This document shows, in pieces, positions 1 through 52,839 of a stretch of DNA of 52,839 nucleotides. The stretch comes from Bacteroidota bacterium (GTDB lineage Bacteria; Bacteroidota; Ignavibacteria; Ignavibacteriales; Ignavibacteriaceae): the NCBI GenBank assembly GCA_021824145.1, contig JAKALM010000010.1, positions 1-52,839 of the forward strand. The letters run 5' to 3'. The translations under genes and the position numbers were made by a program. The notes beneath the pieces were generated by a model, which worked only from the letters and a program-made list of their open reading frames with translations, was not told where the DNA came from and did no database searches. Every line of letters begins with the position of its first letter. Position 1 is the first letter of the stretch.

Positions 1-374
1 CTGACTAAAAAGTGTTACATTTACCATTGAATCCCTCGATAAAGCTTGGTGTTTTTATTTTTTCCAAAACTAATTTACCACCTTTATTTGAGGGATTTAT
101 TTTTTATTATTTTGGACAGATATGATAATAAAAATCAATCATGAATTTGAATCTTCAATAAGAAAACTGTAATTTTGAATAGTAAAGTTTTTTATTGTTA
201 TGTTAAATTTTAAAAATTTCAAACAAGAAACTGGCTTCAAACAATTAAGAAGTTACTTTGTCTCACGTTTTGAGAATGTATTTTAATTCTCTCCTCATTT
301 CCCATTTTTATATTAAAAATTCCAAATAAATATTTATCATTTTAATATCTAATTTTTTTCCAAGAGGAGAAGAT
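1..374. other. AT-rich intergenic region before lat
   Basis: No open frame, RNA gene or repeat stands out in this 374-base AT-rich stretch. It must carry the promoter and leader of the downstream aminotransferase gene. The only signal I can support is a purine-rich ribosome binding site (GAGGAGA) ending a few bases before the ATG at 375. Confidence 0.5.
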
Positions 375-1745
375 ATGAACAACGAAAATTTAAAATCACA
401 TGATGATGTTATGTTTGATCATTCAATTGTAACTCCAGATAAAGTTCATGAAACAATCAGTAAATTTATGCTTGTTGATGGTTTCGAATTTGTACTAGAT
501 ATAGAAAAAAGTCACGGTACAAGAATAGTTGATTCAAAAACTGGAGAAGTCTATTTAGACTTTTTTACATTTTTTGCTTCGTCTGCTTTGGGGATGAATC
601 ATCCTCGATTATTAGAAGAAAATGTAAAAAACGAATTGGCGCTTGCCGCGATAAACAAACCTTCTAATTCCGATATTTATACAACTCAAATGGCGGAATT
701 TGTAGATACTTTTTCACGTGTTGCAAAGCCTGATTATATGAAGTATCTATTTTTTATTTCTGGAGGAGCGCTTGCTGTTGAGAACGGACTTAAAGTTGCT
801 TTTGATTGGAAAGTTCAAAAGAACTTTTTAAAAGGTTATAAAGAAGAAAAGGGCCATCAAGTTATTCATTTTAAACAAGCTTTTCATGGCCGTAGCGGCT
901 ATACAATGTCTCTTACAAACACAGATCCAAATAAAATAAAATATTTCCCGAAATTTAATTGGCCAAGAATTACTAACCCTAAAATTAAATTTCCTTTAGA
1001 TGATAATTTGCAAGAAATTATTGCACTTGAAAATCAAGCTATTAATGAAATAAATACAGCAATTAAAAATAATCCTGATGATATTGCAGTTATCATTATT
1101 GAACCAATACAAGGCGAAGGCGGTGATAACTTTTTCAGAAAGGAATTTTTTGAAAGTCTTAGAAAAATTGCTGATGAAAATGAAATATTATTAATGTTTG
1201 ACGAGGTTCAATGTGGGTTTGGCTTAACAGGAAAATTTTGGGCATCTGAATATTATGTTAAACCAGATATAATTGCATTTGGCAAAAAAGCTCAAGTTTG
1301 TGGAATAATGGTTTCGGATAGGATTGATGATGTACCAGAAAATTGTTTTCATAAATCTAGTAGAATTAACTCTACTTGGGGAGCTAACTTTACTGATATG
1401 GTTAGATCAAAATATATTATGGAAATAATTGAAGAAGAAAATTTAATCGAAAATTCAAGAAATCAAGGAGAATATTTATTAAATAGTTTAATAAAACTTC
1501 AAAAAGATTTTCCTCACTTAATTAGCAATTCTAGAGGTTTGGGCTTAATGTGTTCATTTGATCTTCCAAACCCAGAATTAAGAAATGACTTTAAGGACAA
1601 GTGTTTGAAGGAAAAACTACTAATCCTTGGCTGCGGAGAAAAATCTATTCGATTTAGGCCTCCATTAAATGTTACTAAAGATGAAATTGATGAAGGGTTG
1701 CAAAAAATAAAAAAAGTATTATTTTTACTCTCATCAAATAATTAA
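375..1745 (+). CDS. lat: L-lysine 6-transaminase (lysine epsilon-aminotransferase)
   Basis: A PLP-dependent class III aminotransferase that would move the epsilon-amino group of lysine to 2-oxoglutarate, giving allysine/piperideine-6-carboxylate and glutamate in lysine catabolism. At 456 aa it has the usual family length. Visible signatures are HGRSGYTMSLTN near residues 171-182, typical of the lysine 6-transaminase subfamily; EPIQGEGG at 243-250; the PLP-pyridine Asp in DEVQ at 276; and the Schiff-base Lys in FGKKAQ at 304/305. The ATG at 375 follows a good GAGGAGA site. The gene stands alone, with a strong hairpin terminator directly after it. Other class III aminotransferases (ornithine, GABA) are possible, but the subfamily motifs fit lysine best. 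Confidence 0.88.
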   Translation: MNNENLKSHDDVMFDHSIVTPDKVHETISKFMLVDGFEFVLDIEKSHGTRIVDSKTGEVYLDFFTFFASSALGMNHPRLLEENVKNELALAAINKPSNSDIYTTQMAEFVDTFSRVAKPDYMKYLFFISGGALAVENGLKVAFDWKVQKNFLKGYKEEKGHQVIHFKQAFHGRSGYTMSLTNTDPNKIKYFPKFNWPRITNPKIKFPLDDNLQEIIALENQAINEINTAIKNNPDDIAVIIIEPIQGEGGDNFFRKEFFESLRKIADENEILLMFDEVQCGFGLTGKFWASEYYVKPDIIAFGKKAQVCGIMVSDRIDDVPENCFHKSSRINSTWGANFTDMVRSKYIMEIIEEENLIENSRNQGEYLLNSLIKLQKDFPHLISNSRGLGLMCSFDLPNPELRNDFKDKCLKEKLLILGCGEKSIRFRPPLNVTKDEIDEGLQKIKKVLFLLSSNN

Positions 1746-1762
1746 TTTTATATACTACTTGC

Positions 1763-1797
1763 ATGATACGGCTCCAATTGGGAGCCGTTATCATTTT
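1763..1797 (+). terminator. Intrinsic terminator of lat
   Basis: A GC-rich inverted repeat (ATGATACGGCTCC, loop, GGAGCCGTTATCAT, with one bulged base) lies 18 bases after the lat stop and is followed by a T-rich stretch. The first in-frame ATG of the rsmI frame lies inside this stem, which argues for a later rsmI start. Confidence 0.75.
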
Positions 1798-1810
1798 AAA
1801 TGTTTTGTTA

Positions 1811-2497
1811 ATGAATAATAAACTTTATATAATCAGCACTCCTATTGGCAATTTAAAAGATATAACACTTCGTGCAATTGAAACGTTAAAAGATGTTGAC
1901 TTTATTGCTTGTGAAGATACTAGAGTATCCTCTGTTTTACTTAAACATTATGGAATATCCAAAGAATTAATTTCAATAAATGCCGCAAATGAAAGCAGCA
2001 AAATTGAATTTGTTTTAAATAAAATTAATTCTGGAAAATCTTGCGCATTAATGTCTGATGCTGGTACTCCAGGCATTTCTGATCCAGGTGTAAGATTAAT
2101 TTCTTCAGCAATTAAATCGGGAATTGATTTAATTCCCATTCCTGGTGTAACTGCAGCAATAACTGCATTAACAATTAGCGGATTACCTTCTGATTCATTT
2201 TTATTTGAAGGATTTTTACCTCAAAAAAAAGGGAGACAAAAAAAATTACAATCTTTGATTGATGAAGACAGAACAATAATACTTTATGAATCTACTTATA
2301 GAATTGAAAAATTATTGAGAGAATTGTCAGAATATATGCCGGATAGATATATAGTTGTTTGTCGCGAACTAACAAAAAAATTTGAGGAAGTTTGGCGAGG
2401 TACTACATTATATTTATTGAATTCAATTAAAGATAAAACATTAAAAGGTGAATTTGTTATTGTAATCTCTCCCAAAAACTGGGTTATTAAAGTATAA
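1811..2497 (+). CDS. rsmI: 16S rRNA (cytidine1402-2'-O)-methyltransferase
   Basis: An SAM-dependent tetrapyrrole-methylase-fold enzyme that 2'-O-methylates C1402 in the decoding centre of 16S rRNA. RsmI hallmarks are visible: IISTPIGNLKDIT at residues 7-19, CEDTR at 34-38, SDAGTPGISDPG at 82-93 and PGVTAAITAL at 111-120. I use the ATG at 1811 (228 aa), because the frame's earlier ATG at 1763 lies in the lat terminator stem and would add 16 residues before the conserved N-terminus. The protein lacks the extra C-terminal region of longer (about 280 aa) proteobacterial RsmI, leaving only the catalytic fold. No clear Shine-Dalgarno is seen. It converges on apt. Confidence 0.92.
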   Translation: MNNKLYIISTPIGNLKDITLRAIETLKDVDFIACEDTRVSSVLLKHYGISKELISINAANESSKIEFVLNKINSGKSCALMSDAGTPGISDPGVRLISSAIKSGIDLIPIPGVTAAITALTISGLPSDSFLFEGFLPQKKGRQKKLQSLIDEDRTIILYESTYRIEKLLRELSEYMPDRYIVVCRELTKKFEEVWRGTTLYLLNSIKDKTLKGEFVIVISPKNWVIKV

Positions 2498-2511
2498 TAT
2501 TAATTTATCGT

Positions 2512-3042
2512 TTAATCTTCGTTTTCATATTCAATCAAGCTTCGCACTTCATATCCTTTTAATTTTTCTCTTCCTTTTAGAAAAGTTAATTCAATAATAA
2601 ATGAGGTTTGTACTACTTCTCCGCCAAGTTTTTCAATAAGATTTACAGCAGCTTTTGCGGTTCCTCCAGTGGCTAATAAATCGTCATGAAGTAAAATTTT
2701 TTCACCTAGCTTAATCGCATCTTTGTGTATTTCAATTGTATCGGTTCCATATTCAAGCGCATATGTTTCACTTTCTTTTTCAGCTGGTAATTTCCCTGGT
2801 TTACGAATTGGAATAAAACCTGCGTTTAATCTTTCTGCAAGCAATGCTCCAAAAATAAAACCGCGCGATTCTATACCCGCCACTTTTGAAATATTTAGAT
2901 CTTTTGAAAATTCATAAAGCAGATCTAGAGATGTTTTAATTGCTATTGGTTCTTTTAATAAAGTAGTAATATCTCTAAACATAATTCCCTTTTTGGGAAA
3001 GTCTTTAATTACGCGTATATATTTTTTTAGATCTTTTTCCAT
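2512..3042 (-). CDS. apt: Adenine phosphoribosyltransferase
   Basis: Converts adenine and PRPP to AMP and pyrophosphate in cytosolic purine salvage. The 176-aa protein has the normal APT length. It shows the ESRGF segment at residues 58-62 and the PRPP-binding loop around 116-131 ([13 protein letters not shown]), with the paired Asp residues and the Gly-rich turn. It lies 9 bases downstream of the crotonase gene on the same strand, so the two are probably cotranscribed with the PAP2-like gene upstream. No functional link to the crotonase is evident. It converges with rsmI. Confidence 0.95.
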
Positions 3043-3051
3043 ATAATTCCT

Positions 3052-3798
3052 CTATTTATTAATAAATTTCTTTATTCCATTTTGGAAGTCTTCAGTTGAT
3101 CTGCTTAATGTATTTAGTTTTACGCAATATTTTACAGCATCATCCACATTCATATTGTTTATTGAATGAATAATTTCTTTTGTCATCGACAAACTTTCTG
3201 AAGAATTTTGGATTAATTTTTTTGCAAGTAGTTTCGATTCTTGCATTATATCTTCCGAAAGATAATCTACTAAACCAATTTGATGTGCTTGCGTTCCATT
3301 AACCATGTCACCAGTAATCAATAATTTATTTGCTTTCCCTTGTCCCACCTTTTTTATTAAGAAAATCGAAACGATTGCAGGAATAAATCCAATTTTTACT
3401 TCAGAATAACCAAACTTTGAATCAGTTGGATGAGCTATTACAAAATCGCATACACTTGCAAGTCCGCATCCTCCAGCAATTGCATTGCCATTTACCGCAG
3501 CTATAGTTGGTTTAGGAAAATTATACACGGAAAGGAACATTTCTGCTAATTTTTCAGAATCCTTTTCATTTTCAGCAATAGAATAATTTTGAAGTTCGTT
3601 CAAATAAGATAAATCAGCACCTGCACAAAAACTTTTTCCTTCACCAGTAATAATTAATACTTTTATATTTTCTTGATATTTAATTTCATCAAGTTTTTTA
3701 ATTATTAAATCAACCATTTGAGGATGTAATGCATTCCTTTTCTCTGGACGATTTAATATTAAATATGCAATTCCATTTTCTTCAGAATATTTTATCAT
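3052..3798 (-). CDS. Enoyl-CoA hydratase/isomerase (crotonase) family protein
   Basis: A 248-aa crotonase-fold enzyme acting on an acyl-CoA thioester, probably in fatty-acid or branched-chain amino-acid breakdown. The oxyanion-hole segments are visible: FCAGADL at residues 57-63 and IAGGCGL at 107-113. Compared with classical enoyl-CoA hydratase, the second catalytic Glu is kept (GYSEVKIG, E133). The first, in the GGCxL segment, is replaced by Gly at 112. That pattern occurs in several crotonase subgroups, so the exact reaction (hydratase, isomerase or other) is unresolved. Its start overlaps the upstream membrane-protein gene by 17 bases, suggesting translational coupling. Confidence 0.82.
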   Translation of the reverse strand: MIKYSEENGIAYLILNRPEKRNALHPQMVDLIIKKLDEIKYQENIKVLIITGEGKSFCAGADLSYLNELQNYSIAENEKDSEKLAEMFLSVYNFPKPTIAAVNGNAIAGGCGLASVCDFVIAHPTDSKFGYSEVKIGFIPAIVSIFLIKKVGQGKANKLLITGDMVNGTQAHQIGLVDYLSEDIMQESKLLAKKLIQNSSESLSMTKEIIHSINNMNVDDAVKYCVKLNTLSRSTEDFQNGIKKFINK

Positions 3799-4399
3799 AA
3801 GAAAAATATTTTACAATTAATAAAATTTGTAAATACGTTGAAACAAATCCGAACAAAGCACCTATCATAACTTGAGAAAAAGTATGACATTTTAATTTTA
3901 TTCTTGACCATCCAACTACAAATGGAATCATAAAAAAAATGCCTCCAATCGGCCCAAATAAGTAAACCAAAATTGCTAATGGCCCGCTAGCGCCCATTGC
4001 GTGGACACTAATTTTCCAATTTTTATTAATAAGAACTACAATAAAAGTATTTGAAATATAACAAAACCAAAATGCTATGCTAATTAAATTTATATTATTT
4101 AAAGTTAAAATAATAAAACCTATTAAATAAATAATTTCAGATAATATAAATGGAATAGTTCTTTCTTCTTTTATAGTTGCATCTAGATCAATCAACTTCC
4201 CTTTGCTCTTAAAATAAATGAAAAGCAATATGTGAAATAAAAATCCAAATAAAAAACTAACTAAGATTAAAATTATTTTTTTCGATAAATCAGTTTCAAA
4301 ATGAAATGCGAAATAAGTAAAAAGGATTAATGTAAATGAAGGTGGAACAAATATAGTAGAAATTACCCTGGCAATTCTACTTGAGCTTTTTATTTCCAA
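3782..4399 (-). CDS. PAP2-like membrane protein
   Basis: A 205-aa integral membrane protein with about five to six hydrophobic helices. Its layout recalls the PAP2 (type 2 phosphatidic acid phosphatase) superfamily. A KEERTIPF segment near residue 77 resembles the KxxxxxxRP motif, HAMGASGP near 134 the PSGH motif, and SRIKLKCHTFSQ near 165 the SRxxxxxHxxxD motif. The last Asp is replaced by Gln and the PSGH match is loose, so catalysis is uncertain. It is first in a three-gene minus-strand group with the crotonase (17-base overlap) and apt. It could alternatively be a non-catalytic member or a prenyl-lipid-related membrane protein. Confidence 0.6.
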   Translation of the reverse strand: MEIKSSSRIARVISTIFVPPSFTLILFTYFAFHFETDLSKKIILILVSFLFGFLFHILLFIYFKSKGKLIDLDATIKEERTIPFILSEIIYLIGFIILTLNNINLISIAFWFCYISNTFIVVLINKNWKISVHAMGASGPLAILVYLFGPIGGIFFMIPFVVGWSRIKLKCHTFSQVMIGALFGFVSTYLQILLIVKYFSYDKIF

Positions 4400-4459
4400 A
4401 TTAGATCTTCCAATATTTCAATTATGAAAAGAAGAAAAATAATCAGCTATAAATATTTT

Positions 4460-5446
4460 TTATACTGCTATTTTAAACGAATTCAATTCTTCAAGATATT
4501 TCAACAAAATATCTTCCACTTTTGAATACTCAATTACAAACATAAGTGATTGCCTTACTACAGAAACATTAGGTAATGCTTTTAAATAACCCGAATAAAA
4601 TTTTCTATGTTCAATTACAGCTCTTTTTTCTCCCTTAGTTTTAATTGCAAATTTTAAATGTTTAAGGCATGTATTAATTTTTATATCCTCATCTATAATT
4701 GTTGATATTTTTTTATTTAATAATAATTCTTTAGCTTCTTTAAATATCCATGGATTACCAATTGCACCGCGAGCTATCATTACTCCATCGGCATTAGTTT
4801 CATCAAAAGCTCTTTTAACATCGTTTGCAGTTAAAACATTTCCGTTTAATATTACAGGAATTTTTACAACTTCTTTAATTCTCGGAATCCAAGTCCAATC
4901 AGCGTCGCCTTTATGCCCCATGGCTCTGGTTCTGCAGTGAACTGTCAATGCCTTAACACCAACATCTTCTAATCTTTTGGCAACTTCAAGAATTTTTATA
5001 TTTTTTTCGTCCCACCCTAATCTAGTTTTTACAGTTATTGGCAATGAAACATTTTCAATAACTCCTTTAACCAGCCTTTGCATATACTCAGGATCTTTTA
5101 GTAAACCTGCACCTGCACCATTTCCTACAACATTCTTTACCCAACAACCAGCATTAATATCAATTAAATCTGGATTTTCTATTTCCGCAATTTTTGCTGC
5201 CTCGATCATTGAATTTATAGCACCGCCATATATTTGAATTCCAACTGGTTTTTCTTCATCCGCAATTTCTAATTTCTTATGTGTTTTTTCAGATTTACGT
5301 ACCAATCCTTCAGAATTTACAAATTCAGTGTACACTATATCAGCTCCAAGTTCTTTGCAGATTAAACGAAATGAAACGTCGGTTACATCCTCCATTGGAG
5401 CTAATAAAATAGCTTTATCAATATTTATTTTATCAATTGTAAGCAT
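4460..5446 (-). CDS. dusB: tRNA-dihydrouridine synthase (DusB-like)
   Basis: An FMN-dependent TIM-barrel enzyme that reduces specific uridines in tRNA to dihydrouridine. The 328-aa protein carries the family start APMEDVTDVSFR at residues 16-27 and the catalytic-cysteine segment NAGCWVKNVVGNGAG at 98-112 with Cys101. Phosphate-binding GNV and IARGAIGNPWIF segments lie in the C-terminal half of the barrel. The residue after the catalytic Cys is Trp rather than the usual Pro. The gene is preceded by 90 bases without a gene and stands apart from the capA-like gene. The DusB versus other Dus assignment is by overall resemblance. Confidence 0.88.
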   Translation of the reverse strand: MLTIDKINIDKAILLAPMEDVTDVSFRLICKELGADIVYTEFVNSEGLVRKSEKTHKKLEIADEEKPVGIQIYGGAINSMIEAAKIAEIENPDLIDINAGCWVKNVVGNGAGAGLLKDPEYMQRLVKGVIENVSLPITVKTRLGWDEKNIKILEVAKRLEDVGVKALTVHCRTRAMGHKGDADWTWIPRIKEVVKIPVILNGNVLTANDVKRAFDETNADGVMIARGAIGNPWIFKEAKELLLNKKISTIIDEDIKINTCLKHLKFAIKTKGEKRAVIEHRKFYSGYLKALPNVSVVRQSLMFVIEYSKVEDILLKYLEELNSFKIAV

Positions 5447-5536
5447 CTAATTTTTTTTTCTTTACATCAAAAATAATAATAACTTAAGCAAATTGTAAGA
5501 TAGCAACTAGTGAAGTTTTTAAATTAACGCAGATGT

Positions 5537-6712
5537 CTAATTATTGGTTGAAATGATATTTTCAATTGAAATTTTATGTGTATAAGTTTCTAAAATATCT
5601 TTTGTATCATTAAAAGCTTGTCTCATTTTATTTAAATCACTTCCTGATAAAAAGTTAAATTCATTATTAATATTTTTGTTTAATAAAGGTAAAATTTCAT
5701 ATTCATTTTTATTTTTGATTTTACCTTTGTAAACCCAAGTTGGGATATAAGTAATTCTTGAAATTGAAGTGTAATTAGTAATTAAATTTTTAGTAAGATA
5801 TAAATTTAAAATAACTCCGCAGTCAGAATAACGCCATCTTTGATTAGAAATAAAATTACCAAGTGAGTATTCTACAAATCCAGAATCTAATTTGGAATTA
5901 TGAGTTTTAAAAAAAGTAACAGGTTCAATTACATGAGGATGCCCGCCTATGATTATATCGGCGCCATATTTTATAGTATTATCCACAATATTTTTTTGGA
6001 ATTCAGTGGGAAGTCTATGATACTCTTCGCCAAAATGATAATAAACCAATACAACATCTGCATTTTGTTTCCTAGCTGATTCTATATCATTTTTAATTAC
6101 TGAAGTGTCAATTAAATTAATTATATACTTATTATTTGGTGGAATGAGATTTCCATTCGTTCCATAAGTGTAAGCTAAAAAAGCAATTTTAATTCCTTTG
6201 ATATTAAAAATTCTGATTGAATCTCTATCTCTTTGCGATGTAAAAGTTCCGACATAATTTATTACATTCTTTTTAATAACAGAAATAGTTCTTAACAATC
6301 CATTTTCTCCCTTATCCAATGCATGGTTATTTGAAGTTGTTAGCAGATTAAATCCAGCATTTTTAATAGCAGATACAAATTCATCTGGTGCGTTGAAATA
6401 TGGATAGCCAGAATATCCTAAAGCTTTACCGCCAGTAACCGTTTCTAAATTTCCAAAAGCAAAATCAGATTTTTCTATATATTTTTTAACATATTGAAAA
6501 GTAGGATTAAAATCGAAACTATCAGTTTTCACCTTTGCATAATCAACTTGAGGAGAATGGCACATAAGATCGCCCACAGCAGAAATACAAATAGTAACTG
6601 TTGAATCTTGATTTATAAATTGATTAGATTTTTTATCGTTACTCTTTAATAAAAAAGTAAATATAAAAATTATAAGGATTGTAAAACCAAGTAAAATGAA
6701 TTTCTTTTGCAT
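5537..6712 (-). CDS. CapA-like metallophosphoesterase-fold protein
   Basis: A 391-aa protein anchored by one N-terminal helix (residues about 4-22), with the rest outside the cytoplasm. The CapA/PgsA fold is visible: AVGDLMCH at 45-52 (metal Asp48), GNLETVTGG at 87-95, SNNHALDKG at 127-135, YYHFGEE at 224-230 and GGHPHVIEP at 256-264. These provide the His/Asp/Asn ligands of a calcineurin-like metal centre. CapA homologues occur in poly-gamma-glutamate capsule synthesis, but no capB/capC neighbours lie here. The role in this cell is therefore unknown, and a cell-surface phosphatase or ligase-accessory function is possible. A hairpin terminator lies just upstream of its start. Confidence 0.78.
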   Translation of the reverse strand: MQKKFILLGFTILIIFIFTFLLKSNDKKSNQFINQDSTVTICISAVGDLMCHSPQVDYAKVKTDSFDFNPTFQYVKKYIEKSDFAFGNLETVTGGKALGYSGYPYFNAPDEFVSAIKNAGFNLLTTSNNHALDKGENGLLRTISVIKKNVINYVGTFTSQRDRDSIRIFNIKGIKIAFLAYTYGTNGNLIPPNNKYIINLIDTSVIKNDIESARKQNADVVLVYYHFGEEYHRLPTEFQKNIVDNTIKYGADIIIGGHPHVIEPVTFFKTHNSKLDSGFVEYSLGNFISNQRWRYSDCGVILNLYLTKNLITNYTSISRITYIPTWVYKGKIKNKNEYEILPLLNKNINNEFNFLSGSDLNKMRQAFNDTKDILETYTHKISIENIISTNN

Positions 6713-6721
6713 ATAAAAAAA

Positions 6722-6752
6722 TAAGGCTGAATTAAATTACTAATTCAGCCTT
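6722..6752 (-). terminator. Terminator after the histone-like gene
   Basis: The inverted repeat AAGGCTGAATT / AATTCAGCCTT has a short loop and is followed on the minus strand by a run of T. It sits between the stop of the small histone-like gene and the start of the capA-like gene, so it should end transcription of the former. Confidence 0.75.
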
Positions 6753-6773
6753 AAAATCTAGTTCAAGCAGAGC

Positions 6774-6965
6774 CTATGATTTATTTTCCTTTCTTTGAGC
6801 TTTTACTTCCTGAATGTCTTTTCTAATTTCTTGAGCATGCTTTCTCAAGTCGCTCAGTCCTTTACGTAAGCGCGTTCCAGCTGCTGCTTGTCCCTTAACG
6901 TAGAACTTTTCGAAATCAGTTTCCAAATTTTTAACTGATTGGACTAAGTTCTCAAATTTTTCCAT
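6774..6965 (-). CDS. Small histone H1/Hc1-like DNA-binding protein
   Basis: A 63-aa basic, fully helical protein. The central segment FYVKGQAAAGTRLRKGLSDL (residues 22-41), followed by KHAQEIRKDIQEVK, matches the short Hc1-like histone H1 family common in Bacteroidota. Members bind DNA non-specifically and are presumed nucleoid proteins. The acidic-to-basic heptad pattern also suggests a helical hairpin or coiled coil. A strong Shine-Dalgarno (AGGAGG, just before the ATG) and a dedicated terminator imply a well expressed single-gene transcript, as expected for an abundant nucleoid protein. The function in vivo is inferred from the family only. Confidence 0.82.
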   Translation of the reverse strand: MEKFENLVQSVKNLETDFEKFYVKGQAAAGTRLRKGLSDLRKHAQEIRKDIQEVKAQRKENKS

Positions 6966-6997
6966 GTATACCTCCTGTAAATAAATTGTTAAATTAG

Positions 6998-8998
6998 TTA
7001 TTTAGAGTTCTCGAAAACGATCTCAGCTATATCTCTCACTTCTACCTGTTCCGATTTTTCAAAATGCTTTACACCATCATTCAGCATTGTCATACAAAAT
7101 GGACACGCTGAAGCAATTGTATCTGCTTGTGTTTCTAATGCTTCTTTTGTTCTTTCAATATTAATTCTACCACCTTCTTCATCTTCAAGAAACATTCTTC
7201 CCCCTCCAGCTCCACAACAGAATCCTTTTGTTTTATTTCTTTTCATTTCAATTAGTTCTAAACCATTAATACTTTTTAAAGAATTTCTTGGTGCATCGAA
7301 TTCACTGCTATATCTGCCTAAATAGCAAGAATCATGATATGTAACTTTCTTATTACTTTCTTCATCCTTTAATTGAATTTTATTCTCATTCACTAGCTGT
7401 TGGATAAATTGCGAGTGATGAATTACTTCATAATTACCACCAAACTGTTTATACTCGTTGCCTAAAGAATGAAAGCAATGCGGGCAAGCAGTTACAATCT
7501 TTTTAACGCCATATCCATTCAAAGTTTCTATATTTTCTTTAATCAGCATTTGTGCTAAATACTCATTTCCCAATCTTCTTGCTGTATCTCCGGTACATTT
7601 TTCTTCTGTACCTAATATTCTAAAATTAATATTTGCTTTTTGCATAAGTGAAGCAAAAGCTTTTGAAACTTTTTTATATCTGTCATCAAAAGAACCTGCA
7701 CATCCAACCCAAAAAAGAATTTCGCAATTTGAATCTTCTGCCATTGTTTTTATGTTCATTCCTTCAGCCCAATTTGCTCTATCAGCTTGATTAAAAGCCC
7801 ACGGTGTTGAATTAGTTTCTAAACTCTTAAATACATTATTCAAATTTGAAGGAAATTGCGATTCCGTTAAAACCAGATTTCGTCTCATATCAACAATTGA
7901 ATCTACATGTTCAATCATAACCGGGCATTCTTGCACACATGACATACATGTTGTGCATTCCCAAAGTTCTGTATCAGTAATATAATTATGCACTAAAGTT
8001 TTTCCGAAAATTACGTCATCGTTCAAACCAGAAGCTAATAATGGAGCTTTTTCTTTAGTGCGTTTTCTTATGTCTCCAATTATTTTTCTTGGAGATAATG
8101 ATTTGCCAACAGTAGCAGCGGGACAAGCTGCAGTGCATCTTCCGCATTCGGTACAAGAATACCCGTCTAAAAGTTGTTTCCATGAAAGTTGTTCTATATC
8201 TGCTGCTCCATAAACTTCAATTGTTTCGTCTTCAAGATTTAATGGCTTTAGTGTATTTCTTATTGGAGCTAAATTAGCGAAATAAGTATTTGGTATTGAA
8301 GTTAATACATGTAAATGTTTTGAATAAGGCAAGATATTTAAGAAACTTAAAACTACTAAAATGTGCATCCACCAAAAAACATTAAAAAATAAAGATGCGT
8401 TCTTAACATTTGCTCCATAAAAAATGCGACTTAGAAATAAAGAAATTGGATGGATTTCAAAATTGGAAAGAACATATCCTCGTTCAGCTATTGATGAAAT
8501 GTTTTCGCCAAACATTGCGATACAAACAAACATTATTAATAAGAGAATTATTGTTGCATCAATCTTTCCATGTCTATCAACTTCAAGTCTTGGTATTTTT
8601 TGAACGAATCTTCTGAACAGCGCATATAAGATTGAAAGAATAACTAACAATCCAAAAATATCTTCAATTAAAGTAATAGCAGAATAAATTGGTCCTAAAA
8701 ATGCAAGACTAAATGCAGAATAAAATCCTTGTATAATTGCTTCTAAAACAGCAAATAGAAACAGAACAAAGCCCCAAAAAATAATAAAATGTGAAATACC
8801 TGCTTTAAAATCTCTAAAAAGTTTAGTTTGCCCGAATGCGATAACTAAAACATTTTTTATTCTTTTACCAACATTATCAAATCTATCATCTTTCTTTTTA
8901 GCAACAAGTAAATATTTAATAAGATTTCTACTGCTCCAGGTAAAAAAGCCCAAAGCAGAAATAAAAATTATTATAAAAATGATATTAGTTATTCCCAT
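6998..8998 (-). CDS. Membrane (Fe-S) oxidoreductase with DUF224/CCG domains, EMO-like
   Basis: A 666-aa redox protein. About five membrane helices (residues 5-225, NarI-like) contain His residues suitable for heme b. A cytosolic dicluster ferredoxin domain follows (Cys 282/285/288/292 and 348/351/354/358). Two Cys-rich CCG-type domains come last, with VTACPHCFH near 520, GFCCGAGGGRMF near 600 and SACPFCMTML near 640. This is the layout of HdrD/GlpC-like proteins and of ETF:(methyl)menaquinone oxidoreductases, which pass electrons from acyl-CoA dehydrogenases via ETF to quinone. An acyl-CoA dehydrogenase (10634) and a crotonase (3052) lie nearby, but no etfAB genes are in the window. The quinone-reductase role is therefore inferred. 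Confidence 0.75.
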   Translation of the reverse strand: MGITNIIFIIIFISALGFFTWSSRNLIKYLLVAKKKDDRFDNVGKRIKNVLVIAFGQTKLFRDFKAGISHFIIFWGFVLFLFAVLEAIIQGFYSAFSLAFLGPIYSAITLIEDIFGLLVILSILYALFRRFVQKIPRLEVDRHGKIDATIILLLIMFVCIAMFGENISSIAERGYVLSNFEIHPISLFLSRIFYGANVKNASLFFNVFWWMHILVVLSFLNILPYSKHLHVLTSIPNTYFANLAPIRNTLKPLNLEDETIEVYGAADIEQLSWKQLLDGYSCTECGRCTAACPAATVGKSLSPRKIIGDIRKRTKEKAPLLASGLNDDVIFGKTLVHNYITDTELWECTTCMSCVQECPVMIEHVDSIVDMRRNLVLTESQFPSNLNNVFKSLETNSTPWAFNQADRANWAEGMNIKTMAEDSNCEILFWVGCAGSFDDRYKKVSKAFASLMQKANINFRILGTEEKCTGDTARRLGNEYLAQMLIKENIETLNGYGVKKIVTACPHCFHSLGNEYKQFGGNYEVIHHSQFIQQLVNENKIQLKDEESNKKVTYHDSCYLGRYSSEFDAPRNSLKSINGLELIEMKRNKTKGFCCGAGGGRMFLEDEEGGRINIERTKEALETQADTIASACPFCMTMLNDGVKHFEKSEQVEVRDIAEIVFENSK

Positions 8999-9030
8999 AT
9001 TTCAATTTAATATGTAAGTAAAATTTTTGA

Positions 9031-9618
9031 CTATAAATTAAATTTCTTGTTTGATTTTTTAATTGTGAAATAAATGCTTGCACCAATAAATGATTTAACA
9101 ACAGCCCAAACTAAGAATATTACAGCGCCTGTAATTAATGCTTCTTTCATATTTTGCAAATAAAATACACCGAGAAAAGCTGCCCCTAAAAATAATATTA
9201 CAGCTTCGCTTAAAAACATAGATAAAACTATTCCAAAATAATTTTTAATATTTTTTGAAATTAATCCGGCTAAAAAAGCACCAATCGGAAATGCGAGCAA
9301 ATATCCTCCTGTAGGTCCAAATAATCTCATAAATCCAATTGAACTATCTGGAATTTGTGCAAAAACTGGTAATCCCATACATCCTAATAACAAATAAACT
9401 AATTGGCTGTAAGCTCCTTTTCTGGCACCAAGAAAAACGCCAGAAATTACAACCACCATCGTTTGTAAAGTAAAAGGGACTGGTTTTACTGGAATTGTAA
9501 TTTGAGCGGCAAACGCTGTTAAAATTGTAAAAGAAAGAATCCACAACAATTCGTAGAAGTTAGCAATTGACAAAACACGAAATAATTTGTTCTCACTAGT
9601 ATTTTCTCTCACTGACAT
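9031..9618 (-). CDS. bioY: BioY biotin transporter S component
   Basis: A 195-aa integral membrane protein with about six helices. It carries the BioY pattern: AQITIPVKPVPFTLQTMVV at residues 39-57, then GxxGxxxGGYLLAFPxGA around residue 105. BioY is the substrate-binding S component of the energy-coupling-factor transporter for biotin. No ecfA/ecfT genes are adjacent, so it either uses distant ECF modules or works alone, as some BioY proteins do. It lies between an alpha/beta hydrolase gene upstream and the Fe-S oxidoreductase downstream on the same strand. No BirA-type operator was recognised. Confidence 0.92.
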   Translation of the reverse strand: MSVRENTSENKLFRVLSIANFYELLWILSFTILTAFAAQITIPVKPVPFTLQTMVVVISGVFLGARKGAYSQLVYLLLGCMGLPVFAQIPDSSIGFMRLFGPTGGYLLAFPIGAFLAGLISKNIKNYFGIVLSMFLSEAVILFLGAAFLGVFYLQNMKEALITGAVIFLVWAVVKSFIGASIYFTIKKSNKKFNL

Positions 9619-9644
9619 TTTTATCCTCTAAGTTTTACTTAATT

Positions 9645-10478
9645 TCAATTTAAATTTTTATCAAAAAATATTTTGGTTTTATTAAGAAGTTCTTCAAAAA
9701 CTGAATTACTATTTTCAAAAGGATGCTTTATTCCAAAAGTATGTCCGGTATTTTGAAACTTATAAAATTCTGTAATTGCTTTATTTGACCAACTATACAA
9801 TTGTTGAGCTTCTTTAATATTAGCTGCAAGATCTTGTTCTCCATGGGCAATAAATAATGGCCTATTTAACTCTTTTACTGCTTTCTCCAAATTTAGAATT
9901 CCATCTTTATTTTTTTCAATATCTTCTAAAAGTGATAAATTCAATTTCATTTTTTGTTTTGTCCGACTATTGAAAACTTCAAAATAACCTTTTTTTCTCC
10001 AGTTTTCTTTTTGTCTTTCTGAATACCTATCTAATTTTGAAATTGTAGCCCAAACTGCAACTGAATTAATTTCATTCACAATTTTAGATGTTAAAAGTGA
10101 AATTGCACCGCCTCTGCTATGTCCAATTAAACCAATTTTTTTTACCAAATTATTTTCAAAAAATCCATTTCTATATGCTTTTATCAATTCAATTAGCTCT
10201 TCAATTTCAAGCGAAAAAGTGTTATTTGCAAATTTATCTAATTCTGTAAATTCGATTAGATTTTTACCAATACCATTATGACTAAAATTAAATGTAAGGA
10301 CAAAATAACCAAAATTTGCAAAATAATTAGCTATATAGGGACCAAATCCCCAATCTTTAAATCCCTTAAAACCATGAACTAATATTATGCATGAAGATAA
10401 GTTTCGATTTTCTATACCATACGCTGTAATTCTAAGTTTTTCATTTCTCGTTGTGGTAAGGATAAAATCTTTGCTCAT
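9645..10478 (-). CDS. Alpha/beta hydrolase family protein
   Basis: A 277-aa alpha/beta-hydrolase-fold protein. The oxyanion segment LVHGFKGFKDWG is at residues 33-44 and the nucleophile elbow GHSRGG places Ser121. The acid is probably the Asp in HGEQDL near 225 and the base the His in NTGHTFG near 252. The substrate is unknown; the family includes esterases, acyl-peptide hydrolases and dienelactone-hydrolase-like enzymes. I choose the ATG at 10478, because the longer frame opens with a TTG and adds 12 residues without family support. It sits 26 bases upstream of bioY and may share its transcript. It is divergent from the acyl-CoA dehydrogenase gene. Confidence 0.75.
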   Translation of the reverse strand: MSKDFILTTTRNEKLRITAYGIENRNLSSCIILVHGFKGFKDWGFGPYIANYFANFGYFVLTFNFSHNGIGKNLIEFTELDKFANNTFSLEIEELIELIKAYRNGFFENNLVKKIGLIGHSRGGAISLLTSKIVNEINSVAVWATISKLDRYSERQKENWRKKGYFEVFNSRTKQKMKLNLSLLEDIEKNKDGILNLEKAVKELNRPLFIAHGEQDLAANIKEAQQLYSWSNKAITEFYKFQNTGHTFGIKHPFENSNSVFEELLNKTKIFFDKNLN

Positions 10479-10633
10479 TGATTCAAATATGCTTATTAAA
10501 GATAGAAAAGTCAAGAAATTTGAACAAATTAAAAGAATCTAATTTTAGATAATAAATTTATCAAATTTTTCAATTGTTTTGTTTTGACTATTCATTTCTT
10601 TATTTTTTCCAATATTCAAAAACAAATAATAAA

Positions 10634-11779
10634 ATGAATTTTAACTTTTCAGATGAAGAAATACAATTAAGAGGCTTAGTAAAAGAATTTACCGATTCAG
10701 AAATTCGACCTTTAGCAAAAAAAATTGATGAAGATGAAAAAATTCCTCATCAATTAATTAAAAAACTTGCTAAAGTCGGTTTATTAGGAACTGCATTTCC
10801 TGAGGAATATGGTGGTGGAGGTTTTGGCGAAGTTGGGTATTGTATTGAACAAGAAGAAATTACTAGAGCTTGTGGTTCAACAGCAACTTTTATTGGCGCT
10901 CATCAATCAATCGGAACAAATGCTATTTACATCGGCGGCAGCGAAGAACTTAAAAAAAAATATTTACCTTTATTAACAAGCGGAGAAAAAATTGCTGCAT
11001 TCGCATTAACAGAACCTGAAGCAGGTTCGGATTCTTTTAATTTAAAAACAACAGCAAAGCTTGTAAAAGATAAATGGATTTTGAATGGCAACAAAGTTTG
11101 GATAACTAACGCTGGAATTGCTGATGTTTTTTCTGTATTTGCAAGAACATCTAAAGGAATTACTGGTTTTGTTGTGGAAAAAGATTTTAAAGGAGTTTAT
11201 GTTGGCCCAAGTGAAAAAAAATTAGGAATAAAAGGAAGTACTACAAACTCAATAACTTTTGAAGATGTTGAAATTCCAAAAGAAAATTTAATTGGTGTAG
11301 ATGGAAAAGGTTTTTTGGTTGCAATGTCTACTCTAGATGCTGGCAGACTGGGACTTGGAGCTTGCTGTTTAGGTGCATCAAAAGAAATTTTAGAAATTTC
11401 AACAAATTTTTCTAAACAAAGGAAACAATTTGGCGAAAGCATTTCTAAATTTGAAGCCATACAATTTATGCTGGCAGAAATTGCTGCAAGTATTTATTCT
11501 ATGGAAAGCATTGTATATCGTACTGCTAAAAACTACGACTTGAAAAAAGATATATCTAAAGAAGCAGCAATAGTAAAATTATTATGTTCTGAAGCTATGC
11601 TGGACAATGCAGACAAAGGTTTACAAATTCATGGTGGAATGGGATTTTCAAGAGAACTTCCTTTGGAAAGATTTTATAGAGATGCAAGAATTTTAAAAAT
11701 ATTTGAAGGCACAAACGAAATTCAAAAATTAATTATTGGCAGGCATGTAATTAAAAATAATGGCAAATGGAAAAATTAG
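10634..11779 (+). CDS. Acyl-CoA dehydrogenase
   Basis: A 381-aa FAD enzyme that oxidises an acyl-CoA to the trans-2-enoyl-CoA, giving electrons to ETF. The sequence begins with the family's typical FSDEEIQLRGLVKEF. It contains FALTEPEAGSDS, the FAD/substrate-binding WITNAG, and the C-terminal signature GGMGFSRELPLERFYRDARI followed by FEGTNEIQ. In that last segment Glu near 358 is the catalytic base position of short/medium-chain enzymes. I use the ATG at 10634; the open frame extends upstream only through a TTG. hisA begins directly after its stop codon (TAGATG). Short-chain/butyryl-type specificity is plausible but not proven. Confidence 0.92.
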   Translation: MNFNFSDEEIQLRGLVKEFTDSEIRPLAKKIDEDEKIPHQLIKKLAKVGLLGTAFPEEYGGGGFGEVGYCIEQEEITRACGSTATFIGAHQSIGTNAIYIGGSEELKKKYLPLLTSGEKIAAFALTEPEAGSDSFNLKTTAKLVKDKWILNGNKVWITNAGIADVFSVFARTSKGITGFVVEKDFKGVYVGPSEKKLGIKGSTTNSITFEDVEIPKENLIGVDGKGFLVAMSTLDAGRLGLGACCLGASKEILEISTNFSKQRKQFGESISKFEAIQFMLAEIAASIYSMESIVYRTAKNYDLKKDISKEAAIVKLLCSEAMLDNADKGLQIHGGMGFSRELPLERFYRDARILKIFEGTNEIQKLIIGRHVIKNNGKWKN

Positions 11780-12529
11780 ATGAGATACTTATTAGTTATT
11801 CCGTCTATTGATATTAAAAACGGCAAAACAGTTAGAGTCGTTCAAGGAATTCCTGAACTAGGAAGCAAAGAATATGGAAGCGATCCAGTTGAGATGGCTA
11901 GAATTTGGCGTGCAGAAAATGCTAAGTTATTGCATATTGTTGATTTTGATGGAGCTGCCACTCATAGTCATGTTAATTTTCCAATAATTAGAGAAATTTG
12001 TGAATCTGTAATTATTCCAGTTCAATTTGCTGGCGGCATTAGAGACTTAGATGATATCCACCTTATAATGGAAACTGGAATAAGCCGATTAGTAATGGGA
12101 ACAATGGCAATTGAAAATTTTGAATTATTTAAAAAAGCTTTTGAAAAATACGGCCCTACAAAAATTGCGATTTCACTTGACATTATTGATGAAGAATTAG
12201 TAATTAAGGGTAGAAAAATAAAAACTGGAATTCATTACATAGACTTTGCAAAAAAAATGGCTGAAATTGGAGTAGAAAGGTTCATTGTTACAGATGTATT
12301 ACGTAATGGTATTCTTGGCGGTCCCAATTTAGATTATTCAAAAACTGTTGCTAATATTACAAAAGCAAAAGTAACTTTATCTGGTGGTATTAGAAATAAA
12401 GATGAATTAATGGATGTTCAAAACTTAATGCTAGATGGAATAGATTCAGTTATTATTGGAAGAGCTTTGTATGAAAATAGATTTCCTTGTCAAAAATTAT
12501 GGCGCGTTGCTGAATCAGGAATATTTTAA
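11780..12529 (+). CDS. hisA: HisA-like ProFAR isomerase
   Basis: A (beta/alpha)8-barrel enzyme for the fourth step of histidine synthesis, an Amadori rearrangement of ProFAR to PRFAR. Both catalytic aspartates are in place: Asp11 in PSIDIKNGK and Asp134 in ISLDIIDEEL. The two phosphate-binding loops GGIR (85-88) and SGGIRNKDEL (near 205) are also present. The 249-aa length is normal. Its position is unusual: it follows the acyl-CoA dehydrogenase stop with no gap and no other his gene lies in the window. The WxG-type loop after the second Asp is altered to KGRK. It may be the genome's HisA displaced from its operon, or a paralogue. Confidence 0.8.
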   Translation: MRYLLVIPSIDIKNGKTVRVVQGIPELGSKEYGSDPVEMARIWRAENAKLLHIVDFDGAATHSHVNFPIIREICESVIIPVQFAGGIRDLDDIHLIMETGISRLVMGTMAIENFELFKKAFEKYGPTKIAISLDIIDEELVIKGRKIKTGIHYIDFAKKMAEIGVERFIVTDVLRNGILGGPNLDYSKTVANITKAKVTLSGGIRNKDELMDVQNLMLDGIDSVIIGRALYENRFPCQKLWRVAESGIF

Positions 12530-12540
12530 TAAGAAATAAA

Positions 12541-13071
12541 ATGGAAAATAAAGCTGACCAAACAATTAAAAGCAGTTTCTGGGCTAATATTTTTAACAGC
12601 CCTGCAGAAAAATCTGATTTTATTGAGTCCTTAAAATCAGTTCCAATATTTAAAGATTTCAACTCAAGAGACATAGCTCATATTTTAGATTTATTTCATA
12701 ATCGTAATTACCTGGCAGGTGAATATATTTTCTATCAAAATGATCCTGGCATTGGATTGTACATAATTCGTGAAGGAGATGTGGAAATTCAAAGAACTAC
12801 TGATTCAAATGTTGTTATTACTCTGGCAAAATTTGGAAAGGGTGATTTCTTTGGTGAGCTAGCTTTAATTGATGGAGAAAAAAGATCAGCATCAGCAATA
12901 GCAAAAAAAGATTGCAATATAGCTGTAATTTTCAAACCTGATCTTGATGATTACATAGAAAAATTTCCCAAAAAAGGGATTAAAATTTTACAAGGTTTTG
13001 CTGAAATAGTTACTACTCGTTTAAGAAAATTGAATGAAGAACATTTCGCTGGAATAAAAAATAATTATTAA
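12541..13071 (+). CDS. Cyclic nucleotide-binding domain protein
   Basis: A 176-aa protein consisting essentially of one CRP-type cyclic nucleotide-binding beta-barrel. The barrel start is near residue 35 (VPIFKDFNSRDI), and the phosphate-binding cassette GDFFGELALIDGEKRSASA spans about residues 101-119 with the expected Glu and Arg. No C-terminal winged helix is visible, only a helical tail. It is therefore more likely a signalling or partner-regulating module than a DNA-binding factor. It lies 11 bases after hisA and 14 bases before a universal stress protein gene, which suggests a shared transcript. The ligand (cAMP, c-di-AMP or none) cannot be told from the sequence. Confidence 0.85.
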   Translation: MENKADQTIKSSFWANIFNSPAEKSDFIESLKSVPIFKDFNSRDIAHILDLFHNRNYLAGEYIFYQNDPGIGLYIIREGDVEIQRTTDSNVVITLAKFGKGDFFGELALIDGEKRSASAIAKKDCNIAVIFKPDLDDYIEKFPKKGIKILQGFAEIVTTRLRKLNEEHFAGIKNNY

Positions 13072-13085
13072 ATAGGAGGAATATT

Positions 13086-13586
13086 ATGGAACTTGGAATA
13101 AAAAAAGTATTAGTTCCCATTGATTTTTCCGATTATTCAAAAAGTTCTCTTAAATACGCAGTTAATTTTGTTAAACAGCTTAACGCAGAGTTATTTCTTA
13201 TTTATGTTGTAGAGCCAGTTATCTATCCACCTGATTTTAGTCTAGGGCAAATTGCAATTCCAACCGTTGATTTGGAAATGGATAAACGTGCAATTGAAGA
13301 ATTGAATAAACTTGCTCAAAAAGAAATCCCATCTGATTTAAAGGCAAAAACTATTGTTAAAACTGGTAAACCTTTTATAGAAATTATTGAAACTGCTTCT
13401 GAAGAAAATATAGATTTAATAATTATTGCAACTCATGGACACACAGGAGTTGAGCACATTTTATTTGGAAGCACTGCAGAAAAAGTTGTTAGAAAGGCTC
13501 CTTGCCCTGTATTAACAATCCGAGAACCAGTAAAGGGATTTGATTATAAAGAAAGCATTGTAAAAGAAAAGCAGAATAAAAGCTAA
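13086..13586 (+). CDS. Universal stress protein (UspA family)
   Basis: A 166-aa single-domain Usp protein. The family opening KKVLVPIDFSDYSKSSLKYAV is followed by a C-terminal ATP-binding glycine-rich stretch, GHTGVEHILFGSTAEKVV, and the PCPVLTIRE end strand. The GxxG and GS/T pattern suggests the ATP-binding subclass. Proteins of this family respond to starvation, oxidative or energy stress, but the specific role here is not defined by sequence. The start is fixed by a strong AGGAGGA ribosome site seven bases upstream. It is the last gene of a plus-strand run from the acyl-CoA dehydrogenase onward and converges on the polyprenyl synthase gene. Confidence 0.92.
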   Translation: MELGIKKVLVPIDFSDYSKSSLKYAVNFVKQLNAELFLIYVVEPVIYPPDFSLGQIAIPTVDLEMDKRAIEELNKLAQKEIPSDLKAKTIVKTGKPFIEIIETASEENIDLIIIATHGHTGVEHILFGSTAEKVVRKAPCPVLTIREPVKGFDYKESIVKEKQNKS

Positions 13587-13599
13587 TAAAAAATTTTAA

Positions 13600-14580
13600 T
13601 TAATTTTTTCTGTCAATAACAAAATCGACCAATGCTTCAAGAGCAAGTTTGCTTTGTGAATTTGGGAAAATATTTAATAGTTCTTTTGCTTTGCGAGAAT
13701 AATTCTGCGCAGTTTCAAAAGAATAATCTATTCCATCATTTCTTCTTACAAATTCTATAATCTCTTTAACACTTTCTTTTTGTTCAATATTCTTAATTAA
13801 CTTTTTAATTTTTGCAGCTTCATTTTTTGAAACTTGATTCAAAGAATAAATTAATGGAAGTGTGATTTTCTTTTCTTTAATATCTCCAGCAACAGGTTTT
13901 CCTATAGTAGAAGAATTTCCTTCATAATCCAAAATATCGTCTCTAATTTGAAAAGCAATTCCTATATATTCACCAAACTTTCTCATTGCTTCATGAAAAC
14001 TTGGATCTTTCGAGGCGCTAAGAGCACCAATTTTGCAGCATGTTTCCAACAATGAAGCTGTTTTGTCAGATATTATTCGGAAATATGTAGCTTCATCAAT
14101 ATCTAACTTCCTTGTTTTTCTAATTTGAAGAAGTTCTCCTTCCGACATTCTTTTTACTGTATTAGTAATTACATCAAGAAAATCATAATCTTTTCCTTCA
14201 ACTGCAATCATTAATCCGCGAGAAAGAAGATAATCACCCATCAAAACTGCAACTTTATTTTTGAATACTTTATTGATTGACCAAAAGCCTCTTCTCTTAT
14301 CGGCATTATCAACAACATCATCGTGAACAAGAGTAGCGGTATGAAGTAATTCGACTAAGACGGCGCCTCTATAAGTACGTTCATTTATTCCACCAACAAC
14401 ATTTGCAGCAAGCAATACAAGCAAAGGACGAATCTTCTTCCCTTTTTGTCTAATTAAATATCTCGCAATCAAGTCAACCAAAGTAACATTTGACTTAAGT
14501 GACTTCTTAAACAAATCTTCAAAAATTTCCAATTCGGATTTTATTGGCGAGCTAATATCTGATAAGTTAGTTTTAATCAA
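13600..14580 (-). CDS. Polyprenyl diphosphate synthase
   Basis: A 326-aa all-helical trans-prenyltransferase that condenses isopentenyl diphosphate onto allylic diphosphates to make the long chain of (mena)quinone or a related polyprenyl diphosphate. Both aspartate-rich motifs are present: DDVVD at residues 87-91 after LLHTATLVH, and DDILD at 214-218. The GKKIRP substrate segment is at 47-52. The subunit length fits octaprenyl/solanesyl-type synthases. Its start overlaps tatC by 4 bases, so the two are translationally coupled. A menaquinone side-chain role fits the quinone-linked enzymes in the window, but chain length is not predictable here. Confidence 0.9.
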   Translation of the reverse strand: MIKTNLSDISSPIKSELEIFEDLFKKSLKSNVTLVDLIARYLIRQKGKKIRPLLVLLAANVVGGINERTYRGAVLVELLHTATLVHDDVVDNADKRRGFWSINKVFKNKVAVLMGDYLLSRGLMIAVEGKDYDFLDVITNTVKRMSEGELLQIRKTRKLDIDEATYFRIISDKTASLLETCCKIGALSASKDPSFHEAMRKFGEYIGIAFQIRDDILDYEGNSSTIGKPVAGDIKEKKITLPLIYSLNQVSKNEAAKIKKLIKNIEQKESVKEIIEFVRRNDGIDYSFETAQNYSRKAKELLNIFPNSQSKLALEALVDFVIDRKN

Positions 14581-15338
14581 TTTTTCTTTCGTGCAAATTT
14601 TGAAATTAGAATACTTATTTCATAAAGTAGTATTAATGGTACCGCTAAAATAATTTGTGAAACGGGATCAGTTCCAGGAGATAAAAATGCAGCTGCAATA
14701 AATATAATTACAATTGCATGCCTACGATATTTTCTCATAAATGCCGGTGTAAGAATTCCAAGCTTTGTCAAAAAAAATGAAATCATGGGTAGTTCAAAAA
14801 CAAGTCCTGCACCCAACATAATACTTAGAATTATATTTAGATATTCATCAATTGCGAAATCATTTTTAATATTTACAGATCCAAAATATCTTATAAATCT
14901 CATCGAATAAGGAAGCATTACAAAATATGCAAAAATTACTCCAATCAAAAAACATAGTGTAGAAAATGCAACGATTAATGAAATGTATTTCCTCTCGTTT
15001 TTTCTTAATGCTGGTGAAATAAATTTCCAAAGTTGATAAAAAACATTAGGCAAACTTAGAATCAATCCTCCAACCATTGCAACTTCAAAATAAAGCATAA
15101 GTTGACCAAAGGGTTTTAGGTTTTGCAGCTCTAAACCAACTTTTCTAGCAGGCAAAAGCAAAACATCATCAACCAAAAAATCAACGAATATCCAACAAAC
15201 TAACGCACCAATTCCTACACCAATCAAAGAATAAATAATCCTCCACCTCAGTTCTTCAAGGTGTTCAAGAAATGTCATTTCTTTTTCAGACTCTTCTTCT
15301 TCCGGTTCTTCTACTATAGTTAAATCTTCTGATGCCAA
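14577..15338 (-). CDS. tatC: Sec-independent protein translocase TatC
   Basis: The multispanning core of the twin-arginine translocase, which exports folded, often cofactor-loaded proteins. The 253-aa protein has six hydrophobic segments after an acidic N-terminal tail (EEPEEEESEKEM). The diagnostic FLEHLEELRWRI is at residues 23-34, and a PxxxYQxWxFxxPxL pattern lies near 98-112. tatA/tatB are not nearby. A predicted TAT substrate, the molybdopterin-oxidoreductase-like protein at 45816-48071, is encoded elsewhere in the same window. The acidic N-terminal extension is unusual in charge but common in low-GC Bacteroidota TatC. Confidence 0.95.
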   Translation of the reverse strand: MASEDLTIVEEPEEEESEKEMTFLEHLEELRWRIIYSLIGVGIGALVCWIFVDFLVDDVLLLPARKVGLELQNLKPFGQLMLYFEVAMVGGLILSLPNVFYQLWKFISPALRKNERKYISLIVAFSTLCFLIGVIFAYFVMLPYSMRFIRYFGSVNIKNDFAIDEYLNIILSIMLGAGLVFELPMISFFLTKLGILTPAFMRKYRRHAIVIIFIAAAFLSPGTDPVSQIILAVPLILLYEISILISKFARKKN

Positions 15339-15351
15339 AATATTTTAATTA

Positions 15352-16647
15352 CTAATTTAGTTGTGAATATAAAGGGAACTTAGAACAGAGATCTTTTACT
15401 TCAGCTTTAACTTCTTCCAAAATTTTTTCATTTTCAAAATTTGAAATGGTTTTATTAATTAGCTCTGCAATTAGTGCCATTTCATTCTCTTTCATACCGC
15501 GAGTTGTTGCTGCTGGAGTTCCAATTCTAATACCACTTGTTACAAATGGACTTCGCTGATCGAATGGAATCATATTTTTATTAACAGTTATTCCAGCTTT
15601 TCCTAAAGAAATTTCGGCTTGTTTTCCTGTTACGCTTTTATTGTTCAAATCGATGAGTAATAAATGGTTATCGGTACCGCCGGATACTATATCAAACCCG
15701 AATTTTAATAATTTTTCTGATAATGCCTTTGCATTTTTTATTACTTGCCCGGCGTAAACTTTAAATGAATCTTGCAGAGCTTCATTAAAGGCAACTGCCT
15801 TAGCCATAATTATATGCATTAAAGGCCCGCCTTGAATTCCCGGCATTACCATTCCATCCAAAACTTCTGACATTAGTTTTATTCTATCACCTTTAGGAGT
15901 TTTTATACCAAATGGATTTTCTTTGTCCTTACCAACTAAAATAATTCCGCCGCGAGGCCCACGTAAAGTTTTATGCGTAGTTGAAGTAACAATATCGCAA
16001 TATTCTAAAGGATTATTTAAAAATCCTTTTGCAATAAGCCCTGCCGGATGAGCCATATCGCACATCAAAAAAGCTCCAACAGAATCTGCTATTTGTCTAA
16101 ATTTTGAATAATCCCATTCTCTTGAATAAGCACTTGCACCGGTTATTATCAATTTTGGTTTTTCTTTTTTTGCAAGATCTTCTATCAAATTGTATTCTAG
16201 AGTTTTTGTTTCTGGATTTAACGTATATCCAACAGCTTGATAAAGTGTGCCTGAGAAGTTGACTGGAGATCCGTGAGTAAGATGACCGCCATGAGCAAGG
16301 CTTAAGCCTAAAAATTTATCTCCAGGTTTTAGAAATGTCATTAACACCGCCATATTTGCCTGAGATCCACTATGAGGCTGAACGTTTGCATATTCAGCAT
16401 TAAATAACTTCTTTAATCTTTCTCTTGCTAAATCTTCAGCCATATCAACAAATTCACAACCACCATAATATCTTTTACCAGGATACCCTTCTGCATATTT
16501 GTTTGTAAGAACTGTTCCTGCGGCTTCTAAAACAGCTGTGCTAACAAAATTTTCAGAAGCAATAAGTTCTAAATTTTCCTGCTGACGTTTTGTTTCAAGA
16601 TTTAATACTTCAAAAATCTCTTTATCATTCTTTAGACTATTATACAT
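15352..16647 (-). CDS. glyA: Serine hydroxymethyltransferase
   Basis: A PLP enzyme interconverting serine plus tetrahydrofolate with glycine plus methylene-tetrahydrofolate, the main one-carbon entry point. At 431 aa it has the standard bacterial length. It shows ELIASENF at residues 27-34, [15 protein letters not shown] at 49-63, and the PLP-lysine signature [14 protein letters not shown] with Lys226. It is the first gene of a minus-strand group with tatC (13-base gap) and the polyprenyl synthase gene. No glycine riboswitch was recognised in the 94-base upstream gap. Confidence 0.97.
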
Positions 16648-16741
16648 TTTATTTTATTGGATATGAATAAAAATTCTTAATTAGAAAAATTTCAATTTCA
16701 CTTAAATCAATTTATATATTTTACACTTAAATATTTTTTAC

Positions 16742-17998
16742 TTATTCATCACGGCGAAGGAACCATAATTCGCCCAAGCTTAAACCAACATTTATTTTCA
16801 CCATATGTTCCATCATCAAATTAGATTCTTTTGTTCCTCTATTAGAATACTGGACTGCAACATCTATAGTATTGGCATAACTTAAAGGATAAGAAAATCC
16901 GCCTGCAATAGAAAATTGATTTATACCAATATTATCAACTTTATATTGTGTCTGCTCATAACTTACGCCAGCACGCCAAATTATTTGTCCCCAATTAGAA
17001 GTACTAATATCAACAACAGGCCTATATTCAAAGCCGGCACTAAGTTTTACAGCATTTCTAAGATCGTTTGATTTAACTCCGTTGAAAGAATACTGAGACC
17101 AATCTTGAGAGGAAGCGTCTAAACTAAAAATATATTTTTGATTTAATGCAAAACTTAAACCGGCAGTTAGCCGCAATGGAATTTTCATATCTGTTGTACC
17201 TTCACCAATTGTATCTGTTCTAACAGCCGAAGATGAAGTTAAAATAGTATCTGTACTTAATGTTGAAATATAATTTAAAGCAATTCCAATTCTTAAATTT
17301 GAAATAGATTTAGAATTGAAAATAGGTGAAAAATCCGGTGTTATAATTCCAAGAGTAGTTCCTAGCCCATTTGGCTGATATATTCTTTTATATTCAGTTG
17401 AAATATCAGTAGTATTTGAGAACGATGCATTAGAAGTATAATCTAAATTTCCGAAATAATATTCTAACGTTGCTCCAATCATCAAATTGAATGGTAATTT
17501 ATAGGAAGCACCCATAAATGCTTTAGATAACCCGCCTTGTCCTTCATAAGTAACTTGATAGGAATCATTGGTTGCAGGTAAATAATTTTCGTTTCCAATA
17601 ACTTTATAACTTATCAATGAATAAGGAACTAAACCCAATGTTAAACCAATTCCATTTGAATCACTAATTGGAAATCCTAAAGTAAAACCATTGAACTGCG
17701 CTTTGCCATTAAATTGATTTGTTGAATTGTCCGAAATATATAATCCAGAATATGTCAAACTTGTTTCAAATCGTGTTCGATTAATTCCTGTCCATGAAGC
17801 TGGATTTGCAATATTTATAGAGCCAGAATAAGTAAGAGAAGATCCGAGCTGCCCAATTGCAAGTTCAGAAGCAGAATAAGAATATAAAATGTCACCTATT
17901 CCAATTCTAGAATAAGTGGAGCTATTTTGTCCATATATATAAATTTGAAAAGCAAAAAATATTAGGGTTAGAATTTTAATTTTTAATTTCATATTCAA
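16742..17998 (-). CDS. FadL/OmpP1-like outer membrane protein
   Basis: A 418-aa predicted outer-membrane beta-barrel. After a signal peptide (residues about 1-23, ending ...IYGQ) comes the Bacteroidota pattern YSRIGIGD...LAIGQLGSSLTYSGSINIANPASW, typical of the FadL/OmpP1/TodX-like group. Alternating hydrophobic beta strands run to the C-terminus. Members take up hydrophobic compounds, but many Bacteroidota paralogues are of unknown function. The start overlaps the upstream lipoprotein gene by 4 bases, so it is the last gene of a coupled glgA-HAD-lipoprotein-OMP unit. The aromatic/basic C-terminal residue pattern does not end in a classical Phe. Confidence 0.72.
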   Translation of the reverse strand: MNMKLKIKILTLIFFAFQIYIYGQNSSTYSRIGIGDILYSYSASELAIGQLGSSLTYSGSINIANPASWTGINRTRFETSLTYSGLYISDNSTNQFNGKAQFNGFTLGFPISDSNGIGLTLGLVPYSLISYKVIGNENYLPATNDSYQVTYEGQGGLSKAFMGASYKLPFNLMIGATLEYYFGNLDYTSNASFSNTTDISTEYKRIYQPNGLGTTLGIITPDFSPIFNSKSISNLRIGIALNYISTLSTDTILTSSSAVRTDTIGEGTTDMKIPLRLTAGLSFALNQKYIFSLDASSQDWSQYSFNGVKSNDLRNAVKLSAGFEYRPVVDISTSNWGQIIWRAGVSYEQTQYKVDNIGINQFSIAGGFSYPLSYANTIDVAVQYSNRGTKESNLMMEHMVKINVGLSLGELWFLRRDE

Positions 17999-19173
17999 TT
18001 TTTACTCGTAAATGTTAATTGTAATCGTGGCCTTACACTTCTATCTGCAGCATTACTTCCTTTGATAGCAAATAGATCTACATTTTCTGCTTGATTAGTT
18101 ACCTGTAAAAGAATTCCCAAGTTATTTCCGGTGTCAATCCAAGATTGAACATAATGCGTTAAGTCTCCTTGAAATGTATTTCCCGAGCGAGTTAATGTAA
18201 AAATTTGTGTTGTATCAAAAGCTATATTTACTGTATCTTGAAGCAGTCGAACATCCAAGGTGTTTGTCATATCAGTACCAATATTGGAAGATGCTGTATC
18301 TATTGTTAGTGTTAAAAGTGCACGGTTGATTACAGTGTTTTTAGGAATTGAACTAACATCAAACCAAAGTTTAGAATTAACTGTTAATCCACCTTGTACT
18401 GCAAACTCATCAGAACTTAAAGCTGGTAGATTTCCTGTAACAACACTTGCATCTTGAATTGGATAAAAAGTTAAAGTATCTTGATAAACTCCTGGCTTTT
18501 GTAAAACAACATGCAAAGTTGAGGGATTGCTAGCACCAATTGACAAAGCTTGAAATCCCATTATTTTTTTGGAACTTGAATTCGGCATTAAGTAAATTCC
18601 ATAAACTGCAGGTTGAGTGGTAGTATCTGATGCATATTTTAACCAGCTTGTAACAAGAGAATTATCAATATTAAATGTAACTAAAGAATCAGAAAAAGTT
18701 TTTCCTGAGCTTAAGTCAGTTTGATCGTAACTAATGTTTGCATTATCTCCATCAATAGTATTGGGGTTCCAAGAATTCAAAACTTTGTGGGCAGAAAAAT
18801 CCATTGAAGCATTTGTGTCTCCAAATGTATAAACAGGATAAAGTAAAATATTTGATGAAACGACACTTACATTCCCAGCTAGTAAATCTTGCTTAACTGA
18901 ATCGTCAAGAACAATTGAAAATTGTATCAATGATGAAGATTGCACATTAGCATTGCTGCCAATTAGTATTGTACTAGCAATACCCAAAGGAATTGATCTT
19001 TTAAATTCGCTTGAATATTGCTTTAATGAATCTGCATAAGAATCAATTTGTTTAACATTGATATAATCATTTTTCAAAAGATTTAATCCTGCAGAGGTTG
19101 GATTATCGTTACAAGAATAAAAGATGAAAGAATATATCCCCATAAAAATAAACAGCAATTTACGGTAGTTCAA
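17995..19173 (-). CDS. DNRLRE-type/DUF4270-like lipoprotein
   Basis: A 392-aa protein with a lipoprotein signal (hydrophobic stretch to residue 20, then Cys21 in FYSCND). It should be lipid-anchored in the envelope. The body is beta-rich with two halves. The second half starts with a TFYPIQDASV segment like the DNRLRE domain of bacterial cell-surface proteins. The overall layout resembles Bacteroidota DUF4270 lipoproteins. The first residues NDNPTSAGLNLL are typical of such lipoproteins. It overlaps the HAD gene upstream and the outer-membrane barrel gene downstream by 4 bases each. It may act with that barrel; no catalytic motif is seen. Confidence 0.65.
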   Translation of the reverse strand: MNYRKLLFIFMGIYSFIFYSCNDNPTSAGLNLLKNDYINVKQIDSYADSLKQYSSEFKRSIPLGIASTILIGSNANVQSSSLIQFSIVLDDSVKQDLLAGNVSVVSSNILLYPVYTFGDTNASMDFSAHKVLNSWNPNTIDGDNANISYDQTDLSSGKTFSDSLVTFNIDNSLVTSWLKYASDTTTQPAVYGIYLMPNSSSKKIMGFQALSIGASNPSTLHVVLQKPGVYQDTLTFYPIQDASVVTGNLPALSSDEFAVQGGLTVNSKLWFDVSSIPKNTVINRALLTLTIDTASSNIGTDMTNTLDVRLLQDTVNIAFDTTQIFTLTRSGNTFQGDLTHYVQSWIDTGNNLGILLQVTNQAENVDLFAIKGSNAADRSVRPRLQLTFTSKN

Positions 19174-19748
19174 TTAATTTTCTCCAATAAATCTTTTTTT
19201 ATAATAGAAATTACTTCGGTAATATTTTGAGCAACAAAAGTGGGAAATTTATTTTGCTTTTTCAAGCTAGAAAAACTTTCCTTACCATAACCAGTCATCA
19301 CTAAAATAGTTTTTAATCCTGCATTTATTCCACACTCAACATCTGAAACAGCATCACCAATAAAATATGAGCCTTTTATATCAACGTTATTATCTTTGGC
19401 TGCCTGAAAAACCATTTCTGGCGAAGGTTTTCTACAAATGCATTCATCTTCGTCATTAAAATCTGGATGAGAAGGACAATAATAGAAAGCGTCAATTAAG
19501 ACATTATATTCTGCAAGAAGTTCATTTATTTTTTCATTAACGGATTCAACCATTTCTTTCGTAATTAAACCACGGGCTATACCAGATTGATTAGAAATAA
19601 CTATCAATTTAAATCCTAATTCATTTTTTAGAAACGAAAGAGTAGTTCCAACACCTGGGAGAAGTTTAACTTGATTTGGATTTCCTAAATAACCTGGGTC
19701 TTCGTTCAGAGTTCCGTCTCTATCTAAAAAGATCGCATAGCTTGGCAT
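19170..19748 (-). CDS. gmhB: HAD-family phosphatase, GmhB-like
   Basis: A 192-aa HAD subfamily IIIA phosphatase. The nucleophile motif FLDRDGTLN places Asp9 and Asp11. SNQSG is motif II, and the C-terminal GDAVSDVECG motif supplies the Mg ligands. A zinc-binding loop typical of histidinol/heptose phosphatases is present (CPSHPDFNDEDECICRKP). This fits D-glycero-beta-D-manno-heptose 1,7-bisphosphate 7-phosphatase, used in LPS or S-layer heptose synthesis. Histidinol-phosphate phosphatase is the main alternative. It overlaps glgA by one base and the next gene by four. No other heptose genes lie here. Confidence 0.82.
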   Translation of the reverse strand: MPSYAIFLDRDGTLNEDPGYLGNPNQVKLLPGVGTTLSFLKNELGFKLIVISNQSGIARGLITKEMVESVNEKINELLAEYNVLIDAFYYCPSHPDFNDEDECICRKPSPEMVFQAAKDNNVDIKGSYFIGDAVSDVECGINAGLKTILVMTGYGKESFSSLKKQNKFPTFVAQNITEVISIIKKDLLEKIN

Positions 19749-21241
19749 TATTCGTTATTCATTACCGTCTTGTATAAATCAATATATTTTTTTGCAGAAG
19801 AATTCCAGCTAAAATCAGACTTCATTCCTTCGCGCATAATTTTAGTCCAAGTTTTTTTATCTTCAAATATTTTCAATGCTCTTTTCATTTCTTTAATTAA
19901 AGCAGAAGCTTCATAATTTTTAAAGACGAAACCATTTCCTTCTTCAGTTTTTTCATTATACTTAATAACTGTATCTGCTAAACCACCGGTTTCGCGAACC
20001 AATGGAACTGTTCCATAAGTTAAACTGTACATTTGGTTTAATCCGCAAGGCTCATATCTAGAAGGCATTAACAAAATATCAGCGCCACCTTCAATTAGAT
20101 GAGCAAGTTCATCGTTGAAACCTAAATAACAAGCAAATTTTCCTGGATATTTGTTTGCCATCTTTTCAAAAAAGTTATGATATTTTCTTTCGCCGGTTCC
20201 TAACAAAACAAACTGAAGATTTAGTTTCATTAATTCTGGAAAAGCTTCCGAAATTAAATCTATTCCTTTTGCATCAAAAAGTCTTGAAATTAAACTTACA
20301 ATTGGAACCTTTTCGTCATAAGTAAAACCAAATTTTTCTGCTAATACTTGTTTGTTTTCGTATTTACCAGATAAATTTTTTGACGAATATTTTTTGGGAA
20401 GATGTTTATCCTTTTCAGGATTCCAAAGATGTGTGTCTATTCCATTTATTATTCCATATAGATCATTCTTCCTTTTAGCAAGTACACTTCTTAATCCTGC
20501 GCCTTGCTCCTCATCTGATCTAATTTCATTTGCATAAGTTTCGCTAACTGTATTAATTACATCAGAAAATAACAGTCCTGATTTCATAAAATTAATTTTA
20601 TTATAAATCTCAATTCCTTTTTCAGAATTTAATTCTTCAGGCAAGCCTGTCTTATGAAAAGAAGATTTAAGAAACATTCCTTGATAAGCTAGATTATGAA
20701 TTGTAAAAACTGTTTTGAATTTAGAAAATTGCTCATTGTTCTTATAAATAGTTTTTAAATAAGCAGGAATTAGACCGCATTGCCAGTCATTACAATGAAT
20801 AATATCGGGAATCCATCCAAGTTTAGAAATTAATTCAAAAACTGAAATTGTTAATAAAGTAAAACGTTCATCGTTATCAGGATAATCTTCTCCGGAAAAT
20901 GGATCTACATAAAGACTATTCCTGCTTCCAAAATATTCTGCGTTATCTAAAAAATATATTTGTACGCGCACTTTTTGACCTGGAAGGAAACAAGATTTAA
21001 GAGAAAATATTACTTCCTTGTTACCAATCTTTACTGGAATATCTTTAAGCCTAACTACTTCGTGAATTTTAAATTTTCTATCATCAACAGCGCCATATTT
21101 AGGAACAACTATACGCACTTCATGCCCCATTTCAGATAGCATTTGAGGTAATGCAGCTGAAACATCTGCTAAACCACCTGTTTTTACAAATGGCACAACT
21201 TCGGATGTTACAAATAAAATTTTGTACTTTTTTGCGGACAT
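19748..21241 (-). CDS. glgA: Glycogen synthase (ADP-glucose type)
   Basis: A GT5 family glucosyltransferase extending alpha-1,4-glucan from ADP-glucose. The 497-aa protein starts with KILFVTSEVVPFVKTGGLADV, containing the nucleotide-sugar loop KTGGL at residues 20-24. The C-terminal Rossmann half carries the GTGE segment and PSRYEPCGLNQMYSLTYGTVPLVRETGGLADTV, which holds the catalytic Glu pair region. It heads a tightly overlapping minus-strand unit with the HAD phosphatase, lipoprotein and outer-membrane barrel genes. No other glycogen genes are present. The 213-base divergent gap to the SPOR gene should hold its promoter. Confidence 0.95.
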   Translation of the reverse strand: MSAKKYKILFVTSEVVPFVKTGGLADVSAALPQMLSEMGHEVRIVVPKYGAVDDRKFKIHEVVRLKDIPVKIGNKEVIFSLKSCFLPGQKVRVQIYFLDNAEYFGSRNSLYVDPFSGEDYPDNDERFTLLTISVFELISKLGWIPDIIHCNDWQCGLIPAYLKTIYKNNEQFSKFKTVFTIHNLAYQGMFLKSSFHKTGLPEELNSEKGIEIYNKINFMKSGLLFSDVINTVSETYANEIRSDEEQGAGLRSVLAKRKNDLYGIINGIDTHLWNPEKDKHLPKKYSSKNLSGKYENKQVLAEKFGFTYDEKVPIVSLISRLFDAKGIDLISEAFPELMKLNLQFVLLGTGERKYHNFFEKMANKYPGKFACYLGFNDELAHLIEGGADILLMPSRYEPCGLNQMYSLTYGTVPLVRETGGLADTVIKYNEKTEEGNGFVFKNYEASALIKEMKRALKIFEDKKTWTKIMREGMKSDFSWNSSAKKYIDLYKTVMNNE

Positions 21242-21454
21242 ATTTAAATGATTTTAATTAATAATGTTGCAATTTACTAAATTAAAAGGTTTTTCTCAAA
21301 ATAATGTTTCAATGACTTTAAATAGGCACTTAATGTTAAATAAGTTACGTAATATCAAAATTCGAAATAAAATTTTCATTTTACTTAATTTGGCTAATTG
21401 TTAATTTCTTTTATATTAGAAGTAATTTTATAAATTCTTAATGCATAATTTCAA

Positions 21455-21997
21455 ATGAAAATTAGACAATATATTTACTTAATAATATTAACCTCAACTT
21501 TTTTTCTTACTTCATGCGGAACTTCAACTGGAAGCAGATATAAACAAGAATCTATAAACAACAAAAAAAATCAATCGACTAATATTCTGAAAGAAGATAA
21601 CTACAAGGAAAATTTTGATCTCACAAATTATCATTCTAAAATTTCAATCAATTCAAAATCAGATTCTTCTTTAGGCAACTCAGATAACGTTTGGTACGGA
21701 TATACTTCACAGTTTAAAAATTCAGACTCAAGTAATATTGTTTTGAAAACAATTCCTGGTTATCGGGTTCAGGTTTTAATTACAGACAATTTAGACGAAG
21801 CTAACCAAATGCGGTCAAATATTTTCTTCAAAACAAAATTATCCTCTATTTATGTAGTTTTTACACCTCCCTTTTATAAAGTTGAAGTTGGAGATTTTAA
21901 AAATATTGATGATGCAAAAAACATGGATTTCCAGCTAAAACAATCTGGCTTCTCTGATGCAAGAGTTATAAATGAAACTATAAATATTTTTAAATGA
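21455..21997 (+). CDS. SPOR-domain lipoprotein
   Basis: A 180-aa secreted lipoprotein. Hydrophobic residues 5-18 precede the lipobox FLTSCG (Cys21). A low-complexity Ser/Asn/Lys linker runs to about residue 100. A C-terminal SPOR domain follows (GYRVQVLITDNLDEANQ..., ending YKVEVGDFKNIDDAKNM...GFSDARVI). SPOR domains bind glycan strands lacking stem peptides, as found at division septa. The protein is thus probably envelope-anchored and peptidoglycan-associated. hutI starts 12 bases after its stop, but the functional link is unclear. Confidence 0.88.
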   Translation: MKIRQYIYLIILTSTFFLTSCGTSTGSRYKQESINNKKNQSTNILKEDNYKENFDLTNYHSKISINSKSDSSLGNSDNVWYGYTSQFKNSDSSNIVLKTIPGYRVQVLITDNLDEANQMRSNIFFKTKLSSIYVVFTPPFYKVEVGDFKNIDDAKNMDFQLKQSGFSDARVINETINIFK

Positions 21998-22009
21998 AAT
22001 ATCAATTTT

Positions 22010-23260
22010 ATGTTAAAGATTTTATCCAATCCTTCTCAAATTGTAACTGTTGATACTTATGGAAAAAATTTCAAAAGAGGAAATGAACAAAATGACCTTA
22101 ATGTTTTAACTGGTTTTTCTTTGGTAATTGAAGATGATATTATTAAAGATATAGTACCAAATTCCAATGTTAATAATATTGAATGTGATGAAATAATAAA
22201 TATTAATAATAAAATAGTACTCCCTGGATTAGTTGAATGCCATACTCACACAGCTTTTTCTGGTTCACGTGCAGACGAATTTAGAGATAAGTTAAAAGGA
22301 ATTTCATATGAAGAAATAGCAATGCATGGTGGCGGAATAAATAAAACGGTAAACGCTGTTCGTAATTCTTCAACAAATGAACTTATAGAAATAATTTCTC
22401 CAAGAATTAATTATTTCATTTCACAAGGAGTTACTACTTTAGAAATTAAAAGCGGATATGGACTAAATTTTGAAAATGAAATTAAATTATTAAAGGTTAT
22501 TAATTATTTAAATGAAAAATATCCAATAGACATTATACCATCATTTTTAGGCGCTCATACAATTCCATTAGAATACGAAAATAATCGTAAGTCATATCTA
22601 AATTTGTTAATTGATGAATTACTTCCTTACATTTCTCATCATAACTTAGCAAAGTACTGCGATGGCTTTTGTGAAAAGACTGCATTTTCTGTAAATGAAC
22701 TTGATGAATTATTTTCCAATGCTAAAGCTCTAGGACTAAATTTAAAAGTCCACACTGATCAATTTAATAGTTTAGGTGGAATTGATTTAGCTTTAAAATT
22801 CAATGCCGTTAGCGTTGATCATCTTGAAGTAGTTAACGATAAAGATATTAAGAAACTTGGTTCCTCTGATATCGTTTGTGTTTTACTTCCGGGAGTTTCA
22901 TTCTTCTTGAATCATAAATATGCACCGGCAAGAAAATTAGTTGAGAACAATGCTATTATTGCATTATCAACAGACTTTAATCCAGGTTCATCAAACATTT
23001 GTAATTTAAATTTAATTATGAGCATTGCAGCAATAAAAATGGAAATGACTATTGAAGAAACTATTTCTGCTGTAACTATAAATGCTGCTAAAGCAATTGG
23101 ATTGGAAAAAGAAAGAGGCAGTATTGAAATTGGTAAGAAAGCAGACTTAGCAATTTTTGATACTAAAGATTATTCAGATATTGTTTATAACATTGGAAAA
23201 AACTTGAATAATATGACAATTAAAAATGGCGAGATTATATATTTATCTGAATTGAATTAG
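22010..23260 (+). CDS. hutI: Imidazolonepropionase
   Basis: A metal-dependent amidohydrolase that opens 4-imidazolone-5-propionate to N-formimino-L-glutamate in histidine breakdown. The 416-aa protein shows the metal-binding HTHTAFSG after LPGLVEC (near residues 72-83), ITxGVTTLEIKSGYGL, GAHTIPLEY, a HTDQFNSLGG segment with a further metal His, and the ALSTDFNPGSS motif with the catalytic Asp. These are specific to HutI among amidohydrolases. No hutH/U/G genes are in the window, so the pathway must be completed elsewhere. It follows the SPOR lipoprotein gene closely on the same strand. Confidence 0.94.
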   Translation: MLKILSNPSQIVTVDTYGKNFKRGNEQNDLNVLTGFSLVIEDDIIKDIVPNSNVNNIECDEIININNKIVLPGLVECHTHTAFSGSRADEFRDKLKGISYEEIAMHGGGINKTVNAVRNSSTNELIEIISPRINYFISQGVTTLEIKSGYGLNFENEIKLLKVINYLNEKYPIDIIPSFLGAHTIPLEYENNRKSYLNLLIDELLPYISHHNLAKYCDGFCEKTAFSVNELDELFSNAKALGLNLKVHTDQFNSLGGIDLALKFNAVSVDHLEVVNDKDIKKLGSSDIVCVLLPGVSFFLNHKYAPARKLVENNAIIALSTDFNPGSSNICNLNLIMSIAAIKMEMTIEETISAVTINAAKAIGLEKERGSIEIGKKADLAIFDTKDYSDIVYNIGKNLNNMTIKNGEIIYLSELN

Positions 23261-23305
23261 TAATTTATTTAAATAATTTATATCAAAAAGGACAAAGGGA
23301 AAAAA

Positions 23306-24544
23306 ATGAAATCTTATTTAATTTTCTTCATTACAATTTTTACAATTTCATTTTCTTATTCTCAATCTCCAAAAGTTAAAACTGGAATTGAAGTATTGAG
23401 AGATCAGAATTTTAAAATCTTAAATGGTAAACGAGTAGGATTAATTACTAATCCAACCGGCGTTGATTCAAAGCTTCAATCTACTGTTGATATACTTTTT
23501 CATGCAAAAAACTTAAAACTAGTTGCATTATTCGGTCCCGAGCATGGCGTTAGAGGTGATTATTCCGCTGGTGCTTATGTTGAATCTTATACCGACAAAG
23601 AAACTGGTTTACCAGTCTATTCACTTTATGGAAAAACAAGTAAACCAAATAAAGAAATGTTAAAAAATATCGATGTTCTTGTTTATGATATTCAAGATAT
23701 CGGCTGCCGTTCCTATACATATATTAGTACAATGGGAAAAGCAATGGAAGCTGCTGCTGAAAATAATATCCCATTTGTTGTACTTGATCGTCCAAATCCG
23801 TTAGGAGGCAATTTAGTTGAAGGCAATTTAGTTGAAGATGGTTTTTCATCATTCGTAAGTCAGTTTAAAATTCCTTATGTGTACGGTTTAACTTGCGGTG
23901 AACTTGCCAAATTACTTAATGGAGAAGGTATGTTAAAGGATGGCGAAAAATGTAATCTTACAGTAGTTCCAATGATTGGATGGAAAAGAAACATGAGTTT
24001 TGAAGAAACCAGACTGCCTTGGGTTTTAACTTCTCCTCATGTGCCGCATTTTGATACTCCTGAATATTACGTTGCTAGTGGAATGATGGGCGAACTTGGA
24101 ACTCTATCAGAAGGCGTTGGATACACACTTCCCTTCCAGATTTTTGCTGCTGAATGGATAAATGCAGATTCGTTAGCTATCAATATGAATTCTCTTGGAC
24201 TTAAAGGTGTAATCTTTCGTCCAATAAATTTTAATCCATTTTATGGAAGAGACAAAGGGAAAGAACTTCATGGCGTAGAAATTTATTTTACAGATTACCG
24301 TAAAGTTAATTTGATGAGTCTTCAGTTTTTATTCATGCAAGTTCAAACGGAAATGTATCCGGATAAAAATCCTTTTAAACTTGCAGACCAATCAAGAATT
24401 AAATTTTTCGATAAAGTCTGTGGCACTTCTAAAGTTCGTGAATTATTTTCTAAGAACATGAAATACGATGATGTTAAAGATTTTTTAAATAAAGATATAA
24501 AAAGCTTCAAAGAATTATCGAAAAAATATTATTTATATCACTAA
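23306..24544 (+). CDS. namZ: NamZ-like exo-beta-N-acetylmuramidase (DUF1343)
   Basis: A 412-aa secreted protein with a signal peptide (residues 1-19, ...SFSYSQS). The DUF1343 signatures are clear: GKRVGLITNPTGVD at about 38-51, ALFGPEHGVRGDYSAG, VYDIQDIGCRSYTYISTM and LDRPNPLGG. Characterised members cleave terminal N-acetylmuramic acid from peptidoglycan fragments in the periplasm, feeding cell-wall recycling. The sequence fits that role, but I cannot identify the substrate-defining residues. The ATG is preceded by an AAAGGGA site. It is convergent with, and only 4 bases from, the Ig-like lipoprotein gene. Confidence 0.88.
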   Translation: MKSYLIFFITIFTISFSYSQSPKVKTGIEVLRDQNFKILNGKRVGLITNPTGVDSKLQSTVDILFHAKNLKLVALFGPEHGVRGDYSAGAYVESYTDKETGLPVYSLYGKTSKPNKEMLKNIDVLVYDIQDIGCRSYTYISTMGKAMEAAAENNIPFVVLDRPNPLGGNLVEGNLVEDGFSSFVSQFKIPYVYGLTCGELAKLLNGEGMLKDGEKCNLTVVPMIGWKRNMSFEETRLPWVLTSPHVPHFDTPEYYVASGMMGELGTLSEGVGYTLPFQIFAAEWINADSLAINMNSLGLKGVIFRPINFNPFYGRDKGKELHGVEIYFTDYRKVNLMSLQFLFMQVQTEMYPDKNPFKLADQSRIKFFDKVCGTSKVRELFSKNMKYDDVKDFLNKDIKSFKELSKKYYLYH

Positions 24545-24548
24545 GAAA

Positions 24549-26225
24549 TCATTTAAATCTAAAATTTAGATTTGTCTGTATCCACCGAGCGCGAAGAGTT
24601 AAAGTATCGGGATAAAAAGTAAATTGTTCAGAAGGTTTGAATGGGAAAGGTCTTCCATAAGTATAACTTTTACTGCTGTCGGAATCGTAAAAGCCCCATA
24701 GCAAATATTTCCCTGGCTGTATTCTTTCAAAATTATATTTATTTGGATTCTTAATTTCCTGCTGATATACAATTTTTTCAACATCAGTCCCTTGCAATAC
24801 GATATAGGGATTTTTATTCAACTTGCAATTTTCTAATTCGCCTGAAATGCCTGTAAAGTCTAATCCATTTATAGTTTTAAATTTATATTGATACACAGAA
24901 TCGTAAGCGTTTTCGGCAGCATCTTTGAATCCATTTAAATTTAGTTTAATTATATAATCTGTATTTGTTTGTAATTTTTGCTTAGGAATAATATTGAACG
25001 AAGCATCGTCATTAAAGTAGATATTAAAATTAATTTCTTTATTTGATGTATCCGTAAAAGCGATATTTTTTTTTGCAGAAGTTGAATCGAATGCATCATT
25101 GAAATAAAATTTAAATGTTGCATTCAAAAAATCTACATTTGTTGAATTGTTAGCAGGAATAGTTCTTATAATAATTGGTTTAGTTGTGTCAGATTTTTCA
25201 TTTAATGTAATTTGCACAAAGTCATTCGTAAATAAATTACCAAATTTATCTTTAATAGAATCAGCCATTAAAAATGCTTCATCTGTAACTGGTAAACTTT
25301 CATTTGTTACCAAAACAAGTTCTGTCGCTTTTGTATTTCCTTTAAATGCATAAATTGGTTTGTAACTTTTTTTAGTAGTTGAATCAATAATTAAAAAATT
25401 TTTAGATCGAATTATTGACTCTTCAAATTCTTTTGTAAAGTTTACTAGAATATGATATTTGTCTGTCATAGAAGCACTTACAAGCCGTGGTTTGACTGTG
25501 TCCAGTTTTGTTAAAAAGAAATTTAGACCTTCGAATAATGTATCTTTGTCCGTTAATTTAACATCATTAACTGGCATACCAATTTCGTCTTGATCGGGCT
25601 GGTAAATTAAATCTTTATATTGATCTCGAACTGCAAAAACCCTATAAATATTAGATGCTAATCCTTGCAGCTTATATGCACCATCGCTGCCAGTTTGAGA
25701 AATATAATCTGGTTTTCTTTTCATCGGATTAATAGCACTATCGCCAACTGTGTATGCAAAAATCATAATTCCATTTGGTTTGTCATCATAAACTTTACCT
25801 TCAATTTCTCCCTTATCAATTTTATTACCAGTTGAAAAAGTTAAAGAAAAAGCTTGAGACATTTTGTTATGATTATTAAAATCTTGAACGTCTGTTCCAA
25901 TTGTGAAAACATAGGTAACATTTTTTTTCAACTGGTGAGGAAAATAAATCTTAACAGATGTTCCAGTCCAATCGAACTGCATATCACCTTCAATTGCCGG
26001 AGAAACAAACATTGCATCTTTCAAAGTTCTTTTTTCTATATATTTTGAAAAATCAAATTCAATATGATCATCAGAAAAATTTGTAGTTCCATTTAAAGGA
26101 TATGTATCAACAATTTTTGGTGGTACAAAATCAATTGCACCTCCACCAGGCGGCAGTTGATTAGCGCAGTTTGACAAAAATAGTCCTAAAAAAAAGATTA
26201 AGATATTTTTATATTTCTTTATCAA
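24549..26225 (-). CDS. Ig-like domain (Big_5) lipoprotein
   Basis: A 558-aa envelope lipoprotein: hydrophobic N-terminus, lipobox LSNC at Cys20, then CANQLPPGGGAIDFVPPKIV. It contains at least two bacterial Ig-like Big_5/SbsA-type modules. The first begins PPKIVDTYPLNGTTNF at about residue 36 and another TTKPIIIRTIPANNSTNVDF at about 340. A carboxypeptidase-regulatory-like segment (GEIEGKVYDDKPNGI) lies between them. This architecture is widespread in Bacteroidota surface proteins and indicates a structural or binding function; no catalytic motif is visible. It is converging with namZ. Confidence 0.8.
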   Translation of the reverse strand: MIKKYKNILIFFLGLFLSNCANQLPPGGGAIDFVPPKIVDTYPLNGTTNFSDDHIEFDFSKYIEKRTLKDAMFVSPAIEGDMQFDWTGTSVKIYFPHQLKKNVTYVFTIGTDVQDFNNHNKMSQAFSLTFSTGNKIDKGEIEGKVYDDKPNGIMIFAYTVGDSAINPMKRKPDYISQTGSDGAYKLQGLASNIYRVFAVRDQYKDLIYQPDQDEIGMPVNDVKLTDKDTLFEGLNFFLTKLDTVKPRLVSASMTDKYHILVNFTKEFEESIIRSKNFLIIDSTTKKSYKPIYAFKGNTKATELVLVTNESLPVTDEAFLMADSIKDKFGNLFTNDFVQITLNEKSDTTKPIIIRTIPANNSTNVDFLNATFKFYFNDAFDSTSAKKNIAFTDTSNKEINFNIYFNDDASFNIIPKQKLQTNTDYIIKLNLNGFKDAAENAYDSVYQYKFKTINGLDFTGISGELENCKLNKNPYIVLQGTDVEKIVYQQEIKNPNKYNFERIQPGKYLLWGFYDSDSSKSYTYGRPFPFKPSEQFTFYPDTLTLRARWIQTNLNFRFK

Positions 26226-26292
26226 TATATGAAATGAATATTTTTAAATTTTTTATACAAAAAATATTTTCTTTAATAAGATATAATCGCTA

Positions 26293-27690
26293 TTATTTTT
26301 TTAATGAATCAAGATGCTTTCGATATATATTTGCATTTTTCAAATGATCTTGAAAATTTGTTGAAAAATGATGACTACCATTACCATTTGCAACAAAATA
26401 TAAAAAATTATTTTTATCAGGGTATAGTGCAGCTAAAATTGCAGATTTATCTGGATTATTTATCGGTCCAGGCGGCAATCCATCATGTTTATATGTGTTA
26501 TAAGGTGACTTAATTTGTAGATCTTTAAAATTAAGTCTTCCCCACTTTCCTTTTTTTGCAAATTCAATTGTGGGATCTGCTTGCAACTTCATTCCTTGCT
26601 TTAGTCTGTTATAATATACTCTTGCAATAATCGGCATCTCAGATTTATTTTTTGTCTCACCTTCTACAATTGATGCAATTGTAAGTATCTGCGGAATTGA
26701 ATAGCCAATTTTTTCTGCGCGTTGTCTAAGTGAATCTGACATAAAGTTTTTAATTCCACTATACAAAATTCTTAACGCTTCATAAGCTGAGCTTCTTTCA
26801 TAAATGTAATAATGTTTCGGAAGAATATAGCCAAGCATTGAAGGTGAATCAATTCCAAGTGAATCTAAAAAAGTTTTATTTTGACTTAACGAAAGAATTT
26901 TAGTAGAATCTATAAACGCATCACGTTGAAGAGTAGAAGCAACAGATTCTAATGTAGAACCTGGTATTATTGTTACTAACTTTAAAAGATCACCCTTGCC
27001 ATGTATAAAATAATCGAGCAAATCTAAATAGCTTAAACCATTTGGTAGCGAATACCTAGCTGCTTTAATACTTTTTTCAGCACCATAAATAAATGCTGCT
27101 ATTTTAAAATTTGTTTTGCTTGGAATAATTCCTTTTGAATATAAATCATTTGTAAGTTCAGAAAGCGTTTCACCTAATTTTATTTCTACCTTAATGGGCG
27201 CTGGTGCAGAATAATAATTAGCCGTAAAAAATGTAGAGTACAAAATTCCTAGAATTATTATAAAAAAAAGAATGACAATAAATAACTCTTTCTTTGACAG
27301 TAATTTGCTAAAACCTTTTTTAATATTTTTACTTGATATTTTAAATATTTTACCTTTATCCAATTCTTCCCTCTGAATAGCTCTTGATTCATCTAAAATT
27401 CTCTCATAAATTCTGAGCAATGCTTCTTTACTTAATGGCTCTTCTGTTAATGATGAAATTCTTTGACTAATTTCTTTCTCTCTTTTAGGATTGTAAGTAG
27501 GAAGATTCATTGATTGTTTTACTCTTCCAATTAAAACTGAATGCAGCGTTCGTTTCACAAGCAGTTTTACTATTTGCTTATCAATATCGTCTATTCCATC
27601 ACGAAGTTTATTAAGAATTTCATTCCTTTCTTCATTGCTAAGTGAATTTAATTCATTCTCAATTTTATTAATTAAATTTTCCATCAACAA
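26293..27690 (-). CDS. mltG: Chorismate mutase (AroQ)-MltG fusion protein
   Basis: A 465-aa protein joining two unrelated domains. Residues about 27-110 form an AroQ-class chorismate mutase. The active-site pattern lines up with E. coli numbering as R30 (R11), R47 (R28), K58 (K39), R70/E71 (R51/E52), S102 (S84) and Q106 (Q88), with near-identical spacing. A single membrane helix follows (about 135-152). The periplasmic MltG/YceG domain then includes IASIVEGET with catalytic Glu343, YYNRLKQGMKLQADPT, and the SPYNTY..GLPPGPI segment. MltG is the endolytic transglycosylase that ends glycan-strand growth. The mutase would lie in the cytosol. The frame is uninterrupted across the junction. A stand-alone prephenate dehydratase lies 2 kb away. 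Confidence 0.9.
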   Translation of the reverse strand: MLMENLINKIENELNSLSNEERNEILNKLRDGIDDIDKQIVKLLVKRTLHSVLIGRVKQSMNLPTYNPKREKEISQRISSLTEEPLSKEALLRIYERILDESRAIQREELDKGKIFKISSKNIKKGFSKLLSKKELFIVILFFIIILGILYSTFFTANYYSAPAPIKVEIKLGETLSELTNDLYSKGIIPSKTNFKIAAFIYGAEKSIKAARYSLPNGLSYLDLLDYFIHGKGDLLKLVTIIPGSTLESVASTLQRDAFIDSTKILSLSQNKTFLDSLGIDSPSMLGYILPKHYYIYERSSAYEALRILYSGIKNFMSDSLRQRAEKIGYSIPQILTIASIVEGETKNKSEMPIIARVYYNRLKQGMKLQADPTIEFAKKGKWGRLNFKDLQIKSPYNTYKHDGLPPGPINNPDKSAILAALYPDKNNFLYFVANGNGSHHFSTNFQDHLKNANIYRKHLDSLKK

Positions 27691-27754
27691 ATTTAATGTG
27701 AAATATAAACGTTATTTTTTATAAAAAATTTTTCAAACTAAAATAAGGAAATTG

Positions 27755-28768
27755 TTAGGCAAAATGTTCTTTTGCTAAACTTGGAAAAGGACTAAAATTC
27801 AATCTCGATTCATAGCCTAATTCGTAGATTCGTAATCCTCTAAAAGCAATCATAGCAGCGTTATCTCCGCAAAATTCCATTCGTGGGACAATAACTTTTT
27901 TATTAAACTTTTTTCCTAATTCAATTAATGAATTTCTTAAAGGTTTGTTTGCAGCAACCCCGCCAACAAGTGAAATTGATTTTACTTCAAAATTATTTAA
28001 TGCTTTTTCGGTGTTTTTAACTAAAGCTTTTATAACAGCATTTTGAAATGAAGCAGCAATGTCTGCCAAGTCTTTATCATGAATATTTTTTTGATCAGAA
28101 TAATTATGTTGAACATATCTTAACACAGCAGTTTTTAATCCACTAAATGAAAAATTGAATGTGTCTTTTAACTCTGCAATTGGGAAATTAATTTTATTAG
28201 GATCTCCATTTTCTGAAACTTTTTGGATTTTTGGTCCGCCAGGATATCCAAGCCCTAATAATTTAGAAACTTTATCGAATGCTTCTCCGGCAGCATCATC
28301 AACAGTTGTTCCTAATTTATAAATTTTCGAAAAGCTTTCTACTAAAAGCAAAAGAGTGTGACCGCCGGAAACAACTAATGCCAAATAAGGGAATTCTGGT
28401 TTTTCTTCCATCAAAAATCCAGAAAAAATATGGCCTTCAATATGATTGACAGCTACAAATGGTTTCTTAACAGCATAAGCTAGTCCTTTTGCAAATGTTA
28501 AACCTACTAATAAGGCACCAATCAATCCTGGGCCAGCTGTAGAGCAGATCAAATCTATTTCATTAAGTTTTAAATCAGATTTTTGAAGTGCATCTTTTAT
28601 TAAGGGAATAATTATTTGTAAATGAGCACGGCTAGATAATTCCGGAACAACTCCGCCATAGTTTGAATGGAAATCTTGTGATGAAATTAAATTAGCTTTT
28701 AATTTTTCATCAGATATTATTGCGACGGAAGTTTCATCGCAAGAGCTTTCTATACCTAAAACATTCAT
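27755..28768 (-). CDS. tsaD: tRNA N6-adenosine threonylcarbamoyltransferase TsaD
   Basis: The catalytic ASKHA-fold subunit that transfers the threonylcarbamoyl group to A37 of ANN-decoding tRNAs. The 337-aa protein begins LGIESSCDETSVAI. It has the metal-binding pair His109/His113 in NHIEGHIFSG, a VSGGHT nucleotide loop, DDAAGEAFDKVSKLLGLGYPGGP, and GGVAANKPLR with a further metal Asp in the FCGDNAAMIA segment. All are family hallmarks. Its first codon overlaps the proline dehydrogenase stop by 4 bases, giving a coupled pair, although the functions are unrelated. TsaB/C/E are not in the window. Confidence 0.96.
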   Translation of the reverse strand: MNVLGIESSCDETSVAIISDEKLKANLISSQDFHSNYGGVVPELSSRAHLQIIIPLIKDALQKSDLKLNEIDLICSTAGPGLIGALLVGLTFAKGLAYAVKKPFVAVNHIEGHIFSGFLMEEKPEFPYLALVVSGGHTLLLLVESFSKIYKLGTTVDDAAGEAFDKVSKLLGLGYPGGPKIQKVSENGDPNKINFPIAELKDTFNFSFSGLKTAVLRYVQHNYSDQKNIHDKDLADIAASFQNAVIKALVKNTEKALNNFEVKSISLVGGVAANKPLRNSLIELGKKFNKKVIVPRMEFCGDNAAMIAFRGLRIYELGYESRLNFSPFPSLAKEHFA

Positions 28769-29667
28769 CTTTTTAATTTAAATAAACTCTTAAAAATATA
28801 ACCAGCTATTTGTGGATTTTCTTTTAATCTTCTTACGGAATATGCATACCAATCTTTACCAAACGGAACATAAATCCGAATTTTATATCCGTCTAAATTA
28901 ATTTTATCTCTAAGTTCTTCTCTTACGCCTAATAGCATTTGGAATTCAAATTTGTCTTTTGTCAGATTAAGTTCATTTATAAGTTTTTTAGCGTTATTAA
29001 TTAAATATTCATCATGCGTTGCAATGCCCACATAATTTCCTGCTTTCAGCATTGCCTCTAATATTTTTAAATAATTATCTCTAATTACTTGCTTGTCTTT
29101 GTATGCAATATTTGGAGACTCAATATAAATTCCTTTGCATAAACGATAATTTGTCCCAATCTTGTTTAACAAAATTACATCATCGTATGTTCTCTTTAAG
29201 TATGCTTGAACAACCACACCAACATTATCATAATTTTCTCTTAATTTTTTATACAAATTGAAAGTCTTATCAGTAAATGGAGAATCTTCCATATCAATGC
29301 GAACAAAGTTGTTATTTTCTTTCGCTTTTTCTACTAGTTCAGAAATTTGCATTAAAGCAAAATTTTCATCAATTGCTAATCCCATTTGTGTTGGTTTTAT
29401 TGACAAGTTAGCTTTTAATTTTTTTTGCTCAATAATGTCTAAAACTTCAAGGGCTTTTTGCTTTGCAGAAATTGCTTCATTTTTGTTTCTTACAGATTCA
29501 CCTAAAACATCAATGGTTGCATAAATTCCTTTATCATTTAATTTTCTTACTAATTCAACTGCACTGTCCAATGTTTCGCCGGCAATATATCTTTTTGAGA
29601 AAAAGCCGACCATAGTTTTTGGCATTAACTGAACAATCGCTACAATAATTTTGTTAAAGAACGACAC
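28765..29667 (-). CDS. putA: Proline dehydrogenase
   Basis: A 300-aa monofunctional FAD-dependent TIM-barrel enzyme oxidising proline to pyrroline-5-carboxylate and passing electrons to the quinone pool. Visible family segments are GIYATIDVLGES, a SIKPTQMGL strand, RIDMEDS, VVQAYLKRTYDD, RLCKGIYIE, a ATHDEYLI strand, FQMLLGVREELR, and the C-terminal substrate-binding YSVRRLKENP with its paired arginines. It lacks a P5C-dehydrogenase domain, so that step is encoded elsewhere. It is the first gene of a coupled pair with tsaD. It is tagged putA by function; the monofunctional gene is also called fadM or prodh. Confidence 0.9.
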   Translation of the reverse strand: MSFFNKIIVAIVQLMPKTMVGFFSKRYIAGETLDSAVELVRKLNDKGIYATIDVLGESVRNKNEAISAKQKALEVLDIIEQKKLKANLSIKPTQMGLAIDENFALMQISELVEKAKENNNFVRIDMEDSPFTDKTFNLYKKLRENYDNVGVVVQAYLKRTYDDVILLNKIGTNYRLCKGIYIESPNIAYKDKQVIRDNYLKILEAMLKAGNYVGIATHDEYLINNAKKLINELNLTKDKFEFQMLLGVREELRDKINLDGYKIRIYVPFGKDWYAYSVRRLKENPQIAGYIFKSLFKLKR

Positions 29668-29762
29668 AGTATTACTCCTATCTATAGTTTTCCTCTAATT
29701 ATGTTTTTTATTGACTTTAATATTTTTCTTTTAAATTTAAATATGCATTTAGTAAATGTGAT

Positions 29763-30596
29763 TCAACTCTTATAAGTTTTGCCAACTTCATAAGTACCGA
29801 ACTCTTTTATACTTAATGATATTTCTGCTAAATGATTTAATGCTTTCTTAATTTTATCGTCTGAAAGGCTTCCTTTCATATCAAGATAAAAATTATATTC
29901 AAATGGCTTATGTGGAATTGGTCTAGACTCAATTTTCATAAGATCAATATCTCTTAAAGCAAAAACGCTTAATGCTCTAAATAAAGCACCAGGCATACTC
30001 TTAAGTTCAAAACAAATGGATGTTTTAGGGTTTTTAAATTCTTTTTTTATTTTTTTTCTGCTTACAGCTAAAAACCTTGTAAAATTCTCTTGATTATTTT
30101 GGATATTACTTTTCAAGATTTTCAATTTATAAATATCTGCCGCTTCCCTGCTTGCAATAGCGGCAACTGGCATTTCTTTGTTATTCAATAATAATAAGGC
30201 AGAGCCGGCTGTATCATATGCTGGAATAATTTCTGCATTCTTCAATGATTTTAAAAAAATAGAACACTGCCCTAAAGCTTGAGGATGTGAATATACTTTT
30301 TTGATTTCTTTCAATTCATAGTTTTTATTTGCAAGCAAGTGATGATTAATTTGAAGATTCAATTCGCCGACAATTGTTAATGAATATTGAAGTAGTAAAT
30401 CATATGACTCAAAAACACTTCCATACAATGAATTTTCAATTGGTATGACACCATAATCAACTAGATTATTTTTTACTTTTGTAAATACTTCTTCAAAAGA
30501 AAATGAGGGAGAAATTAAAATATTTTCGTTAAACATTTTTTTGGAAGCAGTTTCACTGTAAGCACCACGTTCACCTTGGAAGGCAATTTTAAGCAT
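29763..30596 (-). CDS. pheA: Prephenate dehydratase
   Basis: Converts prephenate to phenylpyruvate in phenylalanine synthesis. The 277-aa protein is the monofunctional type: a periplasmic-binding-like catalytic domain (residues 1-180) with the catalytic TRF at 173-175 after NNQENF, then an ACT domain. The ACT domain carries GALFRALSVFALRDIDL (203-219) and ESRP (223-226), which usually bind phenylalanine for feedback inhibition. There is no N-terminal chorismate mutase, unlike the E. coli P-protein. A chorismate mutase domain is instead fused to MltG about 2 kb downstream. The start overlaps coaE by 8 bases. Confidence 0.95.
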   Translation of the reverse strand: MLKIAFQGERGAYSETASKKMFNENILISPSFSFEEVFTKVKNNLVDYGVIPIENSLYGSVFESYDLLLQYSLTIVGELNLQINHHLLANKNYELKEIKKVYSHPQALGQCSIFLKSLKNAEIIPAYDTAGSALLLLNNKEMPVAAIASREAADIYKLKILKSNIQNNQENFTRFLAVSRKKIKKEFKNPKTSICFELKSMPGALFRALSVFALRDIDLMKIESRPIPHKPFEYNFYLDMKGSLSDDKIKKALNHLAEISLSIKEFGTYEVGKTYKS

Positions 30597-31209
30597 TGGT
30601 AGTTAAAAGTCCTTTAAGAATATTAATTAATAGAAGAGCTTTATTCTTTAAATCATCTATTCCATTATTGTTTTCAAATACAAAATCAGCACGCTTCATT
30701 TTTTCTGAATCAAGCATTTGATTCTCATTTCTCTTAATAAATTGATCTTTAGAAAAATTGCCATCCTTAGTTTTTCTTTCCATCCTCAACTCTTCGCTAG
30801 CTGTCACTAAAACAACATAATCAAAAAGATTTTCCATATTAGCTTCAAAAATAAGAGCAGCTTCTGCAGCCACAATATCATAACTTTGCAAAATTTCTTC
30901 CGCTAAGATATTAACTTTTTTTATAACTTTTGGGTGAATAATAGAATTTATTTTTTGAACGTTTTGAGGAATTGAAAAAACTTTTTCTGCAATGAAAGTT
31001 TTATTTGCTTTGCCATTCACAAAAGATTCTTTTCCGAACGCCTTTATAATTTTTTCTTTTATTTGATGATCTGTCTCTAATAAATTTTTAGCCTCTTCAT
31101 CTACATTAATAACTGGTATTCCATTCTGATTTAAAAAATTACAAAACACAGATTTACCAGATCCAATACTTCCGGTAACTGCTATTTTTATTTTTCTTTT
31201 TTTGGTCAT
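30589..31209 (-). CDS. coaE: Dephospho-CoA kinase
   Basis: Performs the last step of coenzyme A synthesis, phosphorylating the 3'-OH of dephospho-CoA. The 206-aa P-loop kinase shows the Walker A TGSIGSGKS at residues 12-20, INVDEEAKNLL for substrate binding, HPKV and VAAEAALIFEA, and LVTASEELRMERKTKDGNFSKDQFIKRNENQ as the lid region. The N-terminal Met is followed by a Lys-rich start. It sits between rny (46 bases upstream on the same strand, with a hairpin in the gap) and pheA (8-base overlap). Coupling to pheA looks organisational rather than functional. Confidence 0.95.
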   Translation of the reverse strand: MTKKRKIKIAVTGSIGSGKSVFCNFLNQNGIPVINVDEEAKNLLETDHQIKEKIIKAFGKESFVNGKANKTFIAEKVFSIPQNVQKINSIIHPKVIKKVNILAEEILQSYDIVAAEAALIFEANMENLFDYVVLVTASEELRMERKTKDGNFSKDQFIKRNENQMLDSEKMKRADFVFENNNGIDDLKNKALLLINILKGLLTTNA

Positions 31210-31229
31210 AATAATTAGTGGTTGGAATT

Positions 31230-31251
31230 AGCAGAGTATTTCTACTCTGCT
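31230..31251 (-). terminator. Hairpin between rny and coaE
   Basis: A perfect 9-bp stem (AGCAGAGTA / TACTCTGCT) with a 4-base loop lies right after the rny stop. No long T run follows on the minus strand, so it may be a weak terminator or an mRNA-stabilising hairpin. Confidence 0.5.
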
Positions 31252-31255
31252 TAAA

Positions 31256-32818
31256 TTATCTTGCGAAGCTAATTTTTCTGACTTCACGAATTACTGTAAC
31301 TTTAATTTGGCCTGGATATTCCATTTCATTTTCTATTTTTGCAGCTATATCATGCGAAAGTTTATCTGCAACTAGATCATCTATTTTATCATGCTCAACA
31401 ACAACTCTAACTTCTCTTCCAGCTTGAATTGCGTATGTTTTAGCAACACCTTCAAAAGATTTTGCCAAAGCTTCAAGATTTTCTAATCGCTTAACATAAC
31501 CTTCCAATGGCTCTCTGCGAGCACCAGGCCTAGCGCCGCTTATGGCATCTGCAGCTTGAACTAATGGAGCAATCGGATGTTCCATTTCTATATCTTCGTG
31601 ATGAGATCCAACAGCATTGACTACAATTGGATGTTCTTTATATTTTTTTGTCAACTCATAACCAAGAAGTGCATGCGGACCTTCAACACTTTTATCTACT
31701 GTTTTTCCAATATCATGTAAAAGTCCTGCTCTTTTTGCAAGCATAGAATCTAATCCAACTTCAGCGGCCATAATTCCTGTAAGATAAGCAACTTCAATAC
31801 TATGCTGAAGTAAATTTTGCCCGTAACTTGAGCGGTACTTCATTCTTCCGATATGCTTAATCAACTCTTGATGCATATTGTGAAGCCCTAATTGAAGAAT
31901 AGTATTTTCGCCATCACGAATCATTTCTTCTTCTAATTCTTGCCTAACTTTTTCAACAACTTCTTCTATTCTTGCTGGATGAATTCGTCCATCAGTAATT
32001 AGTCTTTCGAGAGAAACACGAGCAACTTCTCTTCTAAATTGATCAAATGAAGAAAGAATAACTGCCTCAGGAGTATCATCGACAATTACATCAACACCAG
32101 TAGCAGCTTCAAAAGCTCTTATGTTTCTGCCTTCTTTACCAATTATTCGTCCTTTCATCTCATCATTAGTAATTTGGACAACTGAAACAGTAGTTTCGAT
32201 TGAATGATCAGCGGCAGTTCTTTGAATTGCTTGCACAATTACTTTTTGAGCTTCTTTTTTTGCATCTGATTTTGCCTGATCATGAATTTCTTTAATAACA
32301 TGTGCAACTTCAGATTTAGCAGTGTTAATCATATTTTCAATTAACATATTTTTAGCTTCTTCAGTAGATAAGCCAGAAATTTTTTCCAGCTTAGCATTTT
32401 GTTCAGCTTCCAACTTTTCAACTTCTGCTAATCTTAATTCGATGTTCTTTTTTAAGTCGTGCAGCTCTTTTTCTGCCTGCTTGTTCTCTTTCTCTTTTTT
32501 AATAACTAAGTCGAATTTCTTTTCAATGTTTTCTTCACGAACATTTAATTGTTTCTCTAAGTTGCCAATCTTTTGTCTTTTTTGATTTACTTCATTATCG
32601 AATTCAACTTTCTTTTTATACCATTCATCTTTAACCTCTAACAATTTTTCTCTCTTTATATTACTCGATTCTTTTTGTGCTTCGGCAATAATTTGTTTTG
32701 CACGTTCTTCTGCAGATGCAATACTTTTTTTACCGATCCTAGAATTGAATAACCACCCTAAATAGAAAAATAAAGCTACAAGGACTATAACCATTGGTAT
32801 TAACAATAACACATCCAT
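31256..32818 (-). CDS. rny: Ribonuclease Y
   Basis: A membrane-anchored endoribonuclease that starts bulk mRNA decay. The 520-aa protein has the full architecture: an N-terminal membrane helix (residues about 3-24), a long charged coiled coil to about 190, a KH RNA-binding domain (GRIIGKEGRNIRAFEAATGVD), and an HD domain with the metal motif HDIGK near 368 plus VGSHHEDIE downstream. The C-terminus EYPGQIKVTVIREVR is family typical. It follows the 6S RNA locus and zapA on the same strand, a gene order known to accompany 6S RNA in many bacteria for the zapA side. Confidence 0.97.
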   Translation of the reverse strand: MDVLLLIPMVIVLVALFFYLGWLFNSRIGKKSIASAEERAKQIIAEAQKESSNIKREKLLEVKDEWYKKKVEFDNEVNQKRQKIGNLEKQLNVREENIEKKFDLVIKKEKENKQAEKELHDLKKNIELRLAEVEKLEAEQNAKLEKISGLSTEEAKNMLIENMINTAKSEVAHVIKEIHDQAKSDAKKEAQKVIVQAIQRTAADHSIETTVSVVQITNDEMKGRIIGKEGRNIRAFEAATGVDVIVDDTPEAVILSSFDQFRREVARVSLERLITDGRIHPARIEEVVEKVRQELEEEMIRDGENTILQLGLHNMHQELIKHIGRMKYRSSYGQNLLQHSIEVAYLTGIMAAEVGLDSMLAKRAGLLHDIGKTVDKSVEGPHALLGYELTKKYKEHPIVVNAVGSHHEDIEMEHPIAPLVQAADAISGARPGARREPLEGYVKRLENLEALAKSFEGVAKTYAIQAGREVRVVVEHDKIDDLVADKLSHDIAAKIENEMEYPGQIKVTVIREVRKISFAR

Positions 32819-32848
32819 TTTTCCTCCAATGTAGGGATTAATTATTTT

Positions 32849-33056
32849 ACCGCTCTTGTCAGTCGCTGACTAACAAGGGGAAAAACCTCATTAAATCAGT
32901 GTGGGAATTTGCCCGAACGCTTTTTACTTCCCCTGTCCTGATTAAAAATCAGAATCCCGATATAAATCGAAATGGGGCCTGTAATAGACGCCGAAAGTCA
33001 ATTTCCCTTTGTTATGAAAGTTAGTTTTTCATTTTTAGTGGACTGACAGAGCGGTA
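32849..33056 (-). ncRNA. ssrS: 6S RNA
   Basis: A gene-free stretch of about 245 bases between zapA and rny holds a long RNA-like fold. The ends pair as a closing stem on the minus strand (ACCGCTCTGTCAGTC near 33055 with GACTGACAAGAGCGGT near 32849), giving a roughly 208-nt molecule. The interior has GC-rich paired blocks around a central region, as in 6S RNA, which mimics an open promoter and binds sigma-70 RNA polymerase. Location directly beside zapA is the classic genomic context of ssrS. I could not fold it computationally, so the exact ends are approximate. Confidence 0.75.
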
Positions 33057-33063
33057 TTATCTT

Positions 33064-33360
33064 TTAAGATGGGTCTAACATATTTGGTTCATTAAAAAGC
33101 AGCTTAATCTTTTTGATTTTGTCCGATGCCTGTATTACAAATTCTCTATTTTTATTTTTTTCTAAAAAGAGATCATAAGCAATATTTAAGCAAGCAATAA
33201 TTGCAATTGTTTGCGCCGGTTGATCAGGTAATTCTTCCTTTGTTTCTTCCATAACTTTATTAACATAAATAGCTAGCTCTTTAGCTATTTCTTCATTTTC
33301 GACAAGTAAGGAATATTCTTTATCAAATATTTTTATTTTAAGCTTCTTTTTATCCGTCAT
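33064..33360 (-). CDS. zapA: Cell division protein ZapA
   Basis: A 98-aa FtsZ-associated protein that bundles FtsZ protofilaments and stabilises the Z ring. The N-terminal beta-hairpin domain contains the family pattern KIKIFDKEYSLLVENEE...LAIYVNKVMEE (residues 7-40). A helix follows with QTIAIIACLNIAYDLFLEKN, the expected coiled-coil dimerisation segment. It sits 7 bases above the predicted 6S RNA and downstream of a small coiled-coil protein gene. ZapA beside 6S RNA is a recurrent bacterial arrangement, supporting both calls. Confidence 0.9.
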   Translation of the reverse strand: MTDKKKLKIKIFDKEYSLLVENEEIAKELAIYVNKVMEETKEELPDQPAQTIAIIACLNIAYDLFLEKNKNREFVIQASDKIKKIKLLFNEPNMLDPS

Positions 33361-33426
33361 TTATGTTTTATCCATCTAACAAACATTATTTTTAAGAACT
33401 TAAACTTTCTGCATGGTTAGTTTTTG

Positions 33427-33741
33427 CTATCCAGCAGAGAGATGATAGTCTATTTTTGATATTAAATTTTGTAATCTAATTTTTAAATTTTCCCGCTCCT
33501 TTGAATTTAATGAATTAAATAAATTAATTTCACCCTCGTTATTTTGGTTTTTAATTTCTTTTTCTACAGAAGATAATTTTTGAGTTAAATAAGTATTTTC
33601 ATTTTTTAACTGAATTAGTTGACCTTGCAAATCTGCATTTTGTTCTACAAGTTCTTGGTTTTTATGCAATAAATTTGAAATTAGTCCTTCAATTGAACTT
33701 AATTCATTTATAAGAATTTCATATTTTGTTAAATCTGCCAT
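33427..33741 (-). CDS. Small coiled-coil protein, possibly ZapB-like
   Basis: A 104-aa protein that I do not recognise as a named family. It is nearly all helical. Residues about 10-70 show heptad spacing of Leu/Ile (LISNLLHKNQELVEQNADLQ, then QLIQLKNENTYLTQKL), i.e. a coiled coil. A basic C-terminal helix follows. Its ATG directly follows the pheT stop (TAAATG), so translation is coupled, and zapA comes next. Position beside zapA and the short coiled coil suggest a ZapB-like division partner, but that is inference from context; no shared motif proves it. Confidence 0.65.
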   Translation of the reverse strand: MADLTKYEILINELSSIEGLISNLLHKNQELVEQNADLQGQLIQLKNENTYLTQKLSSVEKEIKNQNNEGEINLFNSLNSKERENLKIRLQNLISKIDYHLSAG

Positions 33742-36150
33742 TTAGGCGCCTCTGAGTATTGCACTAAAATTAGTTTTGATCTTTTCAATTAAATAATTAA
33801 AATCTTTTTCAATTTCCTCTTCGGTTAAAGTTCTTTCTTCTGAATAATACTCTAATGAAAATGCCATGCTTTTTTTATTTTTCCCTAATGTTTCGCTTTC
33901 AAAAAGATCGAATAGGTTAACTGATTTTAATAATTCTGAGCTTGATTTTTTAATAAACTTAATTACTTCTTCGTAAGTTACTGAATTATCAAATATAAAT
34001 GCAAAATCTCTAATTGATTTTGGAAACTTTAATGGTTCTAAATATTTCTTCGAATTTGCTTTTATTTTTTTAAGCTTACTTAAATCAAATTCAAAACAAA
34101 AAACATCCTGTTGAATATCAAATTGTTTAAGAACATCTTTCTTTACTTTACCTCCAACACCAATTTCTACTTTTTCATAATTTTTAGTAAAGTAAAAATC
34201 GAAAATACTATCTCCATTGTGATAATATGAATCATTTAAAACATTGTCAAGCGAAATTTTTATTAATAAACTGTTTATATATCCTTTCAAATCATAGAAA
34301 TCAAAATATTTTTCTGGAAAATTCCATGTTTTATCTTGAATTTTTCCAGTTACAATAAAAATAAGTTTTTGATTTTCTGAAAAATCTTCGAAGTTTTTTA
34401 TTTCTTTCTTTTCATTCTTAAGATTAAAAACATTTCCAATTTCAAATAATCTCAAATTCTTTTCACCAACATTAATATTTTTGGCAACTACTCCTAAAGC
34501 ACTTGGGATTAAAGAAGTCCTTAAAAATGCCATATCTAAACTTTGTGGATTTAAGATTTGAATTTTATTTCCAATAAGTGAAGCGAACTGTTCCTTTTGC
34601 AGTGGATTGTTTACCATTTCATAAAATCCAAGCGAACAAGAATAATCTCTTATAGCATCTTCAAATGCGGTTTCATCAATTTTTTCCCCAAGCGAAATTG
34701 AAATTTTCGAAATAGTTGGAATATTATCATATCCAAAAATCCTAGCAATTTCTTCAATTAAATCAATTTCACGCTCTAAATCTGGACGAAATGTTGGGAC
34801 TAAAAACCTATTTTCATTTTCAGATTCAAAAATGATTTTTAATCCAAGTTTTTTCAAAATTTGTAATATTTTTTCTTTAGGAATTTGGAATCCTAATATT
34901 TTATAAACTCGCTCAAATCTTAAAAGTACTTCCTTCTCTTTTATTTTTTCTGGATAATTATCCAATGAACCATGAGCAATTTCACCATTTCCTAAATCAG
35001 CAATTAACTGGGCAGCTCTTTCTGCGGCTAACAAAGTCGAACTTGGATCAACCCATCGTTCAAATCTATATGAAGCTTCTGTACTTAATCCCAATGCTTT
35101 AGAAGTTTTTCTAATACTTGAAGGATTAAAATGCGCACTTTCAATTAAAATATTTTTTGTTGAATTATTAATTTCAGAATTTTCGCCACCCATAACACCA
35201 GCAATAGCAACTGGTTTTTCACTATCACATATCATCAATGTGCCTTTTGGCAACTTACGTTCTTTCGAATCTAAAGTTGTAAACACTGTTTCGGTCTCAG
35301 TACTTTTTACAACTATTTTTTGTCCATTTAATTTATCAAGATCAAAAGCGTGAAGCGGCTGCCCTAATTCATACATTACAAAGTTTGTAACATCAACAAT
35401 ATTGTTAATTGGCCGCAGTCCAATTTTTGTTAATCTTTTCTTCAACCAATCAGGTGAATCTTTAACAGTAATATTCTTTACAACTTTTGCTGTATATCTT
35501 GGACAATTAATTTTATCAACAATCTCAACTGATGCAAGTTCTTTAACTTTTTTTGCCGATTCGTGCAGTGTATATTCTGGCAGGTGAAATTCTTTATTAA
35601 ATATTGAAGCTAAATCTTTTGCCACTCCAATATGTGAAAGTGCATCTGATCGGTTTGGAGTAATTGCAATTTCTAAAATAACATCGTTTAATTCTAGTTC
35701 TTTTACAATTGATTTGCCGACATTAACTTCTTCCGTAAGAACCATAATTCCAGAATGATCATTACTCAATTCAAGCTCTGCTTCGGAACAAATCATACCA
35801 AATGATTCTACACCACGAATTTTTGCTTTGTTTATTTTAAAATTCCCATTAGGAATAATTGTTCCAATTGGAGCAAAAACAATTTTCTGTCCTGTTTCAA
35901 CATTTGGTGCGCCACAAATTACTTGAAGATCTTCAGTGCCGGTATTTACAATACAAACCGATAACTTATCCGCATTAGGATGTTTCTTTTTTTCTTTTAC
36001 ATATCCAACAATAAAATCTTTATATAATTCATTCTCATCAACATAATCTTCAACTTCTAATCCGGACATAGTAAGCTTATGAACTATTTCCTGTACTGGA
36101 ATATTTTCAAGGTCAACATATTCTTTTAACCAATTCAATGAAACTTTCAA
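33742..36150 (-). CDS. pheT: Phenylalanine--tRNA ligase beta subunit
   Basis: The 802-aa beta subunit of the (alphabeta)2 PheRS. It contains an N-terminal tRNA-binding OB fold (residues about 40-150, IVGYVKEKKKHPNADKLSVC), the B3/B4 editing domain with GPM-like VVKNITVKDSP...GLRPINNIVDVTNFVMYELGQPLHAFDLDK, a B5 domain, a catalytic-like core, and a C-terminal ferredoxin-fold anticodon-binding domain starting near FPKSIRDFAFIFD at about 705. Length and domain order are complete. It lies 14 bases after pheS and is followed with no gap by the small coiled-coil gene. Confidence 0.97.
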   Translation of the reverse strand: MKVSLNWLKEYVDLENIPVQEIVHKLTMSGLEVEDYVDENELYKDFIVGYVKEKKKHPNADKLSVCIVNTGTEDLQVICGAPNVETGQKIVFAPIGTIIPNGNFKINKAKIRGVESFGMICSEAELELSNDHSGIMVLTEEVNVGKSIVKELELNDVILEIAITPNRSDALSHIGVAKDLASIFNKEFHLPEYTLHESAKKVKELASVEIVDKINCPRYTAKVVKNITVKDSPDWLKKRLTKIGLRPINNIVDVTNFVMYELGQPLHAFDLDKLNGQKIVVKSTETETVFTTLDSKERKLPKGTLMICDSEKPVAIAGVMGGENSEINNSTKNILIESAHFNPSSIRKTSKALGLSTEASYRFERWVDPSSTLLAAERAAQLIADLGNGEIAHGSLDNYPEKIKEKEVLLRFERVYKILGFQIPKEKILQILKKLGLKIIFESENENRFLVPTFRPDLEREIDLIEEIARIFGYDNIPTISKISISLGEKIDETAFEDAIRDYSCSLGFYEMVNNPLQKEQFASLIGNKIQILNPQSLDMAFLRTSLIPSALGVVAKNINVGEKNLRLFEIGNVFNLKNEKKEIKNFEDFSENQKLIFIVTGKIQDKTWNFPEKYFDFYDLKGYINSLLIKISLDNVLNDSYYHNGDSIFDFYFTKNYEKVEIGVGGKVKKDVLKQFDIQQDVFCFEFDLSKLKKIKANSKKYLEPLKFPKSIRDFAFIFDNSVTYEEVIKFIKKSSSELLKSVNLFDLFESETLGKNKKSMAFSLEYYSEERTLTEEEIEKDFNYLIEKIKTNFSAILRGA

Positions 36151-36164
36151 TTCTTATCTCCTGC

Positions 36165-37193
36165 TCAAAACTGTTTTAAGAACCTGAAATCATTATCAAA
36201 GAAAACACGAATATCATCGATTCCATATTTTAATAAAGCTGTTCTTTCAATTCCCATTCCGAAGGCATAACCGGTATATTGTTCATGATCATAATTCACA
36301 TTATCAAAAACATTCGGATCAACCATTCCACATCCAAGTATTTCTAGCCAGCCGCTATGTTTACAAACCTTACATCCTTTACCGTGGCATAAAAAACAAG
36401 TTATATCCATTTCTGCACTAGGTTCAGTAAATGGGAAAAAACTTGGACGAAATCTATATTTTAAATTCTCTCCATAAAACTGATGAGCAAATGCAACAAG
36501 TGTCCCTTTTAATTCGGCAAATGTTACATCATTATCAACATACAAACCTTCCACTTGGTGAAATACACAATAACTTCTGGAACTAATCGCCTCATTCCTA
36601 TAAACTCTTCCCGGCATAATTGCTCTAACAGGAGGTTTTGTTTTTTCCATAATTCGAATTTGCACAGGTGAAGTATGAGTTCTTAAAAGGAAATCACTGT
36701 TAATAAAAAAAGTATCCTGCATATCTCTTGCAGGATGATCAGGTGGAAAATTTAATGCACCGAAATTGTTATAATCAGATTCAAGTTCAGGTCCTTCAAT
36801 GACAGAAAAACCCAATCCTTTAAATATTGATTTAATTTCATTTAATGTTTGAATAAGTAAATGTTTACTGCCAATTGTTCGTTCAAATCCGGGCAGACTT
36901 AAATCAATTTTTTCAACTGATTCTTTTTCTAAAGAATCAATATGATCTTTTAATAAATTAAATTTTTCAGTTACTTCATTTCGGAGAGCGTTGAGGAGTT
37001 TTCCTAGAACTGGTTTTTCTTCTTTCGATGCATTTTTCAATTCATCAAAAAGCTGAGATACAAGACCATTTCTACTTAGAAATTTTAGCCTTAATTCTTC
37101 AAGTTGTTTCGTGTCTTTTACAGCTGAAATATCTTGATTGAAATGGGCAGTAATTTTCTTGATTCTTTCATCAAGCATATCTTTAATCTTCAA
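36165..37193 (-). CDS. pheS: Phenylalanine--tRNA ligase alpha subunit
   Basis: The 342-aa catalytic subunit of PheRS, a class II aminoacyl-tRNA synthetase. After an N-terminal coiled coil (residues 1-85) come motif 2 (GRVYRNEAISSRSYCVFHQVEGLYV), the FRPSFFPFTEPSAEMD segment and motif 3 (GYAFGMGIERTALLKYGIDDIR). A four-cysteine insertion, CFLCHGKGCKVCKHSGW, lies before motif 3 and could bind zinc; this occurs in other bacterial PheS. It is downstream of a hairpin that separates it from rplT and directly upstream of pheT. Confidence 0.97.
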   Translation of the reverse strand: MKIKDMLDERIKKITAHFNQDISAVKDTKQLEELRLKFLSRNGLVSQLFDELKNASKEEKPVLGKLLNALRNEVTEKFNLLKDHIDSLEKESVEKIDLSLPGFERTIGSKHLLIQTLNEIKSIFKGLGFSVIEGPELESDYNNFGALNFPPDHPARDMQDTFFINSDFLLRTHTSPVQIRIMEKTKPPVRAIMPGRVYRNEAISSRSYCVFHQVEGLYVDNDVTFAELKGTLVAFAHQFYGENLKYRFRPSFFPFTEPSAEMDITCFLCHGKGCKVCKHSGWLEILGCGMVDPNVFDNVNYDHEQYTGYAFGMGIERTALLKYGIDDIRVFFDNDFRFLKQF

Positions 37194-37210
37194 GTTTATT
37201 TAAAATAATA

Positions 37211-37246
37211 CCCTCTTGGAAAAATAATTTAATATTTCCAAGAGGG
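37211..37246 (-). terminator. Terminator/attenuator hairpin between rplT and pheS
   Basis: A perfect 12-bp inverted repeat (CCCTCTTGGAAA with TTTCCAAGAGGG, about 12-base loop) lies 6 bases after the rplT stop and 18 bases before pheS. On the minus strand it is followed by a T-rich run. It could end the infC-rpmI-rplT transcript or attenuate pheST. No leader peptide or T-box core was seen. Confidence 0.65.
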
Positions 37247-37252
37247 CAAAAA

Positions 37253-37600
37253 TTAGTTAGCTGAAAATTTTACAATTTCTGTAAATGCTGATGGATTTTC
37301 TACAGCAAGGCTTGCAAGAACTTTTCGATTAATGTCTACTCCTTTTTTATTCAATGCACTAATAAGTCTTGAATAAGTAGTTCCGTTATCTCTAGCTGCT
37401 GCATTAATTCTTACAATCCAAAGTTGTCTGAATGTTCTCTTCTTTAATTTTCTATCTCTATAAGCATGAGTCCATCCTTTTTCAACATGATTCTTTGCAA
37501 CTGTTAATACTTTGCTTCTAGCACCCCAATAACCTTTCGCATGCTGAAGAATTCTTTTTCGTCTTCTATGAGAAGCTACTTTATTTTTTGAACGTGGCAT
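37253..37600 (-). CDS. rplT: 50S ribosomal protein L20
   Basis: A 115-aa primary 23S rRNA-binding protein needed early in 50S assembly. The sequence [28 protein letters not shown], then [25 protein letters not shown], is diagnostic. The basic N-terminal extension and globular C-terminal domain have normal lengths. Third in the classical infC-rpmI-rplT order; in other bacteria L20 represses this operon by binding its mRNA, which is possible here. A strong hairpin follows the stop. Confidence 0.98.
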
Positions 37601-37621
37601 TTTACTTTACCTCTTTTATTT

Positions 37622-37816
37622 TCATTGTTGAAGCATTATCCGGAGGCGCTTTGAATCCGCTTCCGAAACTAGCGTTGATCTTCTTAGTTTTCTTTTTCTT
37701 TTAGTGCTTTTTGAAGTTAAAATATGACTTTTATAAGCACTTTTTCTTTTATACTTACCGGATGCAGTTTTTCTAAATGTTTTTCCCGCACCACTGTTGC
37801 TTTTCATTTTTGGCAT
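37622..37816 (-). CDS. rpmI: 50S ribosomal protein L35
   Basis: A 64-aa, very basic ribosomal protein. The start [24 protein letters not shown] and the K/R-rich body ending [10 protein letters not shown] match L35 throughout and the length is standard. It lies 13 bases after infC and 21 before rplT, in the conserved infC-rpmI-rplT operon. Translation is likely coupled to its neighbours. Confidence 0.97.
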
Positions 37817-37829
37817 ACTGCTTTCCTAT

Positions 37830-38369
37830 TTAATTAGTCTTCTTACTAGTTTTAGTTTTAGAAGGAACCAAAATTACACTCATGTTTTTTCCTTCCATTT
37901 TAGCTGGTGTTTCTACTTTTGCAATTTCCTGAACTTTTTCTATAAACTTATTTAATAACTCTTCACCTTTTTCAACGTATGCTAATTCTCTTCCTTTAAA
38001 CATGACAACAGCTTTTACTTTATTGCCTTCTTCAAGAAAATTATAAGCATGCTTAGCTTTAAATTCAAAATCGTGTATATCTGTATTCGGATGAAGTCTT
38101 ATTTCTTTCAACAACGAAACTTGTTGATTTTTCTTTTGTATTTTTTCTCGCTTTTGTTGCTCGTATTTAAATTTTCCAAAATCTAAAATTTTACAAACAG
38201 GCGGTTTTGCCTGCGGTGCAATTTCAATTAAATCTTGACCTCTTTCATTTGATATCCTCAATGCATCTCTAATAGTATATATTCCTAACTGCGTGCCGTC
38301 AATATCTATTAGTCTAACTTTAGGAGCTCTAATCTCCTCATTAATTCTTACTTCTTCTTTTTGAGCGAT
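37830..38369 (-). CDS. infC: Translation initiation factor IF-3 (AUC start)
   Basis: IF-3 binds the 30S subunit, prevents premature 50S joining and proofreads the initiator tRNA-start codon pairing. The frame's only ATG/TTG-type start (TTG at 38261) would remove about 36 conserved N-terminal residues (VRINEEIRAPKVRLID...). Extending upstream gives an ATC codon at 38369, seven bases after an AGAGAGG ribosome site that overlaps the thrS stop. The protein is then 179 aa, the standard IF-3 length. A rare start codon on infC is the known basis of IF-3 autoregulation, because IF-3 discriminates against such starts. rpmI and rplT follow. Confidence 0.93.
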   Translation of the reverse strand: MAQKEEVRINEEIRAPKVRLIDIDGTQLGIYTIRDALRISNERGQDLIEIAPQAKPPVCKILDFGKFKYEQQKREKIQKKNQQVSLLKEIRLHPNTDIHDFEFKAKHAYNFLEEGNKVKAVVMFKGRELAYVEKGEELLNKFIEKVQEIAKVETPAKMEGKNMSVILVPSKTKTSKKTN

Positions 38370-38383
38370 GGAAAACCTCTCTA
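38367..38383 (-). promoter_or_regulatory. infC ribosome binding site and AUC start
   Basis: On the minus strand the thrS stop TAG runs into AGAGAGG, then TTTTCC, then ATC. Stop codon, Shine-Dalgarno and start codon overlap within 17 bases. This couples infC translation to thrS and sets up start-codon-dependent autoregulation by IF-3. It decides the infC start. Confidence 0.8.
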
Positions 38384-40330
38384 AGTTGTTGTTTTACTTT
38401 TGTTTTTAATTTCTTCAGCAATATTATCAATAAATTCAGACAAAGACAAAGAGCCCAAATCACCTTTTCGGTGTTTTCTAACAGAAATACCACCCGATGA
38501 TTGTTCTTTTTCACCAAGAATCAGCATATAAGGAACTTTCTTTGTTTCCCAGTCCCTTATTTTATATCCAATTTTTTCATTTCGTTCATCTAATTCAACT
38601 CGAATATTTTTTTCTTTCAAAGCACTTAAAACTGTTTTTGAGTAATCAACAAAATTTTGCGAAACTGGAATAACTGCAACTTGAACTGGTGCTAGCCATA
38701 AAGGAAATTCACCGGCATAATGTTCTATTAGAACTCCAATAAATCTTTCTAGTGAACCAAACGGTGCGCGATGAATTACAACCGGCCTATGCTTTTGTCC
38801 ATCACTTCCCATGTATTCCAAATTAAATCGCTCAGGCATAATATAATCAATTTGGACAGTGCCCAATTGCCACTTTCTGCCAAGTGCATCTTTAACCATA
38901 AAATCTATTTTGGGACCGTAAAAAGCTGCTTCGCCTTCAGCTACATAATAAGTCAATCCCATTTGATCTGCGGCTTCTTTAATTTCTCTTTGAGCTTTTT
39001 CCCAAAGTTTAATATCTCCACCGTATTTCTCCGCATTGTCATCTCTAAAAGATAATTGAGTTGTAAACTCTTTAAATCCCATCTGATCGAAAACAACTTT
39101 AATTAACTCAATTACATTACAAACCTCATCCTTTAATTGATCATCACGAACAAACATATGTGAATCATCAACAGAAAAGGATCTTACTCTTGTCAAGCCG
39201 TTTAATTCGCCTGATTGTTCATATCGATATACTGTTCCGAACTCAGCATATCTTATTGGTAAATCTCTGTAGCTTCTGGGTTTTGATAAATAAATCTGAA
39301 AATGATGTGGACAATTCATCGGTTTTAATAGATATTCTTCTTTGCCATCTTCCAATTTTAATGGAGGAAATTGACTATCTTTATAGTAAGGATAATGTCC
39401 GCTGGTTTTATAAAGATTTATATTCCCAATATGCGGGGTAATTACAGGTTCGTAACCTCTTTTTCTCTGTTCTTCACGAAGATAATTTTCAAGAGTTTCT
39501 CTTAGAATAGTTCCCTTTGGAAGCCAAATTGGAAGTCCACTACCAACACTTTGCGTAATCATAAATAATTCAAGTTCACGCCCAAGTTTTCTATGATCAC
39601 GTTTTTTAGCTTCTTCAAGTTTAACTAGATATTCGTCAAGCATTTTCTTTTTAGGGAAAGAAATGCCATAAATTCTTTGTAGTTGTTTATTATGTTCATC
39701 GCCGCGCCAATATGAACCGGAAATATTTAATAACTTAACATATTTGATTTTTCCCGTTGAAGGAAGGTGTGGACCGCGACAAAGATCGGTAAAATTACCT
39801 TCTTTATATATACTGATATCTTCAGAATTTTCATTGATTTCAGATAATATTTCAACTTTGTAATTATCGCCTTTTTGTTCAAAAAACTTTACCGCATCTT
39901 TTTTAGATAAATCATGTCTTTCGAAAAAATTATTTTCTTTCGAAAGCTCCATCATCTTATTTTCAATTTTTCTCAGATCTTCTTCAGTCAGATTTGAGTT
40001 AATATCAATATCATAATAAAAACCGTTCTCAATAGCCGGGCCAACGCCAAATTTAGCTTCGGGAAAGATTTCTTGAATTGCATGGGCCATTAAATGAGAC
40101 GTAGAATGCCAAAAAACTTCTTTACCTTTCTCATTATCAAAAGTTAAAAAATTAATTACAGCATTATTATTGATTGATAAGTTTAAATCTTTAACAATTC
40201 CATTAATTTCAACAGCAAGAGCTTCTTCAGCTAATCTTGATGAAATTGTTTCAGCAACTTGATAACCGGTAATTCCTTTATCAAATTCTTTTATACTGCC
40301 GTCTGGGAATGTTATTTTTATTTTTTCCAT
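38381..40330 (-). CDS. thrS: Threonine--tRNA ligase
   Basis: A 649-aa class II synthetase charging tRNA-Thr. Full architecture is present: N-terminal TGS domain (residues 1-60), the N2 editing domain with HSTSHLMAHA near 77 (HxxxH motif) and later the conserved Cys/His of GPHLPSTG context, then the catalytic core with motif 2 RYEQSGELNGLTRVRSF and zinc-binding MNCPHH. Motif 3 is in HRAPFGSLERFIG, and a C-terminal anticodon-binding domain starts near 545. It heads the thrS-infC-rpmI-rplT block. Upstream lies a hairpin and tRNA-Val. No T-box was recognised. Confidence 0.97.
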   Translation of the reverse strand: MEKIKITFPDGSIKEFDKGITGYQVAETISSRLAEEALAVEINGIVKDLNLSINNNAVINFLTFDNEKGKEVFWHSTSHLMAHAIQEIFPEAKFGVGPAIENGFYYDIDINSNLTEEDLRKIENKMMELSKENNFFERHDLSKKDAVKFFEQKGDNYKVEILSEINENSEDISIYKEGNFTDLCRGPHLPSTGKIKYVKLLNISGSYWRGDEHNKQLQRIYGISFPKKKMLDEYLVKLEEAKKRDHRKLGRELELFMITQSVGSGLPIWLPKGTILRETLENYLREEQRKRGYEPVITPHIGNINLYKTSGHYPYYKDSQFPPLKLEDGKEEYLLKPMNCPHHFQIYLSKPRSYRDLPIRYAEFGTVYRYEQSGELNGLTRVRSFSVDDSHMFVRDDQLKDEVCNVIELIKVVFDQMGFKEFTTQLSFRDDNAEKYGGDIKLWEKAQREIKEAADQMGLTYYVAEGEAAFYGPKIDFMVKDALGRKWQLGTVQIDYIMPERFNLEYMGSDGQKHRPVVIHRAPFGSLERFIGVLIEHYAGEFPLWLAPVQVAVIPVSQNFVDYSKTVLSALKEKNIRVELDERNEKIGYKIRDWETKKVPYMLILGEKEQSSGGISVRKHRKGDLGSLSLSEFIDNIAEEIKNKSKTTT

Positions 40331-40344
40331 ATATAAATTCTTAA

Positions 40345-40370
40345 TAAAAAAAATCGGAGTTGACTCCGAC
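40345..40370 (-). terminator. Terminator between tRNA-Val and thrS
   Basis: A short stem TCGGAG / CTCCGA with a four-base loop is followed on the minus strand by eight T residues. It lies 6 bases downstream of tRNA-Val and about 15 bases before the thrS ATG. It therefore ends the tRNA transcript and could also modulate thrS. Confidence 0.7.
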
Positions 40371-40376
40371 TTTAGT

Positions 40377-40450
40377 GGGCTCTAGAGGAGTCGAACCTCT
40401 GACCTTCTGTACGTCAAACAGACGCTCTAACCAAACTGAGCTAAGAGCCC
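40377..40450 (-). tRNA. tRNA-Val (GAC)
   Basis: A 74-nt cloverleaf with a perfect 7-bp acceptor stem (GGGCTCT/AGAGCCC), a D-arm AGCTC...GAGC, an anticodon stem TCTGT/ACAGA around loop TTGACGT (anticodon GAC), and a T-arm AGAGGTTCGACTCCTCT. The CCA tail is not encoded. It is read on the minus strand downstream of tRNA-Leu. Confidence 0.95.
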
Positions 40451-40514
40451 AGATAATTCAATTTAAACAAAATTTTGTGCTTAAATTTTGAATTGTTAAT
40501 AGATAAAGCCGAAG

Positions 40515-40600
40515 TACCGAGAGCCGGACTCGAACCGGCACGGGTGTAAACACCCACAGGATTTTAAGTCCTGTGCGTCTACCAATTCCGCCATCCCGGC
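40515..40600 (-). tRNA. tRNA-Leu (TAA)
   Basis: An 86-nt class II tRNA with a long variable arm (GGGTGTTTACACCC). The anticodon stem CAGGA/TCCTG flanks loop CTTAAAA, anticodon TAA. The T-arm is GCCGGTTCGAGTCCGGC. The acceptor stem opens with a G1:U72 wobble instead of G:C. No CCA is encoded. It lies 64 bases upstream of tRNA-Val on the same strand. Confidence 0.95.
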
Positions 40601-40972
40601 ATAATCAATCATCAAATCAAAATAACGTAATTTCAATAAATCATTCACAGTAGAAATGTTCAACTGTGAATTTTCTTCAAAATTAGCGTGTAAATATAGA
40701 GAAACCAATATATTTTTGCAAGAATTGATTAAGAATATTTATTTATTTTTATTTTGATAGATATCTCGATATTATTTTTTTAATCGATTCTTGATTTTTA
40801 TTCAAGTCTTTCTTAAAAATCAATATTTCAGTTATTAAATAAAATTATTTTTTCTATTTGAAACTTGAAAGTTGGATTTGATCAATTTTGAACATTTTTA
40901 ACGATAATAATTTCTTAATGAAGTATTTCAAAATCTTTAATTAAAAATACTAAATATCATTTAGGTGAATTA
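40601..40972. other. AT-rich divergent intergenic region
   Basis: A 372-base gap between the tRNA pair (minus) and the isochorismatase-like gene (plus). It is strongly AT-rich and should hold the two divergent promoters. I see no credible gene, hairpin terminator or conserved RNA element. Confidence 0.5.
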
Positions 40973-41563
40973 ATGTCAAACAAACTAAAAATAAATATTG
41001 AAAAAACTGCCATCATAGTAATTGACTTGCAAAAAGGTATTACTACAATTCCTACAGAACCTTATACATCAAAAATTGTTATTGAAAATGCAACAAAACT
41101 TTTAAAAGCCGCAAGGAAAAATAATATGCATGTGTTTTTAGTTCATGTTACTCCTTCGCCCGATATGAAAGATGCACTTCGCCCGCAATCTGAATCATCT
41201 TTTCAAATTTCGAGTTATAATCCTTTGTGGAGTGAGTTTGTGCCTGAGTTAGATATTCAACCTTCTGACTTTTTAATTACAAAACATCAGTGGGGTGCTT
41301 TTTATGGAACTGAACTTGATCTGCAATTAAGAAGAAGAGAAATAACTACTATAATTCTTTGTGGTATTGCAACAAATTTTGGAGTAGAAAGTACCGCAAG
41401 GTTTGCCTATGAATTTGGTTTTAATCAAATATTCGTAAGTGATGCTATGGCAGCTCGTTCTAAAGAAGAACATGAATTTCCATTAAAATATATTTTTCCC
41501 AGACTTGGATTGATTCGCACAACAGATGAAGTTTTGAAAGCATTAACTCAAATTATTAATTGA
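40973..41563 (+). CDS. Isochorismatase-family cysteine hydrolase
   Basis: A 196-aa alpha/beta hydrolase of the isochorismatase/nicotinamidase superfamily. The catalytic triad fits: Asp18 in VIDLQKG, Lys104 in LITKHQWGAF, and Cys130 in LCGIATNFGVESTARFA with the characteristic cis-peptide neighbourhood before it. The substrate is not clear; family members hydrolyse isochorismate, nicotinamide, N-carbamoylsarcosine or ureidoacrylate. It is a single plus-strand gene between the tRNA pair and the convergent cupredoxin-like gene, so context gives no pathway hint. Confidence 0.87.
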   Translation: MSNKLKINIEKTAIIVIDLQKGITTIPTEPYTSKIVIENATKLLKAARKNNMHVFLVHVTPSPDMKDALRPQSESSFQISSYNPLWSEFVPELDIQPSDFLITKHQWGAFYGTELDLQLRRREITTIILCGIATNFGVESTARFAYEFGFNQIFVSDAMAARSKEEHEFPLKYIFPRLGLIRTTDEVLKALTQIIN

Positions 41564-41663
41564 TATTTTGAAAAAATTTCTTGTAAAAATAAAATTTTAA
41601 TTTGGTTTGATTAAACAAAGAAAAAAAGTGTGCAATTGAGTTTTAAGGTTATTTAGAAAAGTT

Positions 41664-42263
41664 TTATTTTTTTAATATATAATTCTTAATTATCGAACTT
41701 CCAGCTTTAATTTCAATTTCACTTGATACTGTTTTATAAAATGGATACCAAACCTTAAGTTCATATTTCCCTTCTGGAATGTCTTTAATCTCAAAATCTC
41801 CTTTTTGAGTTGTTTTTACAAAATAAGGATTCTGTAAAACAGCTATCCAAGCCTGCATATCAGGATGAACATCACATAAAATTGTAACAAAACAATTTGC
41901 ATCATTAAAAGTGTGAGAACGAATTTCACCGGTTGGCCATGTTCCTAGATTAAAGCTACCTGCACATTCAGTTGGAGTAAAAACATTGTGCAGAACGCTG
42001 TCGCTATTTAGAAAATCTACAGTTGTGCCAACTAAAATCGGAAGTATCTTCGGATGGAACATTAAGTTTTTCTGGTCCATTACTAAATGTTTTTTTGGCG
42101 GTGCAAATTTCCCGTTAACTTTTTCAATATAAACTAGGACGCTTGAGTAATTTTTTCTTCCTTCAAGACGAACTTTACCTTTTATACTTCCGGAATTAGC
42201 CGGGTAAGCCGGAATTATTGTAACAAAAAAGAAAAATACTAATAAATATTTCTTAAAATCCAT
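41664..42263 (-). CDS. Cupredoxin-like exported protein with C-terminal regulatory-like domain
   Basis: A 199-aa protein with a signal peptide (about 1-22) and a periplasmic cupredoxin-like domain. A type-1 copper site can be assigned: His92 (LHNVF), Cys130, His133 and Met136 in LCDVHPDM. A carboxypeptidase-regulatory/SpaA-like beta sandwich follows (about 150-199, KGDFEIKDIPEGKYELKV). Homologues are often labelled methylamine-utilisation-type proteins. Here it closes the electron-transfer cluster 30 bases after the tetraheme cytochrome, so a copper electron carrier for the cytochromes is a fair inference. Copper binding has not been shown. Confidence 0.72.
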   Translation of the reverse strand: MDFKKYLLVFFFFVTIIPAYPANSGSIKGKVRLEGRKNYSSVLVYIEKVNGKFAPPKKHLVMDQKNLMFHPKILPILVGTTVDFLNSDSVLHNVFTPTECAGSFNLGTWPTGEIRSHTFNDANCFVTILCDVHPDMQAWIAVLQNPYFVKTTQKGDFEIKDIPEGKYELKVWYPFYKTVSSEIEIKAGSSIIKNYILKK

Positions 42264-42293
42264 TATAATTCTTTACAACTTCCAAACAAATTT

Positions 42294-43490
42294 TTATCTG
42301 TTTTTTCGATTAAAGTAAAGATACAACGATTTTATATCCGATGGCAATAGCTTTGGAAGTTCTTTTCCTTTTGAGTATAAATTTTTTTCCATTGCAGGCA
42401 AATGATTCCACAACTCACTAAAAAAAACATCTTCACTTCTAAAAGGACCAACCTTTGTTAAAATTGCAGCTTTATAATTATTGCCTTCAGAATGACAATT
42501 TAGACATCCTTTGTTTTGAATTAATTTGCTGCCAATAGTTTCCGAACCGCTGATATCCGCCTTATTATTAAAGTATAAATATGAAATAAGATTTGCCATA
42601 TCATTTCCTTTGAATGCTGGCATAGGAATTTTATATTTTTGCATCAATGGTTCCATTTCAGTAGAATGATTCCACATCATTCCGGCAATTTCATTTACGC
42701 TTTTATTCATATTAACTTTAGTAAGATCCGGACCGATATGTTTTTCATTATGGCAGTAAAAACATCCTTTGCTTGAAAATATTTTTTCACCAATTTTTGG
42801 ATTACCAGGTTCTAAATAAATTTTATTTTCATTTTTATTTGTGCTAGCTGATTTAATATATGAAGATAAATCAGCGAAATCATCATCCTTAAAAATTGGA
42901 ACTTTTATATTTGATGCCTTCTGCATTTTTTGCATTTTGATTGCATGATTCCACATTACTTGAGCAAGATAGACTGGTGAAGCATACTTCCCCATTTCAT
43001 CTAACTTAATTTTTCCGGCATTTGTCTTTCCAACCGAATGACAGTTATTGCAGCTCATCTGAACAAAAAGTTTTTTACCATTTTCAGAATTGCCAGCAGT
43101 ACCCAAATATCTTAAATCATAAAGGAATAATCTTAATGATAGAAATTCTTTCGCTGTTAGTTTTTGATGGTCAATATTTTTCAATTTCATTTGATTCAGC
43201 ATAACTGGCGAATGGTTCCACATTTGTGAAATCAAATCGTATTCGCTGCCGAAAAAAATATTTTTGCCTAAATCTGGTGCTGATTTTCCGCCTTCGCCAT
43301 TTATTGCGTGGCAGTTTATACATCCTTTATTTTCAAAAACTATTCTGCCTTCAATTGGATTTTCTGGATAGCTCTTTTTTTTGAATTGTTTTTTCTGTGT
43401 TAATAAATTATTTGAAGTAAACCCGGAAAAAATAAATGATGCTGATAATACATTTACTAAAAAAACATAAGTCAAAATCCTAATTTTCAT
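42294..43490 (-). CDS. Tetraheme cytochrome c made of four repeated modules
   Basis: A 398-aa exported protein with four CxxCH heme sites (starting at Cys57, 147, 243 and 329) and a signal/anchor helix in residues 5-23. Each heme site begins a module of about 90 residues. Each module shows the same second element, WNH followed by a spaced Met (at 91, 180, 273 and 361), and a helix ending the module. The likely axial ligands are the CxxCH His and this Met. I choose the ATG at 43490 because GGAG lies eight bases before it and the longer frame adds 15 residues before the signal peptide. It overlaps the small membrane gene by 11 bases. Function: periplasmic electron transfer. Confidence 0.83.
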   Translation of the reverse strand: MKIRILTYVFLVNVLSASFIFSGFTSNNLLTQKKQFKKKSYPENPIEGRIVFENKGCINCHAINGEGGKSAPDLGKNIFFGSEYDLISQMWNHSPVMLNQMKLKNIDHQKLTAKEFLSLRLFLYDLRYLGTAGNSENGKKLFVQMSCNNCHSVGKTNAGKIKLDEMGKYASPVYLAQVMWNHAIKMQKMQKASNIKVPIFKDDDFADLSSYIKSASTNKNENKIYLEPGNPKIGEKIFSSKGCFYCHNEKHIGPDLTKVNMNKSVNEIAGMMWNHSTEMEPLMQKYKIPMPAFKGNDMANLISYLYFNNKADISGSETIGSKLIQNKGCLNCHSEGNNYKAAILTKVGPFRSEDVFFSELWNHLPAMEKNLYSKGKELPKLLPSDIKSLYLYFNRKNR

Positions 43491-43746
43491 TTCCAAGCTC
43501 CTTCTTTCTTCCTTTATGCAAACCGACAAGAACATAAGTTAAGATACTTGCTAAAATCCAAAATACAATTATTCCTAAAATACTTATTGCAATAGAAGCA
43601 GTTTGATGATCATTTACTTCATAAGAAACATGCACCAGATTTATCAGCAAAAGCGTCATACCGGAAGCAAGCATCCATAAGAATGACAATAAAATAATTC
43701 TAATAAATAGAAGACTAAAGAAAAAATTTTTTACTTTGATGAACAT
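43480..43746 (-). CDS. Small two-helix membrane protein of the oxidoreductase cluster
   Basis: An 88-aa protein of unrecognised family with two predicted membrane helices (about 10-35 and 50-75) and a basic, charged C-terminus. It lies 7 bases downstream of the NrfD-type gene and overlaps the tetraheme cytochrome gene by 11, so it is embedded in the operon. Small helical subunits accompany NrfD subunits in several complexes, for instance ActD/ActF-adjacent proteins in alternative complex III. An assembly or structural role in this complex is inferred only from position. Confidence 0.7.
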   Translation of the reverse strand: MFIKVKNFFFSLLFIRIILLSFLWMLASGMTLLLINLVHVSYEVNDHQTASIAISILGIIVFWILASILTYVLVGLHKGRKKELGNEN

Positions 43747-43753
43747 ATTTTCC

Positions 43754-45106
43754 TCAAATCATTTCTTTTCTAATATGGCCTTTTGACGGTAAGTATTCGT
43801 TCAATCTTTCAGAAACCATTTTAACACTCTCTTCTCTTCCCTCTTTAATTTCCCAAATCGAAATTAACGGAAAGAGTTTTGAAAATCCCATGAATCCAAG
43901 AATAAAAGCTGAAGTAGCTGCTGCTAAAAGTGAAATCTCTGTCAGAGATGGGACATAAATTCCAGTTGGATATGGAAGTCTTGGGTTTGCTAAAGAAGGA
44001 ACAACTATTATTAATCTCTCAAGCCACATTCCGATTACAACAGCAATTGATGAGATTAAAATACCAGGAATTGTTTTTAATTTTTTGTTGCTTAGAAATA
44101 TAACTGGTATTATAAAATTGCAAGCTACCATTGCCCAGAAAAATGGTGCATAGCCACCAATAAATTTATAAAGGAAAACTCTCATCTCCGGCGGTTCGTG
44201 TCCATAAAATGTTGTTAGATATTCTGCAAAGGTAAAATAGAACCATAGCAACGACATCACTAACAAAAGAGTTCCAAGATAATTGAAGTGAATATTTTTC
44301 AAGTAATCTTCAAAGTGAAAAACTTTTCTGAAGATAATCATAACAATTATTAATGCAGCTATGCCCGAAAAAATAGCACCAACTACAAAGTAAGGACCGA
44401 AGATTGTACTATGCCAGCCTGGCTGCAAAGTCATTGAAAAAATCCACGAGATTACAGTGTGAACTGAAATCGCAATTGGAATTACCATCACCATCAAAAT
44501 ATTAATTGCTTTTTCTAAAACATGCTTCTGTCTTTCTGTTCCTTGATATCCCCAGGAAAGTATTTCATAAAGCTTGTGAAATTTTCCTCCTCTGTCTCTA
44601 AGCAAAGCTATATCTGGAATTAAAGGTAGATAAAGATAAATTGTAGAAGCAGTAAAGTAAGCGGTTATACTTGTCATGTCCCAGAGCAGCGGCGATTGAA
44701 GTCTTCCTCTTTCAAAGATGTGCAGAATTCTATCGGGTCTGCCTAAATCAATAATTGGGTGAATTCCACCGATTAACAAAACAATACCTGTAATAACTTC
44801 TGCCATTCTTGTTATTGGCCTTCTCCATTCAGCTTTAGATAAACGAAGGATTGCGGAAATCAAAGTTCCGGCATGAGAAATTCCAATGAAGAAAACGAAG
44901 CTGATAATATAAAAACCCCAAGTAACTGGCTCGTTCATTCCGGTTTCACCTAAGCCAAACATGAATTGCCGGATATACATTACAACGCCGAACAAAAACA
45001 CCGCAATCAAAACTGCGGCTAAAGCATAAAAGCTTTTGCTCGTTTCATAGATCGGCTTAAATAAAACTTCATCTTCATCAACAAATTGATGACCATTCAT
45101 CTGCAA
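43754..45106 (-). CDS. nrfD: NrfD/PsrC-type quinol-interacting membrane subunit
   Basis: A 450-aa integral membrane protein with about nine to ten helices, matching the NrfD/PsrC/ActC family. Family-like segments include GETGMNEPVTWGFYIISFVFFIGISHAGTLISAILRL, with the invariant H after GIS, and PIIDLGRPDRILHI. Others are RGRLQSPLLWDMTSI, HTVISWIFSMTLQPGWHST and FAEYLTTFYGHEP. These subunits bind menaquinol/quinone and carry no heme. It would move electrons between the quinone pool and the Fe-S subunit encoded just upstream. Only one such subunit is present, unlike alternative complex III with two. Confidence 0.92.
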   Translation of the reverse strand: MQMNGHQFVDEDEVLFKPIYETSKSFYALAAVLIAVFLFGVVMYIRQFMFGLGETGMNEPVTWGFYIISFVFFIGISHAGTLISAILRLSKAEWRRPITRMAEVITGIVLLIGGIHPIIDLGRPDRILHIFERGRLQSPLLWDMTSITAYFTASTIYLYLPLIPDIALLRDRGGKFHKLYEILSWGYQGTERQKHVLEKAINILMVMVIPIAISVHTVISWIFSMTLQPGWHSTIFGPYFVVGAIFSGIAALIIVMIIFRKVFHFEDYLKNIHFNYLGTLLLVMSLLWFYFTFAEYLTTFYGHEPPEMRVFLYKFIGGYAPFFWAMVACNFIIPVIFLSNKKLKTIPGILISSIAVVIGMWLERLIIVVPSLANPRLPYPTGIYVPSLTEISLLAAATSAFILGFMGFSKLFPLISIWEIKEGREESVKMVSERLNEYLPSKGHIRKEMI

Positions 45107-45133
45107 AACCTTTATTTTTTAATTTGAAATTTT

Positions 45134-45823
45134 TCATTCTGATTTAGCGCTGAGATAATAAACTTTTGGTTTAGTACCAAGATCTTCCTGCAGAGTAAAT
45201 TTTCTGTAATCGTGCATTGCTTTTGAAACTTTGCTGTGAGGATCATCCAGATCGCCGAAGTAAATTGCTTTTGATGCACAAACTTCTGCGCATGCCGGCT
45301 GATAATCTTCTTCACGAATTTCTCTTTTTTCTGCTTTAGCTTTTTCTTTTGCAATCTGCAATCGATGAATACAGAAAGTACATTTCTCAACAACACCTTT
45401 TGGCCTTACCGAAACATCTATGTTATTGCACTTTTCATTTTCCACCGGCTGCTCATCTTTAAACCAATTGAAAACTTTTGCTGTGTAAGGACAGTTTGCC
45501 ATACAGTATCTGCACCCGATACACTGCGGATAAATTTGTGCAACAATTCCATCGTCTCTTTTAAAAGTTGCACGTACCGGACAAACTTTTATGCATGAAG
45601 GCTCATCGCACTGCATACAAAGCGCCGGAACATTTTCTGCTCTTACGTCAGGATAACTTCCTTCATAATTTGTATCAAGCATTTTCATCCAAAACATCGC
45701 TCTTCCCATTTCAGCATTTTCTTTTGAAACGATCTGAACATTGTTTTCAAGTTTGCATGCTGTAATACAAGCTTCGCATTGGTTGCATTTATTAAGATCA
45801 ATCACCATTCCATATCTAGGCAT
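45134..45823 (-). CDS. Four-cluster ferredoxin subunit (NrfC/PsrB/ActB2-like)
   Basis: A 229-aa iron-sulfur subunit with sixteen cysteines arranged for four [4Fe-4S] (or [3Fe-4S]) clusters: 13/16/19/23, 69/72/77/81, 101/104/107/111 and 148/151/178/182. The second and third groups show CxxCxxPxCxxxCP and CIGCRYCMANCPY patterns, typical of DmsB/NrfC/PsrB subunits. It would wire the molybdopterin-like subunit to the NrfD subunit at the outer face of the inner membrane. No signal peptide is visible, so it is probably co-exported with its TAT-bearing partner, whose gene it overlaps by 8 bases. Confidence 0.93.
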   Translation of the reverse strand: MPRYGMVIDLNKCNQCEACITACKLENNVQIVSKENAEMGRAMFWMKMLDTNYEGSYPDVRAENVPALCMQCDEPSCIKVCPVRATFKRDDGIVAQIYPQCIGCRYCMANCPYTAKVFNWFKDEQPVENEKCNNIDVSVRPKGVVEKCTFCIHRLQIAKEKAKAEKREIREEDYQPACAEVCASKAIYFGDLDDPHSKVSKAMHDYRKFTLQEDLGTKPKVYYLSAKSE

Positions 45824-48071
45824 AAATACTCCTGTTTTGAGTTCCGGTAACTTTCATTCCGCCAGTCATTACCTGTGCAGTAAGCGATGATGCAGAATCA
45901 AGATCGATTAAAGTTTCAGAGAATGAAGGCATTCCGCTCGCTTTATCAAAGACATCATCCGAATAGTCCAAAGGATTTGCACCACAATTATCACCGAAGT
46001 TCGTATGTCCTAATCCGAAAGGAATATCAATATTGCCTGGCATTACTGAAGGATTGTAAACTAAAACTACCGGAAATTTTCCTTTATCAGTTCTTAAAAA
46101 AACTATGCTTCTTTCACGAAGAGAATATTTCCCAGCGGTATCCGGATTTATTTCTGCCCACAGCTTGTAAAATGTTTGCCATCTACTTCCGAATTGTTCA
46201 ACCAGAACTGGAAATATGCTCATGCTTCCTTTATAATCTAAATTTTTCTTAAAGATATTCAGCCGAAGCTTTTTATTTGGAAGAGAAGCAAATAACTTTT
46301 TCTGTTTTAAATTTTCTTTGCTGAAAGTCGAATCAAAATTAACTTTTGGATTATAGGAAATCTTATCTGCAAAAGGATTCCACCAGCCGCCGGCATCTTG
46401 AATACCATCCCAAAAATCATCAAAGCTGCTGTAGCTTTCTGTTTGCCAGCCAATTTTGCGCAAGCCTTTTTCAATCACTGTCGGTTTATTCTGATCCATC
46501 AGAATTCCCTGGTGAGTAGAATAAATTTTATTAGCTATTTGTTTTATGTAATCGTTATAAGTTTCGTAAGGAATTTTTGTACTGGATTTTAAATCTTTCA
46601 TCAATGAAATTAAAACATCGCCGGTATCAACAGTGTTATAATAATGATCTACAACAGGCTGAAGTAAAGTTGCAGTCGGCATTCCCATAGATTCGTCAAC
46701 TAACAAATCAAACTTCTCAAAGTCATCATGATCCGGAATAATCAAATGAGCGTTGGCAGTTGTTTCATCTACAAAAGAAGAAAAGCTTACGATAAACGGA
46801 ATTTTGCTTAATTGCTTTTTCAAATCTTCTTTATTTGTATTATTGAAAACAAAATTGCTGTCTGAAATTATTAGTGCCTCAATTGGTTTGCTGCCAGCTA
46901 AACGTTCTCTAAAATCCGCAAATGATATTTCTTCGTTATCTTTATTTTCTTTTTCTAAAATAGATTGAATTAAATTTTCTTTAATATTCCCGTATCCTTG
47001 AAAACCTTTTAAAGCATTCAGCGCAATTACAGCCATTGCGTTCAGCGTGCCGTTTGAATTATAGAGTAAGCTTTCATCAAAATATGCTGCTGGTGCTGAA
47101 GCTTTTTCAAATGCTCTTCCAACTTCCAAAACTTTATCGGAAGAAACTCCGGTCAATTCCTGCACTTTATCCGGATAGTAATTATCTAATATAAATTGTT
47201 TGAAGTCGTTAAATCCTGTAAAATATTTTTCAACAAAAGCTTTATCATATTGTTCATCTCTTAAAAGAACATAAGCAATTCCTAAAGCGAAATCTCCGTA
47301 CGCTGCCGGAAGAACTGGAATCCAATCATCTGCTTTGGAAATGCTTGGAGTAAGCTTCGGCTGAACTGCGGCAAGCTTAAATCCTTTTGATCTGTGCTCA
47401 ATTATTTTGCGGGTGAAATAAAGAGGATTTTCAGAAACTTCCATAATTTGTGAACCGAAGTTCAGTAAGTAATCGCATTTGTCGAAGTCAATAAAATCCG
47501 GTTTTTCTCCAGCGGCTTTTTTATAAATCTTAGAGGTATTTGCTTTGAAATTATCAATGACAAGATTCTTTATTCCGGTTACTTCGGAAAATTTCTTGAA
47601 CATTTCTGAACGCAGTCTTGATTCAGTTTGCGCAACAATAAAAATATCATCTTGTTTATTAGTATTTATAATTTTTGACAGATTATCTTTTAATATTTTA
47701 TAAGCTTCATCGTAAGAAATTGAAACAAATTTGCCGTTAATATTTTTCATCGGGCCGGTTAATCTTTCCGGATGATAAAGCCTGGCAACTGAAGCAATTC
47801 CCATTGAACAAATGCCGCCTTCATTTACCGGCGAAAGCGGATTGCCAAAAGCTTGTATTGGAAGATTATCTATCAATCTGATTTTTAAACTGCAGCCGCC
47901 TGGACACATTGTACAGGCAGTCATTTTCCATGTTTCTTTTCTTGGACCTGAATAAAGCACTGGTTCCATAGATTTCGGAATTTTCATGATAGCTCCTGCG
48001 GCGCTTCCTACAGCAAGTCCGGCAAGTGAGCCTCCAAGCAGCTTCATAAAATCGCGTCTATTTATTTGCAT
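45816..48071 (-). CDS. TAT-exported molybdopterin oxidoreductase-like catalytic subunit
   Basis: A 751-aa protein with a twin-arginine signal (NRRDFMKLLGGSLAGL at residues 4-19) and the DMSO-reductase-type Fe-S motif, Cys53/56/60/88 (CTMCPGGC ... GICSMG). It is the likely active or electron-transfer subunit of a complex iron-sulfur molybdoenzyme. The bis-MGD binding segment is unorthodox: ADDWIPVLPAAYGD replaces the usual PGTD, and QPKLTPS replaces DPRxT. I see no obvious Cys/Ser/Asp/Sec molybdenum ligand near the expected site. It may therefore be altered or lack molybdenum, as in ActB of alternative complex III. It follows the pentaheme cytochrome and precedes its ferredoxin partner. Confidence 0.87.
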   Translation of the reverse strand: MQINRRDFMKLLGGSLAGLAVGSAAGAIMKIPKSMEPVLYSGPRKETWKMTACTMCPGGCSLKIRLIDNLPIQAFGNPLSPVNEGGICSMGIASVARLYHPERLTGPMKNINGKFVSISYDEAYKILKDNLSKIINTNKQDDIFIVAQTESRLRSEMFKKFSEVTGIKNLVIDNFKANTSKIYKKAAGEKPDFIDFDKCDYLLNFGSQIMEVSENPLYFTRKIIEHRSKGFKLAAVQPKLTPSISKADDWIPVLPAAYGDFALGIAYVLLRDEQYDKAFVEKYFTGFNDFKQFILDNYYPDKVQELTGVSSDKVLEVGRAFEKASAPAAYFDESLLYNSNGTLNAMAVIALNALKGFQGYGNIKENLIQSILEKENKDNEEISFADFRERLAGSKPIEALIISDSNFVFNNTNKEDLKKQLSKIPFIVSFSSFVDETTANAHLIIPDHDDFEKFDLLVDESMGMPTATLLQPVVDHYYNTVDTGDVLISLMKDLKSSTKIPYETYNDYIKQIANKIYSTHQGILMDQNKPTVIEKGLRKIGWQTESYSSFDDFWDGIQDAGGWWNPFADKISYNPKVNFDSTFSKENLKQKKLFASLPNKKLRLNIFKKNLDYKGSMSIFPVLVEQFGSRWQTFYKLWAEINPDTAGKYSLRERSIVFLRTDKGKFPVVLVYNPSVMPGNIDIPFGLGHTNFGDNCGANPLDYSDDVFDKASGMPSFSETLIDLDSASSLTAQVMTGGMKVTGTQNRSIYA

Positions 48072-48108
48072 TCAAAAATTCTCCTAAGTGTCATTGTTCT
48101 ATTATTTT

Positions 48109-48621
48109 TTAATGGTGACAATTTCCGCAATCGGTTGTTATATCTTTTTGTTCATGACAGTTGAAGCAAAACGGCATCATAATCGGACTGAAATTTTTCA
48201 AATCCGGGGAATCTTGTTTTGTCATATCACCGTGGCAGGCTGTGCAGTCAAGTTTTCCAAGTTTAACATGCCTTCTATGCGAAAAGTAAACGTAATCTGG
48301 AACTGTGTAATGAACCTTCCAAACTATAGGCTTATTCTCTTTAACTAAATTATAAATTATCTTTTCTCTTTTAGAAGCTGGATTTATTAATGTAGAATGA
48401 CACATGCTGCAGTAATCTATATTTGGAATTCCTGCACGCGCATCAGTTTCTACTCCACGATGGCAGTTAACGCATTTTATTTTATGCTTAGATGTATGAA
48501 CGTAATGGCTAAACGGAACCGGATAATCATCTGTTGAGCTAGTTGATTTATGATTAAAAATAAAGTAGCCGACAGCCGCACCAATTACGAAAAGTATTAA
48601 AACAAATAGTTTATTCTTCAT
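48109..48621 (-). CDS. Pentaheme cytochrome c (ActA-like)
   Basis: A 170-aa protein with a membrane-anchor/signal helix (residues 5-22) and five CxxCH motifs, at Cys50, 71, 126, 152 and 165, the last ending the protein with a spare His. Extra His residues before the first motif (SHYVHTSKH) and in the middle (YFSHRRH) fit bis-His ligation as in cytochrome c3/c7-like proteins and in ActA, the pentaheme subunit of alternative complex III. Encoded 37 bases upstream of the molybdopterin-like gene on the same strand. It probably passes electrons between that complex and soluble cytochromes. Confidence 0.92.
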   Translation of the reverse strand: MKNKLFVLILFVIGAAVGYFIFNHKSTSSTDDYPVPFSHYVHTSKHKIKCVNCHRGVETDARAGIPNIDYCSMCHSTLINPASKREKIIYNLVKENKPIVWKVHYTVPDYVYFSHRRHVKLGKLDCTACHGDMTKQDSPDLKNFSPIMMPFCFNCHEQKDITTDCGNCHH

Positions 48622-48788
48622 GATAATTTTGTTTCGGTATTTTCAAGAACTTTTCCAGATTTCAATTTCATTTCACTTTAACAGAAAATATTTAGGCTTT
48701 TCCAATAACCCCTGCCCTTCCGGCAGACCTAAAAAACTTTATCACAAAGTTTATTCAAGTCTACCGGTGGCAAAAGTTTTAACGGGGA
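48622..48788. other. Intergenic gap with weak hairpin
   Basis: This 167-base gap separates the monoheme and pentaheme cytochrome genes. On the minus strand AAACTTT, GTGAT, AAAGTTT and a T run form a weak terminator-like hairpin (about 48734-48752). A degenerate inverted repeat (CCGGxAGAC/GTCTxCCGG) flanks it. The gap may hold an internal promoter for the downstream genes. Confidence 0.45.
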
Positions 48789-49229
48789 TTACTTTTCTAT
48801 TGATCTTAAAAATTCAAGCACTGCTCTTGCTTCATTTTCCTTCAAATGCTGATCTTTCATCATTGGAACTTTTTTCCAATCTTGAATCAGCTTTTTAACA
48901 TAAGGATCTTTCTTCTGCATCTCGGTAGTATTCATTAAATAATTCATAATGAATACAGGCGATAATCCTTTTGTTATTCCGCGAAGCGGCGGAGCTAAAT
49001 TTACATCATCAATGTTATGGCATGCTGAACATTTATTATTATAAATATCATTGCCTTTATCAACTAAGCGCTGATCTATTTTTCCAAGTTTAACTTCTTT
49101 AATCGGGCCAATACCTTTATCATTTGATTGGCCGCCTTTATTCTGATATTCGAAATTGTTTGCACTGAATCCAAAGAAACAAATTATCGATATCATCAGA
49201 AGCGCACTTATAATTATTTGTTTTTTCAT
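48789..49229 (-). CDS. Monoheme cytochrome c
   Basis: A 146-aa class I cytochrome c with a signal peptide/anchor (residues 5-21), a CSACH heme site at 67-71 (ACHNID) and the C-terminal helix ARAVLEFLRSI. The distal ligand is probably Met123/124 in VPMMKDQHLKENEARAV, which is a common placement for such cytochromes. It lies between the Cyc2-like porin gene and the pentaheme gene in one transcriptional direction. That makes it a good candidate for a diffusible or tethered periplasmic carrier linking outer- and inner-membrane components. It also resembles ActE-type monoheme subunits in size. Confidence 0.9.
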   Translation of the reverse strand: MKKQIIISALLMISIICFFGFSANNFEYQNKGGQSNDKGIGPIKEVKLGKIDQRLVDKGNDIYNNKCSACHNIDDVNLAPPLRGITKGLSPVFIMNYLMNTTEMQKKDPYVKKLIQDWKKVPMMKDQHLKENEARAVLEFLRSIEK

Positions 49230-49278
49230 TTTTATTTCTCCAAGTATTTAATCATCGTTCTTTAATATTTTTAATCAA

Positions 49279-50661
49279 CTAAAAAAGCAGCCAGCCTACC
49301 AAATAAAGTGAATTATTATCAGTTGCATTTCTTCCAGAACCATCATAGTTAGAGCTGCCGCCGTTGAATGTATTGTAAATATTATATTGAAGTGCAAACT
49401 GTGTATTCATCCAAGGCAAGAATGTAATTTGTAAAACTTCACCGCTGCTGTTAGGTTCGCCGTTTGCACTGCCTGTTACATCACCTGGCGCATAAAGCCC
49501 AGCATCTGCGGTGCCGCTTGTTGTAAAGTAGCCTGCTGAAAGAGCAGCCCACTGCGGGAAGTTATAGCTTAAATCAATTTTAAATGAGTTTAATGTATTG
49601 CTTGGATTTGCTGAACCGCCAGCATTATAAGTTGCATCAAGTGTCTGTTTTTCTGTAATGTAAGATGCATGAGCAATCCATGAACCACCGGCATCATTTG
49701 TAACTTCATACTGAGCATCGAATCCAAGGTCTGTATATTTATCTGTTAAACCTGTAATTCCTGATGGATACATTTCAGAAGAAATTCCGAATGTTCCTAC
49801 TTCTAAATATTGTCCTTGCCATTGATGTTGAATTGCTAAGCGCCAGTAAGGAGAAACTCCTTTAATTGTTCCGGACCAGGTTGAATCTGCTGGATAAGAA
49901 GCGCCTTGTATTGCAGTTTTATAGAAAGAAACTTCTGCATAAATTAATTTGTTATACAATGCATACACACCAAGTCCGGCTTCATTTCCCGGAGCTGCTT
50001 GAAGTAATGTAGATGCGGTTGGGCCAGGTGTTGCGCCGGATGCAACATAAGGAAATCCCCATACCGGAGTAGTATTCCAAACATCTTGAATTGTTGGATT
50101 ATTATTTAAAGTTAATCCGTACAAAAGATCATTTCCGCCAAGCGAAGTATGATTTGCATATCTAATATCAGCCATATCTAAGCCGAATGTTCCTGCTGTT
50201 GGATCATAAGTAAATTGTAAATATGTGCCAATCTTTGGTGTAATTTCGCCGGATAAAAACACGCTTACCTGATCCGGTAATTCTGCTGCATAACTGCTTG
50301 CGCCAGGAGTTGCTTTACTAACTGAGGAGAAAGAAGTCATTATCATTGCAGAAAGCGGAAGAGAATTCATTATGCTTAATTCTGTTCTCTCGCTGTCAGG
50401 TGAAACTGCTTCAAGCATAGGAGAGTTTGAAGTAGTATAGCCATTTAACTTGAACATTCTTCCAAAAGAATTTAATTCGGGATAAGTGTAATGGCAGTAA
50501 TTACATGAAAGCCCAGTTTGTCTTGCAAAACTTGGGATAGCATAATTAGCCGGCGCCGCTAAGAGTAAAAGCATTCCGACTGAAGCAAGGATGAATAATA
50601 ATTTATTACTCTTCCTTTCTAAAATTAATTTTGAAAATATTGCTGACATTTTTGAATCCAT
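49279..50661 (-). CDS. Cyc2-like fused monoheme cytochrome-porin
   Basis: A 460-aa outer-membrane protein. After a signal peptide ending about residue 41 (APANYA) comes a short mature N-terminus IPSFARQTGLSCNYCH. The heme site is Cys53-His57, followed by PELNSFGRMFKLNGY. This fits the Cyc2 pattern AxPxFARQTGxxCxxCH with the FGRxFKxxGY tail. The remaining roughly 380 residues form alternating-strand beta-barrel sequence. Cyc2 proteins carry electrons across the outer membrane and some oxidise Fe(II). Barrel length and order fit, but homologues in non-iron-oxidisers exist, so the substrate is open. GGAG precedes the ATG. The monoheme gene follows. Confidence 0.82.
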   Translation of the reverse strand: MDSKMSAIFSKLILERKSNKLLFILASVGMLLLLAAPANYAIPSFARQTGLSCNYCHYTYPELNSFGRMFKLNGYTTSNSPMLEAVSPDSERTELSIMNSLPLSAMIMTSFSSVSKATPGASSYAAELPDQVSVFLSGEITPKIGTYLQFTYDPTAGTFGLDMADIRYANHTSLGGNDLLYGLTLNNNPTIQDVWNTTPVWGFPYVASGATPGPTASTLLQAAPGNEAGLGVYALYNKLIYAEVSFYKTAIQGASYPADSTWSGTIKGVSPYWRLAIQHQWQGQYLEVGTFGISSEMYPSGITGLTDKYTDLGFDAQYEVTNDAGGSWIAHASYITEKQTLDATYNAGGSANPSNTLNSFKIDLSYNFPQWAALSAGYFTTSGTADAGLYAPGDVTGSANGEPNSSGEVLQITFLPWMNTQFALQYNIYNTFNGGSSNYDGSGRNATDNNSLYLVGWLLF

Positions 50662-50702
50662 TTTATCGCTCCATTTATTGTTATGGTTTTTTCATTATTA
50701 TT

Positions 50703-51080
50703 TTATTCTATGCTTGAACTTAAGCAGCTTTCGATTGCAGCATCCAGTTTGCTTAGTTCAAGTGGTTTTACAAAAAGATAATCTGCACCGTAAGTTTTTA
50801 TGTCCTGTTCTTTTATTTTATCCGGGTAGCTTGTAATAGCAATAATCCGCAAACTATTGCGGACTTCCTTTGCACGCGATATAAAGCTTTTTCCGAATTC
50901 TGAATTCTCTCTTACATCGGTAATTAGAAGATGAAAATTATACTGCCCAATTTTTTTTAATCCGGTCTCTATGTTAGTTACGCCTGTCATCGAGTAATTT
51001 TTCTTCCGTAAATAATTTTCGAACGCTGAAAGAATATTTTCATCTTTATCTACAACTAATATTTTTGGCCTATGCTTCAC
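50703..51080 (-). CDS. Single-domain response regulator (receiver only)
   Basis: A 125-aa CheY-like receiver with no output domain. The phosphorylation site is Asp55 (LLITDVRE), with acidic residues at 11 and 13, Thr83 and the conserved Lys105 in FVKPLE. It sits 41 bases upstream of the Cyc2-like gene on the same strand and heads the electron-transfer cluster, so it may share its transcript. A stand-alone receiver needs a partner kinase and effector, and none is in the window. A phosphorelay or allosteric role is possible. Regulation of this cluster is an inference from position. Confidence 0.85.
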   Translation of the reverse strand: MKHRPKILVVDKDENILSAFENYLRKKNYSMTGVTNIETGLKKIGQYNFHLLITDVRENSEFGKSFISRAKEVRNSLRIIAITSYPDKIKEQDIKTYGADYLFVKPLELSKLDAAIESCLSSSIE

Positions 51081-51285
51081 TTTTAATAAACCAATAATTT
51101 CGGTATGAGTTATTCAACTAATATGCCGTAGTAATAAATTTTAGAAACAGCCGCTAAGTCTTTTAATTTGAAGAAAAATAATTACGAAAGAATGTTGTTG
51201 AGAAGAAAAACTGCCAAATAATATTTTGCACCTGCCAAGCGGAATTTGACAGTCTCTTTAAGGATCTTTTGTAAATATATTTTTT

Positions 51286-51360
51286 GATGCTAGTTATTAG
51301 ATTCTAGATTCTAGCTAAAATATCAAACATCCAGAATCATGCATCTAGTTCCAGCATCCG
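51286..51360. repeat. Low-complexity CTAGATT/CCAGCATC tract
   Basis: Degenerate short motifs (ATTCTAGATTCTAG, CATCCAGAATC, GCATCTAGTTCCAGCATCC) repeat here. The reverse complement resembles the tract just after the HTH gene (52423-52466). Confidence 0.6.
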
Positions 51361-51550
51361 AAATATTTATAAATTATTTACTTAAATAAATTAATTACCT
51401 AAGTTTTAACTGCTTAAATTATGATTTTATTTAAGACTTAAGGGTTGGGATTATAAAGGCGAGCATTTTGATGATAATAACTCAATACGAATTTTTTTTA
51501 ACTAAGAATAGTTACTTAATTCCTAAGAACGAATCAGTTGGTTGAATATA

Positions 51551-51690
51551 ATTAAGGGGCTGTCCCAAAAGTAATGTTGTCATCACGAGCGAAGCGAAGT
51601 GATCTGAATTTTGAATTAAAAACTAAAGATTGCTTCGTAGTTTCACTCCTCGCAATGACTTCTACTCTACTTTTTGGACAGCCCCTTAAT
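51551..51690. mobile_element. MITE-like element
   Basis: A 140-base element bounded by 23-base terminal inverted repeats (22 of 23 identical, starting ATTAAGGGGCTGTCC). Inside, two inverted GAAGCGAAG/CTTCGTAG-type blocks make a further imperfect fold. It has no coding capacity. The ends resemble those of DDE insertion sequences, so it is probably a non-autonomous, transposase-dependent element. Confidence 0.75.
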
Positions 51691-51710
51691 AATATGCGCT
51701 ATGTCAGAAA

Positions 51711-51970
51711 TCAATGAATTTATTCATTGGTCAATAAGAATCAATTTATCATTCACCAATGAATTTATTTATTGGCATTGATAAAATTTTTAATTAATAA
51801 AACTCGTGGTGTGAATTAAAAATTTATTATCAAAAACTGTTGAAACAGTTACAAAACAAAGGATTGATTTTATTAACCCACGGATTAATCCGTGGGTTAA
51901 TATGAAAACATGCTACATTAAAGCCGTTTCAACGGCTTACAATCTAATTCACACAACTGGTTAATAAAAT
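51711..51970. repeat. Cluster of palindromes/inverted repeats (REP-like)
   Basis: Several self-complementary blocks lie together. CAATGAATTTATTxATTGG is present twice (51712 and 51757). AACTGTT/AACAGTT is at 51835-51850. A perfect 32-base palindrome built on ACCCACGGATTAATCCGTGG is at 51871-51902. AAGCCGTT/AACGGCTT is at 51921-51938. GTGTGAATTA (near 51810) recurs inverted as TAATTCACAC (near 51945), enclosing the inner palindromes. This resembles REP/RAYT-type intergenic elements. No transposase is nearby. Confidence 0.65.
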
Positions 51971-51985
51971 ATAAATGGGGTTCTT

Positions 51986-52420
51986 ATGTCTCGATTCAGC
52001 TTTGCACAAGATGACCTGTATAGATTTGTAGAAAGTATTTTTCCGCTTTACTATGCAAAACATAAACGCGCTGCGGAAATTACGGATTGCATCATAAACA
52101 ATTTTCCGAGGAAAATTGCTGAAGACGAAATAGCCGCAGAGCTTAAAGTAACAAAAAGATGGATTCAGAAAATCTGTCTTACTTCTTTTTTAATTACCTT
52201 TACCCGACTCAAAAGAATTCTCCGCATTTACTCTGCTTTAAAATTACTGAATGAAACTAACCTTGATATGATGGGCATTTCTGTTTACTTATATTATTCG
52301 GATGAAACAAACATGGCAAGAGATTTTAAATTGGAATTGAACATCTCCCCTACTCAGGCAAGAAAAATGATGATGAATAAAACCCCAATGGAATTATTTA
52401 TGAATAAATGGAAAAAATGA
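51986..52420 (+). CDS. AraC-type HTH domain protein
   Basis: A 144-aa protein made almost wholly of an AraC/XylS-type double helix-turn-helix. The first HTH is IAAELKVTKRWIQKIC (about 49-64) and a linker helix follows (RLKRILRIYSALKLL). The second HTH is ISVYLYYSDETNMARDFKLEL (about 98-118) with NISPTQARKM. There is no effector domain, only a short N-terminal stretch, so it may be a minimal regulator or a truncated AraC protein. GGGG six bases before the ATG supports the start. It lies between repeat regions, and its target is unknown. Confidence 0.8.
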   Translation: MSRFSFAQDDLYRFVESIFPLYYAKHKRAAEITDCIINNFPRKIAEDEIAAELKVTKRWIQKICLTSFLITFTRLKRILRIYSALKLLNETNLDMMGISVYLYYSDETNMARDFKLELNISPTQARKMMMNKTPMELFMNKWKK

Positions 52421-52705
52421 AAACTGGATGCTGGATTTTTGATACGATATTCTGGATGCTGGATAAGAATTGAATATCGAAAATCAAATTAAGAAAACAG
52501 AACTCATTACTCCAGACTAAGTATTACCGACCAAAGACAACAAACTACGGACAACCGACTAAGGACCACGGACTACGGACAAAAAATGGTTCAGTTCGCT
52601 TTTTGATTTGGGATATAACCTCTAATCGGTTAGTTTCGTTTTGAACTAATACCAATTAAGTATTTTAACTGGGTTAGCTTCATTTTACGGCAGCTTCAAT
52701 ATGAT
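52421..52705. repeat. Low-complexity tracts after the HTH gene
   Basis: CTGGATGCTGGAT is present twice (52424 and about 52452). Degenerate GGACTACGGAC/GGACCACGGAC units lie at about 52508-52580. No gene is seen. The tract is similar in type to 51286-51360. Confidence 0.6.
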
Positions 52706-52839
52706 CGAAGTACAAAGGTACAATAACGAAAGACCGGGAAGGTTCTTCGAAAGTCATGGAATTGATATCGAAACAGCCGGAAACTTCCACGAAACACTTG
52801 GAATGATCATCGAAACAGTTGGAAGCTTCCACGAAAGAC
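52706..52839. repeat. 21-bp tandem repeat array running off the window end
   Basis: At least six units of exactly 21 bases, each starting CGAA and (from the second) CGAAAG or CGAAAC with GGAA at unit positions 11-14. Unit starts are 52706, 52727, 52748, 52769, 52790 and 52811. The array is cut by the window end. Both strands stay open across it, giving seven-residue periodic peptides (ETxGxxx on plus, FxxxSxx on minus), so it may be coding or a VNTR. Confidence 0.85.

Follow-up and report, generated by a model that had tools for sequence, protein, structure and literature searches.

A chorismate mutase domain joined to the transglycosylase MltG in Ignavibacteriaceae, and its relation to adjacent gene pairs

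Chorismate mutase fusions and the genes beside mltG

Chorismate mutases (CMs) of the AroQ type occur in several multidomain proteins. The aroQ gene is frequently fused with other genes of the aromatic pathway, and the fusions covered in an excerpt of PMC1173090 join steps of aromatic biosynthesis; E. coli TyrA is named in the available part of PMC7481392. Fusions of AroQ with PheA, TyrA or DAHP synthase resemble the protein described here in that an AroQ domain with the same residues is joined to a second enzyme. However, their partners are aromatic enzymes, whereas the partner here is a cell-wall hydrolase, which lies outside aromatic metabolism and across the membrane. A further parallel is provided by Listeria and Bacillus, where CM-like domains are thought to control DAHP synthase: these also form an N-terminal CM_2 domain on another protein and keep the polar residues, but their partner is the first shikimate enzyme and hence a natural feedback target (PMC5526877, in excerpt). 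According to the same excerpt, catalytic and regulatory CM domains are not told apart by their conserved polar active-site residues (PMC5526877).

In E. coli, MltG has few residues before its hydrophobic N-terminus, whereas the fusion protein carries an enzyme domain of about 110 residues there. Both share the features of the MltG/YceG family (TIGR00247, PF02618), namely a membrane helix, the fold and a glutamate that aligns with the catalytic E. coli E218. A parallel in gene order is the pabC-mltG pair of Gammaproteobacteria, in which mltG likewise follows immediately after a chorismate-pathway gene; the gap between pabC and mltG in E. coli K-12 is 2 bases (L293, 5301-7135, plus strand). PabC is nonetheless a different enzyme with a different fold, is encoded by a separate gene and serves the folate branch, whereas CM-MltG belongs to the Phe/Tyr branch. 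The Pseudomonas pabC-mltG synteny is counted among possible folate-peptidoglycan connections in the accessible text of a 2025 paper (PMC11898565). The E. coli MltG-fold structure 2r1f is titled 'predicted aminodeoxychorismate lyase' in the PDB. Literature searches of open-licence PMC papers returned no report of a CM-MltG fusion or gene pair, and as far as these searches go it is unreported. Together, CM-mltG and the proteobacterial pabC-mltG form a testable pair, in which two unrelated chorismate-pathway enzymes are encoded directly before mltG.

The fusion gene and its surroundings

The window (the whole stretch of DNA analysed, 52,839 nucleotides of contig JAKALM010000010.1 from an Ignavibacteriaceae genome) carries a gene for both enzymes on its minus strand (Table 1). 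As originally predicted, one open frame of 465 codons runs uninterrupted through CM, membrane helix and MltG; plus-strand frame 1 across 26293-27690 contains many stops. The probable ATG start lies two codons inside the TTG, and relatives begin at the same ATG. The Pfam profile CM_2 matches at 68.1 bits (cut-off 27) over profile positions 1-80 of 80, YceG (PF02618) at 257.9 bits (cut-off 32.4) and the NCBIfam model for endolytic transglycosylase MltG (TIGR00247) at 213.9 bits (cut-off 103.4). The fusion falls under the cut-off of every NCBIfam CM model, each of which is made for a named subgroup, the best being CM_P2 (53.4 vs 69.55 bits).

Table 1. Features of the fusion gene and its neighbours in the window
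Feature	Coordinates	Strand	Remarks
Big_5 (Ig-like) protein	24549..26225	-	Downstream; after mltG in most family loci read
CM-MltG fusion gene	26293..27690	-	465 codons from TTG; probable true start ATG at 27684 (463 aa)
MltG/YceG endolytic transglycosylase domain	26329..27189	-	Residues 168-454; predicted periplasmic; Glu345 aligns with E. coli E218
Single transmembrane helix	27220..27288	-	About residues 135-157; K/R-rich stretch precedes
AroQ chorismate mutase domain (CM_2)	27370..27606	-	Residues 29-107
tsaD	27755..28768	-	Directly upstream of fusion; upstream of CM/mltG too in most class loci read
Proline dehydrogenase gene	28765..29667	-
Prephenate dehydratase (PDT + ACT)	29763..30596	-	Consumes the CM product; in the gene run of the fusion
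coaE	30589..31209	-
rny (RNase Y)	31256..32818	-
pheT (Phe-tRNA synthetase beta)	33742..36150	-	Upstream
pheS (Phe-tRNA synthetase alpha)	36165..37193	-

An AlphaFold2 model built from 29 fused proteins (mean pLDDT 82, pTM 0.61; pLDDT under 50 at residues 118-126, 368-376 and 379-407) contains three CM helices (17-58, 66-77 and 86-110), the membrane helix and the MltG fold. In Foldseek searches, the model matched the solved MltG structures 4iiw (E 2.4e-16), 8yoa, 8yq7 and 2r1f, and, over 77-90 columns, the chorismate mutases 2d8e (E 2.3e-3, rmsd 0.9 A, TM 0.90 by target) and 1ecm (E 0.026, rmsd 1.3 A). In both the model and these matches, the N-terminal domain has the three-helix AroQ fold. 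The 20 residues ahead of the membrane helix include seven K/R and no D/E, and this K/R-rich side carries the CM, which is therefore predicted to be cytosolic and membrane-anchored, with MltG in the periplasm. It had been proposed that the fusion might tether or sense aromatic metabolism at sites of wall growth; this topology supports the tethering half of the proposal, while for sensing no direct evidence emerged.

The active site of the CM domain is largely intact. Alignment to EcCM returned all eight residues as originally listed: R30, R47, K58, R70, E71, S102 and Q106 correspond to R11', R28, K39, R51, E52, S84 and Q88, making seven of eight identical, and N67 stands at the equivalent of D48 (polar active-site residues of EcCM as named in the excerpt of PMC5526877). 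EcCM D48 acts partly via its backbone amide and by positioning Arg11' (PMC12329711, in excerpt). In a census of 140 non-redundant mltG-linked CMs, the first five residues (R30, R47, K58, R70 and E71) are identical in all 140, while position 106 holds E in 85 proteins and Q in the other 55, among them every one of the 42 rows from the window's family. At position 102, S predominates (110), followed by T (24), with A, I, F or M in the remaining six. Position 67 varies freely (S 66, N 23, D 16, V 16, Q 8, T 5, M 4, A 2), so N67 is no sign of decay, and loss of the D48 equivalent was rejected as a mark of inactivity. Many linked CMs outside the window's class (L270, L271, L291, L280 and others) combine T at 102 with V at 67, a consistent variant active site. 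In the MltG domain, the glutamate named in the original prediction, Glu343, needs correcting: E. coli E218 aligns with Glu345, which is invariant in all 29 fused proteins, whereas Glu343 corresponds to E216, a position that some relatives fill with Q, K or D.

The fusion stands towards the end of a gene run on a single strand, which comprises thrS, pheS, pheT, rny, coaE, prephenate dehydratase, proline dehydrogenase, tsaD, CM-mltG and the Big_5 protein, with infC, rpmI, rplT and a ZapA-like gene (these four named by eye) between thrS and rny. Five terminator-like sites were found in 26000-34000, none of them between tsaD and the fusion; the same interval holds 28 promoter-like sites vs 39 in shuffles, and an Rfam scan of 20000-41500 returned two tRNAs. 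The run places Phe synthesis close to Phe-tRNA charging, with pheT and pheS (33742-37193) on the same strand as prephenate dehydratase and the CM. A gene for another peptidoglycan enzyme, the exo-beta-N-acetylmuramidase NamZ, is convergent to this run (23306-24544, plus strand), and NamZ genes also occur near mltG in several relatives.

Within the window's assembly, which is 95% complete, the fusion is the only CM_2 match, and no AroH-type CM_1 was detected. A count of other CM genes, suggested as a check on the fusion, thus leaves it as the only recognisable CM, and a redundant second CM was rejected on the same searches. The genome also encodes one TyrA, one prephenate dehydratase and one chorismate synthase. 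Since prephenate consumers are present and no other CM was found, the CM of the fusion should be catalytic, unless an unknown CM exists.

Distribution and history of the linked genes

The fusion is real and recurrent. A search for the same fusion in relatives, also suggested at the outset, found it to be common. The fusion protein was matched in 77 of 80 family genomes (in the MltG part in 76 of them), and the fused open frame is present in 21 of the 80 (two cut by contig ends), comprising 12 of the 13 genomes of the window's genus and nine across seven other genera; the thirteenth genome of that genus, G305, had no match to the fusion protein. Another 24 family genomes have a separate CM directly upstream of mltG, and the remainder have either no CM or one in a frame of roughly 365 or 675 aa. 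One frame of each size was tested, the shorter being a DAHP synthase-CM protein (L045) and the longer a four-domain CM-PDT-ACT-DAHP synthase of 672 aa (L047, 1692-3710, minus strand). In family loci read that have frames of the L047 size, prephenate dehydratase is absent from the rny-coaE run. None of the 21 fused family genomes has a second CM, vs 8 of the 24 with a separate linked CM. A CM remnant was sought at the N-terminus of MltG in one further genome (G348; L313, 3923-5248, plus strand) and rejected, its roughly 110 low-complexity residues giving no CM match above chance.

In the class, CM_2 was found in 161 of 294 genomes. Loci were read in 111 of these, picked by score and frame length rather than at random: 25 are fused, 47 separate and adjacent, and 39 unlinked, at least one of the latter (L206) being linked but cut by a contig end. 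Among the loci counted as unlinked is a chorismate synthase-CM fusion with the CM at its C-terminus (L050, 2082-3428, plus strand), and L051, L204, L212, L216, L218, L219 and others from other families of the class resemble it in frame length and CM position, by appearance only.

Linkage extends well beyond the class. Phylum-wide, 346 of 395 genomes matched; the best 30 loci among these, of which 15 come from other classes, are linked without exception. A second set of 20 loci, sampled across families, includes 16 linked ones, one with a 452-base gap (in L284 mltG lies 2.3 kb from the CM; L282, L288 and L290 are unlinked). Outside the class, 31 of 35 genomes read, in 14 of 17 families, have the linked form, a count drawn from the better-scoring CMs of the phylum. 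In a sample of named loci (the best 80 of 193 found by one peptide pattern), all 60 from Bacteroidota, Ignavibacteriota, Chlorobiota, Kryptonia and Calditrichota are fused or adjacent, 58 by rule and two (L120, L128) cut by contig ends. The other 20 (17 Acidobacteriota, HR08, HR10 and Schekmanbacteria) are unlinked; in 16 of them the gene beside the CM resembles the DAHP-synthase-bearing L047 protein, and one (L134) was confirmed as DAHP synthase by Pfam. Each of 18 named genomes searched, 16 of them from linked groups, has exactly one CM_2. The likely origin, which the original prediction did not mention, is a CM gene immediately preceding mltG, an arrangement seen in Calditrichota as well as in many families of the phylum.

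Switches between the fused and the separate state are frequent. A tree of 95 concatenated CM and MltG proteins picked from the 140, built by a quick method, requires 10 changes of state, at least six of these being forced by starred branches, and the MltG tree of the family requires eight, fusions and splits being counted alike. One genus, g46, holds both forms. Such frequent flips argue that fusion as such is not essential.

Sequence constraint differs between genera. The CM of the window's genus is better conserved than its MltG (dN lower in 64 of 66 pairs, mean identity 77% vs 65%), dN being used for this comparison because only three pairs have unsaturated dS. In genus g9, where another CM is present or the pathway was not found, CM identity is below that of MltG in all ten pairs, and the two closest pairs have dN/dS of 0.09 and 0.12, indicating purifying selection. 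Given the retained active-site residues and this constraint, a decayed CM was rejected.

Function of the linked chorismate mutase

It is likely that the fusion contains the functional sole CM of its genome, anchored to the membrane through the joining of old, coupled neighbours, and is not a dedicated sensor. The cytosolic N-terminus would probably be a working AroQ CM that supplies prephenate to prephenate dehydratase and TyrA, while the C-terminus would act as the periplasmic endolytic transglycosylase MltG. The fusion probably arose because CM and mltG are old and usually overlapping neighbours in Calditrichota and in many families of the Bacteroidota in the wide sense, with in-frame fusion, and perhaps splitting too, happening repeatedly. 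Since the active site of AroQ enzymes combines residues from two chains (PMC5526877, in excerpt), the CM would pair as a dimer, and two MltG chains would then be held together. The fusion itself is probably close to neutral. With the sole detected CM placed on a wall-cutting enzyme, a committed amino-acid step would be located at the membrane, perhaps where the wall is being made.

Retention of the linked CM follows the apparent need for it. For 72 of the 80 family genomes (eight were set aside), need was scored from a PDT or TyrA match over cut-off and from the presence of any other CM. Where the pathway is present and no other CM is, the linked CM is kept in 30 of 31 genomes, the exception being the 80% complete G296; among the remaining 41 it is kept in 15 (eight with another CM and seven without a detected pathway) and lost in 26. 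This association gives a Fisher p of 6e-8, a test that ignores the kinship of the genomes, and independent comparison leaves only three pairs (sign test p 1). Overall, this retention agrees with a metabolic CM.

Six genomes with a linked CM do not fit, in that neither prephenate dehydratase nor TyrA was detected: G329, G330, G332, G157, G339 and G340, which are 99%, 92%, 71%, 99%, 95% (contamination 8) and 81% complete, respectively. Chorismate synthase is present in five of these and absent from G339. Five of the six keep all seven checked polar residues and had no PheC-type (SBP_bac_3) proteins in the searches; the sixth, G157, is fused, has T at position 102 and has three SBP_bac_3 matches, in frames of 496 and 729 aa. 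The seventh genome that keeps the CM without a detected pathway, G310, is 89% complete and has a TyrA match only below cut-off. These six genomes argue against a purely metabolic reading; in them, either the CM lingers or binding of prephenate or chorismate has another use. The favoured account is also strained by the retention of the pairing over two phyla, which is more persistence than chance neighbours need.

A possible but less convincing explanation is that the fusion is an accident of operon structure, in which the stop codon between two neighbours was lost and the halves are functionally unlinked; the CM may still work, so this overlaps with the favoured account. Overlap is the commonest state, being found in 64 of the 103 non-redundant separate pairs and measuring exactly 4 bases in 22 of the 64; the fusions are scattered over the tree with the forced changes given above, and the unrelated neighbours tsaD and the proline dehydrogenase gene travel in the same run. 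Against this, Calditrichota keep the CM-mltG pair with no nearby tsaD match in the seven loci read, and another chorismate-pathway gene, pabC, occupies the same place in E. coli and in the Pseudomonas synteny discussed above (PMC11898565, in excerpt). If there is no functional link, the locus would illustrate neatly how coupled neighbours can fuse again and again with nearly neutral effect; if there is one, amino-acid or folate supply would be connected to glycan length.

It is rather unlikely that the mltG-linked CM, fused or as a non-covalent partner, is a dimer-forming cytosolic module of MltG that responds to chorismate or prephenate and makes glycan-strand termination depend on how the shikimate pathway stands. 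Such coupling would explain the pairing across two phyla, the repeated fusion and the survival of a complete active site where neither prephenate dehydratase nor TyrA was detected. Also improbable, by a small step more so, is a regulatory role in the fused protein in particular, with the CM domain mainly binding chorismate or prephenate, or dimerizing, as a cytosolic control of MltG. CM domains that mainly regulate a fusion partner have been described (PMC5526877, in excerpt), the pairing with mltG is widespread, and three g9 genomes keep a linked CM with all seven polar residues while lacking detected PDT, TyrA and PheC-type proteins, with dN/dS of 0.12 between two of them. However, the window's genome has prephenate consumers and no other CM was found in it, loci switch between the fused and the separate form, CM_2 gave no match at all in eight family genomes whose pathway went undetected, and the linked CM is absent from 19 of the 27 genomes with another CM.

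An artefact of assembly or frameshift has next to no probability: the relatives are mostly probable metagenome assemblies, as most named records are marked MAG, but the frame is open in independent assemblies, refuting it, with 21 family genomes sharing it at nearly constant linker length, eight f10 and seven f18 genomes also having it, and the fusion recurring in Kryptonia and another family.

The eight family genomes without CM_2 or a detected pathway comprise G333, G300 and six of genus g11 (L077, L075, L306), one of which is a single contig. The g11 genomes, which gave no matches to CM_2, prephenate dehydratase or TyrA, are probable Phe/Tyr auxotrophs; mltG was detected in five of the six, and chorismate synthase is kept in all three checked.
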